A stretch of 64,000 nt of DNA from Acidimicrobiia bacterium (GTDB lineage Bacteria > Actinomycetota > Acidimicrobiia > IMCC26256 > PALSA-610). Position 1 is the stretch's first letter. The number at the start of each line of letters is the position of its first letter. The stretch spans positions 191,001 to 255,000 of the forward strand of contig JAOSJK010000012.1 in the NCBI GenBank assembly GCA_027494135.1. Direction: 5' to 3'. The notes under the pieces are model-generated. The model searched no databases and had not been told where the DNA came from. It worked only from the letters and a program-made list of their open reading frames with translations. A program made the translations under genes and the position numbers. Of the stretch, positions 1 to 64,000 are shown in pieces.

Positions 1-99
1 GAGGGACGCTCGCGTCGCGGGACGCCCGATCCGGAGCCGGTCGAGCGTCCGCTGCTGCAGCGCGTCGCGTCACGCGCGAAGCGGGCACTCGGACGCTAG
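1..99 (+). CDS. C-terminal end of an unidentified protein (partial)
   Basis: Frame 1 is open from the first base of the window to a TAG, giving 32 residues ending KRALGR. The tail is rich in Arg and Pro and shows no recognisable domain. It would converge with the ROK kinase gene that ends 22 bases further on. The fragment is too short to assign and could be a chance open frame. Confidence 0.35.
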   Translation, partial: EGRSRRGTPDPEPVERPLLQRVASRAKRALGR

Positions 100-121
100 C
101 GCGCAGTAAGCGCGGAGCGTC

Positions 122-1078
122 TCACACGAGGTCGCGTGCGAGGAGCGCCGCGCCCATGGCCCCGGCGCGCTCACCCAGCACCGCCGGGACGATCGGGATA
201 GGAGGCCTGTAGTCGACTCCCTCGAGATGTTCCGAGAACGCCTCGCGCAGAGGGACGAACAGCAGGTCGCCCATCGAGACGAGGCCGCCGGCGATCACGA
301 TCCGCTCCGGGTCGAGGATGTTCGCCAACCCCGCCAGACCGAGAGCGACGTTCTCCGAGTACCGGCGCAGGAGTGCAAGCGCCTCCGGATCCCCCTCGGA
401 GGCGGCGGCTACGGCCGAACGCCCGTCGACGCCTGCGGCCCCTCCTTCCGCTGCGGCGAGCATCCGCGCACCCCGCCCCGCACTCACTTCGTCGCGGGCC
501 ATCCGCCCGAGAGCGGAACCGGAGGCGATCGCCTCCCAGTGCCCACGCTCGCCACAGGCGCACATCGGGCCTTCGCGCTCGACCGTGAAGTGGCCGATCT
601 CACCCGAGAATCCGTTGGCGCCCCTGTAGAGCCGTCCTCCCAGCACCATGCCGCCCCCGATCCCTGTCCCCAACGTGACCAGGAGCATGTCGTCGACCCC
701 CGCGGCCGCGCCGAGGGCCGCCTCGCCCCACGCCGCGACGTTGGCATCGTTGTCCACCACCACCGGTAGTCCGGTTCGACCGGCCAGCGCGGCGCGGACC
801 GGGGCGAGCACGACGTCGGGGACGTTCGGCCCGTAGCGCAGCGCCCCTTCGGCGTCCACCAGCCCCGCGATGCCCACGCCCACGGCCCCGAGAGCCCTCC
901 CAGCCTCCCGCTCGATCTCCGAGATCATCTCGCTCGAGACGTCGAGGACGCGCCCGAAGCCCTCGGGACTGTCGCGCCGGACCTCGGCCACGACCTCAGC
1001 GTCGTCGGTGAGCGCGACGCCGAGGATCTTGGTACCTCCGATGTCGAGGCCCACGGTGAGCGGCTCGGGCGTGATCAT
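122..1078 (-). CDS. ROK-family sugar kinase (glucokinase-like)
   Basis: A cytoplasmic ATP-dependent hexose kinase of the ROK family, 318 aa, the usual length. The N-terminus has the phosphate-binding motif VGLDIGGTKILG (residues about 9-20). The second phosphate loop GTGIGGGMVLGG is near residue 137, followed by the ROK signature region with GEIGH and CACGERGHWEAIASG. The signature normally reads CxCGxxGCxE; here the third cysteine of the zinc site is His. The gene is last in a minus-strand cluster and starts directly after the stop of the 87-aa gene upstream, so it is probably translated from the same mRNA. Glucose is the likely substrate by family, but specificity cannot be read from sequence. 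Confidence 0.93.
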   Translation of the reverse strand: MITPEPLTVGLDIGGTKILGVALTDDAEVVAEVRRDSPEGFGRVLDVSSEMISEIEREAGRALGAVGVGIAGLVDAEGALRYGPNVPDVVLAPVRAALAGRTGLPVVVDNDANVAAWGEAALGAAAGVDDMLLVTLGTGIGGGMVLGGRLYRGANGFSGEIGHFTVEREGPMCACGERGHWEAIASGSALGRMARDEVSAGRGARMLAAAEGGAAGVDGRSAVAAASEGDPEALALLRRYSENVALGLAGLANILDPERIVIAGGLVSMGDLLFVPLREAFSEHLEGVDYRPPIPIVPAVLGERAGAMGAALLARDLV

Positions 1079-1342
1079 TCAGCCGATGTCGATCCGCCGC
1101 ACCCGGCCCTCGCCCACGCGGCGCGCCGCCGCCTCGCGCCGCGACTCGATCACCTCGTCGGCGGCGTCGATCACTGCACGTGCGACCTCGATCATCTCGT
1201 GCGCGGCGTTCAACAGGTGCTCCGTCGCGTCGGGCTGCGAGCCCTGCAGCGTGAGGAAGAACCCGCCGATCGGGCACGCGTAGCACTCGTCGTGCCTCTC
1301 GGCCTCACCCTCGCGGGGCGCGCCATCCGCAGCACCGCTCAA
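1079..1342 (-). CDS. Small cysteine-containing protein of unknown function
   Basis: An 87-aa acidic protein. Its start overlaps the end of the ArsA-like gene by 4 bases (ATGA), and its stop abuts the ROK kinase start, so it sits inside an operon and is very likely real. It has a CYACP motif near residue 20, then an amphipathic alpha-helical middle (HEMIEVARAVIDAADEVIE) and a basic tail. Similar small proteins lie beside ROK glucokinase and ArsA genes in other actinobacteria (recollection, not checked). The CxxC could bind a metal or form a disulfide. No function is assigned. Confidence 0.75.
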   Translation of the reverse strand: MSGAADGAPREGEAERHDECYACPIGGFFLTLQGSQPDATEHLLNAAHEMIEVARAVIDAADEVIESRREAAARRVGEGRVRRIDIG

Positions 1343-2506
1343 GGCTCCACGAACTCCACCTCGAGGCGCTCCCCGGCGAAGCGAGCACCCGCGATCTCGC
1401 GCCGAGCGAGGCTGTCGGGAAGCACGATCGCGCGCCGATGCGGTCCCACGGCGAGGAAGAGCTCGCCGTCGCCGCTGCCGAGATCGATGTCGCCCTTCTC
1501 CGCGAACGGAAGGTGCAGAGAGAGAACAAGAGACTCATCGCTCGCCTCGACCCTCATCGGCTCGACCTCGGCGAGCCGGTCGGCGGGACTCTCGAGCCCG
1601 TACAGGTGACCGGCGAACTCAGAGAGGTGCTCCAAGCCGACGAGCTCGTGCCCCGCGAGGTCGGCCCTCAGGACCGGCAACGGGGCGAAGGCTTCCTCGA
1701 CAGTCGTGATGTGGGCGGCCTGCGCGGCCTTCCAGCGGTCGAACCAGGGGGTCACCGACCGAGTCGGGGAGCATCCTGTTCGCGACCACCGCGTCGACGT
1801 GGTATCCGTAGAGCGAGAGGTACGTGAACGTGCGACGCGCCTCGGCCACCACCATGCGCTCCGGGTTCACCACCAAGCGAGCAGAGGTCGTCGCGCCGTC
1901 CGTGAGCAGCTCGCGTACACCGTCGAGCCGGTCGTAGAACCGGCGCATCGCTGCGAACACCTCGTCGCCGGCCACAGGCACGCGCGTGACGCGAGACATC
2001 AGCGGGCGCGCGAGACGTGTGAAGCGCCTCTGCAGGTCGAAGACCCGCTCCATGTACCAAGCGAGTACATCCGGCAGGGAGAGGAGGCGGAGCGTCTCGG
2101 CCGTCGGCGCGCAGTCGACGACCAGCAGGTCGTACTCCCCCGACGCGGCGAACGACTTGATGTCGGCGAGTGCGAAAACCTCGTCGAGTCCGGGGACGAC
2201 TGCGAGCTCCTCGGCCTCGACGGCGCCGATCCCGGCCCAGTCGAGGAGGTCGATCAGGTACTTGCGGACGTCGTGCCAGGCGTCCTCGAAGCGCAGTCGG
2301 GTGTCGAGCTCCTGCCCCCAGAGCTGTGGCGCAACGGCCGTCGGCTGGTCGCCGAGCCGGACATCGAGCGCGTCGGCGAGCGAGTGGGCGGGGTCGGTGC
2401 TGATGACGACGGTGCGCAGCCCGGATTCGGCCGCACGGAGTGCCGTGGCGGCGGCGACGGTGGTCTTGCCGACACCGCCCTTGCCCGTGAAGAGGAGGAT
2501 GCGCAT
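1339..2506 (-). CDS. ArsA/GET3-like ATPase (frame break)
   Basis: A P-loop ATPase of the ArsA family, about 388 aa once joined. It starts MRILLFTGKGGVGKTT, with a deviant Walker A at the very N-terminus, which fixes the start at 2506. The family motif STDPAHSLADAL and the Walker B-like LLVVDCAPTAETLRLL follow. The C-terminal part reads WFDRWKAAQ... and ends in a small beta-rich domain (about 80 aa) like the Hsp20-type tail of actinobacterial ArsA proteins. The two parts lie in different frames; the break is a run of five G at 1747-1751, and four would restore DPWFDRWK. With the SRPBCC gene upstream this is a common actinobacterial gene pair. Arsenite transport is not implied because no ArsB is present. 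Confidence 0.9.
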
Positions 2507-2568
2507 CGACGGCGAGGCTACAGCGCCTGACCGACCCGTGGCCGGGTCGCGCCGCAGCCTTCCTCGCG

Positions 2569-3013
2569 TCAGGCGACCAGCTCGACCTGCTTCTTGAGCT
2601 CCTTCAAGGCGTTCCCCATGATCAGCCCCGAGGCTCGGCGCTTCACCAGGCCGGGGAGCGGCATCGAGAGCTCGACCGCGAGCTCGTAGTGAATGCGCGT
2701 CGAACTGTCCGAGTCGGGCTCGAAGCGGTAGCTGCCGTCGAGTCGCCGCAGCATGTCGCCCTCCAGCAGCCGCCACGAGAATCCACCCGGAGCCGTCGAA
2801 TAGTCGTAGGCGAGGACGTAGCGGATGCTCTTCCCCAACGCGGCCGCACGGAACTCGACCCGCGTACCGCGCCCCTCGTCATCGTGCTCCAGGACCGTCG
2901 CCGCCTTCACGTCGCGCGCCCACTCCGGATACGACCTCGAAGTCGACTGCAACATCGAAACAGCGGTCCGCCGGTGCTTCGACGCGGATCCGCTCACTCG
3001 CCTGATCGACCAT
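2569..3013 (-). CDS. SRPBCC (START/polyketide-cyclase-like) protein (frame break)
   Basis: A small hydrophobic-ligand-binding helix-grip protein, about 147 aa. The N-terminus MVDQASERIRVEAPADRCFDV is the classic first strand of the family. After a one-base frame break near 2932-2936, the SYPEWARDVKAATVLEHD segment and the rest follow (YVLAYDYS, RLDGSYRFEP, ending LKELKKQVELVA). Removing one base of the doubled C restores DFESYPEW. It lies 62 bases upstream of the ArsA-like gene and its start overlaps the membrane-protein gene by 20 bases. The ligand is unknown; a lipid or polyketide-like substrate is the family expectation. Confidence 0.85.
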
Positions 3014-3473
3014 GAGACCTCCTCGCGCCGCCTGATCGCGCCGGCCTGGGCGGGTAGGTGCCGTGCAGTGCACCCCAGAGACCCGCGAGCCCAAGTGGCA
3101 GCATAGGTACGAGCACTCCGAACGGATTGGACTTCGCCGTGAGAGCAGTCACGCCGAGGCAGACGGCGAGTGCGCCGAGCAGGCTCACGCGAACGGAGCG
3201 GGGCGCGGAGCGCTGCAGGAAGAAGAGGCTTGCGACGGCGATGTCGTCGCCCCGCGCGGTCCGCCCGACGGCGACCAGGAACGCGTAGACCCAGACCGGC
3301 AGCGACACCAGGAAGAGGGTCAGGTCGACGGCCACGCTCGCGCGCTCCAGTGATTCGATGCCGAGAGCGTAGGGGATGGAAGTCGCCGCGAAGACGCCGT
3401 CGGCAACCCACGCGACGCGGATGATCCGGCGGTGGTCCTGTGTCCGCTCGCCGTCGGTCTCCACGCCGATCAT
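2994..3473 (-). CDS. Small multi-pass membrane protein, unknown
   Basis: A 159-aa protein with about four hydrophobic segments: an N-terminal one after RRIIRVAW, VDLTLFLVSLPVWVYAFLV, VSLLGALAVCLGVTALTA, and GVLVPMLPLGLAGLWGAL. The loops are short and charged. Its stop lies inside the start region of the SRPBCC gene and its start is 10 bases from the end of the PimB-like gene, so it belongs to the cluster. No catalytic motif was recognised. Confidence 0.7.
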   Translation of the reverse strand: MIGVETDGERTQDHRRIIRVAWVADGVFAATSIPYALGIESLERASVAVDLTLFLVSLPVWVYAFLVAVGRTARGDDIAVASLFFLQRSAPRSVRVSLLGALAVCLGVTALTAKSNPFGVLVPMLPLGLAGLWGALHGTYPPRPARSGGARRSHGRSGE

Positions 3474-3482
3474 CCTCGAAGG

Positions 3483-4645
3483 CTACCGATCCAGGATCTC
3501 CCGCGGGGTCAGTGGACGCAGTACGTCCAGGTTTCCCGCAGCGAGGGGACGGAGGCGATCGGCGAGGACCTCGTACGAGAACTCCGTCACGGCACGCCGG
3601 CGCGCAGCACGTCCGAGTGCCACGCGCAGCGCTCCGTCGCCGAGGATCCGATCCAGCGCCGAGCGGACGGCGTCCACGTCGCGCGGCGGTACGACGAACC
3701 CGGTCTCTCCGTCGGCGACCGCTTCGTGCGATCCCCCGCTGAGTCCCGCGACCTGTGGCACGCCGCAGGCGGCGGCCTCGAGGAAGACGATGCCGAATCC
3801 CTCGGCCTCCAGGCCGGCCCACCGATCTCGACAGAGCATGGCGTATACGTCTGCGCACGCGTACAGGCCCGGCAGCTCGGAGTCGGGAACACGGCCGAGG
3901 AACTGAACGCGCCCCGCCACTCCCGACTTCTCGGCGCACCGCTCCAGCCGTACCCGGTCGCGCCCCGCGCCGCCGATGGCCAGGACCACCGAGTCGTCCA
4001 ACCCGGACAGTGCCTCGATGAGCACGTCGAAGCCCTTGCGCGGAACCAGCCGGGAGAGACCCAGGATGAGCGGCCGGGAGGGGTCGAGACCGAACCGGCA
4101 CCTCACGCGGCGCCGCTCCTCGGGATCCGCCGGCGGTGCGAATCGATCGACGTCCACCCCCGGCGGGATGACGACGCCGTCGAGCGTGCGCCCGGCCGCC
4201 CTGGTCGCGGCGCGCGCCGGATACCGACCGGCGGCGACGATCCCCGCGGCGCCGGTGAGGACCCGCCGCGACAGCAGCCCCGACACGGGGAGTCGGGACG
4301 GCAGCGTGACCTCGGCGCCGTGAGCGATCACCACGTGCGGTGCCGACCGGAGGCGGCGCCCGACGATACCGAGCGGAAGCATCGGGTCGACGAAGATCAC
4401 GTCGGCCGCTATCTCCATCGCGAGCGAGTCGATCCGACGAGCGAGCGACGGCGTGGGCAGCAGGACCTTCTCAGGCGTCCGCTCGATCCGGAACGCCACC
4501 GAGGCGTCCCACTCGTCGGCCCCACGGAAGGGTGTGGTGAGCACGGTCGTCTCTCCGGGGGCAGCCGGCGCCAGAGCTCGTACAGGTACGACTGGATCCC
4601 ACCGTGCTTCGGCGGGAAGTCGTTGGTCACCAGCAGCGAGGTCAC
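3483..4645 (-). CDS. GT4 glycosyltransferase, PimB-like mannosyltransferase (frame break)
   Basis: A GT-B fold retaining glycosyltransferase, about 388 aa. The N-terminus MTSLLVTNDFPPKHGGIQSY is typical of GDP-mannose-dependent PimB-type enzymes that add mannose to phosphatidylinositol mannosides at the inner face of the membrane. The C-terminal nucleotide-sugar domain has GLSRLVPRKGFDVLIEAL and the EX7E motif in EGFGIVFLEAAACG. The frame breaks at a run of five G at 4557-4561; six would restore LPPGETTVLTTPF. Mannosyl transfer to an inositol lipid is inferred from family similarity and from the envelope genes elsewhere in the window. It is the first gene of the minus-strand cluster. Confidence 0.9.
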
Positions 4646-4675
4646 AGGCCGCGATGCTACGGGTCCGCCCGCCGC

Positions 4676-5858
4676 TCACGCCGGTGTCGGCTCCGGCAGG
4701 ATGCCTCCGCGTTCGCGCAGGTCGGCCGCCCCTCGCAGGTAGAAGAAGCCCGCACAGGAGAGGATCGCGCCGGTGGCGAACGCCCCCCTGTAGCCGGTCA
4801 TCGCGGCGACGGCGCCGCACAGCATCGCGCCGAGCCCCTGCGACAAGTCGAAGAACGACGAGAAGGTCCCCACCACAGAGGCCCTCTCCGAGTCGTCGAC
4901 CCCGTCGAGGGCGAGGAGCAGCAGCGCCGGGTACATCAACGACATCCCCGCCGCGTACAGGACCGTGCCGACCACCAGGCCCGCGACCGTGCCCCTACGC
5001 GGCCATGGCCGCTGTTCCCAGAGCGCCGAGTGCGAGCGCGGCGCTCCCGGCCCGGCGCGACCCGAGCGTGTCGGGCAGGCGCGCCCCGAATATGCGCACC
5101 GCGAGCACGAGCACGCCGTACAACATGAAGATCCCCCCGGAGCCCGACAGGCCGAGGTCGTCTACGTATAGGGGAACGAACGCCCAGTAGCCCGCGAGCC
5201 CGACGAGGCCCAGGAAGAGCACCAGGCCCGGACCGAGAGCGGCCCGGTGCAGCAGGTGCGTCGAGGTTCCGGCGTGAGCCCTCGGTCGTTCCACCTCCCG
5301 CGTCAACATCCCGAGGCCCGCGGCGAGCAGTGCGAGCAGCGCCGCGGCCGCCCAAGCGTGCCCGTAGCGATCCTCGCCGAGGACGGCCTCACCGAGCACC
5401 GGGCCGAACGCAAGGCCCCCGTAGACGGCCACCGACCAATACGACACTGCCTCGCCGCGCCTCTCCGGTGGAGCCATGTCGGTGATCATGGTCGCCGCGC
5501 CGACGAAGAAGGCGGCCTCGCCGATTCCCGCTATGAACCGTATCCCCGCCAGCCAGGCAAGCGATTCGACGAGCCCGAACAGCGCGGTCATCACAGCCAC
5601 GACGAGCGCCCCACCGACGACGAGCACGCGTCTCCCGATCCGGTCGCCGATGCGGCCTGCGTACGGGCGCAACAGGACCGCCCCTACCGCGAACGTCCCC
5701 ACCCCCACGCCGACGGCGACGCTGCCACCGCCCAGTGGCCCCTCCACGTAGCGCGGGATCACAGGAGAGAGCATCGTGAGCGCGAGGAAGTAGGCGAGTC
5801 CGGCCGCCACCACCAGGACGAACTGGCCCGTTATCAGGCGTCCGCCGGGGCGGCTCAC
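4676..5858 (-). CDS. MFS transporter (frame break)
   Basis: A 12-helix major facilitator superfamily permease, about 393 aa. The first helix is VLVVAAGLAYFLALTMLSPVIPRYV. The motif-A loop YAGRIGDRIGRRVLV lies between helices 2 and 3, and MITDMAPPERRGEAVSYWS matches the helix 4-5 loop. The C-terminal third is in another frame after about 4997-5003 (RRGTVAGLVVGTVLYAAGMSLMYPALLLL). The start overlaps the stop of the enoyl-CoA hydratase gene by 4 bases. A proton-coupled drug or metabolite exporter is the usual role; the substrate is unknown. Confidence 0.88.
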
Positions 5859-6529
5859 ACGTCGAGGCGGCCGTCGACCACGGTGGCCGCGCGCCGGTTC
5901 GCCTTCGCCTTGGTCCGCATCAGCACCTCACGTGGCGCTTCTGCGATCATCGACGCGTACCGGCGCGCCTCCTCCATCAGCCGGGCGGGTGGCACCACGG
6001 CCGACACGAGATGGAGTCGCAGTGCCTCGTCGGCCTCGACGGCGCGTCCGGTCAGTGCGAGATCCTTCGCCACTGCCGAGCCGACGAGGTCGAGGAGCGG
6101 CGTGTACACGACGTCGGAGAACGTGTGCTCCGGGTGGGCGAAGCGAGTCCCTTCGGCAGCTATGCGCAGGTCGCACATGACCGCAAGGTCGAAGCCGCCG
6201 GCGAGCGCCGGACCGTTCAGGGCGGCGATGGTGGGGAGCGGGAACTCGAGCCACGCCTTGTGCCACTGCTCGCTCGCCCCCCAGAACGTGTCGGCGTCGA
6301 TCTCCCCGGCAGCGACGGCCTCGAACTCCTTCAGGTCGTAGCCGGCGGAGAAGACCGCACCGTCGCCGGTGACGATCACGACCTTGACCGCGTCGTCGGC
6401 GGCGAGCGCCCCGAGCACACCGACGATCTCGTCCCTCATCGACATCGAGAGCGCATTGCGCTTCTCGACCCGGGAGAGCGTGATCGTCGCAATCCCGCCC
6501 GAGGGCCCAATCACCTCCACGTCCGCCAT
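5855..6529 (-). CDS. Enoyl-CoA hydratase/isomerase family protein
   Basis: A crotonase-fold enzyme of 224 aa starting MADVEVIGPSGGIATITLS. It has the CoA-binding and oxyanion-hole segments FSAGYDLKEF (residues about 60-70) and ALNGPALAGGFDLAVMCD (about 100). The catalytic positions downstream read HTFSDV and do not match the two glutamates of a classical hydratase, so the reaction may be an isomerisation or something else. The ORF track start at 6619 is rejected because the upstream 30 residues are Arg/Gly-rich and unrelated to the family. The stop overlaps the start of the MFS gene. Confidence 0.92.
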   Translation of the reverse strand: MADVEVIGPSGGIATITLSRVEKRNALSMSMRDEIVGVLGALAADDAVKVVIVTGDGAVFSAGYDLKEFEAVAAGEIDADTFWGASEQWHKAWLEFPLPTIAALNGPALAGGFDLAVMCDLRIAAEGTRFAHPEHTFSDVVYTPLLDLVGSAVAKDLALTGRAVEADEALRLHLVSAVVPPARLMEEARRYASMIAEAPREVLMRTKAKANRRAATVVDGRLDV

Positions 6530-6583
6530 CACCGCTCCTCGTCTCGCCCTCCGGGGCACCATGACCCCGAGATCCGAACGCGA

Positions 6584-6610
6584 GGCGGCCCGGGCAGTGC
6601 CCGGGCCGCC
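6584..6610. terminator. GC-rich hairpin downstream of the Liv-type operon
   Basis: A perfect 12-bp inverted repeat (GGCGGCCCGGGC / GCCCGGGCCGCC) with a 3-base loop lies in the 231-base gap between the end of the MFS-ABC fusion gene and the start of the enoyl-CoA hydratase gene. No T-run follows on either strand, so it would be an actinobacterial-style hairpin terminator, if it terminates at all. Nothing else was recognised in this gap. Confidence 0.55.
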
Positions 6611-6760
6611 CCACAGCACAACCGGCGGGGGATCCGGTCGGCTCGACTGCCGGTCTGGCGGGGGTCCTGACCTGGCAGCCGGATCTGTTGACGTGGCGCC
6701 ATGATATCCGTCTGGGTGCGCCCGGCTCGACGGGAGTATCTGCGCTCGCCGTCGGCGATG

Positions 6761-9760
6761 TCAAGGTGGGCCGGCGGGAACCTCCCGCTCTCCCCAACCC
6801 CTGCCGAGGTACGACTCCACGACGGCGGGGTGGGCCAGGACATCAGCGGGCGTACCGACGGCGATCACCTCGCCGGCGTCGAGAGCGACCAATCGATCGG
6901 CGAGCCCCGACAGCAGCGTCATGTCGTGCTCGATGACGAGGAGGCTGCAGTCGAGCTCCGCCTGCACCGAGCGGAGCAGCGGACCGAGCGCCTCGGTCTC
7001 ACGCTGCGCGATTCCCGACGACGGCTCGTCCAGCATCAGCACGAACGGGCGCGACGCGAGCTGGACTCCTACGTCGACGACCCGGCGAGTTCCGGTCGAG
7101 AGCTCGCCTACGAACTTGTCCCTGTAGTCGCCGAGCCCGAGCAGATCGATCAGCTCGTCGACGCGTGCCGCGATGTCGGCCTCCGAGTCGCTCACCACCG
7201 GTAGTCTGAAGAACGCCGGGAGCGCCGCACGCACCGCCACCTCCGGTTCACACCCGGTCGCGATCGCCTCTGCAACGGTGAGGGACGGCCAGAGGATCGC
7301 GCTCTGGAACGAACGACCGAGCCCGCGTCGGGCTCTCGCGTGCGGTGCAAGCCCGGTGACATCCTCGCCGTCGAGGAGAACCTGGCCGGCGTTGAGGTCC
7401 TGGAAGCCGGACACGAGGTCGAGGATCGTCGTCTTGCCCGCTCCGTTCGGTCCGATGAGGCCTAGGATCTCGCCCTCGTGCAACGAGAACGAGACGTCGG
7501 CGACGGCCGCCAGGCCCCCGTAACGCTTGGTGATCTCACAGACCTCGAGAACCACTGGCTTCGCCTCGAGCACAGAGGCGCGCTCCCGTTGCGCCTCCGG
7601 GCTCCTCGCCTCGGTCGAGCCACCCGGCGCCCCGGACCCCGCCGACGCCGCCGACGCCGCACCGTGCAGGAACACCGACCGCACGAGGTCTCTGCGCTCC
7701 AGCAGCTCCGCCGTCGCACCGCTGAACCGGATCTCTCCCTTCTCCATGAAGACGGCCCTCTCCGCGAGCCGCAACGACGTGGACACCGACTGCTCGACGA
7801 GGATTATCGCTGTGCCCGCGGCGTGGATCGCGGGCACGATCTGGACGAGCTGCTCCACGACGGTCGGCGCCAGTCCGAGTGAGAGCTCGTCGATCATGAG
7901 CAGCTTCGGCCGCGCTATGAAGGCCTGGGCGAGACTGAGCATCTGCTGCTCGCCACCCGAGAGGTTGCCCCCTCCACCTCCCAGCGATCGCGCAGCACCG
8001 GGAAGTACCCGATCACGTCCTCGGTAGCCTGCTCCAGATACACCGGGTCGTCTCGGTACATCCAGCCGGCTATGCGCAGATGCTCGGCGACCGTCAGGGA
8101 GGGAATATCCCGCGGTCACCCGGGACCATCGTCAGTCCGAGGCTCGCCGTGAGCGTCGCGTCGGCGCCCGAAATCTCGCGGCCGTCGAAGATGATGCTCC
8201 CCGCTTGCGAGCGCACAAGCCCGGAGATGGCCTTGAGAAGAGTCGACTTCCCGGCGCCGTTCGTCCCGAGAATCGCGACTATCTCACCGTCGGCGATGTC
8301 GAAGTCGACACCGAAGAGCACCTGGGTACCCGCATAACCGACGTCGAGACCTCGGACGGCGAGTATCTGCGAGTCTCCCTCGAGCCGGCGTCGCCGGATC
8401 TCGGCCTGGGTGCGCGACGAGAGGTTGTTCCGCTCGATATCGGCATTGATGTACCTTCCCGCCGACGCCAGGAGAAAGGAACCGAGCAGGTAGACGGGGA
8501 TGAAGATCAGGATTCCGACGCGCAGGCCGTAGCGATCTCCGATCGACCCGACGATGGGAAGGACGGGGGAGTCCGAGCAGGATCCAGAGGGAGCCGGTCG
8601 CGAAGCCGAGCGTCCGCATGCGCGGAGGGACGGCGAGCGAGATGACTGCGAAGACGCCGGGCAGGAGCATGCCCCCGACCACGGCGTTCCCGATCTGTCC
8701 CGCGATCGCGAAGCCGAGCGCTGGAGAGAGAGCTATCAGGGCGAGGAACCCGCTCGACGCAACGGCAGTCCAGCCGAGCATCAGCATGGCCCGTCCGGGA
8801 TCCCGCACGATCAAGCGCTGCATGATCACGGCCCCGACCAGGAGGCCGATCACCTGCGCAGGCTCCACCGCCGCGAAGATGACGCCCCTACCCCGCGAAC
8901 CGACGTTGTAGACGTCGTCGTAGAAGAGGCTGAGCAGGGTCTGGATGCCTATCGCGGAGGCGGCCAGGAATGGCAAGGAGAAGTAGATGCGTCGCGCGCT
9001 CTCGCTCGCATAGAGCGTCCGGAACGTCTCGGAGAAGGTCGCGGGTACCTCCTCGGTGACGGCTGTCTCCTCGTCGGCTCCGGCGGCGCGCCGCTCGTGC
9101 ACGCCGCGGATCGGCTCCTGCAGCATCAGGGCGAGCACGACGAAGACCAGGCTCGGCACCGCGAAGATGAAGAACGGCGTCTCCCACCCGTATGAGGCGG
9201 CGATGAGGCCCGCCCCGAGCGGCCCGATGAACTGGCCGACCGTGTTCGCGAGTCGGTGCGCGTAGAAGACGCTCGCTCGGCTCTCCTGCGGGTAGTAGTC
9301 GGCGAGGAGGCTGTTGTGCGTAGCGTTGAAGGTCTTGCCGAGTGCCGAGCCACCGCGCGACGTACATCAGCGCCAGGCTCGACACGAGTCCGGCCACACC
9401 GGTGAGCATCGTGAACAGGGCCCAGATGCCTGCGCCCAGACCCGCCATGCGGGTCCGGTTCCTACGGTCGGCCCAGTACGCGATGGGGAGCTCGAGGAGC
9501 AGACCGACCGGGATGATCGCAGCGGCGAGCGTGGTCACACCGGTGACGCCGAGTCCGAAGTGATCCTTGATCTCCGGTGTGAGCACTGCGAACGCGGCCC
9601 GGTCCAGCTCGTCGACCGCGTTCAAGCCGAAGAGAACCGCCAACGGGAAGATCGGGGCCGCTCCCACGACCCTGCGGAGGCTCAGCCGCTCTCGCCAGGG
9701 CTTCTTCACTCCCATTGCGGCATCGGGTCCCACCACGGCGTCGTCGTCCGGGGTCGTCAT
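6761..9760 (-). CDS. MFS permease fused to LivF-type and LivG-type ATPases (frame breaks)
   Basis: A roughly 1000-aa fusion. Residues about 1-440 are an MFS permease (motif A as YWADRRNRTRM, twelve predicted helices, the last being VGILIFIPVYLLGSFLLAS). Residues about 465-690 are a LivF-type ABC ATPase (Walker A GTNGAGKST, signature LSGGEQQM, Walker B LLMIDELSLGLAP). Residues about 735-995 are a LivG-type ATPase (Walker A GPNGAGKTT, atypical signature LSTGTRR, Walker B FVLMLDEPSSG, H-loop IEHDM). Frame breaks occur near 9350, 8565-8569, 8100 and 7975. The linker from the last MFS helix into the LivF domain is open in one frame and holds no ATG, GTG or TTG, so the ATPase cannot start separately there. 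The LivF-LivG junction is in one unbroken ORF. The start overlaps the LivHM stop by 4 bases. Confidence 0.88.
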
Positions 9761-11853
9761 GCGCTCTCCGCCACGTCCGAGACGAACGCACCCGCGGTGA
9801 GCGCCGTCTCTCCTCCTTCACGACGCGCGTCGGTGACCATCGACGGCACGAAGATGCCGCGTCGTCGCGCGACGGAGCGGAGGAAACGATCACGCACTGC
9901 GTACGCGGCTCCACCCAGCCCTTCGGGGAGCAGGAGGAGCAGCGCGAGGATCCCCGCACCGCTCGCCACCAGGTCCCACCCGTTCGGCAGGAAGAACTCG
10001 GCGCCTCGTATGTAGACGGCTCCGAGGACCGCTCCCGACATCGAGCCGAGGCCGCCCAGGACGATCATCGAGAAGATCAGCATGCTGATGTCGGGGGAGA
10101 ACGCGTCGGTGTGCAGACCCTTCTGGTGGATCACGTACACGCCGCCTGCCAGCCCGGCGATGGACCCGGAGATGGCGAACGCCGTGAGCTGGGCGCGACG
10201 TGTATCGAGTGTCACGGCCTCTGCCGCGAGCGAATTGTCACGAGCAGCGATCAGCACCCTGCCCGTACGACTCGACCGCAGCCCGCGCACACCGAGGATG
10301 ACGATAATGAGAACCGCGAGGGCGAAGTAGTAGACGTTGACGTCCGTCTCGATGGCGATGCGCCCCAGCAGTCGGGGTCGCTCGATCCGCTCCTCGATGA
10401 ACCAGGGGAGATGCCGCTCGCGGAGGAAGTAGGTGTACGACGTCACCGCGAAGGCGAGGGTGGTGACCGCCACGAACGGTCCGCGGATCCGCAGCGCGGG
10501 GATGCCGAGCAGGACGCAGACCGCGCCGCCGACCACGGCGCCTGCGACCAATGCCGGCACCGCATCGATGCCGTGACGCCCGTACAGCACTGCTGTCGTG
10601 GCGCCCCCGAATCCCACAACCGCCCAGTGGCCCAACGAGATGTGACCCGCCCATCCCGTGAGGATCCAGAGCGAGATCGCCACGACCGAGTAGATGAGGA
10701 GCAGCGAGGCCGCACCGACCTGGCTCGGGCTCGCGACCAGCGGAACGCTCATCGCGGCGGCGATGACGACGACCTTGACCGCCACGGAGGCCCACATGAC
10801 CTCCGGGATCCGCCGGAGCTCCGCCGGGACCGGTCGGATCTCACGCAGCGACTTCCAGCTCGAGATCCCGGTCTCGCGGATCCTGGAGAACGCGTCGCGC
10901 TGGACCAGAAGCGCCACGACTATGAGCACTACGAGCATCTGGTCGACCAACGTCGTGTTCGAGTAGTTCCAGATCGCCGCCTCCTGGATGACCCCGAGTG
11001 CCACGGCCGCGACCGCGATCCGTGGCAGGCGCTCCATCCGGCCCATGACGCCGGCGGCGAGGGTGAACAAGAGCAGGGAAGGTCCACTACCCGAGACGCT
11101 GGAGAACGAGCCGAACCCGACGATCGGGACCCGCAGGAGCACAGCGAGCGCCGACAGGAACCCCGCGATCATCCAGACCATCGCGGAGACGCGCGCGGTG
11201 GGCACACCCAGTAGGCCGGCTCTGTCGACGTTGTCGGCAGACGCCCGAATGGCCGTGCCGTAGTCGGTGAATCGCAGGAACACCGCCAACGCGACGAGCA
11301 CCACCGGCACCACGACGATGGCGACGAGGTGGTTCGAGTCGAAGATCACGGGGAAGATCGTGAGCTTGGCGCCGAAGGGCACCGCGAACCGTTCGTCACG
11401 TCCGCCCTCTACGAGCAGTGGGACGACCAGTGACGCACCGGCGAGAACCTGCGCGAGCGCGATCGTCACCACCGCGACGGTGAGGCGGGGCGCCTCCCGG
11501 AACCGCCGAACGACCAGTACCTCCATCGCGAGCCCCATCGCCGCACAGACGACGAGGCCACCGCCGACGGCCAGAAAGAACGGGAACGACCAGTGCAGGA
11601 ACGCCATGATCCCCAGTACCGCTCCCAGGCTGCCGAGCTCGCCCTGCGCGAAGTTGACGACACGGCTCGCGCGGTACACGAGGGCCAGGCCCATCGCATT
11701 GAGCGCGTAGAGGGATCCGAAGACGGTGCCGAGCAGGAGGATGCCCGGCGGGAGGCCGCGCGGGAGGCGCGCGTCGAGCACCAACCAGAGCGCGTAGACG
11801 AGCAGCGTCCCGCCGACCACGCGCACGATCCTGTTGTCGAGAACCTCCCTCAT
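9757..11853 (-). CDS. LivH-LivM fused ABC permease
   Basis: An intact 698-aa membrane protein joining both permeases of a branched-chain-amino-acid-type (HAAT) importer. The N-terminal half (about 1-300) is LivH-like: GSLYALNAMGLALVYRASRV followed by NFAQGELGSLGA, and GLLGVPTARVSAMVWMIAG. The C-terminal half (about 350-650) is LivM-like: GWAGHISLGHWAVVGFGGA, RIRGPFVAVTTLAFA, ALTLDT-type coupling region AEAVTLDTRRAQLTAFAISG, and VLGGLGSMSGAVLGA. It lies 34 bases after the binding-protein gene and overlaps the MFS-ABC fusion gene, which supplies the matching ATPases. Substrates of this class include amino acids, amides and urea; which one applies here is not visible. Confidence 0.93.
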   Translation of the reverse strand: MREVLDNRIVRVVGGTLLVYALWLVLDARLPRGLPPGILLLGTVFGSLYALNAMGLALVYRASRVVNFAQGELGSLGAVLGIMAFLHWSFPFFLAVGGGLVVCAAMGLAMEVLVVRRFREAPRLTVAVVTIALAQVLAGASLVVPLLVEGGRDERFAVPFGAKLTIFPVIFDSNHLVAIVVVPVVLVALAVFLRFTDYGTAIRASADNVDRAGLLGVPTARVSAMVWMIAGFLSALAVLLRVPIVGFGSFSSVSGSGPSLLLFTLAAGVMGRMERLPRIAVAAVALGVIQEAAIWNYSNTTLVDQMLVVLIVVALLVQRDAFSRIRETGISSWKSLREIRPVPAELRRIPEVMWASVAVKVVVIAAAMSVPLVASPSQVGAASLLLIYSVVAISLWILTGWAGHISLGHWAVVGFGGATTAVLYGRHGIDAVPALVAGAVVGGAVCVLLGIPALRIRGPFVAVTTLAFAVTSYTYFLRERHLPWFIEERIERPRLLGRIAIETDVNVYYFALAVLIIVILGVRGLRSSRTGRVLIAARDNSLAAEAVTLDTRRAQLTAFAISGSIAGLAGGVYVIHQKGLHTDAFSPDISMLIFSMIVLGGLGSMSGAVLGAVYIRGAEFFLPNGWDLVASGAGILALLLLLPEGLGGAAYAVRDRFLRSVARRRGIFVPSMVTDARREGGETALTAGAFVSDVAESA

Positions 11854-11886
11854 GCCGTAGCCCTCACCGCCGTCGCTTAGGGGCGA

Positions 11887-13588
11887 TCAGCGGTCCGGGT
11901 ACACGGCCGGGGGCTCGTCCGGCCAGTTGCCTCGCAGGTAGCGCCGTCCTCCGTCGGTCGCCACCCAACGCCCCCTCAGGGACCGGTCGGCCTCCGCGGG
12001 GAGGGTTCCGAATCCGCGTCCCAGTACACCTCTCGCGCGTCCTCGCGGCCCGTGTGATCGCCATGCCAGCTCCAGACGCCGAGAACGTCGTCGCCTCGCA
12101 CGGGCAGTGATTGCGCTCCGGCCGCGACGTTCTCGGGCGTCAGGTCGGGTCCGGCCGCCTGAAGGAAGTTGAAGAGAGTGATGACAGAGTTGAGCGAGCC
12201 GGTGGTCCCGCCGCGGATCGTCTCGCCCGTGAGCTTCTCGTAGAGCCGCCCGGCCTCGCCATCGGGACCCATCAGGAGCTCGTCCTGAGGAAGCTGACTG
12301 ACTCCGAAGATGTGCCCGTCGACCGACTCCTGGTCGTAGCTCCTGCCGAAGTTGTCGGTATCGACGGCCGCGGAGCCGATGATGATCCACTCGGGGCTGT
12401 ACTCCTGCTCGCGGGCCGCGGCGGTCAGGAACTGCACCGAGAAGGGATCGGCTGCGAGGATGATCGTTGTCACTCCGTCGGCCTTGAACTGCAGAATCGC
12501 CCGCTGCGCCTGCTCGGCGAACCTGGAGATGTCGAGCGCGTAGGTGATCCGCTGGCTCCTCTCGGTGACCCCGTAGTCCTTCTCTAGGATCTCGATCGTG
12601 CGGTCGTTGCACGAGAGGTACGTCTCGATGTCGGGGATGTACGTGCCGAACTTGCGCGTCTTGCCCTGTTGGCTGCCACCCGCGAATTCGGCGCTGTCAT
12701 CGGCGAGGGTGAGGCGCTTGCCGAGGTACTCGGCCACATGGTCGGCGATCACCGTGCAGCTCATCGTGAGGTGCCACGCGTAGGGATGCTGCTCCTGGTA
12801 CCAGTCCTCCGACGCGTACGCGCCGGCGGCGAAGGTCATGAGGCCGCGCTCGCTCGCGCACTCGGTGAAGACCTGGCTGGTCTCGCTGATCACGGCGAAC
12901 GCGTCGAGCTCCTCGACGATCTTCGTCGCGCCCTGGCAGGCACCCTCTCGCCCCTGGCCGAGTGCCTCAGTGGTGCTGTTCCCGAACTCCGACTCGTACT
13001 CGATCAGCTCGACCTTGCGGCCGTAGAGCTCGTAGTTGTCGTTGAAATACTCGTTGAAGAGCTTCTGGATCTCGTATGCCTCGTCGGCCGTGGCCAGGCC
13101 GGCCTTGCGGAGCCCTCGTCGACGGCCTCGGAGTTTGCCGAGGCCGGGAACGTGCGGCGCACGATCCGGATCGTGTCCGCGCTGACTCCGCGGTACGTCT
13201 CGCCGCCGTTGTCACCGGTGAACTCCGGTACGCAAGGCGCCGCGTAGATCGTGTCTGGGATCTGTGCGACGCCCGGTTCGCACTCGATACCGCCACGCGT
13301 CGTCCCCGTCCCCGCGGCGATGCCACCCGACGCGGGTGCCCACTCACCCTCGGGCGGAGCGGTCGTTGCGACGGTTGCGGTCGTGTCCGTCGCTCCACCG
13401 TCGTCATCATCGTCGCCGCCGCCCAAGCTCGGGACGACGGCCAGCGCTACGACTATGAGCAGCGCGATTGCGTAGAAGGGGCCGTAGCGCTTGAGGTGAC
13501 TGCTCGAGCCGGCGCGCTCTCTGGCGTCGCCTCCCCGACGGTTCCGTGCCTGCTCGGTCACGTCCGCCCCTTTCTCGGGACTCGTCAT
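11887..13588 (-). CDS. Membrane-anchored periplasmic-binding-protein component of the Liv-type importer (frame breaks)
   Basis: A solute-binding protein of the branched-chain-amino-acid receptor class, about 567 aa after joining. A single N-terminal segment, YGPFYAIALLIVVALAVVPSL, with no lipobox suggests a signal anchor. It is followed by an Asp/Gly/Thr-rich linker. The binding lobes then run through KVELIEYESEFGNSTTEA, SETSQVFTECASERGLMTF, ITYALDISRFAEQAQRAILQ and GVTTIILAADPFSVQFLTAA, ending GNWPDEPPAVYPDR. Frame breaks lie near 13113-13116 and 12003-12006. A GTG at 13561 is an alternative start. It is the first gene of the three-gene operon and is divergent from the FMN-binding protein gene. 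Confidence 0.85.
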
Positions 13589-13668
13589 GGCTCTGGTTGG
13601 CGGGGACGCTACAGCGCGCGTGCCCCGCCCGTACAGATGCTCCGGCAACAGCGCCACGGCGGGCGAGA

Positions 13669-14359
13669 ATGGCGGGTTCCACGAAAGGGACGGAGACCGC
13701 CTTGACCGCATACGAGCCGACAGCGCGCAGCAGGCTGCGACGCCGCCCCGACAGGGCGCACCACGATCGGGAGACCGTTCACGCGATCATCGACGAGTCG
13801 CTCGTCGCACACGTAGGTTTCGCCGGACCGGACGGTCAGCCGTACGTGATCCCCACCAACCACGCCCGCGAGGGCGACACCCTCTACTTCCACGGCGCTC
13901 ACGGGAGCCGGCTGCTGCGCGCCCTCCAGATCGGCGACCCGGTCTGCGTCACCTTCACCCTCGTCGACGGTCTGGTGCTCGCGCGGTCGTGGACGAATCA
14001 CTCCGTCAACTACAGATCGGCTGTCGTGTTCGGTAGGGGGCGCAAGGTCACCGACCCCGACGAGCGGTGGACGGCGCTGCGGGGCCTCGTCGAGCAGGTC
14101 GCTCCGGGCCGCTCCGAGGATGCCAAGCCGTCGACGGCACAGGATCGGCGCGGCACCGGCCTCGCCGCGGTGGAGATCGAGGAGGCGTCGGCGAAGATCC
14201 GCTCCGCCGGGCCCCACGACGACGAGGACGACCTCTCCCTCCCCCGTATGGGCGGGCGTCCTGCCCACGGCGATCACGTTCGGCACCCCCGAACACGAGC
14301 CCGACCTCTCCCCGACACCCCTTCCCCCCTACCTGCACGCCAGGGTGGAGCGTCGATAG
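13669..14359 (+). CDS. FMN-binding split-barrel (pyridoxamine-phosphate-oxidase-like) protein (frame break)
   Basis: A flavin-reductase-like split-barrel protein, about 230 aa. RDHAHHDRETVHAIIDESLVAHVGF-type spacing, then YVIPTNHAREGDTLYFHG and SRLLRALQ are the beta-barrel strands that bind FMN in the Pyridox_ox_2 group. The C-terminus reads AGVLPTAITFGTPEHEPDL after a frame break in a five-C run at 14241-14245; four C would join the frames. It starts ATG at 13669 and ends in VERR inside a perfect inverted repeat shared with the convergent gene. A role in F420- or FMN-dependent reduction, or in handling small toxic molecules, is possible; the substrate is unknown. Confidence 0.85.
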
Positions 14360-14388
14360 ACCACACATATTGTGGTCTATCGACGCTC
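14348..14388. terminator. Perfect 18-bp inverted repeat between convergent genes
   Basis: GAGCGTCGATAGACCACA and its exact reverse complement are separated by the 5-base loop CATAT. The hairpin contains the stop codons of both convergent genes, and each protein ends ERR because the arms are identical. It is long and symmetric enough to act as a bidirectional terminator. Confidence 0.75.
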
Positions 14389-15862
14389 GTGGGTCTTCAG
14401 GGGGAGGTCGGCGTCGACCATGGCGGCGACGTTGAATCCGGAGTCCACGGCCTGGTGCGTCCCGGCACCGCGCCCACCCGCGTCGCAACCGACGATGTAG
14501 AGGCCGGCCAGAGGCGTACGGGGGTCGGGCTTGGTCGATCCGCACTGCCCGATCACCTGAGCAATTCCGATCGCCTCGCCGCCCTGGCCCGGCACGACCG
14601 CGTCGCGGGTCATGCGCGAAACCTGGCGTGCCGTGTAGGGCTCCGTCCGCACGATGTGCTTGCGCAGATCGGGCCAGAGCTCGTCGATCACCACCTCGGA
14701 GCGGCGAATCGCCTCCGCGCTCGTCTCCGAGGTCGGGTCGGGAGATGCGAAGACCGCCGAGATGGCCACCTGATGCCCGTCCGGGACGAGGGAGGGATCG
14801 AAGAGGCACGGTACGCCGATCGAGATGAGGGGGATGTCGGGCCAGTCGCCGCCCTGCAGTCGCGCGTACCTGTCGTCGTCGAGCCAGCTCTGGTCAGAGT
14901 ACGCGAGGATGATCGGCGCCTCGAAGACGGGCGCGTCGATTATGTAGCGCACCCCTACGACTGCGAGGCTCGGCTCGAGCGCGCTCACCCTCTCCACGTA
15001 CTCCGGCGGGAAGTGCTCGGGACCGGCGAGAGAGAGAACCGTCGGCTGAATGCCCGCGTTCGAGACGACCGCTCGGGCGCGGATCTCCGCGTCGTCTGTC
15101 GCGATCCCCACGGCGCGGCCCTCTTCGACCAGGATCCGCCGGACGCGATCTCCGCTGATGAACGCGCCACCGTGCTCGGTCACGTACTCGGCACAGACCT
15201 CCGCCACACGCCCGTACCCGCCGACGTGATAGCGCCCGGCTCCCCCGTTGACTATCTGACGCAGAACGAAGATGCCCTCTGACGCCGGGAGTCTGTTGAG
15301 CGGTACGCAGAAGGCCATGTTGAGACCCGTGCAGACCTGCGATATGAGCGAGGGCGGCAATCCGGAAGCCGAGCACGTAGTCGATCATGCCGACGTTCTC
15401 CAGCGCGTCGACCTCCTCGTCGCTCATGGTCAGCATCGTCGCGAAGAGGGTCGCCAGCGCATCGACCTCTTCGTCGTTCGCGCCGTAGACGCGCTTCACC
15501 CTGTCGAGCGCGCCCGGGTCCTCGGACTGCTTCGCCGGCCCGACGGAGTTGCGCCACTCCCCCGTCGACGCCTTGTAGTACACCGACGCGGCGTTCCCCT
15601 CGGGGAAGACGAACGGGGCGCGATCGGCAATGTCGAGCACGTCGACGAGCTCGTGGAAGCGAGAGCTGTGCGCAGGTACTCCGACCGCTCCCCACATCTC
15701 ATACTCGTAGCCCTTGCGGCTGATGGTCGCCCCCTTGCCACCGGCACGCGGATTCTTCTCCACCAGCGCGACCGTCCGGCCTGACTTGGCGAGAAGTGCG
15801 GCCGCCGACGCGCCTCCGTAGCCCGCACCGACCACCACTACGTCGTAGGTGTCCACAGTCAC
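14377..15862 (-). CDS. FAD-dependent phytoene-desaturase-like oxidoreductase (frame break)
   Basis: A flavoprotein of the NAD(P)/FAD-dependent CrtI-like family, about 495 aa. The N-terminal dinucleotide fold is VVVVGAGYGGASAAALLAKSG, followed by VEKNPRAGGKGATIS. The C-terminal FAD motif is LAGLYIVGCDAGGRGAGTHQ, ending with a helix through VAAMVDADL. The frame shifts by one T at about 15359-15361; removing it restores LGFRMPPSLISQVCTG. The expected reaction is desaturation or isomerisation of a hydrophobic substrate, but no carotenoid genes are nearby. A palindromic operator-like site lies 28 bases upstream of the start, which suggests TetR-type control. Confidence 0.9.
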
Positions 15863-15889
15863 GCCTCCATCTCCGCGCGGACGAGTTAC

Positions 15890-15903
15890 TGGAACACGTT
15901 CTA
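15890..15903. promoter_or_regulatory. KstR-like TetR operator candidate
   Basis: TGGAACACGTTCTA matches the mycobacterial KstR operator pattern TNNAACNNGTTNNA exactly. It sits 28 bases upstream of the start of the FAD oxidoreductase gene, in the gap before the zinc-ribbon gene. KstR-family regulators control steroid and lipid catabolism in mycobacteria and rhodococci. No regulator gene is in the window, so the binding protein is inferred. Confidence 0.45.
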
Positions 15904-15955
15904 CTACAGGTGGCGCGCCCTGCGACAGGTGGTGCGCCCGCAGCCCCGCCGACCC

Positions 15956-16171
15956 TCAGTCGTCCTTGAGAGCGACGGCGTTCGGCGTGACGTTCATCTT
16001 GGGCACGTAGACCGCGTCGATCTCCCGGGCCTCTCCCGAGAACCGCTCTCGGATCTGGGAAGTGCAGGGCTCGCACATCCCGACGAACCTGAGCATCGCC
16101 GGCCCGCCACAGCGCAGGCAGGTGAGGTCGAGCGGGTCGTAATCGCCGATCTCAACGTGCTCCAGCGCCAT
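15956..16171 (-). CDS. Small zinc-ribbon-like protein, unknown
   Basis: A 71-aa protein with two CxxC pairs: CLRCGG near residue 18 and CEPC near residue 33, spaced as in a compact zinc ribbon. The tail ends PKMNVTPNAVALKDD. It starts at ATG 16171. The long ORF around it in the track (296 aa) is an Arg-rich upstream extension and is rejected. It is divergent from the M15 peptidase gene and lies downstream of no obvious operon. A protein or nucleic-acid-binding role is possible; none is assigned. Confidence 0.8.
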   Translation of the reverse strand: MALEHVEIGDYDPLDLTCLRCGGPAMLRFVGMCEPCTSQIRERFSGEAREIDAVYVPKMNVTPNAVALKDD

Positions 16172-16268
16172 GCTCACTCCTCCGGCCGGGATCTGCCAGC
16201 ATTGCGCAATCGGGCTCCGCGATGGCGGATCCGGAATCGGGGGAGCCAGGGCGCGCGACGATGATCCG

Positions 16269-16999
16269 GTGCGCGGATCCACCCATATCGTCACGTCGGC
16301 GCTGCTCGCAGTCGCCGCGGCCTGCGGCGGCCCGTCTGTCGCGGCCCCTGGACGAGCTCGCCGCAGCGACCGACCACGACCGCGCTCACGTCCACGACGG
16401 TGCCCACCTCCACGACATCGCCGCCTCCGGCCTTCGCCGCGACCATCTCCCGCATCGACGGCTCGACGGTCGCTCGCATGACCGAGTCGTGGCGACCGGG
16501 GTGTCCGGTGCCACTGGAGGACCTGCGCCTCGTGAGGCTCTCGCACTGGGACTTCGACGGGGCCGTCACCACCGGTGAGCTCGTGGTGCACCGCGACGTC
16601 GCCGACGACGTCGTGGCAGTCTTCGCCGAGCTGTTCGACGCTCGCTTCCCCGTCATGCGCATGGAGCTCGTCGATGTCTACGGCGCCGACGACGACCTGT
16701 CTACTGCGGCCAACAACACCTCGGCATTCAACTGCCGAGCCGTGACGGGGGGCGCGAGGTGGTCCGAGCACTCCTATGGAACGGCCATCGACATCAACCC
16801 GGTCCAGAACCCCTATGTGAGCAATGGGAGCGTCCTCGACCCCCATGCTGCCCCTTACCTCGACCGCTCACTCGGGGCGCCCGGCATGATCCTCGAAGGT
16901 GACGTGGGCGTCGCCGCCTTCGCGGAGATCGGGTGGGAGTGGGGCGGAGACTGGACGGAACCGATCGACTACCAGCACTTCTCGGCAACGGGGCGTTGA
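16269..16999 (+). CDS. M15-family peptidase lipoprotein (D-Ala-D-Ala carboxypeptidase-like; frame break)
   Basis: A likely secreted peptidoglycan peptidase, about 243 aa. The N-terminus VTSALLAVAAACGG is a lipoprotein signal with the cysteine at about residue 19. A Thr/Pro-rich linker (TTTALTSTTVPTSTTSPPP) follows after a frame break in the CCCC at 16345-16348. The catalytic part has the M15 metal ligands: His and Asp in SEHSYGTAIDINP, and the last His in DYQHF near the C-terminus. The GTG at 16269 is chosen because it begins the hydrophobic signal; no strong ribosome site is visible. It acts at the outer face of the membrane, trimming peptide stems or cross-links. It converges with the VOC gene 9 bases downstream. 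Confidence 0.8.
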
Positions 17000-17007
17000 A
17001 CGGCCAA

Positions 17008-17388
17008 CTACACGCGCCTCCCGGGGTCGCGGGACATGAATGCAACCGCAGTCGAGATCCCCAGGCCGGTGTTGCGCAGCGTAGCGATGCGTCTCCCAGC
17101 CTGAACCGCCTCCTTGACGCTCCCCATGTGACCGTCGAGCAGGTGGGCCGTCGCGTCGAGATCCTCGACCGTGATCGCCAGCCCGAAGAAGCGGGCCGGC
17201 TCCGCGCCGACGTCCGGATCCGGTTCGAGCGGACCCACCACCTCGATGACCACCTCACCGCCGCAGAAGAACACCTGGCGGATGGGGCGCCCCCGGGACC
17301 ACGTCACGGACCCGGCGCACGGAGAAGCCCGCGGCCCGCCACGCCTCAGGGGGTCGGCGACGACGATCTCGACCACTTCGGGAGACAC
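17008..17388 (-). CDS. VOC (glyoxalase-like) family protein (frame breaks)
   Basis: A short glyoxalase/bleomycin-resistance-fold protein, about 126 aa. VSPEVVEIVVADP opens the first repeat. After a frame break near 17347 it continues EAWRAAGFSV in another frame, and after a second near 17294 returns to RQVFFCGGEVVIEVVGP. The C-terminal part RFFGLAITVEDLDATAHLL and TLRNTGLGISTAVAFM are typical VOC strands. Start choice between GTG 17388 and GTG 17397 is open. It is divergent from the acyl-CoA dehydrogenase gene, with 61 bases between them. Two breaks in such a small gene lower certainty, and real decay is not excluded. Confidence 0.6.
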   Translation of the reverse strand: MSPEVVEIVVADPLRRGGPRASPCAGSVTWSRGRPIRQVFFCGGEVVIEVVGPLEPDPDVGAEPARFFGLAITVEDLDATAHLLDGHMGSVKEAVQAGRRIATLRNTGLGISTAVAFMSRDPGRRV

Positions 17389-17449
17389 GGCGCGCACGCT
17401 ATCGGGGGATCGGCCACGTGACACGGCCTCGACGCAGAGACTGCGACCG

Positions 17450-18664
17450 ATGAACGACGAGGTCCACTCCGCCCTGGTCGCCGAGATGGCGGGCCTTCTC
17501 GAACCGCGCTCCGAGGGTGGGGAGCAACGCTCGGTACTCGGTGCCGGGAGCGACGACATCGAGGCCGGCCGCGAGTACCTGCGCACACTCGGCGGTACCG
17601 GATGGATGGTCCCCACCTGGCCGCGCGAGTACGGCGGAATGGGGCTCGACGCCGAGGCAGCCGCCACCGTGCGAACAGCGCTCTCACGCTTCCATAGCCC
17701 GGACCTCTACCCCTTCCTGGTCGGCCTCGCCCTCGTCGGGCCGACGCTGCTCGCGCACGGCAGTCCCGGACAGTGCGCGCGCTTCCTACCGGCGATTGCC
17801 ACCGGCCGCGAGATCTGGTGCCAGATGTTCTCGGAGCCCGACGCCGGGTCCGACCTCGCGAATCTCTCCACCCGCGCCCGCCGTGACGGCGACTTCTGGC
17901 GGATCGGAGGCGCGAAGCTCTGGACCAGCCGTGCTCACTACTCGCGGCGTGGGCTCCTTCTGGCCCGACACGACGCCAGCCTTCCCAAGCACCTGGGTGT
18001 GACTGCATTCGCGCTCGACATGACGAGCCCGGGCGTGACGATCAGGCCGCTCGTCCAGATGAACGGCGACGCGCACTTCAGCGAGGTCTTCCTCGACGAC
18101 GTGACCGTCGTCGACTCCGATCGCATCGGCGAGGTCGGCGAGGGATGGCGGGTCGCGTTGACGACTCTCGCCCACGAGCGCGGCGCGGGTACCGCCGGCA
18201 GCGGCTCGCTGCTCGACATCGACCGCCTCCTGCGGCTCCTCCGCGAAACGGGCGGTGCGACGGACCCCCTGCTTCGCGACCGCTTCGTGAGGATGTGGGT
18301 GGAGGCACGCGTCGCGGCACTGACAGCGCGTCGAGCGGGCGATGCCCTCCGCGCCGGCCGCGCCCCCGGACCGGAAGGCTCGGGCATGAAGCTGCGCGGC
18401 AGCGAGGCCTTCCGGAGGTTCACCGACCTCGCGATGAGCCTGCTCGGTCCGCGCGCCACCGCTCGCGACCTCGCCGACGACGACGCCATCGACGACGCCG
18501 AGTGGGAGACGCTCTTCCTGACCGCGCCGTCGCTGGGAATCAGGGGCGGCACCGACGAGATCCAGCGGAACATCCTCGGCGAGCGTGTACTCGGGCTACC
18601 CCGGGAGCCCCGCCTGGACCGCGATCTGCCCTACGACCAACTGCCGCGATCGGCGCGCAGCTGA
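17450..18664 (+). CDS. Acyl-CoA dehydrogenase family protein
   Basis: An intact 404-aa flavoenzyme starting MNDEVHSALVAEMAG at 17450. The N-terminal helical domain leads to WPREYGGMG. The middle beta domain has the FAD-binding QMFSEPDAGSDLANLSTRA and WRIGGAKLWTSRAH. The C-terminal helical domain ends GIRGGTDEIQRNILGERVLGLPR. The position of the medium-chain catalytic Glu (YEGT in many members) is Gly here (GGTDE), as in several actinobacterial subfamilies, so the base may come from another helix or the reaction may differ. FadE-type steroid or branched-acyl oxidation is one possibility. The track ORF's earlier start at 17171 is an unrelated extension. Confidence 0.93.
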   Translation: MNDEVHSALVAEMAGLLEPRSEGGEQRSVLGAGSDDIEAGREYLRTLGGTGWMVPTWPREYGGMGLDAEAAATVRTALSRFHSPDLYPFLVGLALVGPTLLAHGSPGQCARFLPAIATGREIWCQMFSEPDAGSDLANLSTRARRDGDFWRIGGAKLWTSRAHYSRRGLLLARHDASLPKHLGVTAFALDMTSPGVTIRPLVQMNGDAHFSEVFLDDVTVVDSDRIGEVGEGWRVALTTLAHERGAGTAGSGSLLDIDRLLRLLRETGGATDPLLRDRFVRMWVEARVAALTARRAGDALRAGRAPGPEGSGMKLRGSEAFRRFTDLAMSLLGPRATARDLADDDAIDDAEWETLFLTAPSLGIRGGTDEIQRNILGERVLGLPREPRLDRDLPYDQLPRSARS

Positions 18665-18682
18665 CCCGTCGCCACGACGCGC

Positions 18683-19618
18683 TCAGCGTCCGTCGAGCGC
18701 CGCCACCACGGGTGCGAACTGCTCCGCGGCGTCGTCGCCGACGACGATGTTGGTGACGCCCCACTCCTCGCGTCGCTGCTCCAGCTGCTCAATCACGTGA
18801 TCGACGGTACCGACGAGAGCGACGCCCGACTCGAGCGCCTCATCGGCAGTCAGTCCGAAGCCCGGTGCCATCATCTCGGCGAGTCCTGTGCGGTCGTCGG
18901 TGATCGTGCTGAGGAAGTAGCGGATCTGCAGCTCGATCTCCTCGAAGCGCGCCCCGGCCGCCTCCTTCACCCAGGCGATCTTCTCACGGGTGTGATCGGC
19001 CAACGAGGTCTGCACCGCGTCGGCCGTGATCGCGCCGGCGCGCAGGTTCGGGTTGATGCCGACGATGTCGGCCTCTCGCGCAGCAAGGCTCAGGACCTTC
19101 CTGCCACCACCCCCGATCAGGAGGGGTGGTCCCGGCTGCTGGACCGGCTTGGGCGTCGCGTCGTATTCGGTGATCGAGTAGTGCTCCCCGGCAAGCGAGA
19201 ACGGCCCCTCCCGCCAGCATCCTTTGATGATTGCGACGGCCTCCTCGAGGCGGTCGATGCGAGTGCCGGCCGGGTCGTACGGGATGCCGAGCGCCGTGTA
19301 GTCGACCTCCATCCAGCCGGCTCCGATCCCCAGCTCGAGGCGGCCGTCGGAGAGGAGGTCGATCGTCGCGGCCTCCTTGGCCACGATCGCCGGGTGCTTG
19401 TAGTCGTTGCCGAGCACGAGCGTCCCGACTCGCAGCGTCTCGGTGACGGCGGCGGCCATGGCAAGGGCCGGTAGAGGCGCCAGGACCGTGTCGATGAAGT
19501 GGTCGGGCAGGTAGAGCGTGGAGTACCCGAGCGCCTCCGCCCGGCGGGCCGTGTCGCGCCAGTCGGCGTCGGACTCAGCGCCGCCGGCCTGGACTGCGAA
19601 GCGGAACGGCTTGTTCAC
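18683..19618 (-). CDS. LLM-class F420-dependent oxidoreductase
   Basis: An intact 311-aa TIM-barrel enzyme of the luciferase-like monooxygenase class, the group that uses coenzyme F420. Signature segments are RRAEALGYSTLYLPDHF, AAAVTETLRVGTLVLGNDY, TIDLLSDGRLELGIGAGW and the GPPLLIGGGGRKVLSLAA phosphate-binding loop. The second half carries VALVGTVDHVIEQLEQ. F420 use is inferred from the family; the substrate is unknown. It converges with the acyl-CoA dehydrogenase gene and lies 30 bases after the dUTPase gene on the same strand, so the two may share a transcript. Confidence 0.95.
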   Translation of the reverse strand: MNKPFRFAVQAGGAESDADWRDTARRAEALGYSTLYLPDHFIDTVLAPLPALAMAAAVTETLRVGTLVLGNDYKHPAIVAKEAATIDLLSDGRLELGIGAGWMEVDYTALGIPYDPAGTRIDRLEEAVAIIKGCWREGPFSLAGEHYSITEYDATPKPVQQPGPPLLIGGGGRKVLSLAAREADIVGINPNLRAGAITADAVQTSLADHTREKIAWVKEAAGARFEEIELQIRYFLSTITDDRTGLAEMMAPGFGLTADEALESGVALVGTVDHVIEQLEQRREEWGVTNIVVGDDAAEQFAPVVAALDGR

Positions 19619-19648
19619 TGCACTCTCCTGGTATGGGCTGGAACGACG

Positions 19649-20095
19649 CTACCTCGTGCCGGTGCTGCCGAAGCCCCCGAGCCCCCGCTGGGTGCTTCCG
19701 AGGCTTGCGACCTCCCGCCAGCCCGCCTCCTCGACCCTCTGGATCACGAGCTGCGCGATCCGGTCTCCCGGGTGCACCTCGTAGTCTTCGACCGCATCCA
19801 GGTTCACCAGGATCACGCGGATCTCGTCCCGGTAGCCCGAGTCGATGAGGCCCGGCGTGTTGAGGCAGGTGACGCCGTGGCGCAGCGCCAGGCCCGACCG
19901 CGGCTGCACGAACCCGGCGTACCCGGCCGGTATCGCCAGCGCAACCCCCGTCGGAATCGCCGCTCTTCCACCGGCCGCATGCAGCACCGCCCCCTCCCTC
20001 GCCCGCAGGTCGTAACCCGCGTCGCCGGGGTGCGCAACGGCCGGTAGCGGCGAGTCCGGGCCGACGCGGAGGATCTCGATCTCGACTGGCATCAC
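19649..20095 (-). CDS. dut: dUTP diphosphatase
   Basis: A trimeric dUTPase, 148 aa, hydrolysing dUTP to dUMP and pyrophosphate and so keeping uracil out of DNA and feeding dTMP synthesis. All five family motifs are present in order: HPGDAGYDLRA, PRSGLALRHGV, the catalytic LNTPGLIDSGYRDEI, PGDRIAQLVI, and the Gly-rich C-terminal RGLGGFGSTG that closes over the substrate. The start MMPVEIEILRVG matches the usual N-terminus. It is divergent from the WS/DGAT gene. Confidence 0.97.
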   Translation of the reverse strand: MMPVEIEILRVGPDSPLPAVAHPGDAGYDLRAREGAVLHAAGGRAAIPTGVALAIPAGYAGFVQPRSGLALRHGVTCLNTPGLIDSGYRDEIRVILVNLDAVEDYEVHPGDRIAQLVIQRVEEAGWREVASLGSTQRGLGGFGSTGTR

Positions 20096-20110
20096 ACCGG
20101 ATCCTAGGAC

Positions 20111-20132
20111 CGACGGGACCGACGTCCCGTCG
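20111..20132. promoter_or_regulatory. Inverted repeat in the dut - WS/DGAT divergent region
   Basis: CGACGGGAC and its exact complement GTCCCGTCG flank a 4-base spacer in the 120-base divergent gap. It could be an operator or a weak hairpin. A TATACC hexamer about 40 bases before the WS/DGAT start is a candidate -10 element, with no convincing -35. Confidence 0.3.
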
Positions 20133-20215
20133 TCGACGGGCGAGCGCCCCTGGCCTGCTCCGGCGGGAGCCCGTATACCTGTGGTGGGACCAACGGACGA
20201 GCGAGAGGGGGCTCC

Positions 20216-21757
20216 GTGGCCGAGGAGAGCTTCGACCGGTACATGGGCGACTCGGACGGAATCATGTGGACCATCGAGCGCGACGCGAATCTGCGCTCCA
20301 CGATCACCGTCGTCTTCCTACTGGATCGCGCTCCCGACTGGGAACGGTTGCGCTACCGCCTAGAGCTCGCGACGCACCAGATCCCCCGCCTCCGCCAGCG
20401 GGTCGTCGAGGTGCCGCTCCGCCTCGCACCGCCGCGGTGGGTCACCGACAGAGGTTTCGACCTCGACTATCACGCCCGGCGCATAGTCGCCCCGCCCCCG
20501 GGCGACATGGGTCGTGTGCTCAGGCTCGCCGAGAGCCTGGCCGGTCGAGCCTTCGACCGCGAGCGCCCTCTCTGGGAGACCGTCCTCTGCGAGGGCCTGG
20601 AGGGCGGAGGGGCGGCTCTCGTGCTCAAGATCCACCACTCCGTCACCGACGGCGTCGGCGGCATGCGCCTGCTGCACTACCTCGTGGACCTCGAACGCGA
20701 ACCCTCGCCGCTGCCGGCCGAGCCGATCCCCGACGCCGCTGTCGAGCACCTGGGCGCTCCTACTATCACCATTGACGCGTTGATCCACTCGGGCCGGCAG
20801 CTCGCGGGCGCAGCTCGATCCGCACTCGGCGCCGCGGCACAGGGTCTGGCGATGATCCTGCGCAGCCCCGGCAAGGCGGCCACCGACGCACTTCAGATCG
20901 GCGGATCGATCGGGCGCGTTCTCTCGCCGATCAACTCGACCCTCTCCCCCATCATGCGCGACCGTTCCCTCCGCCGGCGCATGGACGTGATCGACATCCC
21001 GCTCGACAGGCTCCGCTCCGCCGCCCACAGCGCCGGTGGCACGCTGAACGACGCGTTCGTAGCCGCGGTGGCCGGCGGCCTTCACCGCTACCACGTGAGG
21101 CACGGTGACCCGGTTCCGGAGCTGCGCGTGACGATGCCCATCAGCACGCGCTCCTACGACGACCCCCTCGGCGGCAACCGCATCATGCCGGCGAGGTTCC
21201 CGCTCCCGATCGCGATACAGGACCCTGCCGAGCGCATACGCCGCGTCGGCGACGTATGTCACTCGTGGCAGCGCGAGCCCGCCCTCCCACTCACCGACGC
21301 TCTCGCGACGGTCCTGGAGCACCTGCCCGGGCGGTTCACGACAACCGTATTCGGCGGAATGCTCGAGCACATCGACTTCCTCACCACCAACGTCCCCGGC
21401 AGCCCCGAACCCGTCTTCCTCGAAGGGGCATCGGTAGAGCGCCTATGGGCACTCGCCCCGACGATGGGTGCCGCCGTGAACGTCGCGCTGATCTCCTACG
21501 CGGGGACCTGCGGCATCGGTGTGGTCGCCGATCTCGCCGCCGTGCCGGACCCCGACACCCTGCTCGCATGCATCCGCAGCTCCTTCGAAGAGGTGCTCGC
21601 GCTGGCCGAGGCGCCAGAGGCCGACTCAGCCGGCCGCGAGGTCGGCGACGAGCTCGGCGTGCTGCTCGTCGGTGAGGAGGGTGGAGCTCCGGTAGCCGGG
21701 GTGGTCGACGACGATCCGGGGCGGCCCGGCGCGGAGTGCGTCGACCTGACCGGGTGA
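20216..21757 (+). CDS. WS/DGAT-type acyltransferase (wax ester / triacylglycerol synthase)
   Basis: A 513-aa acyl-CoA-dependent acyltransferase making storage triacylglycerol or wax ester from acyl-CoA and diacylglycerol or alcohol, at the membrane. The N-terminal domain has the catalytic HHxxxDG motif as KIHHSVTDGVGG (about residue 140). The C-terminal domain carries LNDAFVAAVAGGLHRYH, ELRVTMPISTRS and TTNVPGSPEPVF. The GTG at 20216 follows a GAGAGGGGG ribosome site. The last 40 residues or so run past the usual end of the family and overlap the opposite-strand DUF3501 gene by 132 bases, so the natural stop may be blurred by an unseen base error. Confidence 0.92.
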   Translation: MAEESFDRYMGDSDGIMWTIERDANLRSTITVVFLLDRAPDWERLRYRLELATHQIPRLRQRVVEVPLRLAPPRWVTDRGFDLDYHARRIVAPPPGDMGRVLRLAESLAGRAFDRERPLWETVLCEGLEGGGAALVLKIHHSVTDGVGGMRLLHYLVDLEREPSPLPAEPIPDAAVEHLGAPTITIDALIHSGRQLAGAARSALGAAAQGLAMILRSPGKAATDALQIGGSIGRVLSPINSTLSPIMRDRSLRRRMDVIDIPLDRLRSAAHSAGGTLNDAFVAAVAGGLHRYHVRHGDPVPELRVTMPISTRSYDDPLGGNRIMPARFPLPIAIQDPAERIRRVGDVCHSWQREPALPLTDALATVLEHLPGRFTTTVFGGMLEHIDFLTTNVPGSPEPVFLEGASVERLWALAPTMGAAVNVALISYAGTCGIGVVADLAAVPDPDTLLACIRSSFEEVLALAEAPEADSAGREVGDELGVLLVGEEGGAPVAGVVDDDPGRPGAECVDLTG

Positions 21758-22210
21758 GAACCGGAATACCAGGAAGTGCACCGCTGAGGTCGTATCCGCG
21801 CGCGTGAGCCGTTCCTCGTCCTGGGGCGATCCGACGACCCGTTCGGCGCCTTCGAGCTCGAAGGCGATGGAGTGCTGGACGCCGACCAGCTTCGGAAGCC
21901 ACTCGCGCAGCTTGGCGTCGTCGGTGAGCTCGAGGAAGAGCGTCCCCGAGAGCGAGTCGGCGTCGGGGATCAGTCGGTTGTAGGTGGCAACCTCGTGAGC
22001 GATCTGCTCGTCGCTCAGCATCCGCTCGGCCCGCGCCATCTCCTGCACCTGCCACCGCATCGTCTCGGTGTTCTCGAAGAGGATCGACATCAGGTCGCCC
22101 AAGGCGACACGCCGCCGTCGCTTGAGCTCGATGATGTGGGACCGCAGCTCAGGCCGCTCGCGTTCGTAGGCGCGAAGGTCGGCGATGTCGTCGACGGAGA
22201 GCTTGCGCAT
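21626..22210 (-). CDS. DUF3501 family protein
   Basis: A 194-aa soluble protein beginning MRKLSVDDIADLRAYERERP with the conserved IELKRRRRVALGDLMSILFENTETM block of DUF3501. The middle carries EEVATYN-like and LIPDADSLSGTLFLEL segments, and a late strand is VHFLVFRFS. Family members are typically encoded beside a rubrerythrin and a heterodisulfide-reductase-like Fe-S protein, exactly as here, which points to a shared role in peroxide or redox stress. The biochemical function is unknown. It begins 2 bases after the Fe-S gene's stop. Confidence 0.9.
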   Translation of the reverse strand: MRKLSVDDIADLRAYERERPELRSHIIELKRRRRVALGDLMSILFENTETMRWQVQEMARAERMLSDEQIAHEVATYNRLIPDADSLSGTLFLELTDDAKLREWLPKLVGVQHSIAFELEGAERVVGSPQDEERLTRADTTSAVHFLVFRFSPGQVDALRAGPPRIVVDHPGYRSSTLLTDEQHAELVADLAAG

Positions 22211-22212
22211 CC

Positions 22213-23494
22213 TCAGTCCTCCGGGAGGCCGTAGGCGCGGGCGAGGATCTGCAGCGGGTGCACCGGACGCTTACCCGCGTCCTGCGCGATCGCGGTGTTC
22301 GAGAGGTGGCAGTCGCCGGCGACGACTGCATCGGCCGACTCCCTGACCTTCTCCATGAGCGGCTTCGCGACCTTGCGGGCCTTCTCCACGTTCTCGGCGC
22401 GCAGCCCCCAGGTTCCGTCGATGGCGGAGCAGCGCTCGACGGTGCTCACCTTGGCACCGGTCAGCCTCATCAGGTCGCGGCTCTTGGGACCGATCTGCTG
22501 AGCGCGGTAGTGGCACGCAGCCTGCCAGGTGATCGACTCGTAGGTCGTCCCCTCGAAGTCGGTGTCGAGCGCCTGCTCTCGGTGGCGGGCCATCAGGTAC
22601 TCGGAGGAGTCGTAGGTGTGCTCGGCGACCTTCCGCGCCGCGTCGGTACCGAGGAAGTCGGGATACTCGTTCCGGATCACGTAAGCGCAGGTGGGCTGGG
22701 GCACGACGACGTCGAGGCCGGCCTCGACGGCCGGGAGTAGCGCTCCGACGTTCCTCCGGGCGTTGTCCTTGAACTTCTCGATCTCGCCCGCGTCGAGCCA
22801 CGGCATGCCGCAGCAGACCTGCCCTTCCGGGAGCTCGCACGCGACGCCGTTGCGCTCGTAGACACCGACCAGGGCCTTTCCGATGGCCGGCTCCTGGTAC
22901 TCGACCAGGCATGTCGGGAAGACCGCGACCCTCGCGCGCTCGGCTCCCGCCGGGCTCGCCGGGCGACGCCGGAACCACTTGGAGAACCGGATGCGCGCAT
23001 ACGTAGGCAGGAGACGTACCCGCGAGATGCCGGTCGCCTTCTCCATGACCGCGCGGACGGCGCCCACCGACGTCGCCTTGTTGACCACCGGCGCGAACGC
23101 AGTCGCTACCTTCCCCTGCAGGTCGGTGCGGGCCAGGAGCCGGGCGCTGCGAGGCACCTGCTTGTCGGATGCCTGGATAGCGAGGGGACCTGAGCATCAG
23201 TCGTGGGAAGTCGATCACCCACTCCTGCTGTTGATCCGGCGTGTAGGGGCAGATCACGTAGCAGAGCTTGCACTGGAAGCACTCATCTACGACCACTCTG
23301 TGCTCATCGGCGCTCAGCTCGCCGACCTGGTCGGTCCCGCCGCGGTCGTCGATCATACGGAAGAGGTCCTTGAAGCTCGGGCAGAGCTTCACGCAGACGC
23401 GGCAGTCCGAGCAGATGTGGAAGGTCCGGTCGCGCTCGGACCGGGCCGCCTCCGCGTCCAGGTAGACGGGATCCAGCGGGTCGTAAAGGGCCAT
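22213..23494 (-). CDS. Heterodisulfide-reductase-related Fe-S oxidoreductase (GlpC-like; frame break)
   Basis: An electron-transfer protein, about 427 aa. Two N-terminal 4Fe-4S clusters are bound by [12 protein letters not shown] and [13 protein letters not shown]. The C-terminal half has two CCG-type domains: [15 protein letters not shown], then [14 protein letters not shown] with [11 protein letters not shown], and the GDCHLSN repeat. These ligate a further cluster in HdrB and GlpC relatives. The frame changes near 23185-23190; the joined reading is [14 protein letters not shown]. It follows the rubrerythrin gene on the same strand with a hairpin between them, and precedes DUF3501. It probably supplies electrons to, or accepts them from, the rubrerythrin system (inference). 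Confidence 0.92.
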
Positions 23495-23549
23495 GGTCTG
23501 CTCCCACCTCGTGCTCCGCTACCAGCCGTGATACGGCCGGTGCAATGTT

Positions 23550-23577
23550 ACGGCCCCGGGGGTCCCCCCGGGGCCGT
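23550..23577. terminator. Perfect 13-bp hairpin between rubrerythrin and Fe-S genes
   Basis: ACGGCCCCGGGGG and its exact complement are separated by two bases, making a very GC-rich stem in the 141-base gap. It could terminate or attenuate read-through from fur and rubrerythrin into the Fe-S and DUF3501 genes, giving different expression of the two halves of the module. Confidence 0.6.
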
Positions 23578-23610
23578 TCCCCCGCCGTGGCGATTCCCCC
23601 GCCGTGGCGT
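23577..23610. repeat. Two tandem copies of a 17-bp unit
   Basis: TTCCCCCGCCGTGGCG occurs twice in direct succession with one joining base, next to the hairpin before the rubrerythrin stop. Its purpose is not known; it may be a simple slippage duplication. Confidence 0.6.
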
Positions 23611-23635
23611 CGGTCTCTCTGTTGTGCTCCGGCGT

Positions 23636-24056
<421 letters not shown>

Positions 24057-24099
24057 GTCGCCTCCTTGGTGCTCTGCTGTTGGGGTCTGTCAGGGCCGA

Positions 24100-24516
24100 T
24101 CAGGTGCAGGTCTCGCAGCGTCCGCGGAAGACCACCTCGACGGTGTCGACCGAGAAGCCCCCGAGGTAGTCGTCGGGTACGCGCAGCCCCGGGAACTCGA
24201 CCGGGATGTCGACGACCCGGCCACAGACGATGCACGCCAGGTGATGATGCGGGTTCTCGAGGTTCGGCTCCACTCGTAGCGAACCGGTCCCGAGGTCCAG
24301 CAGTCGGACCTCGCCGAGCGATTCGAGGTCGTGGACCGTCTGGTAGACGGTCCGCTGCGAGATCGTGGGCATCTCACCCAGGGCCTCCTCATAGAGGCTC
24401 TCCACCGTCGGGTGCGAGTGGTTGTCCTGCAGGAGCCTGATGATGCACTGGCGCTGTGGAGTCGCCCTCAGCCCCTTCGCCCTCATCGTTGCCGTGACTT
24501 CCTGCACCGACTGCAT
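24100..24516 (-). CDS. Fur/PerR-family metal-dependent repressor
   Basis: A 138-aa regulator. The N-terminal winged helix is GLRATPQRQCIIRLLQ with recognition helix SQRTVYQTVHDLESLG. The C-terminal dimerisation domain has the NPHHHLACIVCGRVVDI metal region and two CxxC pairs (CIVC and a C-terminal CETC), which form the structural zinc site of PerR and Fur. A palindrome 9 bases upstream of the start is a likely autoregulatory operator. Being first in front of rubrerythrin argues for a PerR-like peroxide sensor and against a pure iron regulator, but this is inference. Confidence 0.95.
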   Translation of the reverse strand: MQSVQEVTATMRAKGLRATPQRQCIIRLLQDNHSHPTVESLYEEALGEMPTISQRTVYQTVHDLESLGEVRLLDLGTGSLRVEPNLENPHHHLACIVCGRVVDIPVEFPGLRVPDDYLGGFSVDTVEVVFRGRCETCT

Positions 24517-24525
24517 GAGGAGACC

Positions 24526-24548
24526 TTATCAGCATTCATTGCTGATAA
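24526..24548. promoter_or_regulatory. Fur/PerR-box-like palindrome upstream of the Fur-family gene
   Basis: TTATCAGCA and TGCTGATAA, exact complements, flank a 5-base spacer in an unusually AT-rich island. The TTAT...ATAA edges resemble the PerR and Fur box ends. Its position directly before the start codon suits autorepression and control of the rubrerythrin gene. Confidence 0.7.
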
Positions 24549-24576
24549 GCAACCCCTGCGGAGAATTCCCCGGCCC

Positions 24577-26489
24577 TCAGCCGCCGGCACTCCGGATCTC
24601 GTCCTTCAGGAGCGGCAGCAGCTTCCGGGCGATCCAGGGTGCGGTCTCCTCTGTGAAGTGGGCCCCGTCGGGGCGCAGCCGGACACCGTCGACCTCCTCC
24701 GGGCAGGGCGCCCCACCGGGACAGACCAGGCTCGCGAAGTCGATCACCGAGACCGTCTCGGGGTGCGCCTTCGCGAAGACGCTGAGGAGGTTGTTGTAGT
24801 GGGCTATGTCGCCGTCGGCGTCGTCGTCGGCCTCTGTGGTGTCGCTCCTGGCGTTCGGGGGACCGTGAGGAGAGCGATGTGTGCGCCGCGCGCGGTCAGG
24901 CGGTCGTGCGCCACATCCATCGAGGCCAAGAGCACCTCGTCGCCCTCCGGAGTGTTCGCACGGATCACCCGCCCGTCGACCAGGCGGTCGGCGAGATCCC
25001 ACGTGCTCAACCAGACGACCAGGTCGGGATCCTGCTCCTCGATCATCTGCGCCTGCGCGGGGCCGATGTTCTCATCGCACGCCTCCGACCACTCGAAGGG
25101 GCGCCCGTCGTCGTCTACAGCGACTCCGTTCGCCACGCCGCAACCCGGAAACGCCGCGGAGAGGATCGTCAGGCCGTTGCGCGGCCCCACCTCCTCCAGA
25201 CCCCAGATCACGGTCCCGGCCACCGAGTCGCCGATGACCGCCACGACCGGTGCGTCTCCCGGAGCAGTCACGACGGGTGATGCCGGCGCCGTGATCGGCG
25301 CCCCGACGTCGAAGACCTTCGCCAGGGGAACCCCTCCGCGAGTTCCGCCGACGACCGCGGCGCCCACCGCGACCATGGCAACAGGAGCGAGGAGGAGGGT
25401 CCGGCGGTTCGGCATCCCGCCGTGACGGATCGGCTTCTCCATCAGGTAGTACGAAGCGACCGACGCACCGAACGTCGCCGCGATCTTGACGGCATCGAGC
25501 GCGACGCCGTCTACCCCGACGCGCGCCGGGGTCATGACCACCTGGGCGGGCCAGTGCCACAGGTACACGCCGTAGGAGATCGTGCCGACCCATCGCAGCG
25601 GAGCGACGGAGAGCGCGGATCGGAGAATGGAGCGTCCATCGGCCGTCGAGGCTGCGATGACCGCGGCTACGGCGATCGCATAGAGGAGTGATCCCCCGTG
25701 GTAGAACCCGCTCCCGCGCTCGTCGGTGGATGCGATGGCCCAGGCCATGCCACCCGCGCCAAGGATGCCGAGACCCTGCACGACGGACGCTCCGGATCCC
25801 GAGGGCTTCCAGCGGTCGAGGGCGAGCGCGAGCAGTACGCCCACGAGCAGGGAGTGCGCGCGGGAATCGGTGCCGTAGTAGGCGCGCGACGGGTCGGCGG
25901 CGTCGTACAGCAATCCCATCACCGCGACCGAGGCGACCACACCAACGGCACTCACTGCCGCTATCGCCCACCGTCGTCGCCGCCCGCCGTACATCGCGAT
26001 CGCGACTATCAGCGGCCAACCCAGGTAGAACTGCTCCTCGATCGCGAGCGACCACGTGTGACGGAGCGGCGACGGCGCGACGAAGAGACCGAAGTACGAC
26101 TGGCCGCTGGCGATCAGGTGCCAGTTCGCGCTGTACAAGATGGTGAAGAGCCCGTCGGCGCGCAGCGAGTCGAGCCGGTCGGGAGCAACCCCGATCGTCG
26201 CCCACACGCTCACCACCACGAGGAGCAGCAGCAGTGCCGGTAGGAGCCGGCGCGCCCTGCGCGCCCAGAACGCGACGAGGTCGATCCGCCCCTTCGAGTC
26301 GTGCTCCACGACCAGCAGCGAAGTGATGAGGTATCCGGACAGTACGAAGAACGCGTCGACGCCCAGGAAGCCTCCGGGCGCCCATGACCAGTCGAGGTGA
26401 TACCAGAAGACCGCCAGCACCGCGACGGCCCGCAGCCCATCGAGAGCGGGACGGTACGAGAACCCGCCACCGGCGGACTGCGAGGTCAC
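24577..26489 (-). CDS. Acyltransferase-3 / SGNH membrane O-acetyltransferase (OafA-like; frame break)
   Basis: A polytopic acyltransferase, about 638 aa, that O-acylates cell-surface sugars. The N-terminal acyltransferase-3 domain has YRPALDGLRAVAVLAVFWYH with its catalytic His, GGFLGVDAFFVLSGYLIT, and FWARRARRLLPAL, then about ten membrane helices. The C-terminal extracytoplasmic SGNH domain begins VVAVIGDSVAG (nucleophile Ser) and ends with the DGAHFTEE block (catalytic Asp and His). The frame breaks in a five-G run at 24858-24862. It follows the OppF-type gene by 34 bases but has no evident link with peptide uptake, and may be a separate transcript. Confidence 0.92.
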
Positions 26490-26523
26490 CTCTACATCTT
26501 CCTCTACCGGCAGCGGGTGCGCG

Positions 26524-27575
26524 TCAGGCGGGCTCTGCCTCCGCGGCCGCCAACGATCCGTTCAACGAGAGCGTCTCGCCGGGTCCCAGCGGGAAGTGGC
26601 AAGCCACGAAGTGGCCCTCTCCCGACGGTACGACCTCCGGCTCTTGCGACGCGCACAGCTCCTGCGCCCGCGGACAGCGGGTACGGAAGCGGCAACCGCT
26701 CGGCGGCGCTATCGGCGACGGGATCTCGCCGCCGAGGTGCGGCCGCTCAGCCGCCTTCACCGCGGGATCAGGAACGGGGATGGCAGCGAGCAACGCTGCG
26801 GTGTACGGGTGCGCCGGGGACTTGTAGATGGTGTCCGGTGGGCCGACCTCGCAGATCTTCCCCAGGTACATCACCGCGACCCTGTCGCTCACGTTCTTCA
26901 CCACGGCGAGGTCGTGGGCGATGAACACCAGCGTCAGCCCGTAGCGTGCCTTCATGTCCTCGAGGAGATTGAGGATCTGGGCCTGCACCGACACGTCGAG
27001 GGCGGAGACTGGCTCGTCGCAGATGATCAGCTTCGGCTCGGTGATGACGGCGCGCGCTATCGAGATCCGCTGGCACTGCCCACCCGAGAACTCGTGCGGC
27101 CTCCTCCGCGCGCACGTGCCGGGTCGAGACCCACCGCGTCGAGAACCTCGTCGACCTTCGCCTGGCGAGATGCCTCGTCGCCGATCTTCCAGATGCGCAG
27201 GCCCTCCGCAACGATGTCCTCGATCCGGCGGCGGGGGTTCAATGAAGAGATGGGGTCCTGAAAGATCATCTGGAGGCGCGGCCGCTGCCGCCTCAGATCC
27301 TCACCCTTGAGCTTCGTCAGGTCCTCGCCCTCGAAGACGACACTCCCGCTCTTCGGCCGCGGGAGCTGCATGATCGCCCTACCGGTCGTCGACTTGCCGC
27401 ACCCCGACTCGCCGACGAGACCGAGAGTCTCACCACCGAGGATGTCGATGCTCACGTCTGAGACGGCGTGCACCTTCGCGCCGGTCCGCCCCACGGGGAA
27501 CTCGACGACTAGGTGCTCGGCGCGGAGCAGGGCATCGCCCTCCGGACGCAGATGAGCCGTACCGCTACCGGCCAT
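26524..27575 (-). CDS. Peptide-type ABC transporter ATPase, OppF/DppF-like (frame break)
   Basis: The second ATPase of the peptide/nickel importer, about 350 aa. Walker A is GESGCGKST, the Q-loop region [15 protein letters not shown], signature [15 protein letters not shown], Walker [13 protein letters not shown] and H-loop IAHDL. The C-terminal oligopeptide-transporter extension is [16 protein letters not shown], with a Cys-rich [14 protein letters not shown] segment that binds a 4Fe-4S cluster in family members. A frame break lies near 27105-27110 just before the signature. The start shares one base with the OppD-type stop. Confidence 0.9.
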
Positions 27576-28624
27576 CAGGCACCTGCCACCGGGGCTGCCC
27601 CGACGCCGACCGGATAGAAGCACGCGAAGGCGTGCCCCGAAGAACCGGACTCGGTGAGCACCGGCACCTCCATCGCGCACCTGTTCTGTGCATAGGGGCA
27701 CCGCGGGGCGAACTTGCATCCCGGCGGTGGGTCCACGAGGTCGGGTGGGCGGCCACCGATGGCCTCTAGGCGGGTATGGCTCGGGTCTCCCAGCTTCGGG
27801 ATCGACTTGAGCAGTGCCTCCGTGTAGGGGTGGCGCATCTCCGTGAACAACGTCCGGGTGGGCGCCTTCTCGACGACCTCGCCCGCGTACATCACGGCGA
27901 TGTCGTCGGCCCGTCCTGCGACCACACCGAGGTCGTGGGTGACCAGGATCATCGCCATGAACCTCTCACGCTGCTGAGCCTGTAGGAGATCGAGGATCTG
28001 AGCCTGGACGGTCACGTCGAGCGCTGTGGTGGGCTCGTCGGCGAAGAGGAGCTTCGGACCGCACGCGAGGGCGATCGCGATGGTCACGCGCTGCCGCATC
28101 CCACCCGAGAGCTGGTGCGGGTACTCCCGCATCCGTCGCTCGGGCTCAGGGATCCCGACCGACCGCAGGAGGGCGATCGCTGTCTCGTTCGCGAAGTCCT
28201 TGGCGACCTCGAGGTGGTAGCGCAGCGACTCCGTGATCTGGTTGCCGATGCGCATCACAGGATTCAGCGACGTCATCGGATCCTGGAACACCATCGCCAT
28301 CTCCGTACCCCAGAGTGGCCTCATCGTGCGAGGGTCACCCGCTCCGATCTCCCTGCCCTCGAATCGCACACTCCCCGAGCGCACGACGTTGTGCTTGGGT
28401 AGGAGCCCCATGATCGAGCGCGACAGCACGGTCTTCCCGGAGCCCGACTCGCCCACGACCCCGAGCGTCCGGCCCCGCTCCAGGGTGAGCGACACGCCGT
28501 TGACGGCCTTGACCAGGCCTCTGTCTGTGCGGAAGTGCGTCTTGAGGTCGGAGACCTCGAGCAGAGGGCCGTCGAGGACCGTCTCAGCGAAGCGCTCGGA
28601 ACTTCGCCGGTTCCGAGGGCTCAC
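27575..28624 (-). CDS. Peptide-type ABC transporter ATPase, OppD/DppD-like
   Basis: An intact 349-aa ATPase starting at the GTG of VSPRNRRSSERFAE, whose first bases overlap the permease stop as GTGA; the track's longer start is rejected. It carries Walker A GESGSGKTV, Q-loop VFQDPMTSLNPVMRI, signature QLSGGMRQRV, Walker B LLFADEPTTALD, and the C-terminal CKFAPRCPYAQNRC cluster motif. It powers import together with the OppF-type partner. Confidence 0.93.
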   Translation of the reverse strand: MSPRNRRSSERFAETVLDGPLLEVSDLKTHFRTDRGLVKAVNGVSLTLERGRTLGVVGESGSGKTVLSRSIMGLLPKHNVVRSGSVRFEGREIGAGDPRTMRPLWGTEMAMVFQDPMTSLNPVMRIGNQITESLRYHLEVAKDFANETAIALLRSVGIPEPERRMREYPHQLSGGMRQRVTIAIALACGPKLLFADEPTTALDVTVQAQILDLLQAQQRERFMAMILVTHDLGVVAGRADDIAVMYAGEVVEKAPTRTLFTEMRHPYTEALLKSIPKLGDPSHTRLEAIGGRPPDLVDPPPGCKFAPRCPYAQNRCAMEVPVLTESGSSGHAFACFYPVGVGAAPVAGA

Positions 28625-29568
28625 AGCCCGCTCTCTCGTATGTCGAACTTGGCACGGACGACGTCGCCCAGGTAGTTGAGCGCCAGGACAGTTATGAAGA
28701 TCGCTATCGACGGTATGAAGACGATGTGGGGCGCGTCGCGCAGGTCGTTCCGCCCCAGGGCGATGATGTTCCCCCAAGAGGGTGTCGGCAGCTCCACTCC
28801 CAGCCCGAGGAGGGAGAGTCCGCCCTCGGCGACGATGACGACCGCCACTCCCAGGAGCGCGATCGAGAACATCGCCGGCAGGACGTTGGGCAGGACCTCC
28901 CTGAAGAGGATTCGGAAGCTCCTCGCACCCTGAGCCCTGGATGCGAGGACGAACTCCCGTTGCGCCCATGTGAGCGTGCTGGCCCTCGTGATCCGGGCGA
29001 TGATCGGCGTGGAGACGATCCCGAGCGCAATCACGAGCACGAGCACCGTGCTCAGGCGTACCCCACCCTCCTGGTTCGGGTCGCCCCTCAGGAAGGTGAC
29101 CAGGGCGAGGGCGAGCACCAGCTGCGGGAAGGCGAGCATGACGTCGAGGAGGCCGGTCAGCACGGTCTCCAGCCGCCCGCGGAAGTAGCCCGCGATCAGC
29201 CCGAAGAATCCGCCTATGAGCATGCCGGCGCCCACAGCGCCGACACTCACCTCGAGTGAAGCCCGCGTCCCCCAGGCGACCCTCGACAGCAGGTCGCGAC
29301 CGTTGCCGTCACCGCCGAAGACATGACCGTCGGTGAACGGCCCCTGCCGTGCGAGCGATGCGACGCTCTCGTTCAGGTTGTCGAGCGGCAGCAGCGGGAC
29401 CAGAAACGCCACCAGGACGACCATGATGAGCCATGCGGCTGCGAGCCATCCGGCAACTCCGATGCGCCTCGTGGGCGCCACCTCGAGCTCGGCCGTGGTC
29501 ACCTCGTCGAGCAGCACCTGCGTATCCACGCTCTGCGTGGACGCTTCGCTATTGGATGGCTCGGACAT
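28621..29568 (-). CDS. Peptide-type ABC permease, OppC/DppC-like
   Basis: A 315-aa inner-membrane permease with an acidic cytoplasmic N-terminus, an N-terminal helix WLAAAWLIMVVLVAFLVPLL and the family loop GTDGNGRDLLSR-type sequence FGGDGNGRDLLSRVAWG. The five-helix core contains the EAA coupling loop FVLASRAQGARSFRILFREVLPN in split form, and GVELPTPSWGNII. Its start lies within the preceding permease gene (20-base overlap), so the two are translationally coupled. Confidence 0.95.
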   Translation of the reverse strand: MSEPSNSEASTQSVDTQVLLDEVTTAELEVAPTRRIGVAGWLAAAWLIMVVLVAFLVPLLPLDNLNESVASLARQGPFTDGHVFGGDGNGRDLLSRVAWGTRASLEVSVGAVGAGMLIGGFFGLIAGYFRGRLETVLTGLLDVMLAFPQLVLALALVTFLRGDPNQEGGVRLSTVLVLVIALGIVSTPIIARITRASTLTWAQREFVLASRAQGARSFRILFREVLPNVLPAMFSIALLGVAVVIVAEGGLSLLGLGVELPTPSWGNIIALGRNDLRDAPHIVFIPSIAIFITVLALNYLGDVVRAKFDIRESGL

Positions 29569-30505
29569 GTCGTATCCGCGGGTCGAGGATGGAGTAGAGG
29601 ATGTCGACGAGGAAGTTGAGGATCACGTAGGCGGCACCGATCACGACGATGAACGACTGAACCGCCACATACTGCCGCGACAGGATCGCCTCGTAGATGA
29701 GACGCCCGATCCCGGGCAGCGAGAAGATGACCTCGATGACCACGGCGCCACCTATGAGCGTCCCGACGTTCAGGCCGGCCACCGTGAGCAGCGTGAGGCT
29801 CGACGGCCTCAGCGCGTGGCGCCACAGGATCCTACGGGGCCGCATTCCCTTTGCCTTGGCCATCGTGATGAAGTCTTCCTGGAGCGTCGCGATCATGTCG
29901 CTGCGCAGGAGCCGCATGTAGATCGCGATCTGACCCACCGCGAGGCTGAGCGCAGGCATGGCCATCCGCCTGAAGTGCTCCGCCTGGTCCTCCCCGAATG
30001 GTCGATACCCCGTGACAGGGAGCAGGTCGAGCTTCACCCCCAGGTAATAGGAGAGCAGCAGCGCTATGGCGAAGTTCGGCATCGCGAGCATGGCGAAGGC
30101 CGAGGTGTTCGCAGCCTTGTCGAATCTGCTCCCCGCCCTGTACGCGGTGGCGACTCCGACCGGTATGGCAACCGCGAGGGCCATGATCTGCGCGTAGGCC
30201 ATGAGCTGGAGCGAGACGGGCAGCGCCTCCTTCAGGTCCTTCGACACCGGCCGTGAGCTGGAGGTCGTGTAGTACTTGCCGAAGTCGCCGCGCACCAGCC
30301 CCGACAGCCAGTCCCAGTAGCGCGTGATCATCGGATCGTCGAGGTTGAGGTCTTCGCGGAGCGCCTGCCTCTGCTCGTCGCTCCCGAACGGGACGATCAC
30401 CTCGACCGGGTCGCCCGGCAGGAGGTTCATCAGCAGGAACGAGATGAACGTGACCAGCAGCAGCACCACGGTCAGCTGGACCAGCTTGCGGACGACGAAT
30501 CGCAC
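29549..30505 (-). CDS. Peptide-type ABC permease, OppB/DppB-like
   Basis: A 318-aa permease beginning MRFVVRKLVQLTVVLLLVTF with the family's LLPGDPVEVIV motif after the first helix. It has a large extracytoplasmic loop, five further helices and the coupling loop FITMAKAKGMRPRRILWRH. The C-terminus reads LVDILYSILDPRIR, a typical OppB ending. It follows the first binding-protein gene by 33 bases and completes a standard two-permease set. Confidence 0.95.
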   Translation of the reverse strand: MRFVVRKLVQLTVVLLLVTFISFLLMNLLPGDPVEVIVPFGSDEQRQALREDLNLDDPMITRYWDWLSGLVRGDFGKYYTTSSSRPVSKDLKEALPVSLQLMAYAQIMALAVAIPVGVATAYRAGSRFDKAANTSAFAMLAMPNFAIALLLSYYLGVKLDLLPVTGYRPFGEDQAEHFRRMAMPALSLAVGQIAIYMRLLRSDMIATLQEDFITMAKAKGMRPRRILWRHALRPSSLTLLTVAGLNVGTLIGGAVVIEVIFSLPGIGRLIYEAILSRQYVAVQSFIVVIGAAYVILNFLVDILYSILDPRIRHVRAIQ

Positions 30506-30538
30506 GGGTCTCCCTGGGTTCCCTTCGCTACCTGTCGC

Positions 30539-32217
30539 CTACTGCTCGACCCAGATCCCCATGACGGTGTGCCCGTTCCCCATGCCCGGGAACGGCTTGG
30601 ATCCGTCGGGCAGGTCGGGGCCCATGACGTCGTGAACCTCGGGCGCCGAGGCGATCACCCAGAGCGTCCACTGAGCCCAGAGGTCCCAGAGCTGCTCGGA
30701 GAATCGCCGGTTGAGATCCTGATAGATCTGCTCACGCTTGGCCGAATCGCCCTCCGAACGACCCTCCTCCAGGAGCCGGTCGATCTCCGGATCGGAGAAC
30801 TTGCCGAAGTTGACGGGCGATCCCGTGTGCCACCACACGTACTGGGAGTCGGGGTCGCCGCCGGGGTGGTTCCGCCACAGAATCGCGTTGAAGTCGCCGG
30901 CGATCGCTGTGCTGATCAGCTGTGCCTGCTCGATCTGGCCGAGTGTCACCTTTGCGCCGGCCGTCTCCGCGTACTCCTTCACCAGCTGGGCCGTCTCGAT
31001 TGTCGAGGTGTCGGGTGTGCTGATGAGCGCGAACTCGAAGGGGAGACCGGTCTCCTCTTCGTACTGCTTCACGAGCGCCTTCGCCTTGTCGGGGTCGTAC
31101 TCCGGGTAGCCGGCGTCTTCCAGGTAGCCCATGTTCCCCGGGCCGAAGGGTCCGCTCGCGTTCTGGAGGATCCCGAGGTTCCGGATCTCGTTGACTGCAT
31201 CTCGATCGATGGCATAAGCCATCGCCTGCCGCGCGATCAGGTTGTCGAACGGCGGCTTCGTGGCATTGAGCATCGCGTAGCCGACCTCGGCGTACTGGTC
31301 GGACTCGATCAGGTTCGCGTCACCCTGGTCGGCGAGCTCGCGGAGTGTCTTTATTGACTCCGGCCCGGAGGTGTGCATGACCGTGATCTCACCGGTCTCG
31401 AACGCATTGAGCCGCTGGGTGCCCTCCGGCATCGGTCGGTACTCGATCTCGTCGAGGTACGGGTAGGGCTGGTTCCAGTAGTCGGGGTTCCGCACAGCGG
31501 TCAGGTGGTCGTTCTGCTTCCACTCCTCCAACTTGAACGGTCCGGTCCCGATGAGGTTCGTGTCGCAGTGGTCGGGGTCGTCGAGCTGCGCCTGCGCGGA
31601 GATGCCGAACCGACCGTTCGAGTACATGTAGGCGCGGAAGGCCTGCCAGGGCACCTTGGTCGTAACGGTCAGGGTGAGGGGCCCGGTGACCTCGACAGTG
31701 TCGATGTTGTCGAAGACGAAGACGAACAGGAGCGGGCTGCGCCCCTCGTACTGCCCGCGGAAGGCGTCGATGTTGTTCTTGACGACCTCGGCGGTGAGAT
31801 CGCTGCCGTCGTGGAACTTGATCCCGTCGCGCAGGACGATCGTCCACTCGTCGGCGGTGTCGTTCGAGGTGATCGACTCGGCGAGGTACGGCACGTACTC
31901 GCCGTCGGCGTTGGGGACGGTGAGCGTGTCGTAGATCGTGCGGGCGACCTGGATACCCGCTATCGCGAGCTGCGCCTCGGGGAGGCACCACCCACCCCCG
32001 TTCTCGGCTTCCAGCCCGTACACGACCTTCCCGCCCGCCTGGGGCTCACCCGCGTCGGCCGTCGTTGTCGTGGCGTCGTCGTCCCCGATGTGGCGTCGTC
32101 GTCACCGCCACCTCCGCAGGCCGCCGCGACGAATGCGACGACCAGCACGAGCGCAGAGATCCTGCGCAGCGATCCGTGTCGACGCTTGAGAAGGGGCTTG
32201 CGAGCGAGGTGAGTCAT
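30539..32217 (-). CDS. Substrate-binding lipoprotein 1 of the peptide-type transporter (frame break)
   Basis: An OppA/DppA-family (SBP_bac_5) binding protein, about 559 aa. The lipoprotein signal LVLVVAFVAAAC ends at Cys about residue 29, then an Asp/Gly/Thr linker. The mature part starts VYGLEAENGGGWCLPEAQLA and contains the family block EWTIVLRDGIKFHDGSDLTAE, IGTGPFKLEEW and LNRRFSEQLWDLW. It ends PFPGMGNGHTVMGIWVEQ. The frame breaks in the CCCC at 32083-32086 inside the linker. It is the member placed directly before the permease genes. A CRP-type palindrome lies 24 bases upstream of the start. Confidence 0.92.
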
Positions 32218-32240
32218 GTTCCCCCGTCTGATTCCGGTGT

Positions 32241-32256
32241 TGTGACCGCCGTCACA
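32241..32256. promoter_or_regulatory. CRP/GlxR-type operator candidate before the first binding-protein gene
   Basis: TGTGACCGCCGTCACA fits the CRP consensus TGTGA-N6-TCACA perfectly. It is in the 93-base gap between the thiolase-like gene and the binding-protein gene, so it could mark an internal promoter for the transporter under carbon-source control. Its closeness to the start codon would suit repression. Confidence 0.6.
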
Positions 32257-32310
32257 GCGGCAGTGTAGCGAGGCACGGTATGGAAGCACCGCCCCGCTTG
32301 TCAATCGTGC

Positions 32311-33825
32311 TCAGCGGAGAGTCGCTGTGTTCAGAGTGCCCTCTCCATGGATCGTCTCGACCCTCGACGGGGCGAGCTCCACCTCGGAGCCCACGAGCTC
32401 GCGCCGCTCCCCTCTGCGAGCACCGCCCGGTCGTGGACCTTGGCGTAGCAGCGCTCGCCGCCGGGTAGGTCGCAGACGAGGAGGCCCCACTCGGGCTCGC
32501 CGTCCCGGCCGTGGACGACCGAGTACGCGGCAATGGTCGCCGCGCCCTCGTGCGACTCCGCGATCGTCCTTCTCTGAACTCCCCTTTCGACCTGCAGCGT
32601 CGTGCTCCCCGTCGGGACGGCGTCTCCTGGGGCCGTCGAGTAGACGCCGAAGGCGTGCTTCGTCATGTGCATGCCCACACCGCTCACCAGCCCGACCGAA
32701 CCCGGGTCGGCTCGGAGCGTCTCGACCATCGCAGCCACCGAGTGCGTCACGTAGTTGCTCGCCGGACCCCCGTGATACGGCAGGCCGCCCGTCACGGTCA
32801 GCGGTCGTGGGTCGTCTCCGCCCAGCCGCAGCGCGTCGCGAGCGAAGTTGAGACTGCCGGCGAAGCAGGAGTAGAGGTCGAGATGGGCGACGTCGTCGAC
32901 TCCGATTCCCGCAGCGTCGAGTGCCCGGGTGGCGGCCGCTGCCATCGCCGGCGACCGCCACAGCTCCGCGTGCTCGGCGACGTAGGTAGGCCCGACAGCG
33001 CTGCCCCATCCCCTCAGGTAGACGCGCTTGTCGGCGGGGACCCCGAGCGAGTCGGCCATCGCGTGGCTCGCCATGACCACTGCCGACGCCATGTCGACGT
33101 CCATTGCGGCGATCGTGTACTTGGTGTACGGGTAGCCGACCATCCGGTTGCCGGGCGTCGGCGTGACGATCTCTTCGGCCGTGCGCGCTACCCGGAACCA
33201 CGCGCGCGGATTGCCGGCCGCGACCTCCGTCATCGGCGCGAGCATCCGTCCCATGGCCCGGCGGTACTCGTCGAGATCGGTACCGAGATGAGCGCGCCGC
33301 GCGCTGTCGAAGAGGGCGAACGTCAGCCATGCCTGCCACACGTCGTGCGCGACCTCGGCCGGGTGGAACGGGGCCTCCCACGGGAACGGCCTCGCTTCAG
33401 GGGGAGCGTGCCCGAACGGGGGGCGCCTCGGCTCGCAGGAAGTATGCCCTCGCCGTGGCGATCGCCTCGGCGCCGACCACGAGCGCCAGGTCGAGATCGT
33501 CGCGGAGCATCGCCTCGGCAGCGCCGTCGAGGAGCAGCTGAGGTGTAGTGCCGCCGATCCCCGAATACAGTCCGTGACGTGGGTTGATGCCGAGTCGCGA
33601 CGAGAGGCGACCCACAGCGTCGTCGTACTGCCAGGTCTGGCAGTACACGACCTGGAGGCTCTCGACGCGCTCGAGCAGACCGGGGGCGCCGGCGTCGTGC
33701 GCCGCTGCCCGGGCGACGTCCTCCCACATGGCGAGCGGTTCGGGGGCCCCTTCCTCGCCGACATCTTCCGGATGCCAGGTGCGTGCCCCGACTCCTATGA
33801 GGCACGGGGTACGCGGGTCGATCAC
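32311..33825 (-). CDS. Thiolase-like (acetyl-CoA acetyltransferase family) protein (frame breaks)
   Basis: A thiolase-superfamily protein, about 505 aa. It starts GTG (IDPRTPCLIGVGARTWHPEDV), then DLALVVGAEAIATARAYFL, VPADKRVYLRGWGSAVGPTY, VDDVAHLDLYSCFAGSLNFA and GGLPYHGGPASNYVTHSVAAM; the NH-and-GG elements are those of the C-terminal thiolase half. A C-terminal extension of about 120 residues ends GEGTLNTATLR. Frame breaks lie in the six-G run at 33418-33423 and in CCCC at 32409-32412. Family relatives are annotated as acetyl-CoA acetyltransferases of lipid degradation; the classical active-site Cys is not at its usual place. It follows the enoyl-CoA hydratase gene by 22 bases. Confidence 0.85.
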
Positions 33826-33847
33826 CCGCCACCGCCGGCCGATGCCA

Positions 33848-34657
33848 TCACCGTCCCCGCCAGACCGGGGGGCGCTTCTCGGCGAAGGCCTTCGGGCCCT
33901 CTCGGGCGTCCTCGGTGCCGAAGACCCGCGCCGAGATCCTGTTCTCGTTCTCGTACGCGTCGAGCAGGTTCATGCTCATGCCCTCGAGGACGCTCTGCTT
34001 GGTGGCCTGCACGGCGAGCGGAGCGTTCGCGGTGATCCGCAGCGCGTACTCGCGCGCCTTCGCGAGGACCTGCTCGCGAGGGACCACTGCGTTCAGCAGG
34101 CCCATCTCCAGGGCTCGGTGCGCGGGGATGAGATCGGCGCAGAGCAGGAGCTCCATCGCGGGGGGAACGCCACCTGTCGCGGAAGACGGGCGGTCGTGCC
34201 GCCCCCTGCGAAGAGCCCCCGCTTAGGCTCCATCACCGCGAACTGCGCCTCCGGACAGGCCACACGGATGTCGGCGCCGCCGAGCATCTCCATGCCGCCG
34301 GCCACGCAGAAGCCGTTCACAGCGGCGATCACGGGCTTGTGCAGCTCGAAGTCGCGCAGCACGGCCTTCAGGCCGTCGTCGAGGCGGTAGCCGTCGACCT
34401 CCTCGACGCCGTCCTCGGAGATCCGCTGCATCAGCCTGGTGATCTCCGGGATGTAGAGCTTGAGGTCGCCCCCCGTGAAGAACGCGTCACCGACCCCCCG
34501 TGACCATCGCCACCCATGCGTCGTCGTCGTCGCGGAACCTCTCCCATGCCTCCCGTAGGAGCTTGAAGTGCTCCATGTCGGCCGAATTGCGCGCCTCGGG
34601 CCGGTCGATCGTGATGAGCACGACGTGGTCGACGTCTCGCTCGTAGTGAACGGGCAT
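33848..34657 (-). CDS. Enoyl-CoA hydratase/isomerase family protein (two frame breaks)
   Basis: A crotonase-fold enzyme, about 270 aa. The start ATG at 34657 gives MPVHYERDVDHVVLITIDRP, a typical first strand. It continues FFTGGDLKLYIPEI, HKPVIAAVNGFCVAGGMEMLGG for the oxyanion hole, VMEPKRGLFAGGGTTARLPR, and AMELLLCADLIPAHRALEMGL. Three frames are used; the breaks lie in the C run at 34494-34499 and the G run at 34160-34165, one base each. It sits between two binding-protein genes (18 bases downstream of the second) and is co-directional with the thiolase-like gene, with which it could form part of a CoA-thioester degradation route. Confidence 0.9.
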
Positions 34658-34675
34658 CAGGATCCCCTCCGCTCC

Positions 34676-36334
34676 CTACTGGTCGACCCAGATGCCCGTG
34701 ACCTGGTGACCGTCGGAGAGACCCGGGAACGGCTTCGATCCGTCCGGTAGATCGGGGCCCAGAACCCCGTGGACGTCGGGGGCCGAGGCGATCACCCACA
34801 GCGTCCACTGCGACCACACGTTCCAGACCTGGTCGGCGAAGCGCCGGTTCATCTCCTCGTAGATGGTGGTCCGCTTCGCCGGGTCGGTCTCGACGCGGCC
34901 CTCGTCGAGGAGCCGGTCGATCTCCGGATCGGCGATCCTCCCGAAGTTGACGGGCGACGAGCTGTGCCACCACACGTACTGGAGGTCGGGGTCACCGCCG
35001 GGGTGGTTGCGCCACAGGTCGCTCTGGAAGTTGCCTGCGATGGCGTCGTCGATCTCGCGGGCCTGGTCGACCGTCTTCAGCTCGACCTGCATCCCGGCGG
35101 CCTCGGCCATCTCCTTCCAGAGCTGCGACGTCGCCTGGGCGTCGGCATCGGCGTTGTTCGTCAGCGTGAAGGCGAGCGGTTCGCCCGTCTCCTCCTCATA
35201 CCGGGCGACCAGGTCCTTGGCCTTGGCGAGGTCGTGCTCGGGGAAGCCGGTGTCCTCGAGATAGCCGACGGAGCCGGGAGCGAAGGGACCGCTCGCGTTG
35301 GTCAGGACGTTCTTCGTGCGGATCTCGCGGAGCGCGCCGCGGTCGACGGCGTAGGCCAGGGCCCTGCGGGCGAGGATGTTGTCGAACGGCGGCTTGCTCG
35401 CATTCATCATCATGTACGCGACCTCGCCGTACTCCGTCCCCTCGACCAGGTCGACGTCACCGCTCTCGGCCAGGCCTCGCAGAGTGTCGATGCTGAGGGC
35501 GTTGTTGGTGTGGATCACCTGGACCTCGCCCGACTCCAGGGAGTTCACCCGCTGCTCGCCTTCGGGGATGGGCCTGAACTCGATCGAGTCGAGGTAGGGG
35601 TACGGCTGGTTCCAGTAGTCGGTGTTGCGTTCGGCGGTGAAGTGGTCGTTGACCTGCCACTCGGTCTTCACGAACGGACCGGTTCCCACCAGGTCCTCGT
35701 CGCAGTGGTCGGCGTCGTCGAGCTGGGCCTGTCCCATGATCCCCATCCGCCCGTTCGCGTACAGGTAGGCCGGGAAGGCGGGCCACGGCGTCTTGGTGGT
35801 CACCACCACTGTCAGGGGCCCGGTCACCTCGACGGTGTCGATGTTCTCGTACACGAAGATGAACAGGAGCGGGCTCCGGTTGGCGTACTGGCCGCGGTAG
35901 GCGTCGATGTTGTTCTTGACGACCTCGGCGGTGAGGGCGCTCCCGTCGTGGAACGTGACGCCCTCAGGGAGCTCGACGGTCCACTCGTCGTACGTCGCGT
36001 TCGACGTCACCGACTCGGCCAGGTACGGGACGTACTCGCCGTCGGCATTCGGCAGCGTCAAGGTGTCGTACACCGCACGCGCTATCTGGATCCCACCGAT
36101 CGCGAGCTGCGCCTCCGGCAGGCACCACCCGCCGCTGGTCTCGGCCTCCACCGCGTACACGACCGAGCCACCCGGCACCGGCTCTCCTGCGTCCTGGGTC
36201 GTGGGCGTGTCGTCGTCGCCCTCCGACGTCGTGTCGCCGCCGCCGCAGGCTGCGAACACGAGGGTGCCCACGACGGCCACCGAGACGAGCTTCGACAGCC
36301 GCCGCGACGAAATGAGCTCGTGCGTGCGCCTCAC
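34676..36334 (-). CDS. Substrate-binding lipoprotein 2 (OppA/DppA-like)
   Basis: An intact 552-aa paralogue with signal VAVVGTLVFAAC (Cys about residue 28) and linker GDDDTPTTQDAGEPVPGG. The mature N-terminus is VYAVEAETSGGWCLPEAQLA. Shared blocks are ANRSPLLFIFVYENIDTVE, DADHCDEDLVGTGPF, and SSSPVNFGRIADPEIDRLL. The two mature cysteines match those of the other four members. It is the next gene upstream of the hydratase gene and has no permease of its own. Confidence 0.95.
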   Translation of the reverse strand: MRRTHELISSRRLSKLVSVAVVGTLVFAACGGGDTTSEGDDDTPTTQDAGEPVPGGSVVYAVEAETSGGWCLPEAQLAIGGIQIARAVYDTLTLPNADGEYVPYLAESVTSNATYDEWTVELPEGVTFHDGSALTAEVVKNNIDAYRGQYANRSPLLFIFVYENIDTVEVTGPLTVVVTTKTPWPAFPAYLYANGRMGIMGQAQLDDADHCDEDLVGTGPFVKTEWQVNDHFTAERNTDYWNQPYPYLDSIEFRPIPEGEQRVNSLESGEVQVIHTNNALSIDTLRGLAESGDVDLVEGTEYGEVAYMMMNASKPPFDNILARRALAYAVDRGALREIRTKNVLTNASGPFAPGSVGYLEDTGFPEHDLAKAKDLVARYEEETGEPLAFTLTNNADADAQATSQLWKEMAEAAGMQVELKTVDQAREIDDAIAGNFQSDLWRNHPGGDPDLQYVWWHSSSPVNFGRIADPEIDRLLDEGRVETDPAKRTTIYEEMNRRFADQVWNVWSQWTLWVIASAPDVHGVLGPDLPDGSKPFPGLSDGHQVTGIWVDQ

Positions 36335-36403
36335 GGTGTCCCCTTCCGACGGTGCCCGATCCGGAGAACCTACCCCCGGTCGCAGCCCGTGCGGCGGACG
36401 GCT

Positions 36404-38061
36404 CTACCCCTCCACCCAGAGGCCGTCCACGGCGTGCCCGTTGGCCAACCCCGGTAGGGGCCCCGACCCGTCCGGCAGGTCGGGCCCGAGGAGCCCGTGG
36501 ACGTTCACGTCGGTCGCGTTGGCCCACAGGGTCCAGAAGCTCCACAGGTCGTAGAGCTGCTCGGCGAATCTCCGGTTCAGGTCCTGGTAGATCTGCTCGC
36601 GCTTCTCCGGATCGGGCTCGGATCGACCCTCGTCGAGGAGCCGGTCGATCTCCGGGTCGGAGAACTTGCCGAAGTTGACCGGGGACCCGGTGTGCCACCA
36701 CACGTACTGCGTGTCGGGATCGCCTCCGGGGTGGTTCCGCCAGCCGGTCGCCTGGAAGTTGCCGGCGATAGCGTCGTTGATGCCCTGCGACTGGTCGACG
36801 ACCTTGCTGTCGACCTTGACGCCGGCCTTCTCGACCATCTCGATGAAGAACTGCGCGCCCTCCTGGGCGTCCGGCTCGGCGCCGTGGCTGAGGGTGAACC
36901 GGAACTCGAGCCCTGTCTCCTCCTCGTACTGGGCGACCAGCTCCTTGGCCTTCTCCAGGTCGAACTGCGGTAGCCCGGTGTCCTCCAGATAGCCCATGTT
37001 GCCGGGAGCGAACGGGCCGCTCGCCTTCGTGAGCACCCCCTTGTTGCGGACCTCGTTCTGCGTGTCGAGGTCGATCGCGTACGCGATCGCTCGCCTCGCG
37101 AGGATGTTGTCGAACGGCGGTTTGGCGGTGTTGACCAATAGGTAACCGGTCTCGGTGAACTCGTCGGTCTCGTAGAGCTGGACGTCTCCGGAGTCGGCGA
37201 TCTCGCGAAGATCGGAGATGGCGAGCGCGCTCGAGGTCTGCATCGCGTCGATCTCGCCGCTCTGGATGGAGTTGACCATCTGCGTGGCGTCGGGCATCGG
37301 GCGGTACTCGATCTCATCGAGGTACGGGAGCCCCGGCTTCCAGTAGTCGGGGTTCTTCACGACCGTCAGATGGTCGTTCTGGCGCCAATCGTCGAGCATG
37401 AACGGACCGGTCCCGATGAGGTTCGTGTCGCAGTGGTCGGCGTCATCGAGCTGCGCCTGCGCGGAGATCCCGAAGCGCGCATTGGAGAACAGGTATGCCG
37501 GGAACGCTACCCACGGCACCTTCGTGGTCACGACAACAGTCATGGGGTCCGTCACCTCGACGGTGTCGACGTTGTCGAATACGAAGACGAAGAGCAGGGG
37601 TGACGCGCCGGGTACGCGCCACGGAACGCGTCGAGGTTGTTCTTGACCACCTCCGCGGTCAAGTCGCTGCCGTCGTGGAACTTGATTCCCTCGCGCACCT
37701 CGATCGTCCACTCGTCGTAGGTGTCGTTGGGTGTGACCGACTTCGCGAGGTACGGGACGTACTCACCGTCGGCGTTCGGGACGGTCAAGTAGTCGTAGAT
37801 CGAGCGCGCAATCTGCATCCCCGCTGCCGCGAGCTGCGCCTCCGGCAGGCACCAGCCACCGGAGTTCTCCGCCTCGAGGCCGTAGACGACCTTGCCGCCG
37901 GGGGTCGGCTCGCCCGAGGCGGCGGTCGTCTCGCTTCCTCCGGAGTCCGGAGCACCTGTGTCGTCGCCGTCGTCGCCACCGCCGCATGCCGCTGCGAGGA
38001 GGGCGAGGACGACGACCAGCGCCGCCGCTCGAAGGCCACGGGTGGTACGTGAGAGCGTCAT
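36404..38061 (-). CDS. Substrate-binding lipoprotein 3 (OppA/DppA-like; frame break)
   Basis: A paralogue of about 552 aa. The start at 38061 gives MTLSRTTRGLRAAALVVVLALLAAAC, a lipoprotein signal; linker GGGDDGDDTGAPDSGGSETT follows, then VYGLEAENSGGWCLPEAQLA. One base is missing near 37600-37604; joined, it reads FRGAYPARSPLLFVFVFDNVDTVE. It continues DADHCDTNLIGTGPF and TGSPVNFGKFSDPEIDRLL and ends ANGHAVDGLWVEG. The gap to member 2 is 69 bases. Confidence 0.93.
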
Positions 38062-38087
38062 GGATGCCTCCGTTGTCGCGTCCTCTG

Positions 38088-39746
38088 TCACTGCTCGATC
38101 CACAGTCCGGTCACCGGGTGGCCGTCGGCGAGGCCGGGGAAGGGCGCCGACCCGTCGGGGAGATCGGGGCCGAGCACACCATGCACGTCGGTGCTCGTGC
38201 CTATCGTCCACATCGACCAGAAGCCCCAGAGGTTGTAGAGCTCCTCGGCGAAGCGGCGGTTGAGGTCGGCGTAGATCTCCTCCCTCAACGCGGGGTCGCT
38301 CTCGACGCGGCCCTCGTCGAGGAGGCGGTCGATCTCGACGTCGGCGAAGCGACCGAAGTTCACCGGCGAGTCGGCCCTCCACCACGAGTACTGCAGGTCG
38401 GGGTCGCCGCCGCTGTGGCCCCGCCAGAACACGGCGTTGTAGTCACCGCCCAGGACCTGGTTGATGAGCTGCGCCTCCTCGATCTGCTGCAGCCTCACCT
38501 CGATGCCCGCAGCTGCAGCCATCTCCGCGACCATCTGCCCGGATTCGATGTTCGCCGGCTCGGGCGTGGAGAGCAGCGTCAGCTCGAGCGGCTCGCCCGA
38601 CTCCGCCTCGTACTGCTCGACCAGGCGCTTGGCCTCCGCGAGGTCGAACTCCGGCAGGCCGGTGTCGTCGAGGTAGCCGATGCTCCCGGGCGGGAAGGGG
38701 CCCGTCGCCCGCTTCGGGATCGACATCTCGCGCACCTCGTTGAGGGTCTCGCTGTCGGTCGCAGTCGCCAGCGCCCGACGCGCAAGGATGTTGTCGAACG
38801 GCGGCTGCGAGGTGTTCAGCAAGGTGTAGACGGTGTCCGCGAACTCGTCGGTCTGGTAGATCCCAATGTCTCCCTGCGCGGCGAGGTCCTGGAGCTGCGC
38901 CACCTGCAGGTTGTTCATCGTGTGCGTCGCCTGGATCTCGCCGCTCTGAAGGGCGTTCACCCTCTGCGTCGCCTCCAGGATCGGGCGGAACTCGATCCTG
39001 TCGAGGTAGGGCAGGCCCTCTCGCCAGTAGTCGGGGTTCTTGACGACGGTCAGGTGGTCGTTGGGCACCCAATCCTCGAGCATGAAGGGGCCTGTACCGA
39101 TCATGTGGTCGGCGCAGTGCTCCTCGTCGTCGAGCTGGGCCTGGGCCATGATCCCCACCCGACCGCTCGCGTAGAGGTGGGCCGGGAACGCCGGCCACGG
39201 GGTCTTCGTGGTGACGACCAGCGTCAGCGGTCCGCTGACGGTCACCTCGTCCCAGTTGTTCGTGACCAGCGGGCCGAGGAGCGGCCGCCGCGCCGGGTAC
39301 AGCCCCCTGCCCGCGTCGATGTTGTTCTTCACCACCTCGGCCGTCAGGTCGCTGCCGTCGTGGAACTTCACGCCCTCGCGCAGGACGATCGTCCACTCGT
39401 CGTACGTCTCGTTCGGGGTCACCGACTCGGCCAGGAGCGGGACGTACTCGCCCTCGGAGTTCGGGGCCGTGAGGGTCTCGTACATCGAGCGCGCGACCTG
39501 GATGCCCGACACCGCGAGCTGGGCCTCCGGAAGGCAGAACCCTCCGGCGGTCTCCGCCTCGATCCCGTAGACGAGCGTGCCGCCATGCTCGGGCTCGGCC
39601 GGGGTGGTCGATGCCGTCGAGGCGGTACCGCCGTTCGAACCGCCGCCCGCGTCGTCGCCCGCGGAGTCGTCGTCACCGCCTCCGCAGGCGCCCAGTACCA
39701 GCGCCAGCGCTACGACCGTCGACGCCGCGGAACGGGCCCGAGTCAC
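38088..39746 (-). CDS. Substrate-binding lipoprotein 4 (OppA/DppA-like)
   Basis: An intact 552-aa paralogue with signal STVVALALVLGAC (Cys about residue 21) and an Asp/Gly/Ser-rich linker. The mature part starts VYGIEAETAGGFCLPEAQLA. It diverges most in the middle: YPARRPLLGPLVTNNWDEVT in place of the aromatic FVFVFDNID block, and DDEEHCADHMIGTGPF. These changes could alter the ligand. Only 9 bases separate it from member 5 and 26 from member 3, so read-through is very likely. Confidence 0.95.
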   Translation of the reverse strand: MTRARSAASTVVALALVLGACGGGDDDSAGDDAGGGSNGGTASTASTTPAEPEHGGTLVYGIEAETAGGFCLPEAQLAVSGIQVARSMYETLTAPNSEGEYVPLLAESVTPNETYDEWTIVLREGVKFHDGSDLTAEVVKNNIDAGRGLYPARRPLLGPLVTNNWDEVTVSGPLTLVVTTKTPWPAFPAHLYASGRVGIMAQAQLDDEEHCADHMIGTGPFMLEDWVPNDHLTVVKNPDYWREGLPYLDRIEFRPILEATQRVNALQSGEIQATHTMNNLQVAQLQDLAAQGDIGIYQTDEFADTVYTLLNTSQPPFDNILARRALATATDSETLNEVREMSIPKRATGPFPPGSIGYLDDTGLPEFDLAEAKRLVEQYEAESGEPLELTLLSTPEPANIESGQMVAEMAAAAGIEVRLQQIEEAQLINQVLGGDYNAVFWRGHSGGDPDLQYSWWRADSPVNFGRFADVEIDRLLDEGRVESDPALREEIYADLNRRFAEELYNLWGFWSMWTIGTSTDVHGVLGPDLPDGSAPFPGLADGHPVTGLWIEQ

Positions 39747-39755
39747 TCGATCCTC

Positions 39756-41421
39756 CTACCCTTCGACCCAGAGGCCGCCGAGGTTGTGTCCGTCTGCGAG
39801 ACCGGGGAACGGCGCCGAGCCGTCGGGAAGGTCGGCTCCCAGAACCCCGTGCACGTCGGGCGCGGTGGCGACGACCCAGAGGGTCCACTGGTACCAGAGG
39901 TTGTACGCCTGCTCGGCGAAGCGCCGGTTGAGGTCCTCGTAGATAGCGGCGTCCTTCGCCGGGTCCGCCTCGGCCCGCCCCTCCTCCAGCAGCCGGTCGA
40001 TCTCCGGGTCGGAGAACTTGCCGAAGTTCACAGGCGATCCCGAGTGCCACCACACGTACTGCAGGTCGGGGTCGCCTCCGGGGTGCAGACGGAAGCCGGC
40101 TGCGTCGAAGTTGCCGCCGATCGCGTCGCTGATGAGCTGCGCCTGTTCGACGGTCTTGATCTCCATCGACCCACCGACCGCCTCGACCATCTGCTGGAGC
40201 ATCGTCGCCCACTCGATCCGAGTCGGGTGTCGGGGTCGTGCTGTAGGCGAACGAGAGCTTGCCGCCGCTCTCCTCCTCGTACTTGGCGACGTACTCCTTC
40301 GCCTTCTCCACGTCGAACTCGGGGAACCCCGCGTCCTCCAGGTAGCCGATGCTCCCGGGGGCGAAGGGGCCGCTGGCGTTGGTGAGGATGCCCTTGTTGC
40401 GGACCTCGTTGAGAGTGTCGCGGTCGAGCGCGTGGGCGAACGCCAGGCGCGCGTTGATGTTGTCGAACGGGGCCTTGGCCATGTTCAGCATCGCGTAGCC
40501 GACCTCTGCGTACTCGGCTCCCTCGGTGAGGGCCACGTCGCCGGAGTCGACGAGCCTGCGCAGCTCGTCGATGGTCGACGCGGTAGAGGTGTGCATCGCC
40601 GTGATCTCGCCGCTCTGCAGGGCATTGAGGCGCTGCTGCGCCTCCGTGATCGGCCGGAACTCGATCTCGTCGAGGTACGGCAACCCCTCCTGCCAGTAGT
40701 CGGCGTTCTTCTCCACGGTGAGGTGGTCGTTGATCTTCCAGTCGACAAGGGAGAAGGGTCCGGTGCCGACCAGGTCGTCGCCACAGTGATCGGGGTCGTC
40801 GAGCTGGGACTGCGCCATCACACCGAAGCGGCCGTTCATGAACAGATAGGCCGGGAACGAGGGCCACGGCGACTTCGTTGTCACCACGACCGTGAGCGGG
40901 CCGGTCGCCTCGACCGTATCGATGTTGTCGTAGACGAACAGGAAGAGGAGCGGCTTGCGCGCCTCGTACTGGCCCCGGAACGCGTCGAGGTTGTTCTTCA
41001 CGACCTCTGCCGTCAGATCGCTGCCATCGTGGAACTTGACTCCCTCGCGCAGCTCGATCGTCCACTCGTCGTAGCCGGCGTTGGGAGTCACCGACTTCGC
41101 GAGATAGGGGACGTACTCACCGTCGCCGTTCGGCATCGTGAGCGGGTCGTAGATGGCCCGGGCGATCTGGATCCCCGAGATGGCCAGCTGGGCCTCGGCG
41201 AGGCAGAGACCGTTCGAGGACTCCGCCTCGAGGCCGTACACGACCCTGCCGCCCGCCTGAGGCTCACCGCTCGCCGTTGTCTCGGTCGTGTCGTCGTCGC
41301 CCCCACCACCGCCGGTGGCGTCGTCGTCGTCACCTCCGCCGCACGCGGCTGCGAAGAGGATGAGCACGAGCGCGATGGCCGTCGTCGGTAGCCACTTGCG
41401 GCGTACAGAGGTCCGGTGCAT
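39756..41421 (-). CDS. Substrate-binding lipoprotein 5 (OppA/DppA-like; frame break)
   Basis: A paralogue of about 555 aa at the head of the array. Signal TAIALVLILFAAAC, linker DDDDATGGGGGDDDTTETT, then VYGLEAESSNGLCLAEAQLA. It contains ARKPLLFLFVYDNIDTVEA and DDPDHCGDDLVGTGPF. One base is missing near 40218; joined, it reads TPDSRIEWATMLQQMVEAVG. It ends FPGLADGHNLGGLWVEG. The 119 bases upstream, divergent from the dehydrogenase gene, would hold the promoter of the array; no clear operator is seen there. Confidence 0.93.
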
Positions 41422-41540
41422 GTGGGCCTCACTCCTGTCGGTCGGGCCCGGGCGGGCGGTCCGCGGGAATGTACCCGGTGGCCGCTCCCGCGCGAAAGAC
41501 GACCGCCGCGCGAAGATGCCCCGACCGCAGACAGGCAGGG

Positions 41541-42530
41541 GTGCGAATCGTGACCCGACGGCACAGGGCGCTGGTGACCGCGCCGTTCCGCGGAGAGGGC
41601 CTGCGGCGGCTCGAGTCGATCGCCGACGTGGTGTACGACCCCTGGATCGAGCAGCGCCCGCTGCGCATCTACGACGGGGCGGGCCTCGCCGCCCGCGTGC
41701 GCGAGGAGGCGGCGGACATCCTCGTCGTCGAGGCCGACCTGGTCGACGGCGATGTGCTCGACCTCCCACTCACAGTGATCGGTTCCTGCCGGGGAGACCC
41801 GACCAATGTCGACGTCGCCGCTGCCACGGCCAGAGACATACCCGTGGTTCGCGCCCCGGGCCGCAATGCCGACGCGGTGGCCGAGCTGACGGTCGCGCTG
41901 CTCTTCGCCGTGCGTCGCTTCGTGGTGCCGGCCGACCGTGACGTGCGCGGTGGCGAGATCTACCGGGACGGCCTCATCCCATATCAGCGCTTCCGGGCGT
42001 GGCAGCTCGCCGGCCGCACGGTGGGGCTCGTCGGCCTCGGAGCCGTCGGGAGCGCGACGCGCTGGAGGGTGGAGGGTCTCGGTATGAGGGCCATCGCCTG
42101 CGATCCCTACAGCCCCGAGGCCACCCACTCCCTCGATGACCTCCTGGCCGAGTCCGACGTCGTGTCGATGCACGCCGCGGTGACGCCGCAGACCTCGGGG
42201 ATGATCGGCGCCCGGGAGCTGGCGCAGATGGGACAGGGTGCGCTCTTCCTGAACACGGCCCGATCCGCGCTGCACGACATGGACGCCCTGGTGGAGGCGC
42301 TCGAGTCTGGCCATCTGGGCGGTGCCGGCCTGGATCACCTCCCGGGCGAGAACCTCCCGACGGATCATCCTCTCTGTCACATGGACAACGTCGTGCTGAC
42401 ACCTCATATCGGTGGGGCCACCTACGACACCGAGGAAAACCACTCCTTGCTCATCGCCGACGACATCGCGCGTCTCCTGGCCGGAGAGATGCCGGTCAAC
42501 ATCGTCAACCCGGAGGTGCTCGCAGAATGA
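41541..42530 (+). CDS. D-2-hydroxyacid dehydrogenase family protein
   Basis: An NAD(P)-dependent dehydrogenase, about 329 aa, of the phosphoglycerate-dehydrogenase-like class. The Rossmann motif is GRTVGLVGLGAVGSATRWRVEGLGM. The catalytic set is Arg in LFLNTARSALHDMDALVEAL, Glu in LDHLPGENLPTDHPL and His in VLTPHIGGATYDTEE. GTG at 41541 after CAGGCAGGG is chosen; GTG 41550 is an alternative with better spacing. Its stop overlaps the aldolase start by 4 bases, so the two act together, plausibly oxidising and cleaving a hydroxy- or sugar-acid. Confidence 0.92.
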   Translation: MRIVTRRHRALVTAPFRGEGLRRLESIADVVYDPWIEQRPLRIYDGAGLAARVREEAADILVVEADLVDGDVLDLPLTVIGSCRGDPTNVDVAAATARDIPVVRAPGRNADAVAELTVALLFAVRRFVVPADRDVRGGEIYRDGLIPYQRFRAWQLAGRTVGLVGLGAVGSATRWRVEGLGMRAIACDPYSPEATHSLDDLLAESDVVSMHAAVTPQTSGMIGARELAQMGQGALFLNTARSALHDMDALVEALESGHLGGAGLDHLPGENLPTDHPLCHMDNVVLTPHIGGATYDTEENHSLLIADDIARLLAGEMPVNIVNPEVLAE

Positions 42531-43183
42531 CCGCATCCAGGCTCACAGCCTCCGAGACGAAGGACCTGCTGCTCTCGACCGCGCGAGACCTCCTCAGCAA
42601 GGGACTGGTCGAGGGGACATCCGGGAACCTGTCGGCGCGCCTTCCCGACGGCCACGTCGTGATGACGCCGTCTTCGCTCGACTACGAGGAGATGACCCTC
42701 GGCGACCTGGTCGTCTGTGATCTCGACGGCGAGGTCGTCGAGGGCGAGCGGTCGCCGACGACCGAGAAGGCGTTGCACCTCGCTTGCCTACGTCGCTGGG
42801 ACGACATCCACGCAGTGATCCATTCCCACGCGCTGTACTGCTCGATGTTCGCCGTGGCCCGCATCCCGATCCCGTGCCTGATCGAGGAGCTCGACGTGTA
42901 CGTGGGTGGGGAGGTGCCGGTGGCCGAGTACAAGATGACCGGATCCGACGAGCTCGCGGCGGAGGTGTCCCGACACGTCGGCGACCGCGCCGCGGTCCTG
43001 ATGGCCAACCACGGTCTGCTCGCGGTAGGCAAGGATCCGCGCGATGCCATGAAGGTGACCGCTCTCGTGGAGCGCACCGCTCGCATCGTATGGGGGGCAA
43101 GGCTCCTCGGCGACGCGGTCCCGCTGCCTCCCGAGACCGTCGAGCGCTTCGCGGGCGTCTACCCGCTCATGCGGTCTCTCTAG
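42527..43183 (+). CDS. Class II aldolase/adducin-like protein (FucA/AraD family)
   Basis: An intact 218-aa zinc-dependent aldolase or epimerase. Metal ligands are the two His in VIHSHALYCSM (about residue 100) and a third in MANHGLLAVG (about 162). The catalytic acid region is TEKALHLACLRR and the phosphate-binding GTSGNLSARL lies near residue 30. Family members cleave L-fuculose-1-phosphate or epimerise L-ribulose-5-phosphate; the pairing with a hydroxyacid dehydrogenase resembles sugar-acid degradation operons. The exact substrate is unknown. Confidence 0.94.
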   Translation: MTASRLTASETKDLLLSTARDLLSKGLVEGTSGNLSARLPDGHVVMTPSSLDYEEMTLGDLVVCDLDGEVVEGERSPTTEKALHLACLRRWDDIHAVIHSHALYCSMFAVARIPIPCLIEELDVYVGGEVPVAEYKMTGSDELAAEVSRHVGDRAAVLMANHGLLAVGKDPRDAMKVTALVERTARIVWGARLLGDAVPLPPETVERFAGVYPLMRSL

Positions 43184-43266
43184 GGCCTGGGCCGTCCGCC
43201 TACGGATACAGTGCGGTCACCGACATCGACCCGAACCGACAGGGTCGGGGCAGCCCCGGGGGGCCC

Positions 43267-43458
43267 ATGAGATCCACCGCGTACCTCGACTCCGGCGCCG
43301 TGAACCTGATCACCTCCGCGATCGTCGCCGGTTTCGCCGGGATCATCGTGGTCTTCAAGATGGGCATAGGCCGCATCATCGGCATCTTCTCACCGCGCAG
43401 ACGCGCCGCCCTCCGCGCGGCTCAGGAGAGCCGCCGCACACCGGACAACGACGGCTAG
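43267..43458 (+). CDS. Small single-pass membrane protein, unknown
   Basis: A 63-aa protein starting MRSTAYLDSGAVNLITS. One hydrophobic helix, AIVAGFAGIIVVFKMGIGRIIGIF, is followed by a basic tail PRRRAALRAAQESRRT. Its TAG is immediately followed by the GTG start of the methyltransferase gene, so it is part of that operon. The upstream extension in the ORF track is Arg-rich and rejected. Similar tiny proteins precede this methyltransferase type in other actinobacteria (recollection, not checked). Confidence 0.75.
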   Translation: MRSTAYLDSGAVNLITSAIVAGFAGIIVVFKMGIGRIIGIFSPRRRAALRAAQESRRTPDNDG

Positions 43459-44905
43459 GTGCGCGGCGAGCCTGTGGGGACTGGACCGACCGGCTCCGAA
43501 CCCGCATCCTTTCGAGACCCCGACAGCGCGATCTTCTACTCGGAGGGCCGAGTGCTTCGAGGCCTCTCCGAGCGTGCCGCCGCCGACTGGGAGACGCTCC
43601 GGACGACCCGGTTCTTCACCCGGCTGACGGCCGAGGGGGAAGATCGTCGCGACGCGCCCGTTCGCCGGCGACGCTCCCCTGTCGCCGCGAGGCGAGGCCT
43701 GGGCGGCAGTCCTCGAGCACGAGCGGATTCCTGTGGTCACCTACCCCTACGAGTGGCCGTTCGCGATGCTCCGCGACGCGGCCGCCCTGCATCTGGAGAT
43801 CCTCCTCGCCGCACTCGACGAGGGGTTCTCCACGAAGGACGGGAGTGCATTCAACCTCCAGTTCGACGGCGTGCGACCCGTGTTCATCGACGTCGGCTCG
43901 TTCGAGCGCGTCACGGGTCCCTGGCCGGGGTACCGGCAGTTCTGCCGGACACTTCTCTTTCCGCTGATGATCCAGGCGCACCTCGGCATCGCGTACCAGC
44001 CCTTCCTGCGCGGCAGCGTCGACGGCCTGCTGCCCACCGACGTCGCGGCGATGTTCGGCGGCCGCCGCAAGTGGAAGAAGGGCGTGCTCCGCAACGTCGT
44101 GCTCCATGGCGCGCTCGAACGCCGGGCCCTGTCGAGCCGGTCCGGCCGATCGAGTCGGTCGGGCAGCGAGGAAGTCAAGGCCGAGCTGCGACGCTCCGGC
44201 TTCGGGGCCGAGCTGGCGAAGGCGATGGCGAAGAAGCTCCTGAAGCTGGTCCGCGGCCTCGACGCGCCGCGTCGCCGCTCGACGTGGGACGACTACCGCG
44301 ACACCTGCTCGTACAGCACAGCCGATGCAGCGGCGAAGAGGGCGTTCGTCGAGAGAGCACTCGCAGATCACAGTGCCGGCACCGTGATCGACCTGGGAGC
44401 CAACGACGGCGAGTACTCACTGCTCGCCGCCCAACACGCCGAGCGCGTCGTCGCGGTGGATGCCGACGAGACCGTGATCGACGCCCTCTACCGGCGTCTG
44501 CGTAGCGAAGACGTCACCAACGTCCTCCCGATGGTGATGAACCTCGTCGACCCGTCCCCGGCAATCGGCTGGCGGAATGCCGAGAGGTCGTCTTTCGCCG
44601 ACCGTGTAGACGGTGACGTCGTCCTGGCCCTCGCCCTCGTGCACCACCTCGTGATCGGCGCGAACATCCCGATGCCACAGGTCGTGGACTGGCTTCGGGG
44701 CTTCGGCGCTCGCCTGGTCGTGGAGCTCGTGCACCCCGACGACCCGATGGCGCGCCGGCTCATGGCCGACAAGCCGGCGGGCCTCTTCGACGACTACCGG
44801 GTCGATGCCTTCGAGTCACTGCTCGACAGCGCGTTCCGCTTGGTCGAGTTCGAGGTGCTCCCCGGTGGCACGCGCACGATCTACCTCGCAGAACCGCGGG
44901 CGTGA
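43459..44905 (+). CDS. SAM-dependent methyltransferase with long N-terminal domain (frame break)
   Basis: A two-part protein of about 482 aa. The N-terminal part reads FRDPDSAIFYSEGRVLRGLS and then VVTYPYEWPFAMLRDAAALHL, KDGSAFNLQFDGVRPVFIDVGSFE, and GYRQFCRTLLFPLMIQAHLGI. It resembles the uncharacterised N-region of NoeA-type methyltransferases. The C-terminal domain has the SAM motif GTVIDLGANDGEYSLLAAQH with acidic VVAVDADE. The frame breaks in a five-G run at 43635-43639; four G gives TAEGKIVATRPF. The GTG start follows the previous stop directly, and its stop overlaps the sulfatase start as GTGA. The substrate, perhaps a surface glycan, is inferred. Confidence 0.85.
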
Positions 44906-46935
44906 GCAAGGCAGGTACAGCCCGCGAGGAGGCCTGGTACCTGCTCGAGGTCGCGGCGATAACCGGATTCCTCATCTCGCAGCCCGTCCTCGACATCTTC
45001 GGGCGGTCCCCGGAGACCTTCATCTCCAGAGGGGCCGACCGCTCCCAGGTGATCGCCTTCGCGATCGCCGTCGCGGCGGTCCCCGCTCTCGCCGTGTGGG
45101 CTATCACGTTCGCGGCGCGCCTCGCGGGCAGGTCACGACGGCGCATCACACATGTCGCGGCTCTCGGCGTGCTCGCCGGACTCCTCGCCGCCAGGCTCGG
45201 ATACGACGCCCTCGGCTCGGCGCGTGTCGCCGCCGCCGCGCTCGGGGTGATCGCGAGCATCTGCATGGTGATGCTGTACGCCCGGACGACGTGGGCGCGA
45301 ACGTATCTGCGGGTCGCGTCGGCGGCGCCGCTGGCCTTCGCAACCATCTTCCTCGTTGCTTCGCCTACAGCCGATCTCGTGCTCGGAGGCACGGTCAAGG
45401 CCGCCGACGTCGAGGTGCCAGACGCCGCGCCGTCGATCCTCTTCATCGTCCTCGACCAGTTCCCGACCGCGTCCCTCCTCGACGGCGAGGGACACATCGA
45501 CGCCGATCTGTTTCCCAGCTTCGCACGCCTGGCCGAGACCTCCACCTGGTACCGGAACAACACGACGGTTGCGCCGTGGACGAACCTGGCCGTGCCGGCG
45601 ATCGTCACCGGCACCCTTCCCGTCGCGGACGACACGGCAGCCACAGCGAGCAACTTCCCCCGAAGCATCTTCACTCTCCTCGGTGGTTCCTACGACCTCA
45701 ACGTCTCCGGAACCGGTGGAACGGATCTGCCCTGCGACACTCTGCGGTTCAGGACCGGGTGACGGTCTCGGAGCGCTCTTCGGCGACGCCGTCGGTGTGG
45801 CCGGCAACGTTGCCGACGCCGAGGGCGAAGGGAGCAGTCTCGTCGCGCGCGGGACCACGTGGGACGAGCGCGCCGACGACTTCGAGGAGTTCAGCGCCTC
45901 GATCGCGCCGGGACGAGACCGCCCGGTCCTCGACTACATGCACTCGCTGCTGCCCCACGACCCCGTCGAGTACTTGCCGAACGGCGTCAAGTACCCGGCA
46001 CCGGAGCACCCGGTCGGCCTCTTCCTCCTCACGTGGACAGACGAGCACGGGGCCGCAATAGGTCGTCAGCGGCACCTGCTCCAGGCCCAGCTGACCGACC
46101 GGCTCCTCGGTGAGGCCCTCGACCGCCTCGAGGATGCCGGGCGATTCGACAACACCCTGATCGTCGTCACCGCCGACCACGGCGTGGGCTTCACCAACCT
46201 GGAGCCCTGGCGCGGCACCTCGGCGGCGAACTACGAGCAGATCATGTGGACACCTCTGCTCATCAAGGAGCCTCACCAGGAGCAGGGGCGCATCGACGAC
46301 AAGAACGCCTGGTCGGTCGACGTGCTGCCGACGGTCGCCGAGATCCTCGGGGTAGAGATCCCGGCCGACTGGGAGATCACAGGGCACTCCCTGATCGGCG
46401 ACGGGGAGGTCCGCGACCCGTCGGACAAAGTGCTGTTCACACAGCTCGGCAACTCACTCCCGGCCGCGGCCGACGGTCTGGTCCACGTCGACGGCGTCGA
46501 GGGGTTCGAGCGCCTGCTGAAGTGGTCGTCCGCGCCTCCCGGCGACGACGACCTGCGCGTCTGGCGGCAGGGCGAGTACGGCGCTCTCGTGGGTACGCGT
46601 CCGGAAGAGCACACGATCGGGCAGCCCGCTGGTTTCGACGGATGGCTGGCGGACCCCGACGTCTACGACGACGTCGACCCGAACCACGACCCCCCATCCA
46701 CCTCGACACCGCGTCCGTCGGGACCGAGCCGGGACCTGTGATTGCGGTCGCGGTAAACGGCGTCATAGGCGGGTGGGGCCCCACGTTCGCGAGCACCGTC
46801 GAGCACGTTTCCAACTTCTGGACCCTCATCCCCGACTCGCTGCTCCGTGACGGCCGCAACGAGTTGGAGCTCTACGAGATCTCGGGGCCGGTCGGCGACG
46901 TGACGCTCTCGCCGGTGCCGATGCGCGACCCGTGA
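44902..46935 (+). CDS. Membrane-bound sulfatase / alkaline-phosphatase-superfamily protein (frame breaks)
   Basis: About 678 aa with four or five N-terminal helices (ITGFLISQPVLDIFG, VIAFAIAVAAVPALAVWAI and others) and an extracytoplasmic hydrolase domain. That domain begins ILFIVLDQFPTASLLDG (metal Asp). The nucleophile region NNTTVAPWTNLAVPAIVTG has Thr in place of the sulfatase CxPxR, so it is probably a phospho- or phosphoglycol-transferase-like member. TADHGVGF holds the other metal ligands. Frame breaks lie near 45757-45761 and in six C at 46690-46695. It may modify an envelope polymer together with the linked methyltransferase. Confidence 0.87.
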
Positions 46936-46962
46936 GCCGTCAGGTCCGCATGCGGTAGAGAC

Positions 46963-48562
46963 TCAAGCCAGGGCAACCAGGTCGAGCAGGTCGTCGGACC
47001 AGTAGTCGACGGTGCCGTCCGGCATCATCAGGACCTTGTCGGGCGAGAGCTCTCCGACGAACTCGGTGTCGTGGCTGACGAACACCATCGCCCCCTTCCA
47101 CGAACGCAGTGCTGCTCCCACGGCGAGGCGCGACGGAGGATCGAGGTTGTTGGTCGGCTCGTCGAGCAGGAGCAGGTTGTGCCTTCCGGTCACGAGCATC
47201 GCGAGCGCCAGCTTCGTCTTCTCCCCGCCCGAGAGCGTCGCGGCATCCTGGAACGCCATCTCACCGGAGAGCCCGAACATGCCGAGCAGCGCGCGCACCT
47301 GCTGGTCGCCGAGGCCGAGGCCGGCCGCCGCGTCCCGCATGTGGTCCAGCATCGACCGCCCCGCCACGATTCCCTCGTGCTCCCTGCGCGTAGTAGCCGA
47401 GCGAGGCCCCGTGCCCGAGCCTGTGCTCTCCCAGGTCGGGCTCGACCTGCCCCGCCAGCACGCGCATCAGGGTCGTCTTGCCCGCGCCGTTGAGGCCGAG
47501 CACCAACAGCCGCTCCCCCCGGCCTACGTCGAACGTCACGTCCTCGAAGACGGTGTTGGCACCAAACGCCTTGGCGAGCGACTCGGCCTCGAGGACGACC
47601 GCCCCGGGTCGCGGCGGGTCGGGGAGGCGCACCGAGATCGTCCGCTCCCTGCGCGCCGCCGTCACGCGCTGCGACTCCAGCCGGCGCGCCCGCGAGTCGA
47701 GCGTCTTGGCCGTCCGCGCCCGCTTCTCGGTCTGGCCGCGCATCGAGTCGGCGAGACTCCTGATCCGCCGGATCTCGACGTCCTGGCGTGACGCGAGCTT
47801 CGCGCGCCGCTCCTCGTCGGCGGCGCGGGCGACGCGGTACTGCGAGTAGGTGCCGCGGTACTCGACCATCTCGGCCTCGTCGAGATGCAGCACGCGGGTC
47901 ATCGCCCGGTCGAGGAGGACGAGGTCGTGGCTCACGACCAGGAGAGTCCCCTTGTAGGAGCCCAGGAACCCCATCAGCCACTGCTTGGCGTCGACGTCGA
48001 GGTGGTTGGTCGGCTCGTCGAGGAGGAGGAGATCGCTCCCGGCGAAGAGGATCCGCGCGAGCTCGACCCGTCGGCGCTCGCCTCCCGACAGGACGCGGAT
48101 CGCGAGGTCTAGCCTGTCGGGCCGGAGGCCTAGACCCGCCGCCAGACGCCGGACCTCCGCCTCCGCCGCGTAGCCGCCGAGGCGTTCGAACTCCTCCTGC
48201 GCGTTGGCGTACCTGCGCACGTTCCGCTCCGACGGGTCGTCGTCGAGGCGCTCGTGCAGCCGCACCAGGCGCCGAGTCACCTCGTCGAGGCCGCGCCCCG
48301 ACAGGATGTGCGACATGCCGGTCGCGTCGACACCCGACCCCTGCGGCCTCGGGTCCTGTGGCAGGTAGCCGACTGCGGGCGGCCTCAGGATCACACCGGC
48401 CGCCGCCGGCGCCTCGCCCGCCAGGACCTTCAGCATCGACGTCTTGCCGGCGCCGTTCCGTCCGACCAGTCCCGCTTTGTCCCCCGCACGCAGCGAGAAC
48501 GACGCCCCGGAGAGGGTCAGCCGGCCGCCGACCTCCACGGCGAGATCGCGCACCTGGAGCAT
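46963..48562 (-). CDS. ABC-F ribosome-associated ATPase (frame break)
   Basis: A cytoplasmic twin-ATPase protein without membrane segments, about 533 aa. ATPase 1 has Walker A GRNGAGKTS, signature LSGGERRRVELAR and LLLLDEPTNHLD. A charged linker (RRAKLASRQDVEIRRIRSLAD) follows. ATPase 2 has LNGAGKTT, LSGGEKTKLALA and LLLLDEPTNNLD. Family members (EttA, Uup, antibiotic-resistance types) bind the ribosomal E site and rescue or gate translation. One extra base in the ccc at 47382-47384 splits it; the joined reading is YYAQEHEGIVAGR. It is convergent with the sulfatase gene and upstream of nothing obvious. Confidence 0.93.
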
Positions 48563-48595
48563 GCGCTCATGATCCCACGGGGGCAGCGCCGAGCG

Positions 48596-49983
48596 TCACA
48601 CGGGTGCGTCGGGTGCGACCAGCGGCCAAGGGCGCTCACGCTCGACGATGCGCGCCATGTCGAGCAGCCACGCCTCGCGATGGTGAGGTGCGAGCACCTG
48701 CATGCCTATGGGGAGCCCTCGGCTCGTCCCGATCGGGATCGAGATCGCGGGGCTGCCGTAGATGTTCGCCGGGATCGTGAGCGCCCCGTTGTTGCCGAAG
48801 CCCGCCTCGACGCCGTTGAACTGCGACGGCAGCGGGCCCTCCGCAGCGAAGGCGATCTCGGGATTGGTGGAGGCGATCACGAAGTCGACCTGTTCGAAGA
48901 TCTCCGCCATCTTCTCGTTCATCAGGATCCTTGCGGCCTCGATGTTGGCGCGCGACTGGAGGTTGTATGCCTCCTCGGCGATCTTCAGGCCGAGGGAGAT
49001 CTCGAACGTGAGCTCCTCCTCGCACGCCGGGTAGAGGTCGCCGAGGTCCTTGCGGACCTCGGCGAGACCGGAGAACGCCCACTCGAGGCTGAGCTCGGGC
49101 ATCTTCACCGGAACGTCGACCAGCTCCAGACCCGCATCGCGGGCGAGCATCTCGCCGTGACGGACCACGGCATCGGCGATCTCGGGGTGCAGGACGGCGA
49201 CGCCCAGGTCGGCGACGATCACGGCCTTCTTCCCCCGCAGGTCGTGCGTGTCGAGCCCGGCTTCCCAGCCCTCGACGCGCAGGAGGCTGTAGGGGTCGCG
49301 GAGGTCGAAGCCGTTGGTGGCGTCGAGGAAGCGCGCCACGTCCGCGCCGAGCGTGCCAGAGCGCCGGTGACCGCCGTCAGCGAGCCGACGCACATCTGCG
49401 GACCCTTCGGGATCCGTCCGTAGGTGTTCTTGAGGCCGAGCAGCCCGGTGAACCCGCATGGGATGCGTATGGATCCCCCGCCGTCGCCCCCCGTGGCGAT
49501 CGTGATCAGCCCGCCGGCCACCGCCGCTGCGGCGCCGCCCGACGAACCGCCGGGCGTCCGTTCGCGGTCCCACGGGTTCCGCGTGGCGCCGTTGAGGTTC
49601 GTGCGGGTGAGGTTGACCCCGCCGAACTCGCTCGACGTCGTCAGACCGAATGGGACGGCGCCGGCCGAGCGGAGCCTCGCGACCATCGTCGAGTCGTGAG
49701 GCGAGACGCGGTCCTTCAGCGGAACCGATGCCTCGGTGGCCGGCCACCCGCGGACTGCATCGAGCTCCTTGACCCCGATCGGGACTCCCCCGAAGGGCAG
49801 TGCGACGTCGGCCCGGGCCGCGGTCGCGCGGGCGGCATCGGCGTCGAGGAACGAGAACGCGTTCAGCTCCGAGCGGTCGATGGCACCGAGCGAGGCGTCG
49901 AGCTCCTCCGCCGGGCTGCGCTCGCCCGACCTGAACGCATCGACCAGCGAGCAGGCGTCACCGAGCCAGGGAGAGTCAGTCAT
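48596..49983 (-). CDS. Amidase-signature hydrolase (frame break)
   Basis: A Ser-cisSer-Lys hydrolase, about 462 aa. The catalytic Lys is in PFGGVPIGVKELDAV, the cis-Ser in [18 protein letters not shown] and the nucleophile in ATGGDGGGSIRIPCGFTG. The C-terminal half (PEIAFAAEGPLPSQFN, GLPIGMQVLAPHH) is typical of the family. The frame changes near 49350; joined it reads LARSARDVARFLDATNG. It could hydrolyse an amide or nitrile-derived product, or be GatA-like, but no GatB or GatC is near. It begins 34 bases upstream of the ABC-F gene and is divergent from the Tat protein gene. Confidence 0.92.
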
Positions 49984-50133
49984 GTTCCGTCCTTCGCAGT
50001 GGGGTGGACGGCATGCTAGGAGTCGCCGTCCGCCGGCGTCGACCGCCTCAGCCGAAACGGCACCGGGGCCCGCAGTGAGGACCCGCCGCCGGTGGTTACG
50101 ATTCGCGGGCCCTTGGATCCGACGAGGACGTCG

Positions 50134-50619
50134 ATGAACGAGCCGATCACGAGACGGGCCTTCCTCGCGCTGGCCGGCGCTGCCGCGGCGGTCGGGGGCT
50201 TCGCGGCGGGCCGTGTGACGCGGGGCGGCAACTCACCGAGCGGTGACAGCCCGAGCGGCGGAGACGACCGGGCGACCACTTCCCGGCCGGCTGCGGACCG
50301 TCGCGGGGCCCTGGAGCGCGACGCCGTGAAGCGGCTCTTCCTCGGCACGGACGGACCCGGTCGCGCCGGAGCGGTGTACCTGGCCTCGCATCCCGAGCCG
50401 CCGGCGGGCGGGGAGTCCTCGCTCCCCGAAGGCTTCGTACCCGTGGAGCCCGAGGAGGCCGAGGCGTGGCTCTCCTCGGCCAACCACCAGGACCTCTCCG
50501 GACGCGCGTCTTTCCTCGCCACGGCCGACTACTCCGAGGGGCGCGCCGTGGAGGTAGGGGGCTGGAGGCTGGCCCGGAGCACCGCGGAGCTCTGCGCGTT
50601 GATCGCACGGAGCGCCTGA
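50134..50619 (+). CDS. Tat-exported small subunit next to the GMC oxidoreductase
   Basis: A 161-aa protein with a twin-arginine signal TRRAFLALAGAAAAVGGFAAG at residues about 6-26. A low-complexity Gly/Ser/Asp stretch follows, then a helical domain (VKRLFLGTDGPGRAGAVYLA ... ELCALIARSA). It ends directly before the GMC oxidoreductase start. In gluconate- and fructose-dehydrogenase-type complexes a Tat-carrying small subunit escorts the FAD subunit out of the cell; this gene probably does the same (inference). ATG 50134 is preferred over the track start 42 bases upstream. The 150-base divergent gap before it holds a possible TACGAT -10 element and nothing else clear. Confidence 0.8.
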   Translation: MNEPITRRAFLALAGAAAAVGGFAAGRVTRGGNSPSGDSPSGGDDRATTSRPAADRRGALERDAVKRLFLGTDGPGRAGAVYLASHPEPPAGGESSLPEGFVPVEPEEAEAWLSSANHQDLSGRASFLATADYSEGRAVEVGGWRLARSTAELCALIARSA

Positions 50620-52099
50620 GTGTTCCGCCCGGCCGATGAGGTGCCGGCCGGCTCGGTGCTGCGTGCCGACATCTGCATAGCAGGCGGTGGTGCCGCCGGT
50701 ATCACGCTCGCACGCGAGCTCCGCGGCAGCGGGGCGTCGGTGATCCTGCTCGAGAGCGGCGGGTTCGACCCCGACCCAGACGACCAGGCTCTCTACACCG
50801 CGCGATCCAGCGGCGACCGCTACGACCCGCTAGCCACGCGCCTCAGGTACCTCGGCGGGGCGACCAACCACTGGTCGGGCTGGTGCCGGCCCATCGACCC
50901 CCTGCACTTCGAGCCGAGAGGCTGGATCGCGAACAGTGGATGGCCGATCTCGCGCTCGGACCTCGATCCCTACTACGCGCGGGCCGCCAAGGTCTGCGAG
51001 CTGCCGCCGTCCTTCGGCGACTCGACCGCCGGCGATCGGGGCGACAACGAGGGCGTCGACCGGTGGTTCCAGTCCCTCTTCGAGGACGACGCGATCACGT
51101 CTACCGAGTACTGGTTCAGCCCACCGACCAGATTCGGATCCCGGTACCGCGACGATCTCGAGCTCTCGTCCGAGACGACCGCCTATCTCCGGGCCAACCT
51201 GGTGAACGTGGCCAACAGTGACGGTCGTGTCACTCAATTCGAGGTAGCGACCCTCGACGGCAACAACTTCGCCGTTGAGGCCGGTGCCTACGTGATCGCG
51301 CTGGGCGGCATCGAGAACGCACGGATGCTCCTGGCGTCGCGCGACTCGAGCCCCGCCGGCCTGGGGAACGACGGCGGCCTCGTCGGTCGCTACTTCATGG
51401 ACCACTTCGACCAGACGATGGGCACAATGCTGCTCACCTCGCCGATCGACGGCGCGTATCAACCCGGGCGCCTCGACCAGCGACGCGCGGCGATCACCCT
51501 GACCCCCGCCGCCCAGCGCGAGCACGAAATCGGGGGCATAGCCCTCGTCGTCGAGTCGTTCCCCTTCTGGAAGCCCGACGAGGCCGACTACAAGACGGTC
51601 CGGGCCAACGACGCGGCCGACATCCTCCGTGGCCTCGCGGGCGGAACGAGCGTCCCGTACAGCCTCCAGGTGGCGCCGAGCAGGAGCCGAACCCGGAGAG
51701 CAGGGTGACGCTCACGGAGCGGTCGGACGCGCTCGGCGTGCCCGTCGCCGACGTGCATTGGGCTGTCACGCAGGCGGATCGTGAGCGGGTGGCCCGCGGC
51801 CTGTCGCTGCTCGCGGATCGCCTCGGCGGAGCGATCACCGGTCTCGTTCGGGCCGATATCCCCGATCTGGTCACCGAGCGCCACCCGATCTGGTACGGAG
51901 CGCACCACATGGGCACCACACGCATGAGTGACGACCCTCGACGGGAGTTGTCGACAGCAACTGCCGGCTGCATACCGTGGAGAACCTCTGGGTCGCGGGC
52001 AGCTCCGTCTTCCCGGCTGCCGGGTTCTCCAACCCGACCCTCACGATCGTCGCTCTGACTCTCCGCCTGGCGGATCATCTCCGGTCGCGCCCGCGCTGA
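50620..52099 (+). CDS. GMC-family FAD oxidoreductase (frame breaks)
   Basis: A glucose-methanol-choline oxidoreductase, about 493 aa, oxidising an alcohol or sugar. FAD is bound by ICIAGGGAAGITLARELRGS and LLESGGFD. The central block is YLGGATNHWSGWCRPIDP. The active-site His is in YGAHHMGTTRMSDDP and the C-terminal Asn in AGFSNPTLTIVALTLRLADH. Frame breaks lie near 51673 and 51938, one base each; the second restores STGVVDSNCRLHTVENLW. It has no export signal and would rely on the Tat partner upstream. The last 59 bases overlap the opposite-strand AftD-like gene. Confidence 0.9.
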
Positions 52100-55000
52100 G
52101 CGGCGCCCTCACCAGCTCCACGACGGCGTCGGAGGCGAGCAGCACGATGGCCAGCCATCCGAGCGTCCGCGCCCGCGGGAAGAGCGTGGGCCACTCGAAG
52201 ACCGGCGGAAGGCGGTCGCGCACCTGTCTGTAGGTCATGTAGACGCCTACCAGGCCCAGCAGTGCAGCCGGCGCGATCGCGAGGACCGCGCGTGCCCTGG
52301 GGAACCGCAGGACCGCAGCGACCGACGCGGCCACGAGCAGCCCCACCCAGGGCGCGACGACCAGCGCTGCACCGCCGCCCGCGACCAGCGCTCCGAGCGC
52401 CACCGGACGCACCGGTGCGGGGCCGAGTCCACGGCCGGAGAGGTCGGCGAGGGTCGGCGCCCCGTCACCGCCGCAGGTGCTGCGGCGCCGGCGACGCAGC
52501 CGAGTGGCTACCACGATCGCCGCACAGAGGATCACACCCACGATCGAGACGGCGATCGAGGCCGCCACCCGCCGCTGCGGAGTCCACACGATCTCGACGT
52601 CGAACGGACCGGCCGAGTTGGGCACGATCCTCCAACCGTTCGCGTACCCGTCGACCAACCGTGACCCGCCGAGGGAGTCGCCCCCCACGACGCGCGCGGT
52701 CCACCCGGCATTCATGCTCTCTCCGAGCACGAGCCAGAACGGGTGGGTGGCCCCGTCGATCCGCACTCGCATCGAAGTACGTCCCCTACTGACCACCTCG
52801 ACGGCCGGTGGCTCCGAGGTGTCGCGGATCAGGCCGTCGACGCGCATCCCCCTCGCAGTCGGTGCAGGATCGCCCGCGGCCCCAGAGGCGAGCACGAGGC
52901 GGTCGACGTCGACCGCCGTCATCTTCCCCGGCATCGATCGCACGATGTGCTCCCCCGCCGAGAGCGTCACCTCCGCCGCGCCGGTCGGGTCGACGGCGCC
53001 GCACGGGCGGATCTCGAGTGCTCTCAGCGCCTCGGCATCCGACCGATCGCCGACGATCTGCACCGCGAACGGCTTCCCGTCGATCGTCAGCAGGTCGGTT
53101 CGACACCGGGCGGTCAACCTCTCGGGGGCCGCCGGAGGAATCGCCCCGGGCACTCCCAGCTCTGCGATCCCGACGGGCGCGGCCCGCGGCACGCTCGAGA
53201 AGTAGTGGGCGGCCCGCACCTCCCGTACCGCGAGGACCGTCACGCGCACCCTACGGCCGGCCAGGGCTCCGAAGCGCAGATCGACCTTCGCCGTCGCGTT
53301 CTCCACGGCTCTGTCGACCATCTCCCCGACGTCGACGTCGCGGGCCTCGCCTCCGGCCTCGATTCGCAGCCTCGTCGGCACGGAGTGCCTCCCCGTCGGC
53401 CACGACTCTCAGGGCGAGGCGGTCGAAGGTGATCCGCTCCTCCGCGTCGTACTCGACCCACTGCCCCACCACCTCCGAGAAGGGGGTGTTCCACGCAGTC
53501 GCCGGGTCGCCGTCGATCGCGGCGACGGGCCGGCAGCGCACGCAGCCGGGGAGCGACGCCGAGGCCGAGGCCGCGACTCCACCTTCCGCGACCGACGGGA
53601 GTCCGAGAAACGCATCTACCACCTCCGGATCGGCGTCCGGCGCGAGGCGAGCCTCACCGGCCAGGCCGAACGTCCGCTCGGCCGGCAGGTTGAAGGAGCG
53701 GACGATGCGCTCCTCCTCGTCGGAGCGCGGCGGTACCGGGAGCTGACGCTGGCGGCCCATCAGGATGACGAGCGGATGATCGGCGGTGTCCTCGCCGAGT
53801 GCATCCGCGAGGTCGCTTGGCATCCGCACGACCTCGTCGACGCGTACGTAGCCGGAGCCCCCGCCACCCGACGCGCCGTCTCGCAGCCGGATCTCCGCGA
53901 AGCCGACCGGGCTCGCACCCGGGTGCAGCGGGCTCGGACCGGCGTTGGTGCCCCTGATGACGACTTCCAACGAGGAGAGCTCGCGCCTGTCGAAGCGCAC
54001 GATCTGTCCCTTCTCGGTCCGCGACGTGTCGTCGAGATCGACCACCATCGGCGAGCCGCCGTCGAACCGGAGCTCGACCTGCGTTGCCCAGCGCTCGCGC
54101 TGCCCCTGCAGAGGTTGAACGAGGTTCACACGATCGGCGGTGATCGGTTGCTTCAGGTCGACCCGGATGCTGTGCCCTATCGCCTCGTCGAACGCGGCGA
54201 CCCTCCAAGCGGTGTCGGTGTCGCCGTCGAATGCGTTGGCGGCGCGGTCCTCGGGCGTGAACGTGATCGGGTTCCCGTACGCGGTGGCCACGACCCTCTG
54301 CACGCCGCGCTGCTCGGCCACGGTGTAGGCCTGTTCGCTCTGTCCGGGGAAGACTTCGAGGCGTGCGTCGCTCGGGTCGTGGGCATAGGGCTCCTCGCCG
54401 GCCTGCTCCGTGTAGCCCGTGTTGTCGAGGACGGTGCTCCAGCGACGACCCCGTCTGCGGTTCGAGTCGGTGAGCACGAGCACCGAGCCCTCCGGGACCG
54501 CGTCGCGCAGCTCCCGGGGGTCCGGGTACGACGCCGAGTAGAGGATCACGCCCTCGCCCGAGAGGAGCCCGGCGTCCGCCGCGTCGACGAGACCCTCGCC
54601 GGAGCCGGAGACGACGACCGCGCCGCTCTCCGACTCCGTGCGCACGATCGGCAGGGCGCCGTCGACTGCGTAGACCATCACCGGCCGCGGCTCGGCCTCG
54701 TCGGGGGGCCTGGCCAGCACCTCCGGGTCGAGCCAGTCGGGGGCGGGGCTCCCCGCCGCGACATCACCGAAGGACTTCACCTGCGAGACACCCTCGGGGA
54801 GCGGATCGAAGAGGCTCACGAGAGCGCGAGGCCGCACGAGGTCGTAGCGGTCGTACTGGATGTCGTTGCGCAGCACGACGTCGCCCACCGACATGCGCGC
54901 GAGCAGGTCGTGGAAGCCGGCCGGGTCGGAGACGCCCTCCTGTATGCGGCGGTCGAAGGCGTTCAGGAGATCGGCCGTGGCCTCGTTGCCGTATGGGATC

Positions 55001-56477
55001 AGCTCCGCGCGACGTACGGCCGGTCCATGAGGCCGGGCGTGATCGGATCGACGGTGTTCCCCCAGCGGTACGCAGCGAAGTCGGCTCCGGGCAGCTCGAG
55101 GACGCGCGTGTCGTCGCCCCTCGAGTCGAGGAAGCCGGCGGCCTCGTTCCAGTAGTCGGGGATCTCCTCGGGCCGCTGGAGATTCCGGCCGTAGTAGGTG
55201 CCGTCGTAGAGCGCGGGGAAGCCGGCGAGGACGAGCGCGCCCACCAGGAGCCCCGCGCCGGTCGCGAGCCTCGCCCGTTCTTGTGCCTTCAGCCAGGTGC
55301 CGAGCGCGTCGATTCCGGCGCCGAGCAGCATCGCCAGCCCCAGGACTACCAGCGGGATCGCCCTCCCCGTGCTGCGCAGGGCCAGTCCTGCCTTCGAGCC
55401 CTCGGCGAACTCCTTGAAGAGGGTCCCGAGCGGGGTCGGGGAGTCGTATGGGTGCGCTCCGACGGCGATCACCGTCCCGGCGAGAGCCAGGAGCACGAAG
55501 TACGCGCGGTGCCTCCACCTGATCACTGCCGCCGAGAGGAGCGCGAGGCTCGCGAGCCCGTAGCCGAGGAGGATCATCGCCGGCCTCTGCGTGTAGCTGC
55601 GGGCCGACTCGACCCATGGCCCCAACCGGTCCTGACCGTAGAAGAACCAGTAGCCGAGGCCCCGCAGAACCTCGTTCGGCATCGAGGTGCGCGCGACGGC
55701 CTTGACCGTCTCGGTGTACTTCAAGATGTTGATGCCGTAGCCGCCCTGGATCGAGAGCCCGGCTATCCACCACAACGACGTGAGGACGGTGAGGGATCCC
55801 ATGCGAGCCACGGTCGCCGCGGCGCGACGCAGCGGGACCTCCCTGGTGAGGAGCGTCTCGTGGAGGATCCAGAGCACCGGAGCCACGCCGGCGAAGACGA
55901 GAGCCGTCGCGTTGACCCCACCCACGACCTGCACCGTGATCGCGAAGAGAGCCGGGTACCGCCATCCTCCGTCTCGCAGCGCCCGGATAGTCAGACCGAG
56001 CATCCACCCGAGCGCGGCCCACGGCAGCAGGATCACCGAGATCCGCGCGGCGTAGTGCAGCGAGTACGGACTGAACGCGTACGCGAGTGCGGCGACCACG
56101 ACTCCGGGTCCGCTCCGGCCGAGCGTTCGGCAGAGATACAGGACACCTGTGGCCGCAGCGAAGACGATGGCACCGAGCCACAGGCGCTGCGCGACCCAGT
56201 CGGGCACGCCGAGACGATCGAGTGTCCAGTAGAACGGCCCCATCGGGAAGAGGTACCCGATGTTCTGGTGCGTGACCGTGCCCATCCCGATGTTCGGGTC
56301 CCACATCGACGTGGCGCGCTCCAGGAGACGGCCGGGGTCGAGGTACAGGTACTGCTTGGTGTCCGCGGCCACCTGTCCTCGGGCCGTCAGAAGCGGCGGC
56401 ACGAACGCAAGTGCGGCCAGCAGCGAGTAGCCGATGCGCGGTGTGACCCGACGCATCGATCCGGGAACCTCCGTCAC
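52041..56477 (-). CDS. aftD: AftD-like alpha-(1->3)-arabinofuranosyltransferase (frame breaks)
   Basis: A very large GT-C enzyme, about 1480 aa, the length of mycobacterial AftD, which transfers arabinofuranose from decaprenyl-phospho-arabinose to arabinan outside the membrane. The N-terminal catalytic loop has the acidic motif in AADTKQYLYLDPGRLLERA, then many helices. The middle soluble region carries a discoidin-like carbohydrate-binding module (ANAFDGDTDTAWRVAAFDEA). The C-terminal helices are VAASIAVSIVGVILCAAIVV and others. Frame breaks lie near 55010 and 53382. The GTG start overlaps the GT4 stop as GTGA. Linkage and donor are inferred from the family. Confidence 0.88.
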
Positions 56478-57635
56478 GTGGTCGACCGCCGCCGCACCGC
56501 CTGGGCAGCGAGCACCTCCAGGGTCCCGACGGCTGTCGCGCCCCAGGTGAACCTCGCGGCGTGCTCCGCCGCGCCGGCGCCGAGACGGCGTCGCAGCCCC
56601 TCGTCGGCGATCACCCGCTCGATCGCCCCGGCAAGGGTGTCGGGCCCGTCGACGAGGAGGCCCGGAGTGCCCCTCCGAGACGGAGTCGGAGTGCCCGGAG
56701 ATCCGCGTGACCACGGCGGGGGTGCCGCAGGCGGCCGCCTCGGTGATCGTCATCCCCCACCCCTCGTGAGCCGAGGCCGATGCGACGAGCCATGCGCGGC
56801 GGTACAGGGCGACGAGGTCGTCGTCGTCGAGGCGGCCCGGCAGGTGGATCCAGTCGTCGGCGCTGCGCTCGCCCACGGCGGTCTCGAGGCGTTCGCGCTC
56901 GTAGCCCTCTCCCACGATCACCGCCTGTAGCGACGGGTGCCGCACCTTGACGTCGGCCAGCGCGTCCACCAGCAGATGGAACCGCTTGACCGGCACGAGG
57001 CGGCCCACCGCGACCACGAGCGGCGCCGGCGATCGGTCGCCCCCGGGTGTGAACCTCGGGTCGATGCCGGGAGGGACGACGTGTACACGCGAGGGCTTGA
57101 ACCTCAGCTTCTCCACCAGCTCCTGCTTCGACGACTCCGAGAGCGTGACTATCGGAGTGCGCCGGTAGATCGGCGGGGCGATCCTCGACTCGATCGCGTT
57201 GCCGAACGCCGCCAGGCGCGGCGGCAACGTCATGCCCCACATCCCGCCGTGGACGTGATGCAGCCAGGTGACGTGCGGTCCACGCGCCCACAGCGGCGAG
57301 AAGAACGGCATCCCGTTCCAGATCTCGACGAGTGCGTCGCGCTCCCCGTGCCATCCCATGACCTCACTGAGAACGGCGCGCGGGAAGACCATGTACCGGC
57401 CTGCCTTGCGGATCACGCGATAGCCCTGCCGCCACGACACCACCGGGTGACCGGCGGCGTAGGAGGTGCGCATCGTCACCTCGACTCCGGACTCCGCCCA
57501 CAGCCCGGCGACGGCCGCGGCGTGGATCTCCGACCCCCCGGCCTCGGGATCGTCGAGATCCCGCCAGGCCAGCATGTTGATGCGTCGGATACCTGCGCGC
57601 TCTGCGAGATCGCCGAGCTTCCCGACCACATCCAC
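56474..57635 (-). CDS. GT4 glycosyltransferase (frame break)
   Basis: A GT-B glycosyltransferase, about 387 aa. It starts GTG at 57635 (VDVVGKLGDLAERAG) with INMLAWRDLDDPEAGGSEIH, the acceptor-side region. HVTWLHHVHGGMWGM is the N-terminal active-site His area. The donor domain has VVAVGRLVPVKRFHLLVDAL and the EX7E motif in EGWGMTITEAAACGTPAVV. The C-terminal part runs in another frame after 56659-56663 (LLVDGPDTLAGAIERVIADE) and ends AVRRRSTT. It probably adds a sugar to an envelope glycolipid made with the AftD-like protein. The start region is close to the divergent GT39-like gene. Confidence 0.9.
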
Positions 57636-57697
57636 CGCGGCAGTGTACGCGGGGGCGCCGCGATTCGGCCGGTGCCGTTCGTCATCCTCCGGATACG

Positions 57698-58951
57698 GTG
57701 TCGTGGTTGGGATCATCGCGGTCGGGACCATCGTGGTTGGGACCAGTTGTCGTCGGGGCGCTGGCTCGAGGTGCCTACTGGCGCTTCGTCACCCCCGACT
57801 GGGAGCCGATATCCGACGCCGACCACTACCTACGACTGGCGCGCTCCCTCGCCTCGGGAACGGGCTTCTCGATGGCGTTTCCCCAGCTCGAGATGCACGC
57901 GACCGCCTTCCGACCTCCGCTCTACCCTCTGCTGCTCGCGATCGTGGAGTGGGTGGGCGGCGCCGATGTCCTCTGGCCGGCGCGCCTGCTGTCGCTGGTT
58001 CTCGGACTTGCGGTGATAGCTCTGACCGTGAAGCTCGGTGAGCGACTCGCCGGCCCCACTTCAGGCTTCGTGGCGGGAGGCATGGTCGCGGTCTATCCGC
58101 CGCTGGTCGCCAACGACACGATCACCCTCTCGGAACCTCTCGCGCTGCTGTTGATCCTGGGCATCCTCCTGAAGCTGCACGACCGCCGCTGGGTCGCTTG
58201 CGGCGTTCTCACCGGCCTGCTGCTGCTTACCCGTCCGAACGCGTACCTGGTTGTCGTAGTCGTGGTGGCGGCCCTGTGGAGGCTCATCGGTCACCGGCGC
58301 GCGCTGCTCTCAGCATGCGTCTGCGCGGCAGTGGTCTCGCCGTGGATCATCAGGAACCAGATCCAGGTCGACACCATCAGGCCGACCACTTCCGACGGGT
58401 TCACTCTGGCCGCCATGTATGCGCCGCCTGCCCGAGAGCACAAGACCTTCGTGAATCCCGTCTACGACACCTGGTATGACGGCACCGAGTTCGAGCTCCT
58501 GCAGTTCGACGAAGCCAGATGGAGCTCTGCCCTCACGGATTTGGCACTCGACACGATCAGCGACGACCCGAGCTATGTCGTCACGGTCGCGCGCCGGAAC
58601 ACCATCGCCTTCTTCGAGCTCGACACCTCAGCAAATGAGACTGCCGAGCGCTTCGACGGACGCAACATCGATTTCCGCACGGCGACCCTCCCGCTCTTCT
58701 ACGTCGTCACGATCCTCGGCCTCATGGCAATCGCACTCAACATCCGCAGGAGGGCGGTCTGGCCTACGCTCGCAATCGCGGCGCAGTTCACCGTGCTCTC
58801 CCTGCTCATCGTCGCGCCGCCGCGACTGCGTGCCCCCTTCGACCTGACGATGTGCATCGGGGTCGGTCTCCTGGCCGAGGGGATCAGGCAGCGGTACGCA
58901 ATCGTCGATGTCCCGCCGCGCCGACCCGCTCCGTCCCGTAGCCGCCCATAG
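57698..58951 (+). CDS. GT39-like membrane glycosyltransferase, start uncertain
   Basis: A polytopic GT-C protein, about 417 aa, related to the protein-O-mannosyl and ArnT families that use polyprenyl-phosphate sugars outside the membrane. The first loop carries EPISDADHYLRLARSLASG with the catalytic Asp. Helices such as LLSLVLGLAVIALTVKL and LLILGILLKL follow, and SPWIIRNQIQVD is a common family motif. The N-terminal helix expected before VVVGALARGAYWRF is hydrophobic only in another frame over a 15-bp tandem repeat, so the true start may involve a base error. The C-terminal PPRRPAPSRSRP tail is basic. Confidence 0.85.
   Translation: MSWLGSSRSGPSWLGPVVVGALARGAYWRFVTPDWEPISDADHYLRLARSLASGTGFSMAFPQLEMHATAFRPPLYPLLLAIVEWVGGADVLWPARLLSLVLGLAVIALTVKLGERLAGPTSGFVAGGMVAVYPPLVANDTITLSEPLALLLILGILLKLHDRRWVACGVLTGLLLLTRPNAYLVVVVVVAALWRLIGHRRALLSACVCAAVVSPWIIRNQIQVDTIRPTTSDGFTLAAMYAPPAREHKTFVNPVYDTWYDGTEFELLQFDEARWSSALTDLALDTISDDPSYVVTVARRNTIAFFELDTSANETAERFDGRNIDFRTATLPLFYVVTILGLMAIALNIRRRAVWPTLAIAAQFTVLSLLIVAPPRLRAPFDLTMCIGVGLLAEGIRQRYAIVDVPPRRPAPSRSRP
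57702..57746. repeat. Three 15-bp tandem repeats at the GT39 start
   Basis: Three near-identical units of CGTGGTTGGGACCAT type occur in direct succession at the start of the GT39-like gene. Since 15 is a multiple of three, copy number can change without shifting the frame. In one frame they encode VVGII-AVGTI-VVGTS, hydrophobic pentapeptides. Confidence 0.75.
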
Positions 58952-59002
58952 CCGCTACGGCGGCGGATACGCTGACCCGTCCGCCTACACCCGGAGAGCG
59001 TC

Positions 59003-59819
59003 TTGCGACTCACAGGCGAGCGCCCGATGCAGGGCGCGACCCCCCGACTCACTCCTCGCGCTGCACGACGCGGGATACAGGGAGGTCGCGGAACGCCTCG
59101 GCACCGGCGTCGTCCTCGACGTGGGTTGCGGCGTCGGCGACGAGACGGTACGGCTGGGCGGCGAGGGCCGCTTCGTCCTCGGCGTCGACTACAGCGCGCA
59201 GACCGCGGTCGATGCCGGTAGGGAGTGGGGCGCGGGCGATCAGCGCGAATCGGACGTCCGTTTCGCCGGCATGGACGGCTCGAGGCTCGGCATCCGCTCG
59301 CGCTCCGTCGACTGGGCGTGCTCGTCGCACCTCATAGAGCACTTCACGAACCCCGAGCGCCACGCCGCGGAGCTCGCCCGGGTGCTGGCGCCCGAAGGCA
59401 CCGCGTTCGTGATCACCCCGAACGCGCCGGCCGACTTCGAGAACCCCTTCCACGTGTACCTCTTCGACCCGGCCCAGCTCGCGTCGCTGCTGCGGATCTT
59501 CTTCGAGGAGGTCGAGGTCCTGGGGCTCGAGGGCTCTCCCGAGCTTCAAGCCGACTTCGCCTCCCGCCGCGCCAGCGGCGAGCGCCTGTTGAAGCTCGAC
59601 GCGCTGCGCCTGCGCCACCGCCTGCCCCGTCGGTTGTACGTGTGGGGATACGAGCACGCGCTACCGGTCGTCTACCGCCTCCTCGGAAGCGAAGGCGCGG
59701 GGATCGGCTCGGGTCTCGACCACACGCACTTCACGATGAGCGACGCGATCGACGCCTCCACACCGGTGCTCTTCGCCATCGCCCGACGACCACGGCCGAG
59801 CGTCAGGGAGCGGGCCTAG
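59003..59819 (+). CDS. Class I SAM-dependent methyltransferase (frame break)
   Basis: A methyltransferase, about 272 aa, with SAM motif I GTGVVLDVGCGVGDETVRLG, acidic VLGVDYSAQ, WACSSHLIEHFTNPERHAAE and LAPEGTAFVITPNAP. The N-terminus LRLTGERPMQGATP and the body join at a six-C run at 59040-59045. TTG 59003 is the inferred start. It overlaps the end of the opposite GT39-like gene by 17 bases. The substrate is probably a glycan or its lipid carrier, by context. Confidence 0.82.
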
Positions 59820-61104
59820 CAGCGCCGCGATCCGCCCGAGCGCGCACGACGGCGACCAGCGTCGCCGCGGCCCCCATCGCCCACAGTGGGGCCACCGGGA
59901 TCTTCAGGCGCGGCTGACCGAAGAAGACGATCGGCGTCAGGGCGAGCCACACCGCGACCATGAAGAGGAACGCCTGTCGCGGATCGCCGCGTCCGAAGCG
60001 GCGCAGCGCCCGCGGGAGCGCGAGCAGGCCGAGCGCCACCACGCCCCATGCGAACACATCGGCCAGGTGCGCCAGCACGTACCGGTAGGTGCGATGCCCG
60101 GGACCCGATGCAACGAGGTAGCCGGCCGTGTCGGTCAGGCCGTCGTGGTCGTCGCGGTAGGTGTAGTACGCGCGGCGGTACGCGAGACGCGCCTCCGTGA
60201 ACGGATGGCGTACCGCGTACTTCACCGCGGCAATCGTGTCGTTGCGGTCGTTCTCGGCCTCCCGCTCCTCTGCCCCGGTCGTGCACGCGGCGGGGAGGTT
60301 GTAGCCGCCATAGGCATTGGGGTTCCGTCCGATGCAGAGGTTCTCGCCGAGGTTCGTGGAGACCAGGACCGGCGAGTCGAAGGCGAGCGTGTTGCGGATC
60401 GCCCACGGCGCCAGCACCACCGCCGCGGCCGACGCCGCGCACCCCGCCTTCCACAGGCAGGAGCGCCACGGGAGCCCGCCGGCGCGAAGAGCGACAGGGA
60501 GGAGCACGAGGAACGGGAGCGTGAGAGGACGCACCAGGGCCGCAACGGCGACCAGGGCGCCGAAGGCCATGAGACGCCTCGACGTGAGCGCCTCGGGAGT
60601 CCACGGGACCGCTGTCACCGACCAGAGCGCGGCCATTGCCAGGAACACGAAGAGCGTCTCTGTGAACCCGATGGCGACGAAGAACACGAGGTTCGGCCAG
60701 ATCGCGACGATCCCGGCAGCCACGACGGCGGTGGTGCGGTCGAGGAGGCGCCTGGCGATCGCCCAGGTGAGCCCCACGGTGAGAACCGACGGCACGAAGT
60801 TGAGGAGCGTCATGCGGACGTGCCTGGAGACGTCGGCGCCGAGTCGCTCCAGCAGCCACTGGAGCCCCGCCAGCGCGAAGGGGTAGCCCGGCGGGTAGTA
60901 CGCGGTCGCGACCCCGTCGACGTACGTGTAGCCGTGGCCCCGGACGATCCGATCGGCGAGGTACCCGTAGATGGCGGGATCGCCCAGTGCCGTCACGGGC
61001 CGGGTCGCGTGCAGCGCCCACGCGAGGCGCGCGAGTGCAGCGGTGCAGATCAGCACCGCCACTACGACGTGATCCCTCTTGAAGACCCGGACGGCACCGC
61101 GCAC
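59803..61104 (-). CDS. GT39-like membrane glycosyltransferase
   Basis: An intact polytopic GT-C protein, about 433 aa from the GTG at 61104 (VRGAVRVFKRDHVVVAVLI). The catalytic loop is ALGDPAIYGYLADRIVRGHGY with the family Asp, and AYYPPGYPFALAGLQWLL is the conserved YPPGYP element. LVFFVAIGFTETLFVFLAMA and ALVRPLTLPFLVLLPVAL are helices, and APWAIRNTLAFDSPVLVSTN is the C-terminal motif. The longer start in the track lies over the divergent gene and is rejected. It is divergent from the next GT39-like gene. Confidence 0.9.
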   Translation of the reverse strand: MRGAVRVFKRDHVVVAVLICTAALARLAWALHATRPVTALGDPAIYGYLADRIVRGHGYTYVDGVATAYYPPGYPFALAGLQWLLERLGADVSRHVRMTLLNFVPSVLTVGLTWAIARRLLDRTTAVVAAGIVAIWPNLVFFVAIGFTETLFVFLAMAALWSVTAVPWTPEALTSRRLMAFGALVAVAALVRPLTLPFLVLLPVALRAGGLPWRSCLWKAGCAASAAAVVLAPWAIRNTLAFDSPVLVSTNLGENLCIGRNPNAYGGYNLPAACTTGAEEREAENDRNDTIAAVKYAVRHPFTEARLAYRRAYYTYRDDHDGLTDTAGYLVASGPGHRTYRYVLAHLADVFAWGVVALGLLALPRALRRFGRGDPRQAFLFMVAVWLALTPIVFFGQPRLKIPVAPLWAMGAAATLVAVVRARADRGAARPAP

Positions 61105-61179
61105 GACCCGGAATCGTGTGGGTGCACCGGCCGCGGTGTCAACCCGGCCGTCCCGGCACGGTCCGCTACCCTCGGCCGC

Positions 61180-62553
61180 CTGGACACCTCTACCGCTGCC
61201 ACGACTGCGGCGAGAAGCGACGCCTCCACCGGGCAGCGTCACGCGCACTTCGGCCGGTGGCTCGGCGCGATTGCGGTCGCGGCGCTGGTGGTGCGGGTCC
61301 TCTTCACCGTCGTCGTCGACCCGTCGATCGGCGAGTCCCCCGACGAGCTGAGCGACCCCCGCGCGTACCACCTGATAGGCAAGAACCTCTCCGAGGGCAG
61401 GGGCTACGTGCGCCCCTTCGACTTGGAGCTCCTCGGCCTCGAGCACCCGAGCGCCGAGTACCCGCCGCTCTTCCCCGCCTTCCTGGCGGTGCTCGACGGT
61501 GCCGGCGTCGACTCCGTCGACGGTCAGCAGCTGGCCCTCTGCCTCGTCGGTTCGCTCACCGTCCTCGGGATAGGCCTGGTGGGGCGCCGCGTCGGCGGCG
61601 ACGCGGTGGGGCTGACCGCCGCGGCGATCGCCGCCATCTACCCGAACCTCTTCCAGGCCGACGCCGTGCTGATGACCGAGTCACCCCACGCCCTGCTGGT
61701 GACGGTCGCCACCCTCCTGGCCTTTCGCGCCGCCGACCGCCCGTCGCGTGCGACGTTCGCCGCCCTGGGCCTCGCCCTGGGCCTGGGGGCCCTGTCGCGC
61801 TCCGAGGGAGCCCTCTTCGCGCCTCTGCTCGTCCTGCCGCTGGCACTGCTCCTGCGCGATCGGTCCAGGGCCACCCGGCTCGGGCTCGCCGCCGTCGCGC
61901 TCGCGGTCGCACTCGCGGTGGTCGCTCCTTGGACGATCAGGAACTACGTGCGCTTCGACGCCTTCGTCCCGATCTCGAACAACGTCGGGCCCACCATCGA
62001 CGGGGCGAACTGCGACCTCACCTACTCGGGCACGTACCTGGGGTACTGGCGTTCGACGTTCGGCGACACGGCCGCCGAGAGCGACGAGTGCTTCGAGGGC
62101 TTCGACATCACCCAGGACGGGTTCAACGAGGCAGAGACTGCCGCCTTCCACCGTGACGCGGGCCTGAGGTACGCCCGCGACCACGCGAGCCGCCTCCCGG
62201 TCGTCGCGATGGCACGGCTCGGTCGTGCCTTCGGCTTCTACGACACCTTCGATCAGGTGCGTCTGGAGTCCTTGGAGGGAAGGACCGTCCGCTGGCAGAC
62301 TCTCGGTCTGCGCATGTACTGGCTGCTCCTGCCCTTCGCCGTGGCGGGGGCAGTCCTTGTCCGCCGCCGCACCGACCTCGTCCCCCTGCTCACCCCGTTC
62401 GTGCTCGTCGCAATCACCGTCGTCCTCACCCACGGCAACGAGCGGTTCCGCATCTCGGCGGAGCCCGCACTCGTCGTCCTCGCCGCGATGGGGGCTGTGG
62501 CGGCAGTCCGAGCGGCGCGCCATCGGATCGACCGACAAGGAGCCAACCGATGA
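61180..62553 (+). CDS. GT39-like membrane glycosyltransferase, start uncertain
   Basis: A polytopic GT-C protein of about 457 aa: HLIGKNLSEGRGYVRPF and EHPSAEYPPLFPAFLAVLDG match the catalytic loop and YPP element of the neighbouring paralogue, and APWTIRNYVRFDAFVPISNN the late motif. The frame is open far upstream, but no ATG or GTG lies between the opposite gene's start and the first helix; CTG at 61180 is a placeholder, and a base error near the true start is likely. Its stop overlaps the next methyltransferase gene by 4 bases. Confidence 0.85.
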   Translation: MDTSTAATTAARSDASTGQRHAHFGRWLGAIAVAALVVRVLFTVVVDPSIGESPDELSDPRAYHLIGKNLSEGRGYVRPFDLELLGLEHPSAEYPPLFPAFLAVLDGAGVDSVDGQQLALCLVGSLTVLGIGLVGRRVGGDAVGLTAAAIAAIYPNLFQADAVLMTESPHALLVTVATLLAFRAADRPSRATFAALGLALGLGALSRSEGALFAPLLVLPLALLLRDRSRATRLGLAAVALAVALAVVAPWTIRNYVRFDAFVPISNNVGPTIDGANCDLTYSGTYLGYWRSTFGDTAAESDECFEGFDITQDGFNEAETAAFHRDAGLRYARDHASRLPVVAMARLGRAFGFYDTFDQVRLESLEGRTVRWQTLGLRMYWLLLPFAVAGAVLVRRRTDLVPLLTPFVLVAITVVLTHGNERFRISAEPALVVLAAMGAVAAVRAARHRIDRQGANR

Positions 62554-63305
62554 AGCGCGTGCACGTCAGCAGGAGAGCGTCGCTCCGCATCAACGACGCG
62601 CTCGACCGCTGGTTGCCTCCCGTGCTGCGCGACTCGCGCCCGGTCGCCGCCCTCGTGCGGCGGATGTACGGCCCCCTCACCGAGGACATCAGCGAGTTCA
62701 AGGAGCGCGCCTTCTACCTCTCGCGGCGCGAGTACGCCGACTTCTACCAGCAGCTCCGCTCCAAGGTCGACCAGGGCATCACCGACCTCACGCCCGAGTC
62801 GCTCGACGCCGTCGTCGACGCCGTGAGGGGAGAACGTGTGCTCGATGTCGCCTGCGGCAGAGGCCACCTGGCCGAGCGCCTCGCGGCCGACCGCGACGTC
62901 GTCGGCTGCGACGTCGCAGTGACCGCCGGTCGCCGTGGATCGTCGAGCACGGTCACCTACTGCGAGGGAAACCTGGAGCAGCTCCCCTTCCGCGACGGCG
63001 CCTTCGACACCGTCGTCTCGACCCACACCCTCGAGCACGTCCAGCACCTCTCCGAGGCGCTTGCCGAGCTCCGCAGGATCGCCGCTCGCCGGCTTGTCAT
63101 CGTCGTGCCGCGTCAACGCCCCTATCGGGTCACCTTCAACCCTCACATCCAGTTCTTCCCCTACCGGTTCTCACTCCTCGCGTGGACCGGTACCGACCGC
63201 CGCCACACGTGCGAGCTGGTCGGCGGCGACTGGCTGTACGTGGAGGACACCGACAGCGCTCCCGACGGTCCCGCGCACGAAGGGAGCTCGCCGTCCGTAC
63301 GCTGA
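62550..63305 (+). CDS. Class I SAM-dependent methyltransferase
   Basis: An intact 251-aa methyltransferase. After a basic helical N-terminus, SAM motif I is RVLDVACGRGHLAERLA and acidic VVGCDVAV. The substrate-side block is EQLPFRDGAFDTVVSTHTLEHV, a pattern shared with UbiE-type and glycan methyltransferases. The start overlaps the preceding GT39-like stop, and its TGA overlaps the GT2 frame, so all three are one unit. Probable role: methylating a sugar of the envelope glycan. Confidence 0.93.
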   Translation: MKRVHVSRRASLRINDALDRWLPPVLRDSRPVAALVRRMYGPLTEDISEFKERAFYLSRREYADFYQQLRSKVDQGITDLTPESLDAVVDAVRGERVLDVACGRGHLAERLAADRDVVGCDVAVTAGRRGSSSTVTYCEGNLEQLPFRDGAFDTVVSTHTLEHVQHLSEALAELRRIAARRLVIVVPRQRPYRVTFNPHIQFFPYRFSLLAWTGTDRRHTCELVGGDWLYVEDTDSAPDGPAHEGSSPSVR

Positions 63306-64000
63306 TCGTCGTCCCCGCCTGGAACGAGGAGGCGGCGCTCCCCGCGACGCTGGCGGAGCTCCGCACGACCGCGCCCGATCTCCACGTCGTGGTCGTCGAC
63401 GACGGCTCCTCCGACACGACGTCGCGTGTCGCGCTCGCCGCAGGCGCGCGTGTCGTGCGGTTGCCCTTCAACCTGGGCGTCGGCGGTGCCGTCAAGACCG
63501 GGCTCCGCTTTGCGGTGGAGCGCGGCTACGACCGGGCCGTAGTCCTCGACGCCGACGGGCAGCACGACTCCGCGGAGATCGAGGCGCTCCTCGCGCGTCT
63601 CGACGCCGGGGCCGACATGGTGATCGGCAGCAGGTTCGCGCAGGGTGCACCCGACTACGCGGTCGGGATGACCCGTGGACGCGCGATGGCCGCCCTAAGG
63701 TTCGTCGTGAAGCGCGCCACCGGACACGCCTTCACCGACGTGACCTCCGGCTTCCGCGCGTTCGGCCGGCCCGTGCTCGACTTGCTCGCCCGGGAGTATC
63801 CGGCCGAGTACCTCGCCGACACCGTGGAGGTGCTACTGATCGTCTCGCACGGCGGCTACCGGATAGATGAGGTACCGGTCTCCATGCGGCCCCGCGCGGG
63901 CGGGAGGCCCTCGAGCGTCCGCCTCCGCCTTGTCCTCAACTACATGCGCCTTCTGGTAGGCATCCTCTCGTCTGCGTACCGGCGTTCGCGACCCCGTAGG
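63302..64000 (+). CDS. GT2 glycosyltransferase (dolichyl-phosphate-mannose-synthase-like), cut by window end
   Basis: At least 233 aa, open to the last base. LIVVPAWNEEAALPATLAEL starts the GT-A fold, VVVDDGSSDTTSRV binds the nucleotide sugar, VVLDADGQHDSAEIEALL holds the DxD metal site, and FTDVTSGFRAFGRPVLDLL is the acceptor-side helix. This pattern fits enzymes making polyprenyl-phosphate sugars, which would be donors for the GT39-like and AftD-like transferases nearby. No ATG or GTG starts the frame cleanly; it begins within the methyltransferase stop. It is absent from the ORF track because it lacks a stop here. Confidence 0.85.
   Translation, partial: MIVVPAWNEEAALPATLAELRTTAPDLHVVVVDDGSSDTTSRVALAAGARVVRLPFNLGVGGAVKTGLRFAVERGYDRAVVLDADGQHDSAEIEALLARLDAGADMVIGSRFAQGAPDYAVGMTRGRAMAALRFVVKRATGHAFTDVTSGFRAFGRPVLDLLAREYPAEYLADTVEVLLIVSHGGYRIDEVPVSMRPRAGGRPSSVRLRLVLNYMRLLVGILSSAYRRSRPRR

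Follow-up and report, generated by a model that had tools for sequence, protein, structure and literature searches.

On the minus strand of the window, by which we mean the whole 64,000-nt stretch of DNA that was analysed, a gene at 6761..9760 encodes an MFS carrier domain followed by two ABC-type ATPases. Read from 9760 down to 6761, this gene contains four frame shifts (around 9392-9360, 8570-8566, 8124-8100 and 7981-7951), and a read-through of these breaks gives a product of ~1000 residues. The pieces match Pfam MFS_1 (105.7 bits) and two ABC_tran domains, and both the break count and the domain order agree with what the first-pass annotation had described; the assignment of the whole as one gene also draws on its identity to homologues, as discussed later. 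The MFS domain, with 12 transmembrane helices, occupies approximately 8450..9690 on the same strand, as delimited by the Pfam match, by an AlphaFold2 model of the homologue L063, and by fold matches in the PDB. A helical joint at 8367..8460 (minus strand) connects its last helix, TM12, to a LivF-type ATPase domain at approximately 7660..8366 (minus strand), which in turn is followed by a LivG-type ATPase domain at approximately 6800..7560 (minus strand) that ends in a BCA_ABC_TP_C tail (PF12399). The first ATPase is best matched by curated models that are UrtE/LivF-like and the second by models that are LivG/UrtD-like, and the Walker A, signature, and Walker B motifs are present in both. The LivF domain of a homologue matches the structure 1ji0 at 45% identity. 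The LivG signature reads LSTG(S/T)RR, with L, S, T, and G invariant in 64 relatives.

The last MFS helix, the linker, and the beginning of LivF lie in a single open frame, in which the first ATG, GTG, or TTG is a GTG at 8321, already within LivF. The LivF-LivG junction is likewise a single open frame, though GTG codons occur in it at 7573 and 7555. Both junctions are thus as the first-pass annotation had reported, with its start-free segment extending up to the GTG inside LivF. The absence of start codons was rejected as proof of a fusion, and counts as weak evidence by itself, because the stretch from MFS to LivF that corresponds to it in the 64 relatives holds 1 to 8 start-type codons. The assembly is prone to frame breaks, since split or interrupted MFS matches are found elsewhere in the same genome and the adjoining LivK gene is also broken.

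Upstream of the fusion gene, a fused LivH-LivM permease gene (9757..11853, minus strand, ORF limits) carries two BPD_transp_2 permease domains (185 bits), and the end of this gene, with its stop codon, shares 4 nt (9757-9760) with the start of the fusion gene. It is preceded by a gene for a putative LivK-type substrate-binding protein (approximately 11887..13711, minus strand), which is broken in the assembly; its piece scores 29.6 bits with Peripla_BP_6, against a cut-off of 31.7, while the relative in L061 scores 36.6, above the cut-off. The ABC importer encoded here looks complete without the MFS domain, at least as judged from its predicted domains, and we therefore argue that the MFS domain is an addition and not a replacement for the permease. 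Directly downstream of the fusion gene lies an enoyl-CoA hydratase/isomerase gene (5855-6619), which is not recurrent beside the fusions of relatives, and then the gene of a second MFS carrier (4676-5858), likewise broken in the assembly.

The fusion gene in related actinobacteria

The first-pass annotation had regarded the three domains as one polypeptide, a claim that either a stop and start between the MFS and ATPase parts or homologues always encoded as separate genes would contradict. The comparative evidence is decisive here and goes against both: relatives are not generally split in this way, and they encode MFS, LivF, and LivG in the same order in one unbroken frame of ~1000 residues. 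Frames that are unbroken across the MFS-LivF junction occur in ~30 of 61 related genomes, at 41-49% identity, and at 16 retrieved loci one frame covers ~960 to 1000 residues of the read-through product, at 48-53% identity. The nearest homologue found, in a genome of the same phylum and another class (L169, genome G094), is also unbroken and is 57% identical over 959 residues.

A scan of public sequences with the MFS domain alone, keeping one genome per species, returned 171 loci, the best 80 of which were examined. In 68 of these 80, the isolates IMCC26256 and Ilumatobacter nonamiensis among them, the three domains lie in one frame. For another 11, which come from short contigs or sit at the end of a contig, either LivG or LivF was missing from the frame, and one (L136) has a separate LivG gene. 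The best 80 include the isolate IMCC26256, which has a complete genome, Ilumatobacter nonamiensis, and Microthrix; nearly all carry the label Acidimicrobiia or the broader one of actinobacteria, and a few titles look misassigned. Within the class, a close MFS match is present in 57 of 290 good genomes, and a looser threshold gives a match in 19 of 397 genomes of the phylum; in both sets most open frames have the length expected of the fusion, which itself was checked in part of them.

It could be argued from the four frame breaks in the window that separate genes were joined here through errors of sequencing, assembly, or annotation. This explanation is ruled out by unbroken homologues, one of them in the complete genome of an isolate (L063, CP011489.1) and others in dozens of independent assemblies, and we give it practically no weight. 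Predicted frames from this many genomes establish MFS-LivF-LivG as a genuine, conserved gene in a class of actinobacteria.

The surroundings of the gene are also conserved. LivHM adjoins the fusion gene in relatives wherever the contig allows, and the 4-nt overlap of the fusion start with the LivHM stop recurs at 16 of 20 loci, and at 51 of 64 with a long open upstream frame. The usual gene order in relatives is LivH-LivM as one gene, MFS-LivF-LivG, and LivK. LivK comes first in the window and likewise in L041 and L042, and the window LivK is 41% identical to the LivK beside the fusion in these two loci. In a tree of the MFS domains, L041, L042, and L169 group with the window. A second clade (L049-L058, L176, and L182-L184) has a different plan, in which one gene encodes MFS-LivF and is followed by a LivH-LivM-LivG chain. 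Because the two plans differ in how LivG is attached yet both retain MFS-LivF, the constant element of these predicted operons is the MFS domain joined to the N terminus of LivF. In one locus, L041, a single open frame of 1729 residues (genome G048, L041:4371-9557) contains LivH, LivM, MFS, LivF, and LivG, with a low-complexity linker between LivM and MFS. We treat this five-domain frame with caution, as it is a single case and a sequence error is possible.

The MFS domain and its joint to LivF

The distance from TM12 to LivF is 54 residues both in the window and in L063, and the alignment across this joint is free of gaps in all 64 relatives; in the wider family it ranges from 46 to 55 residues. 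By contrast, the linker between LivF and LivG can be as short as 19 or as long as 97 residues. In AlphaFold2 models built from the homologue L063 with 64 sequences, the joint is predicted to be helical: the full model has a helix at 426-451 that follows TM12 and runs through the joint, and a model of the MFS part alone has one helix at 385-432 across it (pLDDT 90.6). The constancy of this joint beside a freely varying LivF-LivG linker suggests that the geometry between MFS and LivF matters. An amphipathic character of the linker was considered and rejected, as shuffled sequences have hydrophobic moments at least as high.

The MFS part scores above the Pfam MFS_1 cut-off and retains the MFS fold and motif A. 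Among solved proteins, the bacterial Spinster carrier HnSpns is the nearest to it in sequence (E 2e-24, in the N half), and the closest folds to its model are DgoT, HnSpns, and human Spns1, with TM-scores of ~0.7. Residue roles have been described for HnSpns, comprising Asp41, Arg42, Arg122, Asp87, Arg91, and Asp142, along with Glu129 as the main proton switch (PMC9440201). The equivalents of D41, R122, D87, R91, and D142 are invariant in 64 sequences and those of R42 and W102 nearly so, such that the Spinster feature set of the Asp-Arg pair in TM1, the Arg in TM4, the Asp-Arg pair of motif A, and the Asp in TM4 is either invariant or found in at least 59 of the 64. The Glu129 position in TM4, however, is occupied by K in 48 sequences, R in 9, G in 2, A in 2, Q in 1, and E in only 2. 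Lys or Arg, with Lys in the window, thus replaces the switch in 57 of 64, which casts doubt on a proton coupling like that of Spinster carriers. Asp60, which forms a conserved periplasmic salt bridge, is not kept either, with L, N, T, F, I, or K at its place in the main clade. As Glu129 and Asp60 are both absent, we class the domain as Spinster-like and not as a member of the Spinster family.

A stand-alone relative of the domain is found at L170:6647-9700. It is 48% identical to the fused domain and ends just past TM12, and no Liv genes were found within the 15 kb retrieved around it, indicating that this MFS can exist without the ATPases. L170, too, carries Lys in place of Glu129, so the change from Glu to Lys did not need the fusion. 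In a quick tree L170 falls among the fused members, and gain and loss of the fusion are therefore indistinguishable.

These observations bear on whether LivF and LivG might directly power the rocker-switch of the MFS domain, turning it into a primary active carrier. An unbroken helix that leads from TM12 into LivF and does not vary in length, the intact ATPases, and the loss of the Spinster proton switch would all fit such an ATP-driven MFS. We nevertheless consider it unlikely, given that the complete LivHM encoded next to it should occupy the coupling sites of the ATPases and that the stand-alone relative has the same Lys.

The main rival to a carrier with its own translocation path is an MFS-derived scaffold or regulator that carries nothing, and that would either anchor and assemble the ABC complex or act as a ligand-sensing gate on the ATPases. 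The rigid joint would suit assembly or sensing, and the Glu129 switch is missing in most members. Moreover, in L041 and L042 the MFS domain has lost several switch residues, including the Spinster-type D87 and R122 equivalents, and is still fused; that this lineage retains the fusion despite the loss of key residues speaks for a scaffold role. On the other hand, all 64 main-clade sequences retain the MFS cycle's charge network without change, and the mean column entropy of the MFS domain (1.14) is nearly equal to that of LivG (1.09), which indicates a constraint comparable to that on LivG and beyond what a passive anchor needs. On balance, we regard a scaffold or sensor as a possible but rather less probable explanation.

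A putative importer with an attached carrier

No transporter superfamilies are larger than those of the MFS and ABC transporters, which have opposite energy mechanisms. In the predicted products, the MFS domain sits on the N terminus of LivF and LivG on its C terminus, and these are encoded with a fused LivHM and a LivK. Our preferred reading, held with middling confidence, is that they form a complete Liv-type (HAAT) ABC importer with one rigidly attached MFS carrier that most likely provides a second translocation path. Such a complex would hold one of each module and hence one MFS domain. LivK would deliver the solute to LivHM, LivF and LivG would hydrolyse ATP, and the carrier would be held next to LivHM by the rigid helix that runs from TM12 into LivF. 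The MFS domain would then most likely translocate a related substrate, co-substrate, or product, and its conformational cycle may be tied to, or paced by, the movement of LivF. A stronger form, in which two paths share one ATPase pair and ATP hydrolysis drives or gates the MFS beside LivHM through this helix, we put forward only tentatively. The first-pass annotation had suggested a hybrid transporter, an MFS-derived scaffold, or a second translocation path. The hybrid or second-path suggestion is compatible with the MFS switch residues, the intact ATPases, and the rigid joint, but unproven, and it stands alongside the scaffold.

Several known systems come close to the proposed complex. The branched-chain amino acid importer LivKHMGF, a HAAT-type importer, has the same LivHM pair, LivF and LivG ATPases, and operon, and its LivK has a probable counterpart here; in the fusion, by contrast, LivF and LivG form one chain with a whole MFS domain at its N terminus, and LivH and LivM are fused. 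The Spinster carriers (HnSpns, 6e8j/6e9c; human Spns1; SPNS2) share with the MFS domain the fold, the TM1 Asp-Arg, the TM4 Arg, and the motif A network, whereas the fused domain has Glu129 replaced, does not keep Asp60, and has ATPases attached. The D-galactonate:proton symporter DgoT (6e9n) ranks first among PDB folds matched to the MFS model and gives a near full-length sequence match (E 2e-13), but the identity is ~20% and DgoT is a stand-alone proton symporter. The full model has some of its best fold matches in DppABCD and OppABCD of M. tuberculosis, importers in which a single chain likewise carries both of the ABC ATPases that drive transport, although without an MFS domain. ArsB, a carrier that works alone or with the ArsA ATPase, offers a functional analogy from unrelated families and with separate chains.

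We found no description of the MFS-LivF-LivG fusion or its parts in the open-licence literature, although one may exist elsewhere, and the system is apparently an undescribed type of importer, a form of the HAAT-type ABC importer, in a widespread and little-studied actinobacterial class. A conserved single chain of MFS and ATPase domains offers a natural test case for the driving or gating of an MFS carrier by an ATPase.

As to the substrate, no substrate-specific gene recurs among the neighbours of the relatives' operons, where LivK alone recurs broadly; a uracil-DNA glycosylase-like gene, an AMP-binding enzyme, and others are all sporadic and were set aside as substrate clues. Comparison of the LivK proteins with solved structures gave no match below E = 0.1 and hence no clue to the substrate. 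Two LivK-type binding proteins are encoded in tandem after the fusion gene in L060, L061, L088, and L135.
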